From: a virus
Virus record (IMG/VR): IMGVR_UViG_3300047481_002239
Span: 1 to 20,788 of that record
Direction: 5' to 3' (one strand)
Length of the DNA: 20,788 nt
Shown here: piece by piece, positions 1 through 20,788 of the stretch
Layout of the letters: the number at the start of each line of letters is the position of its first letter
Numbering within the stretch: the first letter of the stretch is position 1
Made by a program: the position numbers and the translations under genes
The notes under the pieces: generated by a model
Seen by the model: the letters and a program-made list of their open reading frames with translations, nothing else
What the model was told of the DNA's origin: nothing
Databases searched by the model: none

Positions 1-539
1 GTTCTGGTGCCGAACTAGATAGAAGACATCATATTAATGATAAATCTATAGGCAGATATCCAATAGATCCGTATGGGTTATCAAAAAGTGTTATTGATAA
101 AATCTGTGCAGACGAATCTAAGCTTTGTAATTTTAGAATTTATAATTGTTTTGGATATGATGAACAACCAGATAGAATGATAAGAAATAATATTGTCAAA
201 TACCTAAATCGCCAAAGTATGGTTATACATGCTGATCGTAAGATGGATTTCTTTTTTGTTGAAGATTTAGTTAGGTTAATACATTTTTTTATTCAAACAC
301 AAAATATACCTAAAAAATTCGACTGCTGTTATAAAGAGAAGCTATATCTTTCAGAAATAGTACAAATAATTAATAATCTAGACACACACAAAGTAGACAC
401 TATCTACGAAACAGAAATTCCCGGCAAAGACTATACTGGACAATACGTAGAAACCCACATAGATTACATTGGGCTTCATCGGGCTATCAAATTAATATAT
501 AATCAATATAAAATATCTCAGGAGTTAATAATAAATTAA
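1..539 (+). CDS. NAD-dependent epimerase/reductase (extended SDR family), 5' end missing
   Basis: The reading frame is open from base 3 and ends with TAA at 537-539, so about 178 C-terminal residues are visible and the start lies outside the window. The extended-SDR catalytic motif YxxxK is present as YGLSK (bases 72-86), preceded by Ser/Gly-rich residues and followed by 'RIYNCFG', which corresponds to the usual R-x-x-N-x-[FY]-G segment, and later by 'FFFVEDLV', a typical substrate-domain segment. The N-terminal Rossmann glycine motif is not in view. Known relatives use NAD(P) to epimerise or reduce nucleotide sugars (GDP-fucose synthase, CDP-abequose/paratose synthase types). The stop overlaps the RfbH start by one base (TAATG), so the two are probably cotranslated. 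I infer that it works on the product of the RfbH enzyme, for example as the C4 reductase of a dideoxyhexose pathway, but the exact sugar cannot be read from the sequence. Confidence 0.85.
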   Translation, partial: SGAELDRRHHINDKSIGRYPIDPYGLSKSVIDKICADESKLCNFRIYNCFGYDEQPDRMIRNNIVKYLNRQSMVIHADRKMDFFFVEDLVRLIHFFIQTQNIPKKFDCCYKEKLYLSEIVQIINNLDTHKVDTIYETEIPGKDYTGQYVETHIDYIGLHRAIKLIYNQYKISQELIIN

Positions 540-1873
540 TGAACCTTAATAAAGAAGATGTTTTAAAACTAGTTGAAGCATATTTAGAAGAAAAACAATC
601 CGCAAAAACATGGATCCCAGGAAAGGATTGGGTAAAATATGCAGGGCCGGTATTTGATGAAAAGGAATATTTGTCTGCTATATCATCTATACTAGATGGT
701 TGGTTAGTTTTGGGTAAAGATGGAATGGTATTTGAAAGAAAATTTGCTCCTTTAATGGGTAAAAATCATGGTGTTTTAACTAATAGTGGTAGTTCATCGA
801 ATCTTTTAATGATGTCTAGCATGACCTCGAAAAGGCTCTATAATCTACCCAAAGGAACCAAGGTCATAACACCTATAGCCGGATTCCCAACAACTATTAA
901 TCCTATATTCCAGGTTGGATTTGAACCAGTCTTTATAGATATAGATTTGAATACATTAAATCTAGATTTAGAGCAATTAGAAATAGCTGCAAAATCCGGA
1001 GCCAAAATTTTGACTTTCGCCCATGTTCTGGGTAACCCACCAAATATGGATATAGTAATGGATATCGTTAAAAGATATGATCTAATTCTTCTAGAAGATT
1101 GCTGTGATGCTCTTGGATCCACTTACGATAATAAACCTCTTGGTAGTTTTGGAGAAATGTCTAGTTGTAGTTTTTATCCTGCTCATCATATTACTATGGG
1201 AGAGGGTGGGTTTGTAGCTACTAATACCAAGGAACAAGAAATAGTAATACGAAGTTTTAGAGAATGGGGTAGGGGTTGTTATTGTTTTGGAGAGAAAGCT
1301 AATTTATTAAAGAACGGTAGTTGTGGCAAAAGGTTTTCTAATTGGCTTCCTGAACTACCCGATGAAATTTTTGATCACAAATACGTTTATGATGAAATCG
1401 GATACAATCTTAAACCAATAGAAATGCAGGCATCAATAGGACTACAACAATTAAATAAGTTACCTCAAATAATATCTGCTAGAAAAGAAAATTATAGATT
1501 ACTATATTCTATTTTTCAAAAATATGAGCAGTATTTTATACTACCAAAACCAACACCAAAATCTGATCCGTGTTGGTTTGCTTTTCCATTAACAATAAGA
1601 CATAACTCTAATTTTAAAAGAAAAGATATAGTATCTTTTTTAGAGGACCATAAAATACAAACACGACCATATTTTGCTGGAAATATCATGTTGCAGCCAG
1701 CTTATTCTGGATTATATAACGTAGAGAAAGTTTTAACAAAATTTCCTAATGCAAGAAAAATCACAACAGACACCTTTTTTCTGGGCACAAGTCCTATAAT
1801 CACAAAAATTCAAATCGAATATATAAAAGATACCGTAGAAAAATTTTTTGGATCTCGACACCTTGACCTCTAG
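539..1873 (+). CDS. rfbH: RfbH-like CDP-4-keto-6-deoxy-D-glucose 3-dehydrase (E1)
   Basis: This 444-aa protein has the DegT/DnrJ/EryC1/StrS aminotransferase fold, close to the usual RfbH length of about 437. The PLP-lysine position carries histidine: the segment reads SFYPAHHITMGEGG (residues 211-224) with His216-His217, the hallmark of the RfbH/E1 group. These enzymes use PMP plus a [2Fe-2S] cluster for C3 deoxygenation instead of transamination. Candidate cluster cysteines are C189, C247, C249 and C262. The known E1 pattern is C-x57-C-x-C-x7-C; here the first two spacings match exactly and the last is x12. The N-terminal WVKYAGPVFDEKEY and GSSSNLL segments also fit. The known product path leads to 3,6-dideoxyhexoses of O-antigens, and such enzymes need a separate reductase partner that is not seen here. 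The only in-frame start is ATG 539, with AGGAG 14 bases upstream. A promoter for the next gene overlaps its last codons. Confidence 0.93.
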   Translation: MNLNKEDVLKLVEAYLEEKQSAKTWIPGKDWVKYAGPVFDEKEYLSAISSILDGWLVLGKDGMVFERKFAPLMGKNHGVLTNSGSSSNLLMMSSMTSKRLYNLPKGTKVITPIAGFPTTINPIFQVGFEPVFIDIDLNTLNLDLEQLEIAAKSGAKILTFAHVLGNPPNMDIVMDIVKRYDLILLEDCCDALGSTYDNKPLGSFGEMSSCSFYPAHHITMGEGGFVATNTKEQEIVIRSFREWGRGCYCFGEKANLLKNGSCGKRFSNWLPELPDEIFDHKYVYDEIGYNLKPIEMQASIGLQQLNKLPQIISARKENYRLLYSIFQKYEQYFILPKPTPKSDPCWFAFPLTIRHNSNFKRKDIVSFLEDHKIQTRPYFAGNIMLQPAYSGLYNVEKVLTKFPNARKITTDTFFLGTSPIITKIQIEYIKDTVEKFFGSRHLDL

Positions 1874-1890
1874 ACCACAGAGTATATAAT
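1863..1890 (+). promoter_or_regulatory. sigma70-like promoter for the dCMP deaminase gene
   Basis: TTGACC (1863-1868, 5/6 match to the -35 consensus) is followed by a 16-base spacer and TATAAT (1885-1890, perfect -10). The -35 box lies in the last codons of rfbH and the rfbH stop lies in the spacer. The expected transcription start, 6-8 bases after the -10, falls on or next to the ATG at 1897, which has no ribosome-binding site in front of it. This suggests a leaderless mRNA. Spacing and position match the ssb promoter near 18620. Confidence 0.65.
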
Positions 1891-1896
1891 GTCGGT

Positions 1897-2364
1897 ATGA
1901 GACCAAACTGGACGGATTATTTTCTAGGAATAGCCAAGATAGTATCGTGTCGTAGTCACGATATTCACACACAGCATGGATGCGTAATAACGGATCAATA
2001 TCATAGAATTCTTGGTGTTGGATACAATGGTTTTCCAAAAGGTATGAATGACGATATTTTACCAACCAGCAGACCCGAAAAATATAAATGGATGATACAC
2101 GCCGAAAGAAATGCTTTGAGTAATTGTGTAATACGTCCAGATAATGGAATAGCGTATGTTACCGGTCAGAGCTGCAATCAGTGCATAATGTCACTATGGC
2201 AAGAAGGAATTGTGCGTGTTGTTATGGCAGATCATCATGGCACTCATCTTTTTGACGAACTTGAAAAAGAACAATTTGATACTTTTTGTAAGCACACTGG
2301 CATAGAAATACTCAGAGTTGATCCAGACTTTTCTTGGTTGAAAAATCTTTGTGGTGTATTATAA
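1897..2364 (+). CDS. dCMP deaminase (cytidine/deoxycytidylate deaminase family)
   Basis: The protein has 155 aa. The zinc-dependent deaminase signature is clear: HAE at 68-70 (zinc ligand His and catalytic Glu) and SCNQC with Cys93 and Cys96 as the remaining zinc ligands. The N-terminal 'RPNWTDYFLGIAKIVSCRSHD' region and 'GVGYNGFPKG' are typical of deoxycytidylate deaminases, including phage ones. The enzyme would convert dCMP to dUMP for dTTP synthesis and fits with the downstream ribonucleotide reductase and the dNMP kinase at 12645; no thymidylate synthase is seen in this window. ATG 1897 is the only start that keeps the N-terminal conserved region. There is no Shine-Dalgarno sequence, but a promoter sits so that transcription would begin at about this ATG. 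A sequence of 102 bases follows before the next gene. Confidence 0.93.
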   Translation: MRPNWTDYFLGIAKIVSCRSHDIHTQHGCVITDQYHRILGVGYNGFPKGMNDDILPTSRPEKYKWMIHAERNALSNCVIRPDNGIAYVTGQSCNQCIMSLWQEGIVRVVMADHHGTHLFDELEKEQFDTFCKHTGIEILRVDPDFSWLKNLCGVL

Positions 2365-2380
2365 TAATAGAATATAAATT

Positions 2381-2442
2381 TTGATTAGTTCCGGAATCAA
2401 GCATGATACATAATCTAATAACTTTTCTAATACCGGAATATC
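2381..2442 (+). promoter_or_regulatory. possible cis-regulatory CCGGAAT repeats upstream of the ribonucleotide reductase gene
   Basis: The 102-base gap before the ribonucleotide reductase gene holds two similar 12-base boxes, TAGTTCCGGAATC-like at 2387-2398 and TAATACCGGAATA-like at 2429-2440, 42 bases apart. The first is part of an inverted repeat (TTGATT 2381-2386 and AATCAA 2395-2400). A CATAAT at 2409-2414 between them could be a -10 box, but no good -35 is at the right distance. A related CTAATTCCGAAA lies at 4663-4674 before the PhoH gene. This may be an operator or a chance match. No B12-riboswitch elements were recognised. Confidence 0.25.
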
Positions 2443-2466
2443 TGTTTTAATCTTTAAGGAGAAAAT

Positions 2467-4659
2467 ATGTCGGCACTCAATGAGCTTCAAAATTATACTT
2501 TTGTTAGTAAATATGCACGTTGGCTAGAAGATAAAAAAAGACGAGAAACATGGAAAGAAGCTGTTGAGAGAGTAAAAAACATGATGCATACCAAGTATGC
2601 TGACAAAAATATTTCTGAAGAAATAAATTGGGCATATGATCTTATGTATAAGAAAAAGGTTCTTGGAAGTCAAAGGTGCTTACAGTTTGGCGGCGATCCT
2701 ATACTAAAGCGAAATGCAAAACTATATAATTGCACAGCAAGTTATTGCGACAGATTAAGATTTTTCCAAGAATGTTTTTGGTTATTACTTTGTGGAAGCG
2801 GCACTGGCTTTAGCGTACAAAAACACCACGTTGCAAAATTACCAACGCTTTCGCAAAACCAAAGAAATAAGGGTGTTAAATATACTGTTGAAGATACCAT
2901 AGAAGGATGGTCAGATGCTCTCGGGGTTTTATTAAGTTCATATTTTACTAAACCATCCGAAAACAAGTTCAAAATTTATCAGGATACTTATGTAGTTTTT
3001 GATTATTCGAATATTAGGCCAAAAGGTTCAGATTTAAGTTCTGGAGTTGGCAAAGCTCCTGGGTTTGAGCCGCTGCAAAATGGTTTAGAAAAAATACGAG
3101 CATTACTTGATAGATGTATAGCCAACGGACAAAAAAAATTAAGACCGATAGATGCCTATGATATTGTTATGCATAGTAGTGACGCTGTTTTGAGTGGTGG
3201 AGTTCGTAGATCTGCTAGTTTGGCATTGTTTAGTGCAGATGATGAAGAGATGGCTAAAGCAAAAACAGGAAATTGGTACGCAGAAAATCCACAAAGAGCA
3301 AGAAGCAATAACTCAGCTCTGCTATTAAAAGACTCAACCGAATTCGAAGATTTTCAAAAACTTATGAATAGCGTAAAAGAATTTGGAGAACCAGGATTTA
3401 TATGGAGCGACTCAACAGAGATGGTTTTTAATCCGTGTTGTGAAATTGCATTATGGCCAGTTAATGAAAAAAATGGAAAGTCTGGCTGGCAAGGTTGTAA
3501 TCTATCAACTATTAATTGTTCTTCTATAGAAGACGAGAAAGATTTTTATGAAAGATGTAAAGCTGCCGCAATCATAGGCACACTACAGGCTGGATTTACA
3601 AAGCTAGAATATCTTGAAAAAGATAGCGAAGAAATATTTGAACGTGAAGCTCTGTTGGGAGTTTCTATGACCGGAATAATGGAAAAACACGAACTAATTT
3701 TAACCGAAAGGGTTTTAAAAAGTGGAGCAAAAATAGCGGTTGATACAAACAAAGAAATGGCAAAAAAAATAGGAATTAATCAAGCTGCTAGAGTAACATG
3801 CTTAAAGCCAGAAGGAACATCTTCTAGTATGCTTGGAACAAGCTCTGGAATCCATCCGCATCATGCTAAACGCTATATAAGGCATGTACAGGCCAATGTT
3901 TTAGAAGCGCCTTTCCAGCACTTTAAAAGTTATAATCCTCAAGCATGTGAAAAATCTCGCTGGTCAGCGAATAACACTGACGAGGTTATTAAGTTCCCCA
4001 TTGAAGTTCCAGATGGATCTAAATTAAAAAACCAGCTTCCAGCAATAGAAATGCTAGAAATAGTCAAGAATACCCAAAAAAATTGGGTACACTCTGGTAG
4101 AAATAGGTTACTATGTACACAAGAGTATCTTTGTCATAATGTTAGCAATACGGTTACAGTCAAGCCAGACGAATGGGATGAAGTAACTAAATATATCTAT
4201 GATAACAGAAAATACTTTGCTGGAATTAGCCTTATACCACAAAGCGGAGATAAAGATTATCCTCAAGCCCCATTTACTACTGTGTATACCAGTAGGGAAA
4301 TTGTTAAGGAGTACGGAGATGCTGCATTATGGTGTTCTGGCTTAATTGAACTTGGACTTAATGTTTTTAGTAATAATTTATGGGCAGCCTGTGATTACGT
4401 TAATCTCAATCAAGCCAAAGAAGATGACGATGAACCTAAACTAAAATTTATAACCAAAATGAAAAATTTTGCTGGTAAATATTTTAATGGCGATACAAAA
4501 AGATTAACATATTGCATGAAAGATGTTTATAACTGGAAAATTTATTGTGATCTATATGACAGTTTTAAGAAAGTAGATTATGTTCAATTACAAGAAACCG
4601 AGGATAATACTGTAGGAATAGAGGAAATTAGTTGTGCAGGCGGCGCGTGTCTAATATAA
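2467..4659 (+). CDS. Adenosylcobalamin-dependent (class II) ribonucleotide reductase
   Basis: The 730-aa protein is close to the length of the monomeric Lactobacillus-type ribonucleoside-triphosphate reductase (739 aa). It reduces ribonucleotides to deoxyribonucleotides using a B12-generated thiyl radical. Conserved pieces are: NCTASYCD with Cys89 (redox pair), FWLLLCGSGTGFSVQ, NPCCEI with Cys324 and Glu326 (thiyl cysteine and catalytic Glu), GCNLS with Cys344 (second redox cysteine), LKPEGTSS (about 446-453), and the C-terminal CAGGAC tail, a mobile CxxxxC thiol pair that reduces the active site. About nine extra residues lie between Cys324 and Cys344 compared with the Lactobacillus enzyme. 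The start is ATG 2467 with AAGGAG at 2456-2461. No class I small subunit or class III activase gene is seen, which fits class II. The enzyme would supply dNTPs for phage replication and depends on host cobalamin. Confidence 0.95.
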   Translation: MSALNELQNYTFVSKYARWLEDKKRRETWKEAVERVKNMMHTKYADKNISEEINWAYDLMYKKKVLGSQRCLQFGGDPILKRNAKLYNCTASYCDRLRFFQECFWLLLCGSGTGFSVQKHHVAKLPTLSQNQRNKGVKYTVEDTIEGWSDALGVLLSSYFTKPSENKFKIYQDTYVVFDYSNIRPKGSDLSSGVGKAPGFEPLQNGLEKIRALLDRCIANGQKKLRPIDAYDIVMHSSDAVLSGGVRRSASLALFSADDEEMAKAKTGNWYAENPQRARSNNSALLLKDSTEFEDFQKLMNSVKEFGEPGFIWSDSTEMVFNPCCEIALWPVNEKNGKSGWQGCNLSTINCSSIEDEKDFYERCKAAAIIGTLQAGFTKLEYLEKDSEEIFEREALLGVSMTGIMEKHELILTERVLKSGAKIAVDTNKEMAKKIGINQAARVTCLKPEGTSSSMLGTSSGIHPHHAKRYIRHVQANVLEAPFQHFKSYNPQACEKSRWSANNTDEVIKFPIEVPDGSKLKNQLPAIEMLEIVKNTQKNWVHSGRNRLLCTQEYLCHNVSNTVTVKPDEWDEVTKYIYDNRKYFAGISLIPQSGDKDYPQAPFTTVYTSREIVKEYGDAALWCSGLIELGLNVFSNNLWAACDYVNLNQAKEDDDEPKLKFITKMKNFAGKYFNGDTKRLTYCMKDVYNWKIYCDLYDSFKKVDYVQLQETEDNTVGIEEISCAGGACLI

Positions 4660-4660
4660 T
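4632..4660 (+). promoter_or_regulatory. possible sigma70-like promoter for the phoH-like gene
   Basis: A perfect TATAAT (4655-4660) overlaps the ribonucleotide reductase stop codon. The base run 17 bases upstream, TTGTGC (4632-4637), matches the -35 consensus only 3/6. The GC-rich spacer AGGCGGCGCGTGTCTAA resembles the spacer of the ssb promoter (AGGCGCGTCGGTGTCG), which stands out in this AT-rich DNA. However, it also encodes the conserved C-terminal GGACLI of the reductase, so the likeness could be accidental. Confidence 0.4.
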
Positions 4661-4684
4661 CCCTAATTCCGAAAGGTATATCTT

Positions 4685-5422
4685 TTGAGAAAAAATAATA
4701 AAAAGTCACCCAAGAAAACCAGAGTACATGATGCTACTGCTAATTTAGTACCAGAAAATTATAACATTACAGCAATAAGAAATACCTTAAAACCAAAAAC
4801 CAAAAATCAAAGCGAATATATAAGAAATATAGCGGAAAACATAATAACTTTTTGTCAGGGTTTGGCTGGATCTGGTAAAACACATATTGCAGTTGGTATG
4901 GCTATAGAGTATCTGCTAGCAGACAAAGTTAAAAAAATAGTCATAACTCGTCCAGTTGTTGAGGCTGGTGAAAAAATAGGGTATTTACCTGGATCGGCGG
5001 AAGAAAAATTAAATCCATACCTTTTACCAATATTAGATGAAATTAATCATTTTATTACAAATGCTCAGTATGTATCTTTAAAAACTAATAATAAGATAGA
5101 AATAGTTCCGCTAGGTCTTATGAGAGGCAGAAATTTTCATAATACTTTTATAGTTGCAGACGAATGTCAAAATGCAACATACGATCAGTTAAAAATGCTA
5201 TTGACACGGATAGGTAGGGATAGTAAAATGGTATTAACAGGGGATATATCTCAATCGGATTTAAGATATGATTATCAGGGTGGTTTTATGTCTATGATTA
5301 AGAACCTCGTAGATTTAGATGGTATAGGATTGTGTTCTCTAGAATCCTCTGATGTTGTAAGAAACCCTATTATTTCTCGTATTTTATCCAGACTGGATAG
5401 CTATGAGCGAAAAAACACATAA
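4685..5422 (+). CDS. phoH: PhoH-like P-loop ATPase
   Basis: The 245-aa protein has Walker A GLAGSGKT (59-66), ITRPVVEAGEKIGYLPG (87-103) with the PhoH signature, Walker B IVADE (156-160), 'QNAT..QLKMLLTRIG' and a sensor-like LTGD. These are the standard blocks of PhoH-family ATPases, common in tailed phages and related to superfamily 1 helicases. Their role is uncertain; an RNA-related or stress role has been proposed for bacterial members. The start is TTG at 4685 (GAAAGG upstream at 4671-4676); no ATG or GTG gives the conserved region, so TTG is the best choice. The gene ends inside the next gene, overlapping by 20 bases. Confidence 0.92.
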   Translation: MRKNNKKSPKKTRVHDATANLVPENYNITAIRNTLKPKTKNQSEYIRNIAENIITFCQGLAGSGKTHIAVGMAIEYLLADKVKKIVITRPVVEAGEKIGYLPGSAEEKLNPYLLPILDEINHFITNAQYVSLKTNNKIEIVPLGLMRGRNFHNTFIVADECQNATYDQLKMLLTRIGRDSKMVLTGDISQSDLRYDYQGGFMSMIKNLVDLDGIGLCSLESSDVVRNPIISRILSRLDSYERKNT

Positions 5423-5972
5423 GCCTTGTCTTATATTAAATGCAGATTATTCACCAATATCTATAATACCATGGCAAAGAGCAATGATATGGTATTTTAG
5501 ATATAGTATTGATAGTAAAAACTTAAGAGCCGAAATATTGGAATATCATAACGATGACACTATAGTTACAACAACCGGTACAACAAAAATACCATCGGTC
5601 ATTAAAACAACTAGATATTTTAAACTTAATAGTGCTCATGTAAATTTTTCTAGAAAAAATCTATTTATAAGAGATGAATATACGTGTCAATACTGTGGTT
5701 ATAAATTTGCTACTAATCAATTAACATATGATCACATTATACCAAAGTCAAAATGGACAAATCCTAATGAATCGCCCACTTCTTGGTTTAATATAGTAAC
5801 TGCTTGCAAAAAATGTAATTCTAAAAAAGGAAACAAAACATTGCTCCAAGCGAACATGAGTCTAAAACAACAGCCATATGCCCCTAAAAAATCAAATAAG
5901 TACTTGCCTATCTATGTTCAGCTTGCTATTATAACTAATATACCGGAGTCATGGAGTATTTATATCAAATAA
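5403..5972 (+). CDS. HNH endonuclease
   Basis: The protein has 189 aa. The C-terminal half carries a complete HNH/zinc module: CQYCG (Cys95, Cys98), YDHIIPKS (Asp110-His111, with His as the general base), TSWFNIVTACKKCN (Asn130, Cys135, Cys138) and KKGN. The N-terminal part (about 8-80: 'CLILNADYSPISIIPWQRAM') is the conserved lead of a standalone HNH family common in phages and bacteria. Such enzymes nick or cut DNA; possible roles include homing, host DNA breakdown or packaging-related cutting, but nothing here decides among them. The start ATG 5403 lies in the end of phoH (20-base overlap), implying translational coupling. The next gene starts two bases after its stop. Confidence 0.92.
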   Translation: MSEKTHKPCLILNADYSPISIIPWQRAMIWYFRYSIDSKNLRAEILEYHNDDTIVTTTGTTKIPSVIKTTRYFKLNSAHVNFSRKNLFIRDEYTCQYCGYKFATNQLTYDHIIPKSKWTNPNESPTSWFNIVTACKKCNSKKGNKTLLQANMSLKQQPYAPKKSNKYLPIYVQLAIITNIPESWSIYIK

Positions 5973-5973
5973 T

Positions 5974-6327
5974 ATGCCAGTCTATTCTTATAGATGCCAA
6001 AAATGTAAAAAAGATTTCGAGCTTTTTTTTTATATAAAAGACTATACAGAAAATCCAGAATGTTCTTTTTGTGGCTCTCGCCTTACTACTAGAAAATATA
6101 TAGAAGATGCGGCAACGCTTATATCTTCTGTGAAAAAGGCTGACAGCGAATTAAAAACAATTGGGGATTTAGCAAACAGAAATAGAGATAAAATGTCAGA
6201 AGATGAGAAGAACAGCTTATACACAAAACATAACTCATACAAATACGAAGAATCCCAAAAAGAATTACCAAAAGGTATGACCAGAATAAAACCATCACAA
6301 AAAAGGGATAAGCCAAAATGGACATAA
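5974..6327 (+). CDS. FmdB-family zinc-ribbon protein
   Basis: The 117-aa protein opens with MPVYSYRCQKCKKDFELF and has Cys8, Cys11, Cys30 and Cys33 in two CxxC knuckles, the pattern of the FmdB/CxxC-CxxC-SSSS regulatory-protein family. The rest (about 45-117) is charged and probably helical or disordered, ending in a Lys/Pro-rich tail. FmdB-like proteins are named as putative transcriptional regulators, but the function of the phage members is unknown. The ATG is two bases after the HNH stop and its stop overlaps the next ORF by 10 bases. Confidence 0.85.
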   Translation: MPVYSYRCQKCKKDFELFFYIKDYTENPECSFCGSRLTTRKYIEDAATLISSVKKADSELKTIGDLANRNRDKMSEDEKNSLYTKHNSYKYEESQKELPKGMTRIKPSQKRDKPKWT

Positions 6328-6674
6328 ACAATTGTATATTTAATCCAAAAATGGAAGTTAAAGAAAAAGAAGAAGAAGCAATAGAATTAATATCGTGCGA
6401 AGACAAGAATGGCAATAACAATATTTGTGCAAAAAAAATTAGAAGAGAAGACTCTAGTATAAAATATGTTATTAAGACAGATCTAAATTTTAGACTATAT
6501 AATCCATTTTCTTTATACGATCAGTCTGAAAAATATAGTAATTTTATAGATAATGTGTGTAGACAATCAAACAAATTTAAAGAAGTTAGTAAAAAAGTTT
6601 TCGATTTTTATACGGAATTCTTAAAAACAAAAAACGTAGCATTATTAAATAATGCAGAAAGAGAGGTGTATTGA
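6318..6674 (+). CDS. Unknown 118-aa protein
   Basis: I do not recognise this protein. It has a short Lys/Glu-rich stretch (about 13-22), a central part with 'YVIKTDLNFRLYNPFSLYDQSEKYSNFIDNV' character (split here only as a description: mixed strand then aromatic-rich helix), and a C-terminal amphipathic helix. No signal peptide, membrane segment or metal motif is visible. It is likely real because it continues the chain of overlapping genes: its ATG lies in the end of the FmdB-like gene and its TGA overlaps the next ATG (TGATG at 6672-6676). The minus-strand frames over the same bases look like shadows. Confidence 0.7.
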   Translation: MDINNCIFNPKMEVKEKEEEAIELISCEDKNGNNNICAKKIRREDSSIKYVIKTDLNFRLYNPFSLYDQSEKYSNFIDNVCRQSNKFKEVSKKVFDFYTEFLKTKNVALLNNAEREVY

Positions 6675-7003
6675 TGGCCAAGTATAATAAAACACAACAA
6701 TATGCTGTTTTGTGGTTGTCTCATTCTGGTGCGGATGCAAAAAAAATTGCCGAAGAACTAGAATTAACGATTAAACAAGTAAACTATATAATAAATCAAA
6801 ACAATAAAAATCCTGTGGGTCCAGACAACGACGGAAAACAATCTGTCGTCAAAAACTTAATCATAACAGAAAGTGCTGCCGGGAGGCAATCGGTTGCTGT
6901 TATGACAAAAGAAGCTTCTCAAATATCAGACGATCAAAATATAAAATATAAAACAAATAATATTAAATTGCCACATATCTTTAACCCCTATAAAAAAACA
7001 TGA
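6674..7003 (+). CDS. Small helix-turn-helix protein, probable DNA-binding
   Basis: The protein has 109 aa from ATG 6674. Residues about 8-40 (YAVLWLSHSGADAKKIAEELELTI and on to KQVNYIINQN) fit a helix-turn-helix: a first helix, 'DAKKIAEEL' as helix two, and 'TIKQVNYII' as the recognition helix. The middle is polar, with 'SAAGRQSVAVMTKEASQISDD' (about 67-87) as a second possible helix. ATG 6674 is preferred over TTG 6671, one codon upstream, because it overlaps the previous stop as TGATG and is preceded by GAGAGGTG at a good distance. It may be a small transcription regulator or a structural DNA-binding factor; no family name can be given. It ends with an ATGA overlap with the next gene. Confidence 0.75.
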   Translation: MAKYNKTQQYAVLWLSHSGADAKKIAEELELTIKQVNYIINQNNKNPVGPDNDGKQSVVKNLIITESAAGRQSVAVMTKEASQISDDQNIKYKTNNIKLPHIFNPYKKT

Positions 7004-7422
7004 GAGAACATTCAGAAAATCCAAATGATTTAGAAAAAATACTTACCCAAGAAGAAAAAGATTTTTTATCAAAAATCAAAGATAAATATCAAACATATCT
7101 TAATGATTTTTATAGGTCCAACATAGAAACAATACAAAAAGAAATAGATTCTTCTGGCCCAGAACCTTTTAATGAGGCCGAACCTCCTAGAAACATAACT
7201 GGGTATCAGAGAGAAATGATAATAAAAGTAATTAGCGAAGTAACGACAATAGACGAGTCTGGCAGGCTAACGGCTGTGGAAGCTGTTACAGAAGACTCTT
7301 ATCATATACCAGTACCGGCCGAAGTAGACTTTAATAACTTACTAAAACAATTCTTTGATAAATTTGATCCAGAAATAACAAATCTCGCCAAAAAAATAAC
7401 AAATGTGTCAGCAACCCAATAA
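7000..7422 (+). CDS. Unknown 140-aa protein
   Basis: I do not recognise this protein. The N-terminal third (about 8-50) is a charged, probably coiled helix (EKILTQEEKDFLSKIKDKYQ). A middle strand-rich part contains 'VISEVTTIDESGRLTAVEAVTE', and the C-terminus is again helical (NNLLKQFFDKFDPEI). It is acidic overall and has no cysteines or membrane segment. The start ATG 7000 overlaps the previous TGA by 4 bases (ATGA), good support for a real coupled gene. It lies in a run of four unknown genes leading into recA. Confidence 0.7.
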   Translation: MREHSENPNDLEKILTQEEKDFLSKIKDKYQTYLNDFYRSNIETIQKEIDSSGPEPFNEAEPPRNITGYQREMIIKVISEVTTIDESGRLTAVEAVTEDSYHIPVPAEVDFNNLLKQFFDKFDPEITNLAKKITNVSATQ

Positions 7423-7837
7423 ATACATCTCGAAGTATTCAAATGGTAAACTTGTATCACCGGCTCAATATATAACAGAAATTATATGTGAACAAAAAGC
7501 TAAAATAGACAAGGAAGATCTACACTATAAATTCTGGTTAAGTAAAAAATGGAATTTGTTCTATAGGAATCAGATAGCTAGTGCCAACAAATTGCTTAAA
7601 AAATATAGTGCAAAAGCAATAATTAACGCACTACTGAGTGATCACGGGAAAAAAATTTTTTCTTTGCGAGCACCACATCTAATTCCTATCATAGATTACG
7701 AGGAGGCCGCATTAAAATCTCAAAACAGTTCTCTGTCTAAGCATATAGAACGGAAAGAAAACGTACGGTTCAATAAAAGTAAAAAAGATAGAAACAACAT
7801 ACTATCCAAACTAGAGGATATAGATAATGGCTCTTAA
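7403..7837 (+). CDS. Unknown 144-aa basic protein upstream of recA
   Basis: I do not recognise this protein. It is Lys-rich, with 'ISKYSNGKLVSPAQYITEIICEQKA' at the front and 'YKFWLSKKWNLFYRNQIASA' (about 42-61) followed by helices 'NKLLKKYSAKAIINALLSD'. The tail (about 105-144) is highly charged and probably disordered. The aromatic- and Lys-rich core would suit nucleic-acid binding, but that is inference. ATG 7403 overlaps the previous gene by 20 bases, and the stop overlaps the recA start by 11 bases, so it is translated next to RecA. Confidence 0.7.
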   Translation: MCQQPNKYISKYSNGKLVSPAQYITEIICEQKAKIDKEDLHYKFWLSKKWNLFYRNQIASANKLLKKYSAKAIINALLSDHGKKIFSLRAPHLIPIIDYEEAALKSQNSSLSKHIERKENVRFNKSKKDRNNILSKLEDIDNGS

Positions 7838-8846
7838 AGACGATGTTAAGAAAAATTTTGGCAGCGACATTATTTTATCAGCAACATCTATTGTAGACAG
7901 AAAACTTATCACAATACCGGTAAGTCCTGCATTGGACATTATACTTGGTGGTGGTATACCAGAAGGTAGTTTTGTCGTTTTTACAGGACATCCAAAATGC
8001 GGAAAAACCACAACGTCTTTGGACTTTGCTGCTACGGCACAAAAAGAAGAATATCAAGGAGATCTAAAAAAACCTCGTCATGTGTATTACCTAAACATCG
8101 AAGGTAGGTTGAAAAAAAGAGATCTTGAGGGAATACCAGGATTGGACCTTAATAGGTTTGATGTTATAGGATCTCAACAAGGAAAAATACTACACGCCGA
8201 AGAGTATTTACAAATAGCAGAACGAATAATTAATGAAGAACCAGGATCTTTGCTTATAATAGATTCATATTCAGCATTATGTACAGAAACTGAAATAACC
8301 AGCGATATGGATAAAATGCAACGAGCGGACGGAGCTAAATTATTGGCTAAGTTTTGTCGCAAAGTAGCCAATGTTATACCAGTTAATAAAAATATTGTTA
8401 TAGGAATAACCCATCTCATGGGAAATCCTGGATATGGTAACGTTGAATGGAAGGAAAAGAGTGGCCAAGCAATAGCATATCAAACCGACATAAAGATAAA
8501 AGCCAAAATGTTCAGCGCATGGAAATCCTCCTCGGAAGGCCCTCAAATAGGACAAGAAGTAGAATGGCAAACTCTATGTTCAGCGTTGGGTCCTCCTGGA
8601 GGTTCTATAAAATCATATATAAGATATGGGCAAGGAATTGATAAAGCAATGGAATTAGTGACCCTAGCTATAGATTTCGGCATAATATCTAAAGGAGGAG
8701 CATGGTACACACTATCTATGCTAGAAGATAAACCAAAATTCCAGGGTACAGAAAAACTTAGACAATATGTTGCTGAAAATATAGAGGTTTATAATAAACT
8801 ATTGGAATGTGTTTATGGTGCCATGGGAATAATATGCAGCAAATAG
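7827..8846 (+). CDS. recA: RecA/UvsX-type recombinase
   Basis: The 339-aa protein is near the usual RecA core length. The order of motifs fits RecA: LDIILGGGIPEG (36-47), Walker A GHPKCGKT (54-61), 'YYLNIEGRLKKRDLE' (catalytic Glu region), Walker B LLIIDSYSAL, 'GITHLMGNPGYGNVEWKEKSGQAI' (split: HLMGNPGYG then KEKSGQAI, loop 2 region) and a C-terminal 'FGIISKGGAWYT' block typical of RecA. Cys58 inside Walker A is unusual. The enzyme forms filaments on single-stranded DNA and drives strand exchange, supporting recombination-dependent replication and repair. Close by are a nuclease, a possible mediator and the helicase/primase genes. The start ATG 7827 overlaps the upstream ORF by 11 bases; its end overlaps the nuclease start. 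Confidence 0.94.
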   Translation: MALKDDVKKNFGSDIILSATSIVDRKLITIPVSPALDIILGGGIPEGSFVVFTGHPKCGKTTTSLDFAATAQKEEYQGDLKKPRHVYYLNIEGRLKKRDLEGIPGLDLNRFDVIGSQQGKILHAEEYLQIAERIINEEPGSLLIIDSYSALCTETEITSDMDKMQRADGAKLLAKFCRKVANVIPVNKNIVIGITHLMGNPGYGNVEWKEKSGQAIAYQTDIKIKAKMFSAWKSSSEGPQIGQEVEWQTLCSALGPPGGSIKSYIRYGQGIDKAMELVTLAIDFGIISKGGAWYTLSMLEDKPKFQGTEKLRQYVAENIEVYNKLLECVYGAMGIICSK

Positions 8847-9244
8847 TAGATCTAGATGGAAATACTCAAAACTGGAGTTTGACAGGCGGTATAGCTCATG
8901 GTAAAATACAGAGTAAGTCAGAACTCCACCTAGCTGCACGATCACTTTTAAAAGACTCTTTTCCCACACTACAAATTTTGGAAGAAATCCAAATACCTCT
9001 TAGAAAATCTGAAACCTTGTACTTAGATTTTTATTTGCCACTTATTAAAAAATGCATAGAAGTTCATGGAGAACAACATTATAGATTTGTGGCATTTTAT
9101 CATGTTTCGCCAATAGGATTTGCTAGGCACAAAAAAAGAGATGCCGAAAAAAAAGAATGGTGTCTTAAAAATAATATAGAATATATAGAATTTGCATACA
9201 ACGAAAGTATCGACGAATGGAAAGCTAAATTATTCCATGAATAA
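8834..9244 (+). CDS. VSR/DUF559-like PD-(D/E)XK nuclease
   Basis: This is a 136-aa protein if it starts at ATG 8834 (13-base overlap with recA). A further ATG at 8807, inside recA, is possible but would add a non-conserved lead. Motifs resemble the small VSR/DUF559 nucleases: SKSELHLAARSLL with Glu30, LYLDFYLP with Asp65, and CIEVHGEQHYRF with Glu76 and His82, followed by a basic helix (ARHKKRDAEKKEWCLKNN) and a terminal strand 'IEYIEFAY'. These are expected metal-dependent DNA cutters. Its role, whether in mismatch/repair incision, recombination or host DNA damage, is not shown by the sequence. Lying between recA and the possible mediator, a role in recombination or repair is plausible. Confidence 0.8.
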   Translation: MQQIVDLDGNTQNWSLTGGIAHGKIQSKSELHLAARSLLKDSFPTLQILEEIQIPLRKSETLYLDFYLPLIKKCIEVHGEQHYRFVAFYHVSPIGFARHKKRDAEKKEWCLKNNIEYIEFAYNESIDEWKAKLFHE

Positions 9245-9725
9245 AACATCTAAAGAAGAACTGTCAGACTGGGACAAAATCTTAGACGATTATGAGTCAA
9301 GCATAGGATTACCCAGATATGCGTTAGATTCAATGCCCGAAGACGAATTAAATACATATTTAACAATGTCAAGGGATGTTTTAGAAAAATTAACAGTTGA
9401 TGATTGTGGACAAATATCTTATAGGCTTGGTCAATTCTCTTTTCACGTACAACGAACACTTAATAGGGAAATAGCAAGAGTGAATTGGGCCGACGAGACC
9501 CTGAAAGAAATTATAGCTGATGATATTAATAACTATAAGGGTTATGGCTATTTGGAAAAGTCTGCCCAAGCTATCAAGCACAATGATAGAGCAACGTCTA
9601 TAAACAAGATTAAAAAATATGCTAAACAAAGGTCCGACAGATTAACATATTTGTCTAGCAGTATCAAAAACCTATCCGATATTCTAATATCTATTCAAAA
9701 AGCAAAGGGTTCAAGACATGGATAA
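9237..9725 (+). CDS. Helical protein, possible UvsY-like recombination mediator
   Basis: The protein has 162 aa from ATG 9237 (8-base overlap with the upstream stop); the longer start at 9192 lies deep inside the nuclease gene and is less likely. It is predicted to be nearly all helical: 'ELSDWDKILDDYE', 'EDELNTYLTMSRDVLEKL', a middle part 'SFHVQRTLNREIARVNWADETLKEI' (split descriptively), and a C-terminal 'SDRLTYLSSSIKNLSDILISIQKAKG'. The layout of a Lys/Arg-rich middle and a C-terminal helix ending near 'SIQKAKG' is reminiscent of T4 UvsY, the SSB-displacing loader of the UvsX recombinase, and the gene is two after recA. I see no alignable signature, so this is inference from layout and neighbourhood. 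It overlaps the next start by 8 bases. Confidence 0.6.
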   Translation: MNKTSKEELSDWDKILDDYESSIGLPRYALDSMPEDELNTYLTMSRDVLEKLTVDDCGQISYRLGQFSFHVQRTLNREIARVNWADETLKEIIADDINNYKGYGYLEKSAQAIKHNDRATSINKIKKYAKQRSDRLTYLSSSIKNLSDILISIQKAKGSRHG

Positions 9726-10071
9726 TCTAAGTCCATCACAAATAAAACAAATGATAGAATTATTGCAATCGATGCTCCCCAAAGAGAACATAGAGACACC
9801 ACCTAAAACTTCTAGTAGAAAAAATAATAAAAAAGATACTAATAAAAAATTCATAAATAAATTTGACACCATGACGGAAGCAGCCCTGCATAAAGAAGAC
9901 AAAAGAATAGACGAAATATTGTCTGTTCATCCTCCAACGCCACGAACCAGAAAGTTCGATTTAATAGATGCGACTTGTAGAATATGTGGTAAAAAAGAAT
10001 CCATAAATCCTGTGTTTCTAGATGCCCAGGACAGATACAAATGTAATTCTTGCTCTAGGAGTTCTGGTTAA
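9718..10071 (+). CDS. C-terminal zinc-ribbon protein of unknown role
   Basis: The 117-aa protein has a short N-terminal helix (about 5-20: SPSQIKQMIELLQSML), then a Lys/Asn/Thr-rich linker, and a compact C-terminal zinc ribbon with Cys87, Cys90, Cys109 and Cys112 (CRICGKKE ... YKCNSCSR). This suggests binding to DNA or to a replication or transcription partner through the ribbon. It lies between the possible recombination mediator and the DnaB-type helicase gene, whose ATG overlaps its stop by one base (TAATG at 10069-10073). I cannot assign a family. Confidence 0.75.
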   Translation: MDNLSPSQIKQMIELLQSMLPKENIETPPKTSSRKNNKKDTNKKFINKFDTMTEAALHKEDKRIDEILSVHPPTPRTRKFDLIDATCRICGKKESINPVFLDAQDRYKCNSCSRSSG

Positions 10072-11534
10072 TGGTGCTTTGCGATACAGCGGCAGAAAGA
10101 GCTGTTTTATCAGGAATATGTTGTTATGGTGACTCTGCATATCTCGATATAGCAGATATTATTCAAGAAACAACATTTACTGTAGATAGCAATAAAATTA
10201 TTTATAGGTGTCTCAAAAAAATATTTGAGTCGGAACAAAAAAGTTCTATAGATATAGCTATTATTTTTTCTACAGCAGAAGAACTCGGATTATCTAGTCT
10301 ATTCAGTAGAAAAGAGGAAGTTCAGCATTTAAAAGCTATCCTTGATTTTCCTGTTAATATAGAAAATGTCAGAAAATTTGCAGCAAAAATTAGAAAACTT
10401 GAAATAGGAAGACTATTAAGACACCAGCTAGATAAAGCCCAAGATAAATTATTAGAAATAACTGGCTCCGAAACTGTAGGTTCCATACTAGGTATCGCAG
10501 AAGAGGCTATTTTCGATTTCTCTGCATTACTTAGTGATACCGACAATAATCCAGTAATGATTGGAGATAAATTAGAAGAATACATAGATCAACTTGTTAA
10601 TAACCCTATTGATCAAGTCGGTATACCAACAGGATTTCCGGTGTACGACCAAGCCATAGGAGGTGGGTTGCGCAAAAGCACTATTAATGTTATTGCTGCA
10701 AGACCCAAAACCGGTAAAACGCTATTATCAGATAATATGGGTTTTTATATTGCAAATAAGCTAAAAATTCCGGTTTTGAATATGGATACTGAAATGACCA
10801 AGGAAGATCATATTAATCGTGTGATCGCAATGATAACGGAGATAGAAATCAACCACATAGAAACCGGAAAGTTTCAGGATTCTCCAAACAAAGTTATAAA
10901 GATCAAAGAAGCTGTGGAGTCTTTAAAAGAAACCCCATTATACTATAAATCTATAGCTGGTAAATCTTTTGAGGATCAACTGTCAATCATGAGAAGATGG
11001 CTGGTAAAAGAAGTAGGATTAAATAACGACGGAACAGCTAAGGATTGTGTTATTTTTTATGACTACTTGAAACTCATGGATACTCAGGGAATGACACAAG
11101 ATCTCAAAGAATATCAGGTTCTGGGCTTTATGATGACGGCGCTTCATAATTTCGCTTCCAAGTATAAAGTTCCTATTGTGGCATTTATACAATTAAACAG
11201 AGACGGTATAACAAAAGAAAGTACTGATACTGCTAGTGGTTCTGATCGAATTATATGGCTTTGTAGCAACTTTAGTATTTTTAAACGTAAAAGCCCGGAA
11301 GAAATATCAGAAGATGGCCCAGAGAATGGTAACAGAAAATTAGTTCCCTTGGTTAGTAGGCATGGTGGTGGATTAGACGATAATGACTATATTAATTGTC
11401 ACATGAAGGGCTGGTGCGCTAAGATTACCGAAGGTAAAACAAAATTAGAAATAGTAAAAAATTCCAAAACCGACAGAGATGGATTTATTGTAAATGATAA
11501 CGAAACAGGCAATGAAGAAATCCCATTTGAATGA
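10071..11534 (+). CDS. dnaB: DnaB-type replicative DNA helicase
   Basis: The 487-aa protein has the DnaB layout: an N-terminal helical domain (about 5-110, beginning 'AAERAVLSGICCYGDSAYLDIAD', split as AAERAVLSGICC and onward), a linker, and a RecA-like motor. The motor shows 'GIPTGFPVYDQAIGGGLRKS' (184-203), Walker A ARPKTGKT (210-217), 'NMDTEM' and a Walker B-like 'DCVIFYDYLKLMD', then 'VPIVAFIQLNRDG'. It would unwind the fork ahead of the split polymerase and pair with the primase encoded next. ATG 10071 overlaps the previous stop by one base. The tail is acidic (ETGNEEIPFE). The downstream primase start lies within its last codons. Confidence 0.93.
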   Translation: MVLCDTAAERAVLSGICCYGDSAYLDIADIIQETTFTVDSNKIIYRCLKKIFESEQKSSIDIAIIFSTAEELGLSSLFSRKEEVQHLKAILDFPVNIENVRKFAAKIRKLEIGRLLRHQLDKAQDKLLEITGSETVGSILGIAEEAIFDFSALLSDTDNNPVMIGDKLEEYIDQLVNNPIDQVGIPTGFPVYDQAIGGGLRKSTINVIAARPKTGKTLLSDNMGFYIANKLKIPVLNMDTEMTKEDHINRVIAMITEIEINHIETGKFQDSPNKVIKIKEAVESLKETPLYYKSIAGKSFEDQLSIMRRWLVKEVGLNNDGTAKDCVIFYDYLKLMDTQGMTQDLKEYQVLGFMMTALHNFASKYKVPIVAFIQLNRDGITKESTDTASGSDRIIWLCSNFSIFKRKSPEEISEDGPENGNRKLVPLVSRHGGGLDDNDYINCHMKGWCAKITEGKTKLEIVKNSKTDRDGFIVNDNETGNEEIPFE

Positions 11535-12648
11535 TCAAGCAAAGCTTAAAGTTTTATGTGATAATTTATGTGATAACATAGAAGAATTATTAATTAAATT
11601 CGATATAGAATTTAAAAAATCTTCAAAAATGATATCTATGTGTTGTCCTATACACGATGGAGATAATCCAGGAGCTATTAACTTATATGTTGAGGGAGAC
11701 ACTTATAGAGGTAACTGGAAATGCAGAACACATAATTGCGAAGACATATTCAAAGGATCTATAATAGGTTTTGTCAGAGGAATCCTGTCTAATAAAAACC
11801 ACGGATGGTCAAAAAAGGGAGATCAGGTCTGTTCTTTTACTGAAACTATTGATTTCATAACATCTTTCTTAAATAAAAAATTAGACGATATCAAAATATC
11901 TAGAGTATCAAAAGAAAAACAAAGATTTTCTAATATTATTAACAACATTAATGGTAATAAAATTACACAGCCATTAACTTCCTATCCTACCAGAAACAAT
12001 ATAATAAAAAACTTAGATATACCATCAAAATATTTCTTAAAAAGAGGTTTTTCTAAAGAGATACTTGTAAAATATGACGTTGGCTTTTGTGATAAACAAG
12101 ACAAAGAAATGTTTCAAAGAGCGGTTGTTCCTATATACGACGATAACCATAAGCATATGGTTGGGTGTACCGGAAGAAGCATATTCGAAAAATGTTTAAA
12201 ATGTCAAGCTTTTCACGATAGTAATTCTTTGTGTCCTCATCCAGATAATCGGTATCTATACTCAAAGTGGAAACATAGCTTTAATTTTAAAAGCCAAAAC
12301 CACTTGTATAACTTTTGGTTTTCTAAGGAGCATATTAAAAAAACTAATTGTGCTATCATAGTAGAAAGTCCAGGAAATATTTGGAGACTGGAAGAGTGCG
12401 ACATTCGCAACGGCGTTGGGATTTTTGGTTCTTCCATAAGTGATCGTCAAAAAATGATACTAGATGCTTCTGGTGCGATGAGACTTATTATACTTACAGA
12501 TAACGACGAAGCAGGTAAAAAAGCTGCCGATCAAATAAAACAAAAATGCCAGAACACATATCAGATTATTATTCCCAGTATATCGAAACCCGACATAGCA
12601 GAAATGACTAAGGAAGAAATACAAAAAGAGATAGGTTTATATCTATGA
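11512..12648 (+). CDS. dnaG: DnaG-type primase with CHC zinc finger and Toprim domain
   Basis: This is 378 aa from ATG 11512 (23-base overlap with the helicase gene); ATG 11494 would add six residues. The N-terminal zinc-binding motif is CPIHDG...CRTHNC (Cys45, His48, Cys71, Cys76), as in bacterial/phage primase CHC fingers that choose the priming site. After a polar linker comes the catalytic core, with the Toprim residues Glu285 (VESPGN) and Asp330/Asp332 (LTDNDEAG) binding metal. A second Cys/His cluster (Cys228, Cys231, His235, Cys241, His243) sits just before the Toprim part. At 378 aa it is shorter than bacterial DnaG (about 580) and appears to lack the C-terminal helicase-binding domain, which is common in phages. 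The stop overlaps the kinase ATG by 4 bases. Confidence 0.9.
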   Translation: MKKSHLNDQAKLKVLCDNLCDNIEELLIKFDIEFKKSSKMISMCCPIHDGDNPGAINLYVEGDTYRGNWKCRTHNCEDIFKGSIIGFVRGILSNKNHGWSKKGDQVCSFTETIDFITSFLNKKLDDIKISRVSKEKQRFSNIINNINGNKITQPLTSYPTRNNIIKNLDIPSKYFLKRGFSKEILVKYDVGFCDKQDKEMFQRAVVPIYDDNHKHMVGCTGRSIFEKCLKCQAFHDSNSLCPHPDNRYLYSKWKHSFNFKSQNHLYNFWFSKEHIKKTNCAIIVESPGNIWRLEECDIRNGVGIFGSSISDRQKMILDASGAMRLIILTDNDEAGKKAADQIKQKCQNTYQIIIPSISKPDIAEMTKEEIQKEIGLYL

Positions 12649-13223
12649 TTATAGCACTTGCTGGTAGAAAACAGTCGGGCAAAACTAGTGCTTGTACATA
12701 TATTGCCAATACTTTTACAACAATAAAACAAGAAATATCTTGTATATATAATTTTGCAGATCCTTTAAAAGGTTTGTGTCAAGATATTCTGGGATTAACA
12801 TACGACCAATGCTACGGAACAGACGAGCAAAAAAACGCATTTGTTGAATGCTATTGGGGAGGTAAACAACTTTCAGCTAGAGAAGTTATGCAGTTAGTTG
12901 GTACAGATATGTTTCGTAAGTTAAAAAACAGTGTTTGGGTTGATGCAACTATAAACCAAATAAAAAATGAGTCCTTGCCATTAGCTCTTATAGCAGACTG
13001 TAGGTTTCCCAACGAGGTAGACGCTGTTAAAAAATCTGGTGGTTTGGTTATCAAGCTAAATAGAAATCCACACAATTCTAATCATTCTAGCGAAACGGCA
13101 CTCGATGTCGAAAACTACAATCAGAATAATTTTGATCTAATTATAGATAATAATAATTTATCTATAGAACAAAAAAATTGTCTTATATATAAATTTCTTA
13201 TAGATAAAGGAGTACTATCATAA
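12645..13223 (+). CDS. Deoxynucleoside monophosphate kinase (T4 gp1-like)
   Basis: The 192-aa protein starts with MIIALAGRKQSGKT, a P-loop at 7-14. It then has 'FADPLKGLCQDILGL', 'LSAREVMQLVGTDMFRK' (about 76-92) and 'IADCRFPNEVDAVKKSGG' (about 115-132), the conserved blocks of phage dNMP kinases of the T4 gene 1 type. These phosphorylate dNMPs to dNDPs and so complement the ribonucleotide reductase and dCMP deaminase in supplying dNTPs. ATG 12645 overlaps the primase stop (ATGA). Its stop TAA (13221-13223) overlaps the proposed ATA start of the next gene, and the next gene's ribosome-binding site lies in its last codons. Confidence 0.9.
   Translation: MIIALAGRKQSGKTSACTYIANTFTTIKQEISCIYNFADPLKGLCQDILGLTYDQCYGTDEQKNAFVECYWGGKQLSAREVMQLVGTDMFRKLKNSVWVDATINQIKNESLPLALIADCRFPNEVDAVKKSGGLVIKLNRNPHNSNHSSETALDVENYNQNNFDLIIDNNNLSIEQKNCLIYKFLIDKGVLS
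13206..13212 (+). promoter_or_regulatory. ribosome-binding site that decides a non-canonical start
   Basis: AAAGGAG lies at 13206-13212, inside the end of the kinase gene. It is exactly 7 bases before the in-frame ATA at 13220. The same 7-base spacing between AAGGAG and start is seen for the 56-aa gene at 16134, and 5 bases for the ribonucleotide reductase. The nearest ATG (13265) is more than 50 bases away from it and has no Shine-Dalgarno of its own. Confidence 0.6.
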
Positions 13224-14263
13224 TAGTAACATATTTACGTAGTAGCTCATACGGTACGCATTCGATGTGTCCTATGCAATATTTTATAGAGTATAATTTA
13301 GGCCATAAATCTCCATCGAACAAAAAAGCCGACAAAGGAACTATATGCCATAAAGTTTTAGAAATCTTAGCTTTCATTAAACTGAATCAACAAAATAAGA
13401 ATAAAACATTTGATGACGATATTGTAGGTAAAATTGATATCAAAAAATATAATTTAGACCAAATTATAAAAACAGTATATATGTATTATACGTCTCAATT
13501 CAGGCATCATTCCTGGGAACAAAAAGACTATAAGGACTGTTATGCTTGGATACATAAAGCCTTAGACTATAATAATGGAATGTTTGATCCTAGAAATAGA
13601 GACATAATCCAGCCCGAACAACATTTCGACATAGAAATTAAAAAACCTTGGGCTAACTATAAATATAAAATAAACAAAGAACTATTGTGTGGTAATTTAG
13701 CCATAAAAGGCACAATTGATCTCGTCACAAGTGTTGATAACAAAACACTAGAGGTAATAGATTATAAAACAGGCAGAAGACTAGATTGGGCCACAGGAGA
13801 AGAAAAAACACAAGAAAAGCTTCAAAACGATCCCCAGCTGAGAATATACCACTATGCCATACAAAATCTGTATCCGCACATAGACAATGTGATAATGTCT
13901 ATCAACTTTATTAACGATGGTGGTGTTTTCTCTATATGTTTCGACAAGTCCGACTTGTGCAAAACAGAAAAAATGTTAAAAGATAAATTTGAAATTATAA
14001 AAAATACAAAAATACCCACACTAAATAAAACATGGAAATGTAATAAGTTATGTCATTTCGGAAAAACAACATTTGAAAATACAAATATGTTACCAATTAT
14101 AGAATATAGAGAAAATCAAATAACACAGGTAGGCAAGTTTATGACGAAATGTGAACAAATCCACCATGACATAGGAGTAAAAGGGGTGGAAATTGTTATT
14201 GACGAGTACACTCATCCAGGGTATACTGTAGGTCAATACAAGGCGCCTGGAAGTGTCGAATGA
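13220..14263 (+). CDS. RecB/Cas4-like PD-(D/E)XK exonuclease, probable ATA start
   Basis: This is 347 aa if started at ATA 13220, or 332 aa from ATG 13265. The reading frame upstream of the ATG is open and encodes 'TYLRSSSYGTHSMCPMQYF', the usual opening of RecB/Cas4-like nucleases (a Ser-rich strand then Cys-Pro and Tyr-Phe). An ATG start would remove part of this motif. The core shows GTICHKVLEIL (the conserved H), GTIDLV (Asp, about base 13713), and EVIDYKTG (Glu/Asp and Lys, about 13750-13770) followed by 'QLRIYHYAI'. The C-terminal 'WKCNKLCHFGKT' and a later KCEQ, with the N-terminal MCPM cysteine, might bind a metal or Fe-S cluster, but spacing is not that of Cas4. The enzyme would trim DNA ends in recombination or repair. 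Its stop overlaps the polymerase start by 4 bases (ATGA). Confidence 0.85.
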   Translation: MIVTYLRSSSYGTHSMCPMQYFIEYNLGHKSPSNKKADKGTICHKVLEILAFIKLNQQNKNKTFDDDIVGKIDIKKYNLDQIIKTVYMYYTSQFRHHSWEQKDYKDCYAWIHKALDYNNGMFDPRNRDIIQPEQHFDIEIKKPWANYKYKINKELLCGNLAIKGTIDLVTSVDNKTLEVIDYKTGRRLDWATGEEKTQEKLQNDPQLRIYHYAIQNLYPHIDNVIMSINFINDGGVFSICFDKSDLCKTEKMLKDKFEIIKNTKIPTLNKTWKCNKLCHFGKTTFENTNMLPIIEYRENQITQVGKFMTKCEQIHHDIGVKGVEIVIDEYTHPGYTVGQYKAPGSVE

Positions 14264-16131
14264 ATTACATCCCTCTTCACTGTCATTCTATGTTTTCTCT
14301 TTTGGATGGACTATCAAAACCAGACCAAATAGCACAAAGATGTGTCCAAATAGGCGCAAAAGCTTGTGCTATAACAGATCATGGCAATATAGCCGGTGCC
14401 ATAAAATTCTACCTCTCTATGAAAAAGGCTGGCATAAAACCCATATTAGGATGCGAATTATATATATGTGACCAACACCCATCGATACAAACAAAAGAGA
14501 ATAAAAATCTTAGTCATTTTATTGTATTAGCTAAGAATTATAACGGATGGAAGGAACTCATCAAGATCGTTTCAGCCTCTAACAGACCAGAATATTATTA
14601 CCATAAACCAAGAATAGATTTTTCTACTATAAAAACATTAATAAAAAATAATCTTATTGCCATCACGGGTCATTTGGGGTCAACACTAGCAGATAAAATA
14701 TTGGAGCAATACGAACTCAGATCAGATTGGTTAAACATAGGAATAGAACACATAAACACTTTAAAAGATATTTTTGGAGAAAACAGCGTGTTCTTGGAGG
14801 CACAATTAATAGATGCCGAGAACTTACCAGTTCAAAAAACATTAACCGAAGCCATAAGAGAACTGGGGCAAACAACCAACACAAGAGTAATATGCACCCC
14901 AGACGCACATTACTGCACAAAGACAGATGCTATAGATCAAAGAATTTTATTGTGTAATAATCTTAAAACAACTTTTTCAGATATTAATTTTAAATTAAGC
15001 AATAATGAAAATGTTCCAATGTCTTGTTTTTTTTTATCAGACAACTATCACATACCATCTCAGGAGGAAATGTCTGCTATTCATACGCAATCGGAAATCG
15101 AAAACACAAATTATGTAGCCGATTTGATAGAGGACTATAATATATTGAGCAAACCAAGACTTCCTCCTTTTCCTTGTCCAAATGACATGGATGACGCGGA
15201 GTATCTTCGTGAATTATGTCGTAGAGGATGGAAAGAAAAGATAGCTAATCAAATACCAAAAGAAGAACACCACAAATATATAGATAGAATCAAATATGAG
15301 CTTGATATATTACAGGGTGCTAATCTTAGTAGTTATTTCTTGATAGTACAAGATATTGTGCGTTATGTAAGATCGAATAATTGGTTGCCCGGACCAGGAA
15401 GAGGAAGTGCCTCTGGGTGTTTGGTATCATATCTTATTGGAATTACTTCTATTGATCCTATTAAATATGATCTTATATTTGAGAGATTTTATAATGCTGG
15501 ACGCAATACAGCAGAACATATTTCTATGCCAGATATTGACATAGATGTACCAATCAATAAAAGAGAAGATATTATCAAATATATACGAAACAAATACGGT
15601 TCAGATAAAGTATCTCAGATGATAACCTTTAATACAATTAAGGGTCGTGGGGCCTTGAAGGATGTTTTAAGAGTATATGGTAACATATCTTTTGATGAGA
15701 TGAATAATATAACAAAAAATATACCTGACGAAGCGAAAATAGCCGATGAGCTCCAGGAAATGAGAGAAGAAACAGGTGAAGCTTCGATTATAAGATGGGC
15801 ACTAGAAAATAATGCAGAAAAACTCAAGGAATGGTGTTACACCGACGAGAACAATGAGATGCAAGGACCACTTGCCAAAAGATTCGAACAAGCCATAAGA
15901 CTTGAGGGAACTAAATCTAATCAGTCAAAACACGCCGCTGGTATAGCTATTAGTTCCGAGCCACTGGAAGAGATATGTCCTATGGTGTATGACTCAAAAA
16001 ACAACCAAATTATAGCTGGAATGGAAATGCAAGATTTGGAATTTATTGGTATAATAAAATTTGATGTTCTAGGAATAGCCATGTTGGACAAAGTAATGAC
16101 CATATCAGAAATACTCAAAAAAGGAGAATAG
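14260..16131 (+). CDS. dnaE: DNA polymerase III alpha subunit, N-terminal half (PHP + palm)
   Basis: This 623-aa protein covers the first half of a bacterial-type C-family polymerase. The PHP domain (1 to about 270) has HCH (His7, His9), Asp16, TDHG (Asp40, His41), GCE (Glu66), His86 and a TPDAH pair, so its metal site looks intact. The palm contains GPGRGSASG (near 15391-15417) and MPDIDIDV with Asp427 and Asp429. The third catalytic aspartate is Asp602 in IKFDVLG. The chain stops 21 residues later at TAG 16129-16131, just before where the fingers should begin. Full-length relatives (about 1160 aa) continue there; this half plus the half at 17003 sum to about 1162. It cannot work alone and must join the second half. 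ATG 14260 overlaps the nuclease stop by 4 bases. Confidence 0.93.
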   Translation: MNYIPLHCHSMFSLLDGLSKPDQIAQRCVQIGAKACAITDHGNIAGAIKFYLSMKKAGIKPILGCELYICDQHPSIQTKENKNLSHFIVLAKNYNGWKELIKIVSASNRPEYYYHKPRIDFSTIKTLIKNNLIAITGHLGSTLADKILEQYELRSDWLNIGIEHINTLKDIFGENSVFLEAQLIDAENLPVQKTLTEAIRELGQTTNTRVICTPDAHYCTKTDAIDQRILLCNNLKTTFSDINFKLSNNENVPMSCFFLSDNYHIPSQEEMSAIHTQSEIENTNYVADLIEDYNILSKPRLPPFPCPNDMDDAEYLRELCRRGWKEKIANQIPKEEHHKYIDRIKYELDILQGANLSSYFLIVQDIVRYVRSNNWLPGPGRGSASGCLVSYLIGITSIDPIKYDLIFERFYNAGRNTAEHISMPDIDIDVPINKREDIIKYIRNKYGSDKVSQMITFNTIKGRGALKDVLRVYGNISFDEMNNITKNIPDEAKIADELQEMREETGEASIIRWALENNAEKLKEWCYTDENNEMQGPLAKRFEQAIRLEGTKSNQSKHAAGIAISSEPLEEICPMVYDSKNNQIIAGMEMQDLEFIGIIKFDVLGIAMLDKVMTISEILKKGE

Positions 16132-16133
16132 TT

Positions 16134-16304
16134 ATGAGATTTGTAGATTTACAAATAGACACAAAGTTTAAACTAGACAATCAAGAGTATATAAAAATAC
16201 CAGAAGAAAGAATCAGTTGTTGCAAAGTCTTAAATGCAAAGATAATATCAACTAATGAAAAGGTTCAAATAGTACCCATAACAGAAGTAGAAGTGATAAA
16301 CTAA
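16134..16304 (+). CDS. Small 56-aa protein between the polymerase halves
   Basis: This is an ORF of 56 codons with ATG at 16134 and TAA at 16302-16304. It begins MRFVDLQIDTKFKLDN, continues with 'EYIKIPEERISCCKVLNAK' and ends in VQIVPITEVEVIN. It has a strong ribosome-binding site (AAAAAGGAG ending 7 bases before the ATG, inside the end of the upstream polymerase gene) and is placed in the overlapping gene chain three bases after the polymerase stop and three bases before the exonuclease ATG. The pattern of short strands suggests a small beta-barrel (SH3/OB-like) fold, often seen in small phage proteins. The role is unknown. A link to the polymerase or exonuclease is suggested only by position. 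Confidence 0.75.
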   Translation: MRFVDLQIDTKFKLDNQEYIKIPEERISCCKVLNAKIISTNEKVQIVPITEVEVIN

Positions 16305-16307
16305 TAA

Positions 16308-17000
16308 ATGATAAACTATAATAAAATCTGTGTTTTTGATTTCGAAACGGATGGTTCTGATCCTTCGGTTTGTAGCCCAGTTCAATTGGCCGCACTAATG
16401 ATAGATCCGATCACATTAGATGTGATACCAGAGTCAGAATGTAATATTTTTTTTAAACCCGAAACTCTGGAAAAAGATGAAAAGTATATTTATACAACAG
16501 ATATTCTGGATTTTCATGCAAAAGTTAGGGGCTCTACCAAAGAATTAATATTAAAATCCTGGTTAGAATATCCGTCACAACAACAGTCTTGGAAATTGTT
16601 TGTGGAATATCTTAATAAATATCATTCTAGATCTTCTAAAAAAAATCATTTTAGTGCCCCAATAGCTGCTGGATACAATATAAATAGATTTGATCTAAAG
16701 ATAGTTGATAGATTAAGTATAAAATATAATAACGTAACAAAAGAAAATAACAGTTGTTTATTTTATCAGAGAGATGTTCTGGACATTATGAATATAGTAT
16801 ATTATTGGTTCGAGCATAACACGGATCTGAAGAGCTATTCACTTGATTCTTTAAGAGATTATCTTGGTATTTCAAAAGATGGTGGTCACGACGCTCTTAA
16901 AGACGTTAAAGATAGCGCAGAAATTCTTATCAGATTTCTAAAACTTCATAGAAATTTGTCAGAGAAGGTTAAGTTTAAAAATTCTTTTTGTAAATCTTGA
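16308..17000 (+). CDS. DEDDh 3'-5' exonuclease (DnaQ/epsilon-like)
   Basis: The 230-aa protein has the three exonuclease motifs: Exo I DFETDG (Asp11, Glu13), Exo II 'AGYNINRFD' (Asp), and Exo III HDALKDVKDSAEIL (His and Asp) near the C-terminus, identifying the DEDDh class. It resembles the epsilon proofreading subunit of DNA polymerase III and would remove mismatched 3' ends. In bacteria epsilon binds the PHP domain of alpha; here its gene sits between the gene for the PHP/palm half and that for the fingers half, which suggests it is part of this polymerase. The ATG at 16308 follows the 56-aa gene by three bases. The gene is followed at once by the second polymerase half. Confidence 0.92.
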   Translation: MINYNKICVFDFETDGSDPSVCSPVQLAALMIDPITLDVIPESECNIFFKPETLEKDEKYIYTTDILDFHAKVRGSTKELILKSWLEYPSQQQSWKLFVEYLNKYHSRSSKKNHFSAPIAAGYNINRFDLKIVDRLSIKYNNVTKENNSCLFYQRDVLDIMNIVYYWFEHNTDLKSYSLDSLRDYLGISKDGGHDALKDVKDSAEILIRFLKLHRNLSEKVKFKNSFCKS

Positions 17001-17002
17001 TT

Positions 17003-18622
17003 ATGCAAAAACAATTCAAATATTCTTGTGGGTGTTCATTTACTCTCTTGGAAGAAGAGAAAAATTTGATTAATTTTGATCCAATATCAGAAAACATTAA
17101 CCTGGATTGTCAAAAAACCTGGGCATTAATATCTTGCGGAAATACAAAAGGCTGTTTTCAGCTAGAGTCTAGACTTGGTAGGTCTATGGCAAAAAAATTA
17201 AAACCATCTAACATTGAAGAATTATCTGGACTTATAAGCATTCTAAGACCAGGATGTCTGGAAGCTTATAGGGATGGTAAAAGTGTAAGCAATCATTACA
17301 TAGATAAAAAGAATGGTCTGGAATCTGTAGACTATTATCACCCATCTCTACAGCCAATTCTAAATAAAACATACGGAGAAATGATATATCAGGAACAAGC
17401 TATGGAAATAGCGAAAATTGTAGCTGGATTTGATCTCAAAGAAGCTGATAATTTAAGAAAAGCTATCGGAAAGAAAAAACCAGAGGAAATGGCCAAACTA
17501 AAGCTGAAATTCTTGGAAGGAGCAGAAAGAAAGAAAATAATTACAAAAAAAGAAGCAGAAGAAATTTTTGGATGGATAGAAAAAAGTCAAAGATATTCTT
17601 TTAATAAGAGCCATGCTATTAGCTATGCTTACAATGCTTATCTGTCCGCTTATGCAAAAGCGCATTTTCCCAAAATATTTTTCGCTTCTTATCTCAGATA
17701 TGCAAAAGATAAGATAGATCCAAAGTCAGAAATAAAAGAACTGGTACAAAATGCGTCAGAAATGGATATAAATATTAACATTCCAGATCTTAGAATAAAG
17801 AATAAACTATTTGTATTAAAAAATAATAAAATTTATTTTGGACTAACAGATATAAAAGGATTCGGGGAATCGGTTTTTAATAAGTTGCTTAAAATAATAG
17901 ACGAAAAACAACTTGACATAGACAATATGTTATGGCCAGAAATATTAACAAAAATTTTGCTCGATATAAATTCTACAGCCGGTAAATCTTTAATAAAAAG
18001 TGGAGCTCTAGATTTTTGCCAGAAAAGCAGATGTTCAATGTTATTTGAATACGCTGGATTATCTGAATTAACAAAAAAAGAAATCAATAATATTAATGAA
18101 TATCCAGAAAAATTTAAAAAGGTCAATGATTGCTTAAAATATATATTAGACTACAGTAAATTAACACAAAAAAGAAAAATAACAATAGAAAATATCTTAA
18201 AGAGTATTATCAATCCACCTTACTCTATGGAAGATACAGCAGAATGGATATCTGACGCAGAAGATGAAGTTTTAGGTTGCTCTATAACTTGTTCCAAAGT
18301 TGATATGTATGACATAAGTATGACTAACTGTAATTGTAAAGATATAAAAACTACTCTTTCAAAAGATAATCTAATATTATGTGCAGAAATAGATAATATA
18401 AATATTGTAAAAACAAAAAATGGTAAAAATCCCGGATCAGAAATGGCTTTTGTAACTTTATGCGATAGCTTTGGCCTGGTAGACAATATTGTATTTTTCC
18501 CTGATTCATATAAGCAATACAGAAATATACTCTTCTTAAATAATGTTATAGTTATTCAGGGTAAAAAGAATAAGACTATGGATAGTATTATAGTAGAAAA
18601 GGCATATCTACCCAAGTCTTGA
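17003..18622 (+). CDS. dnaE: DNA polymerase III alpha subunit, C-terminal half (fingers to OB fold)
   Basis: This is a 539-aa protein from ATG 17003 (TTG 16997 is an alternative two codons upstream). It begins with a Cys-rich lead (Cys9, Cys11, Cys36, Cys45) that has no counterpart at the known split points. It then enters alpha-subunit sequence exactly at CFQLESRLG (51-59), followed by ISILRPG, 'HPSLQPILNKTYGEMIYQEQAMEIA', 'RKAIGKKKPEEM' and SFNKSHA (199-205). The later part has the helical C-terminal region, a helix-hairpin-helix-like 'YFGLTDIKGFGES', and a C-terminal OB-fold-like stretch (about 425-530). It supplies the fingers and DNA-binding parts but none of the three catalytic aspartates. 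The intein site used in cyanobacterial DnaE (before CFNKSH) is intact and intein-free. A promoter for ssb overlaps its stop. Confidence 0.92.
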   Translation: MQKQFKYSCGCSFTLLEEEKNLINFDPISENINLDCQKTWALISCGNTKGCFQLESRLGRSMAKKLKPSNIEELSGLISILRPGCLEAYRDGKSVSNHYIDKKNGLESVDYYHPSLQPILNKTYGEMIYQEQAMEIAKIVAGFDLKEADNLRKAIGKKKPEEMAKLKLKFLEGAERKKIITKKEAEEIFGWIEKSQRYSFNKSHAISYAYNAYLSAYAKAHFPKIFFASYLRYAKDKIDPKSEIKELVQNASEMDININIPDLRIKNKLFVLKNNKIYFGLTDIKGFGESVFNKLLKIIDEKQLDIDNMLWPEILTKILLDINSTAGKSLIKSGALDFCQKSRCSMLFEYAGLSELTKKEINNINEYPEKFKKVNDCLKYILDYSKLTQKRKITIENILKSIINPPYSMEDTAEWISDAEDEVLGCSITCSKVDMYDISMTNCNCKDIKTTLSKDNLILCAEIDNINIVKTKNGKNPGSEMAFVTLCDSFGLVDNIVFFPDSYKQYRNILFLNNVIVIQGKKNKTMDSIIVEKAYLPKS

Positions 18623-18646
18623 CAAGGCGCGTCGGTGTCGTATAAT
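18619..18646 (+). promoter_or_regulatory. sigma70-like promoter for ssb
   Basis: TTGACA (18619-18624) and TATAAT (18641-18646) are both perfect consensus boxes, 16 bases apart. The -35 box overlaps the stop of the upstream polymerase gene. The transcription start would be about 18653, leaving a leader of some 30 bases with AAGGAG at 18673-18678. The spacer is strikingly GC-rich for this DNA. This is the best promoter in the window and would allow ssb to be made at a high level and early by host RNA polymerase. Confidence 0.85.
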
Positions 18647-18682
18647 AGGTTGTTGGATTTGGTTTTTTCCTCAAGGAGTTTA

Positions 18683-19057
18683 ATGATAATGAATATTACT
18701 ATTTTAAAGGGTAATTTAGCTAGGGATCCGGAATTAAGAGAAGTTCAAACAAACGGAAAATCAACGTTTGTTGTGAATTTCACTATAGCAGTATCAAGGG
18801 AGTATACCAAAGCAAGTGGTGAAAAGGACAAGATAACGACCTTTGTTCCATGTGAAGCATGGGATTCTGGTGCAGAAATGATCGGTCGCTCCTTAAAGAA
18901 GGGGGATCCCGTTATGGTCGAAGGATCGTTGCGCAACGATTCTTGGGAAAAGGATGGGGTAAAACATAATTCTCTAAAAATTAGAGTAAATAATTTTTCT
19001 AAGATTACAAAATTAGCATCTCTAAAATCGCAATCGTCAGAAACTGTTGCTTTTTAA
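18683..19057 (+). CDS. ssb: Single-stranded DNA-binding protein (SSB, OB fold)
   Basis: This is 124 aa from ATG 18683, or 122 from ATG 18689 (AAGGAG at 18673-18678 is 4 or 10 bases away). The classic SSB opening 'MNITILKGNLARDPELREV' (split as MNITILKGNL and ARDPELR) is followed by 'VVNFTIAVSREYTK', 'FVPCEAWDSGAEM', 'KKGDPVMVEGSLRNDSW' and 'NSLKIRVNNF', the strands of a bacterial-type OB fold. It coats single-stranded DNA at the fork and interacts with the recombinase and its loader. The C-terminal tail is short and ends SETVAF: a terminal Phe but almost no acidic residues, unlike the DDDIPF tip that recruits partners in bacteria. It has its own promoter and a downstream hairpin, so it forms a separate transcription unit. 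Confidence 0.93.
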   Translation: MIMNITILKGNLARDPELREVQTNGKSTFVVNFTIAVSREYTKASGEKDKITTFVPCEAWDSGAEMIGRSLKKGDPVMVEGSLRNDSWEKDGVKHNSLKIRVNNFSKITKLASLKSQSSETVAF

Positions 19058-19065
19058 ATCTTGGC

Positions 19066-19102
19066 TGTAGCAAGACCCTGGTTGATCCAGGGTTTTGCTA
19101 TA
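19066..19102 (+). terminator. hairpin after ssb, probable terminator
   Basis: A long stem is formed by TAGCAAGACCCTGG (19068-19081) and CCAGGGTTTTGCTA (19087-19100) around a 5-base loop TTGAT. All 14 pairs form, one being G-U, and the stem can extend by two more pairs on the outside. The end of the ssb stop lies just before it. The following sequence TATCCTTA has few T residues, so termination strength is uncertain, or the hairpin may instead protect the ssb mRNA 3' end. Confidence 0.75.
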
Positions 19103-19140
19103 TCCTTACATGACACCAAATTATTATAGGAAAATCAATT

Positions 19141-20788
19141 TTGCCTCAAAAACTAAAAGTTTTGATGGTTTCGGAAGCCAGCTTCATAAGTTCTGGTTTC
19201 GGAACATATACCAAAGAGATTCTATCTAGGTTGCACTCCACAGGAAAATATACTGTGGCTGAATTTGCTTGTTATGGTAGAGTAAATGACCCAAAAGATC
19301 AGGAAATCAAATGGAAGTATTATGCAAATGCCGTGGATAATAACGACCCCAGAGCGAAAGAATATAATAGCTCTATGGAAAATCAGTTTGGTCGTTGGCG
19401 TTTTGAGCGGGTTTTGCTAGATTTCAAACCAGACGTAGTCATAGATGTAAGAGACTACTGGATGAATTCTTATCAACAGTTTAGTCCATATAGACCGTAT
19501 TTTCATTGGATATTAATGCCAACAGTTGACTCTGCTCCACAACAAGAAGAATGGATAGACACATTTTTACACGCCGATGCCATATTTACATATTCTGATT
19601 TTGGACGAGACACTTTGGCTGATCAAAGTAATAATAAGATCAATTATATCGATACAACATCCCCCGGTGTTAATCTAGATACTTTTGTCTATCTAGACAA
19701 AGAAAAAAGAAATCAACTCAGAAAGCTATTCGGCATAGAAGAAAATGCTTTTGTTATCGGTTCTGTAATGAGAAATCAGAAAAGAAAACTTATCCCAGAG
19801 TTGTTCGCTTCTGTAAAATCTTTTATAGAAAAACTACAAAAAGAAAATAACCCAAAAGCAAATGATGTTTTTCTATATCTTCACACAAGCTATCCTGATG
19901 CTGGATGGGATATTCCTCAACTTCTTAAAGAATACGAAATAGGCAATAGAGTACTGTTTACATATCATTGTAGAAACTGCAAATACTACAGACCTTCTCT
20001 CTACAAGCATCCATTGGCATTTTGTCCTAGATGTGGACAAAAAACAATGGGTATGCCAAATGTTAGTCAAGGATTAACACAATCAGAACTTAACACCATA
20101 CTTAATATTTTTGATATATATGTTCAATATGCTATTTGTGAGGGTTTTGGTATGCCCCAGGTCGAAGCAGCATCTGCTGGCGTTCCTGTAGCCACTACCA
20201 CTTATAGTGCAATGAATGACATTGTTAAAAACCTGAATGCTTTTCCAATAAGAGTAAATCAATACTTCAAAGAACTAGAAACAAAAGCCATTAGAACATA
20301 TCCAGATAATCAATCATTAAAAGATATATTATATACATATATTAATACCCCAGACTTCTTAAAAGAACAGAAAAGATACGAAACAAGAAAACTAACAGAA
20401 AAACACTATTGCTGGGATGGTATTAGTAAAAAATGGGAGAAATATCTAGATAATCTCCAATTAACCGGACTCCAAGGCAAATGGCACATTGTGTTGCCCA
20501 GAATATCTCCTATAAATAAAAAAGATTGGCTAGACGATAAAACTGTTTATGATAACTTTATGAGAATAATATCTGACAAGCTTATAAATCATCAAATAGC
20601 CTCATCTGCTGTTCTTCTTAATTCTATTAGAGATTGTATTTATGGATTTTCTCAAAATGGAATGAATAATCAACCATACGCTCCATCAAATGCCATAGAT
20701 ATGCTAAATAATATAATTACTAATCATAATATGGCCATGGATGCTCTTAAAAATATAGATAAATTATCAAAAGAAGATTATATAGAAT
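19141..20788 (+). CDS. GT4-like glycosyltransferase with inserted zinc ribbon, 3' end missing
   Basis: The frame is open from TTG 19141 to the window edge (549 codons seen). AGGA at 19128-19131 lies 9 bases before the TTG, which gives the start PQKLKVLMVSEASFISSGFG, a normal GT-B opening with the Gly-rich donor/acceptor loop. In the second Rossmann-like domain the retaining GT4 motif E-x7-E is present as EGFGMPQVE (Glu334, Glu342), followed by 'AASAGVPVA'. Between the domain's strands an extra zinc ribbon is inserted: Cys277, Cys280, Cys295 and Cys298 (HCRNCKYY ... FCPRCG). The part after about residue 440 looks like an added C-terminal domain of unknown type. It would transfer a sugar from a nucleotide donor, perhaps one made by the sugar genes at the left end, onto host surface glycan, DNA or a virion protein; none is shown. 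Confidence 0.85.
   Translation, partial: MPQKLKVLMVSEASFISSGFGTYTKEILSRLHSTGKYTVAEFACYGRVNDPKDQEIKWKYYANAVDNNDPRAKEYNSSMENQFGRWRFERVLLDFKPDVVIDVRDYWMNSYQQFSPYRPYFHWILMPTVDSAPQQEEWIDTFLHADAIFTYSDFGRDTLADQSNNKINYIDTTSPGVNLDTFVYLDKEKRNQLRKLFGIEENAFVIGSVMRNQKRKLIPELFASVKSFIEKLQKENNPKANDVFLYLHTSYPDAGWDIPQLLKEYEIGNRVLFTYHCRNCKYYRPSLYKHPLAFCPRCGQKTMGMPNVSQGLTQSELNTILNIFDIYVQYAICEGFGMPQVEAASAGVPVATTTYSAMNDIVKNLNAFPIRVNQYFKELETKAIRTYPDNQSLKDILYTYINTPDFLKEQKRYETRKLTEKHYCWDGISKKWEKYLDNLQLTGLQGKWHIVLPRISPINKKDWLDDKTVYDNFMRIISDKLINHQIASSAVLLNSIRDCIYGFSQNGMNNQPYAPSNAIDMLNNIITNHNMAMDALKNIDKLSKEDYIE

What the first reader, a model, noticed from the sequence alone, without database searches (positions are those of the whole stretch)
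14260..18622. Replicative DNA polymerase III alpha split into two genes with an exonuclease gene between the halves
The first half (623 aa) contains PHP and palm with all three catalytic aspartates (427, 429, 602) and ends 21 residues after the last one. The second half (539 aa) starts again just before CFQLESR and supplies fingers, hairpin and OB-like parts. The sum is about the size of one full alpha subunit. The cut lies between palm and fingers, not at the cyanobacterial DnaE split-intein site, and I see no intein pieces at either end, so assembly would have to be non-covalent. A DEDDh exonuclease and a 56-aa protein are encoded in the gap, suggesting a three- or four-part polymerase. I cannot tell whether this arrangement has been described.
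Basis: partly seen in the sequence, partly recalled or inferred. Interest (0 to 1): 0.75.

Follow-up and report, generated by a model that had tools for sequence, protein, structure and literature searches.

The report
Phage replicase made in two pieces
A large, uncultured group of water-dwelling bacterial viruses makes its only detected DNA-copying enzyme as two separate proteins, cut through the catalytic core, with a proofreading-type nuclease gene lying between them; the pieces probably snap together without being chemically joined.

Summary
The window (an IMG/VR virus fragment) encodes a DnaE-type Pol III alpha in two genes: PHP+palm+thumb (14260-16131) and fingers+HhH+OB (17003-18622). 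A conserved 56-aa protein and a DEDDh exonuclease lie between. The models of the halves tile E. coli DnaE end to end (4-576, then about 577-1074), so the cut falls just after the palm. It is no assembly error: 107 of 107 sequence-distinct related loci have the same break, catalytic residues are invariant, and dN/dS is about 0.05 in both halves. In 22 contigs of 120-231 kb the pair is the only family A, B or C polymerase detected. No intein lies at this break, although some relatives carry split inteins or cis-inteins at other dnaE sites. In four loci other sequence separates exonuclease and C half, so the C half is an independent gene. Best reading: a non-covalent two-chain replicase made from one tight operon, with the exonuclease probably its proofreader. 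Split phage polymerases are known (T4-like PolB, actinophage DnaE cut at PHP|palm, a minimal split Pol III in jumbo phages), but I found no report of this cut or layout. New variant of a known kind.

The parts
14260..16131 (+). N half of DnaE (623 aa): PHP + palm + thumb. Catalytic D427, D429, D602; PHP metal ligands H7 H9 D40 H41 E66 H86 H138 D215 H217
   Evidence: Pfam; alignment A1 of 51; AlphaFold2 model pLDDT 82.7, aligned over 1-623 with E. coli DnaE 4-576, Z 35.0
16134..16304 (+). Small conserved protein (56 aa) with invariant F12, C29, C30; function unknown
   Evidence: Recognised in 92 of 107 loci at the same place; alignment A3; median dN/dS 0.19; 11 of 50 members match phrog_2183, unknown function
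16308..17000 (+). DEDDh 3'-5' exonuclease (230 aa): D11, E13, D129, H194, D199 invariant; candidate proofreading subunit
   Evidence: RNase_T E=4e-10; phrog_192 'DNA polymerase exonuclease subunit' E=6e-19; residues invariant in 50; dN/dS 0.03
17003..18622 (+). C half of DnaE (539 aa): 26-aa extension with CGC motif, then fingers, HhH, OB fold
   Evidence: Pfam; A2 of 51; model pLDDT 83.9 aligned with E. coli DnaE from residues 572-579 up to 1074
18683..19057 (+). Single-strand binding protein, next gene of the operon
   Evidence: Pfam SSB E=9e-25; follows the C half in relatives

Best explanation
This is the replicative DNA polymerase (DnaE-type, C family) of a large tailed phage, made as two polypeptides. 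The N chain carries PHP, palm and thumb with all three catalytic aspartates. The C chain carries fingers, HhH and OB parts. Shown: the break falls at the position of E. coli DnaE residues 576/577, in the link between the palm's last helix and the start of the fingers; the two chains tile DnaE without a gap; both are under strong purifying selection; no intein lies at the break. Inferred: the two chains, translated from one tightly packed operon, dock non-covalently along the normal palm-fingers interface to rebuild one active site. The co-encoded DEDDh exonuclease probably serves as the epsilon-like proofreader. The 56-aa protein and the C chain's CGC extension may stabilise the new joint; that last step is only a guess.
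For: Break at one site in 107/107 loci and in a GTDB metagenome-assembled-genome contig, L208. Only one palm and one fingers domain in each of 22 contigs of 120-231 kb, and no PolA or PolB. Catalytic Asp residues, DEDDh residues and fingers motifs invariant. Median dN/dS 0.047 for N and for C, 0.033 for the exonuclease. N model aligns to E. coli 4-576 (Z 35.0, rmsd 3.6, 559 residues), C model from 572-579 (Z 14-17). Median gaps between genes are 2, -8 and -4 nt, which suggests translational coupling. The glycine-rich active-site loop 379-386 has pLDDT under 50 in the isolated N model, as expected if the fingers are needed to order it. In L101, L102, L104 and L199 a stretch of 1-3.6 kb separates exonuclease and C half, with unrelated genes where read, so the C half is an independent gene. 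Precedent: split PolB 43A/43B of Aeromonas phage 25 co-purify and polymerise, and split NrdA of Aeh1 is fully active (PMC2988022).
Against: Other genes between exonuclease and C half in some relatives weaken the case for an obligate exonuclease complex. Three loci (L033-L035) lack the CGC extension, so it is not essential. No canonical clamp-binding motif is conserved in the C half, and no beta clamp or clamp-loader family was found, so how processivity is gained is unexplained.
Confidence: 0.82

Rival explanations
1. The break is a sequencing or assembly error, or a decayed pseudogene.
For: Only a single contig of this phage is in hand, without raw reads.
Against: Same break in 107 independent loci, low dN/dS in both halves, one copy per large contig.
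Confidence: 0.01
2. The two halves are joined covalently after all, by a split intein or by RNA trans-splicing, giving one full alpha subunit.
For: Relatives do carry intein pieces in the same polymerase: split inteins with an endonuclease gene between them after residue 382 of the N half and in the C half near FNK|SHAV, and a cis-intein at RPG|CLEA.
Against: No intein domain at the palm-fingers break. Only 21 residues follow D602 and the C extension has 26; the intein fragments seen in relatives are longer. Each half has its own start and stop, and unrelated genes separate exonuclease and C half in some relatives. No Rfam intron family matched in the window.
Confidence: 0.04
3. The halves do not work together as the replicase: a host polymerase copies the phage and the halves have separate roles, for example N as a PHP nuclease.
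For: All nine PHP metal-ligand positions are kept (one Cys replaced by His; the two N-terminal His in 47 of 51 rows, the rest conserved in all). No clamp or clamp loader was found.
Against: Palm catalytic residues and fingers are conserved together in 51 sequences. The locus sits with DnaB-like helicase, Toprim primase, RecA-like and SSB genes, and no other polymerase was detected.
Confidence: 0.08
4. On origin: a homing-endonuclease or fractured-gene event broke dnaE, and the intein or endonuclease was later lost or replaced by the exonuclease and the 56-aa gene, leaving an intein-free break.
For: In relatives the same polymerase is repeatedly broken by split inteins with a Vsr-like or LAGLIDADG endonuclease ORF between the pieces, and freestanding endonuclease-like ORFs sit right at the N-S56 junction in L131 and L014.
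Against: No intein remnant or intermediate at this break was found; a simple stop-plus-restart or insertion would look the same.
Confidence: 0.45

Closest known systems
Cellular DnaE / DNA polymerase III alpha (E. coli, Thermus, M. tuberculosis)
   Same: Same domains in the same order, same catalytic residues; both models align end to end with these structures
   Different: Two chains instead of one; no region matching beyond E. coli residue 1074; no canonical clamp-binding motif; added CGC extension
Split DnaE of actinophages (Rope, Beyoncage, MacGully, Peregrin, OverHedge, Suzy)
   Same: Phage DnaE in two adjacent genes, in two phages with a small ORF between
   Different: Their break separates PHP from the whole polymerase core; here it goes through the core, between palm and fingers, with an exonuclease gene in the gap
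Minimal split Pol III alpha of group 2.2 jumbo phages (PMC7824862)
   Same: Catalytic module encoded as two proteins thought to reconstitute the enzyme
   Different: Those lack the other Pol III domains, lie at distant loci and accompany a family B polymerase; here PHP is present, the genes share an operon, and no PolB was found
Split PolB 43A/43B and split NrdA of T4-like phages (PMC2988022)
   Same: Non-covalent reassembly of a broken replication enzyme; shown by experiment there
   Different: Different polymerase family and different inserted gene
Fractured genes with split inteins (Dassa et al. 2009; paper not held here) and cyanobacterial split DnaE
   Same: Broken dnaE-type genes; relatives of this locus carry this very layout at other positions of the same gene
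   Different: No intein at the palm-fingers break; exonuclease and 56-aa gene between instead of a homing endonuclease

Membership tests
C-family DNA polymerase, DnaE type (Pol III alpha) | PHP domain plus pol-beta-like palm with three catalytic Asp | tested here: met
   Pfam PHP and DNA_pol3_alpha; D427, D429, D602 invariant in 51; model Z 35 to E. coli DnaE
C-family DNA polymerase, DnaE type (Pol III alpha) | Fingers, HhH and OB domains | tested here: met
   Pfam DNA_pol3_finger and HHH_6, OB weak; model aligned to DnaE from 572-579 up to 1074
C-family DNA polymerase, DnaE type (Pol III alpha) | Beta-clamp binding motif and tau-binding C terminus | tested here: inconclusive
   Simple motif scan found no conserved Q-x-x-[LMI]-[FL] in the C half; the model aligns only up to E. 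coli residue 1074
Split-intein fractured gene / cyanobacterial split DnaE | Intein fragments flanking the break | tested here: not met
   No Hint or intein domain in the two halves; termini too short
Split-intein fractured gene / cyanobacterial split DnaE | Homing endonuclease gene in the gap | tested here: not met
   The gap holds a 56-aa protein and a DEDDh exonuclease; endonuclease-like ORFs occur in the gap only in a few relatives
Minimal split Pol III alpha of jumbo phages (PMC7824862) | Lacks other Pol III domains, genes distant, PolB present | tested here: not met
   PHP present, genes adjacent, no PolB in 22 contigs
Actinophage PHP|core split DnaE | Break between PHP and palm | tested here: not met
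   Here PHP and palm are on one chain; in actinophages the first piece matches only query residues up to about 245
DEDDh (DnaQ-like) exonuclease | D-x-E, second D, H-x4-D | tested here: met
   D11, E13, D129, H194, D199 invariant in 50

The most novel reading that the evidence does not exclude
An obligate four-part C-family replicase: N chain, C chain, DEDDh exonuclease and the 56-aa Cys-Cys protein form one stoichiometric core, with the small protein and the C chain's CGC extension making a metal-bound clasp across the palm-fingers break, and with inteins and endonucleases repeatedly invading the same gene.
Probability: 0.15. Interest if true: 0.78.

Novelty: new variant of a known kind. Interest (0 to 1): 0.58.

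Why it matters
It shows that the catalytic core of a C-family replicase can be cut between palm and fingers and kept that way across a large viral clade as the only polymerase detected. That makes a bipartite replicase directly testable, gives a natural system for the origin of multi-subunit polymerases from broken genes, and offers a useful split point for engineered Pol III. Relatives that carry split inteins, cis-inteins or stand-alone endonuclease-like genes in the same gene make the clade a good place to study how genes break and stay broken.

Tried and rejected
Assembly error or pseudogene: rejected by 107 relatives and low dN/dS. Group I intron or other RNA element: no Rfam match in the window or in eight relatives with insertions; in the inserts I inspected, the Pfam scan showed intein and endonuclease domains. 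The 'Bacteriophage sp.' record that gave the best protein hit in the phage collection (MT836494) is flanked by CvfB and phosphofructokinase genes, so it looks like bacterial chromosome, not a near phage relative. No isolate relative: best phage-collection identity is about 33% over the N half. Family B and A polymerases, Pfam beta clamp (N domain) and clamp-loader delta' model: no match. T4-type Gp23 capsid: no match, but its controls did not ring either. The 56-aa protein has no Pfam match at meaningful level and no solved relative. Insertion near residue 428 in L132 and after 382 in L204 not resolved. No closest unsplit relative was identified and no tree was built.

Full report
What is there. 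The window is a 20,788-base IMG/VR virus record. From 14260 to 19057 it encodes, head to tail on the + strand, an N-terminal DnaE half (623 aa), a 56-aa protein, a 230-aa DEDDh exonuclease, a C-terminal DnaE half (539 aa from ATG 17003) and an SSB. Pfam puts PHP and the palm/thumb family in the first half and fingers, HhH and a weak OB match in the second; the exonuclease matches RNase_T and the phage family 'DNA polymerase exonuclease subunit'. The surrounding genes include a DnaB-like helicase, a Toprim primase, a RecA-like protein, a dNMP kinase, a B12-type ribonucleotide reductase and a Cas4/PD-DExK-like nuclease, that is, a replication module.

Where the cut lies. By profile alignment the N half runs to Thermus 634 (E. 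coli about 576) and the C half picks up DnaE at E. coli 585. AlphaFold2 models made from 51-member alignments (pLDDT 82.7 and 83.9) place N residues 1-623 on E. coli DnaE 4-576 (Z 35.0) and the C half from E. coli 572-579 onward to 1074. The two chains thus tile the subunit without a gap, and the cut falls in the link between the last palm helix and the fingers. The only new material is a 26-residue N-terminal extension of the C chain, predicted as a hairpin, with C9 and C11 in 49 of 51 and C36 in 51 of 51 members. In the isolated N model the glycine-rich active-site loop (379-386) is poorly determined, which fits an active site that is complete only when the fingers dock.

Not an artefact. 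Searches of IMG/VR with N, C and exonuclease returned 54, 233 and 110 related stretches. Among the loci fetched, 107 with distinct exonuclease sequence contain N, exonuclease and C; all 107 have the same break, and the 56-aa gene is recognised in 92, the others mostly keeping a gap of the same size. A caveat: the tally covers only loci that carry all three. The same layout occurs in a GTDB contig assigned to a Chitinophagia metagenome-assembled genome (L208). Among close pairs the median dN/dS is 0.047 for N and C, 0.033 for the exonuclease and 0.19 for the 56-aa protein.

It is the only polymerase detected. In 22 contigs of 120-231 kb there is exactly one fingers domain each and one palm (split in two by an insertion in two contigs), and no family A or B polymerase. 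A terminase domain in 12 of 18 contigs marks them as tailed phages. No beta clamp or clamp-loader delta' model matched. The contigs are linear and may be incomplete, so absences are not proof.

How it likely works. The genes are packed with median gaps of 2, -8 and -4 nt, an arrangement that favours translational coupling and co-assembly. Non-covalent rescue of broken phage enzymes has been shown: split PolB 43A/43B of Aeromonas phage 25 co-purify and polymerise, and split NrdA of Aeh1 is fully active (PMC2988022). I infer the same here. The DEDDh residues are invariant, so the exonuclease is probably an active proofreader; that it binds this polymerase rests on gene order and family. In L101, L102, L104 and L199 a stretch of 1-3.6 kb separates exonuclease and C half; where read, it holds unrelated genes such as membrane-protein-like ORFs, an FkbM methyltransferase, a DUF1559 pseudopilin and ThyX. 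This shows the C half is an independent gene but weakens the adjacency argument. The PHP metal site also looks intact (H7 H9 D40 H41 E66 H86 H138 D215 H217), so two nucleases may serve one polymerase.

A gene that keeps breaking. In relatives the same polymerase is interrupted again. In L044 and L131 the N half is cut after residue 382 (GPGRG|SAAG) by N- and C-terminal intein pieces with an endonuclease-like ORF between; L204 has the same kind of cut in the C half near FNK|SHAV with a LAGLIDADG gene; L185 has a cis-intein with a weak HNH match at RPG|CLEA. Freestanding endonuclease-like ORFs sit at the N-S56 junction in L131 and L014. This is the fractured-gene layout of Dassa et al. 2009 (known to me from memory and from citations; the paper is not held). 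It makes a homing-endonuclease or fractured-gene origin of the palm-fingers break plausible, but I found no remnant or intermediate.

Known or new. Split phage DnaE is not new in itself: annotated actinophage genomes have DnaE cut between PHP and core, and a 2021 survey describes a minimal split Pol III alpha in some jumbo phages that also have PolB (PMC7824862). In the surveys of C-family polymerases that I could search, the passages on splits do not mention a palm|fingers cut (PMC3919608, PMC12926913). The 2011 survey of viral replicases (Kazlauskas and Venclovas) and Dassa 2009 could not be read, so earlier description cannot be excluded. I therefore rate it a new variant of a known kind.

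Noticed in passing
L044:7974-11045, L131:4350-5800: In relatives the N half is itself fractured after residue 382 (GPGRG|SAAG): N-intein piece, endonuclease-like ORF, C-intein piece. Nine of 107 loci are interrupted at this residue; two were inspected.
   Followed up: partly
L204:9200-10750: C half fractured near FNK|SHAV by a split intein with a LAGLIDADG gene between.
   Followed up: partly
L185:8902-9798: Cis-intein with a weak HNH match at RPG|CLEA of the C half.
   Followed up: partly
L131:6443-7123, L014:2124-2810: Freestanding endonuclease-like ORF exactly at the N-S56 junction; no Pfam match for the L131 copy.
   Followed up: partly
L102:4355-7847, L104:5371-7835: Genes inserted between exonuclease and C half, including a DUF1559 pseudopilin (E=4e-41), a family common in Planctomycetota as I recall: a possible host hint that conflicts with the Chitinophagia assignment of L208.
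   Followed up: partly
L132:4149-7130: Insertion at about residue 428 (just before PDIDID) with a long ORF; type not resolved.
   Followed up: no
L216 (MT835494), 2001-6290: Gut record with DnaE broken between query residues 410 and 425 (inside the palm), with a DNA methylase and an HNH/NUMOD4 ORF in the gap.
   Followed up: partly
L218 (MT836494): Record labelled 'Bacteriophage sp.' carries CvfB and phosphofructokinase genes around an unsplit DnaE; looks bacterial.
   Followed up: partly
window 14260-16131: All nine PHP metal-ligand positions are kept (Cys replaced by His at 138), so the PHP domain may be an active second nuclease.
   Followed up: partly
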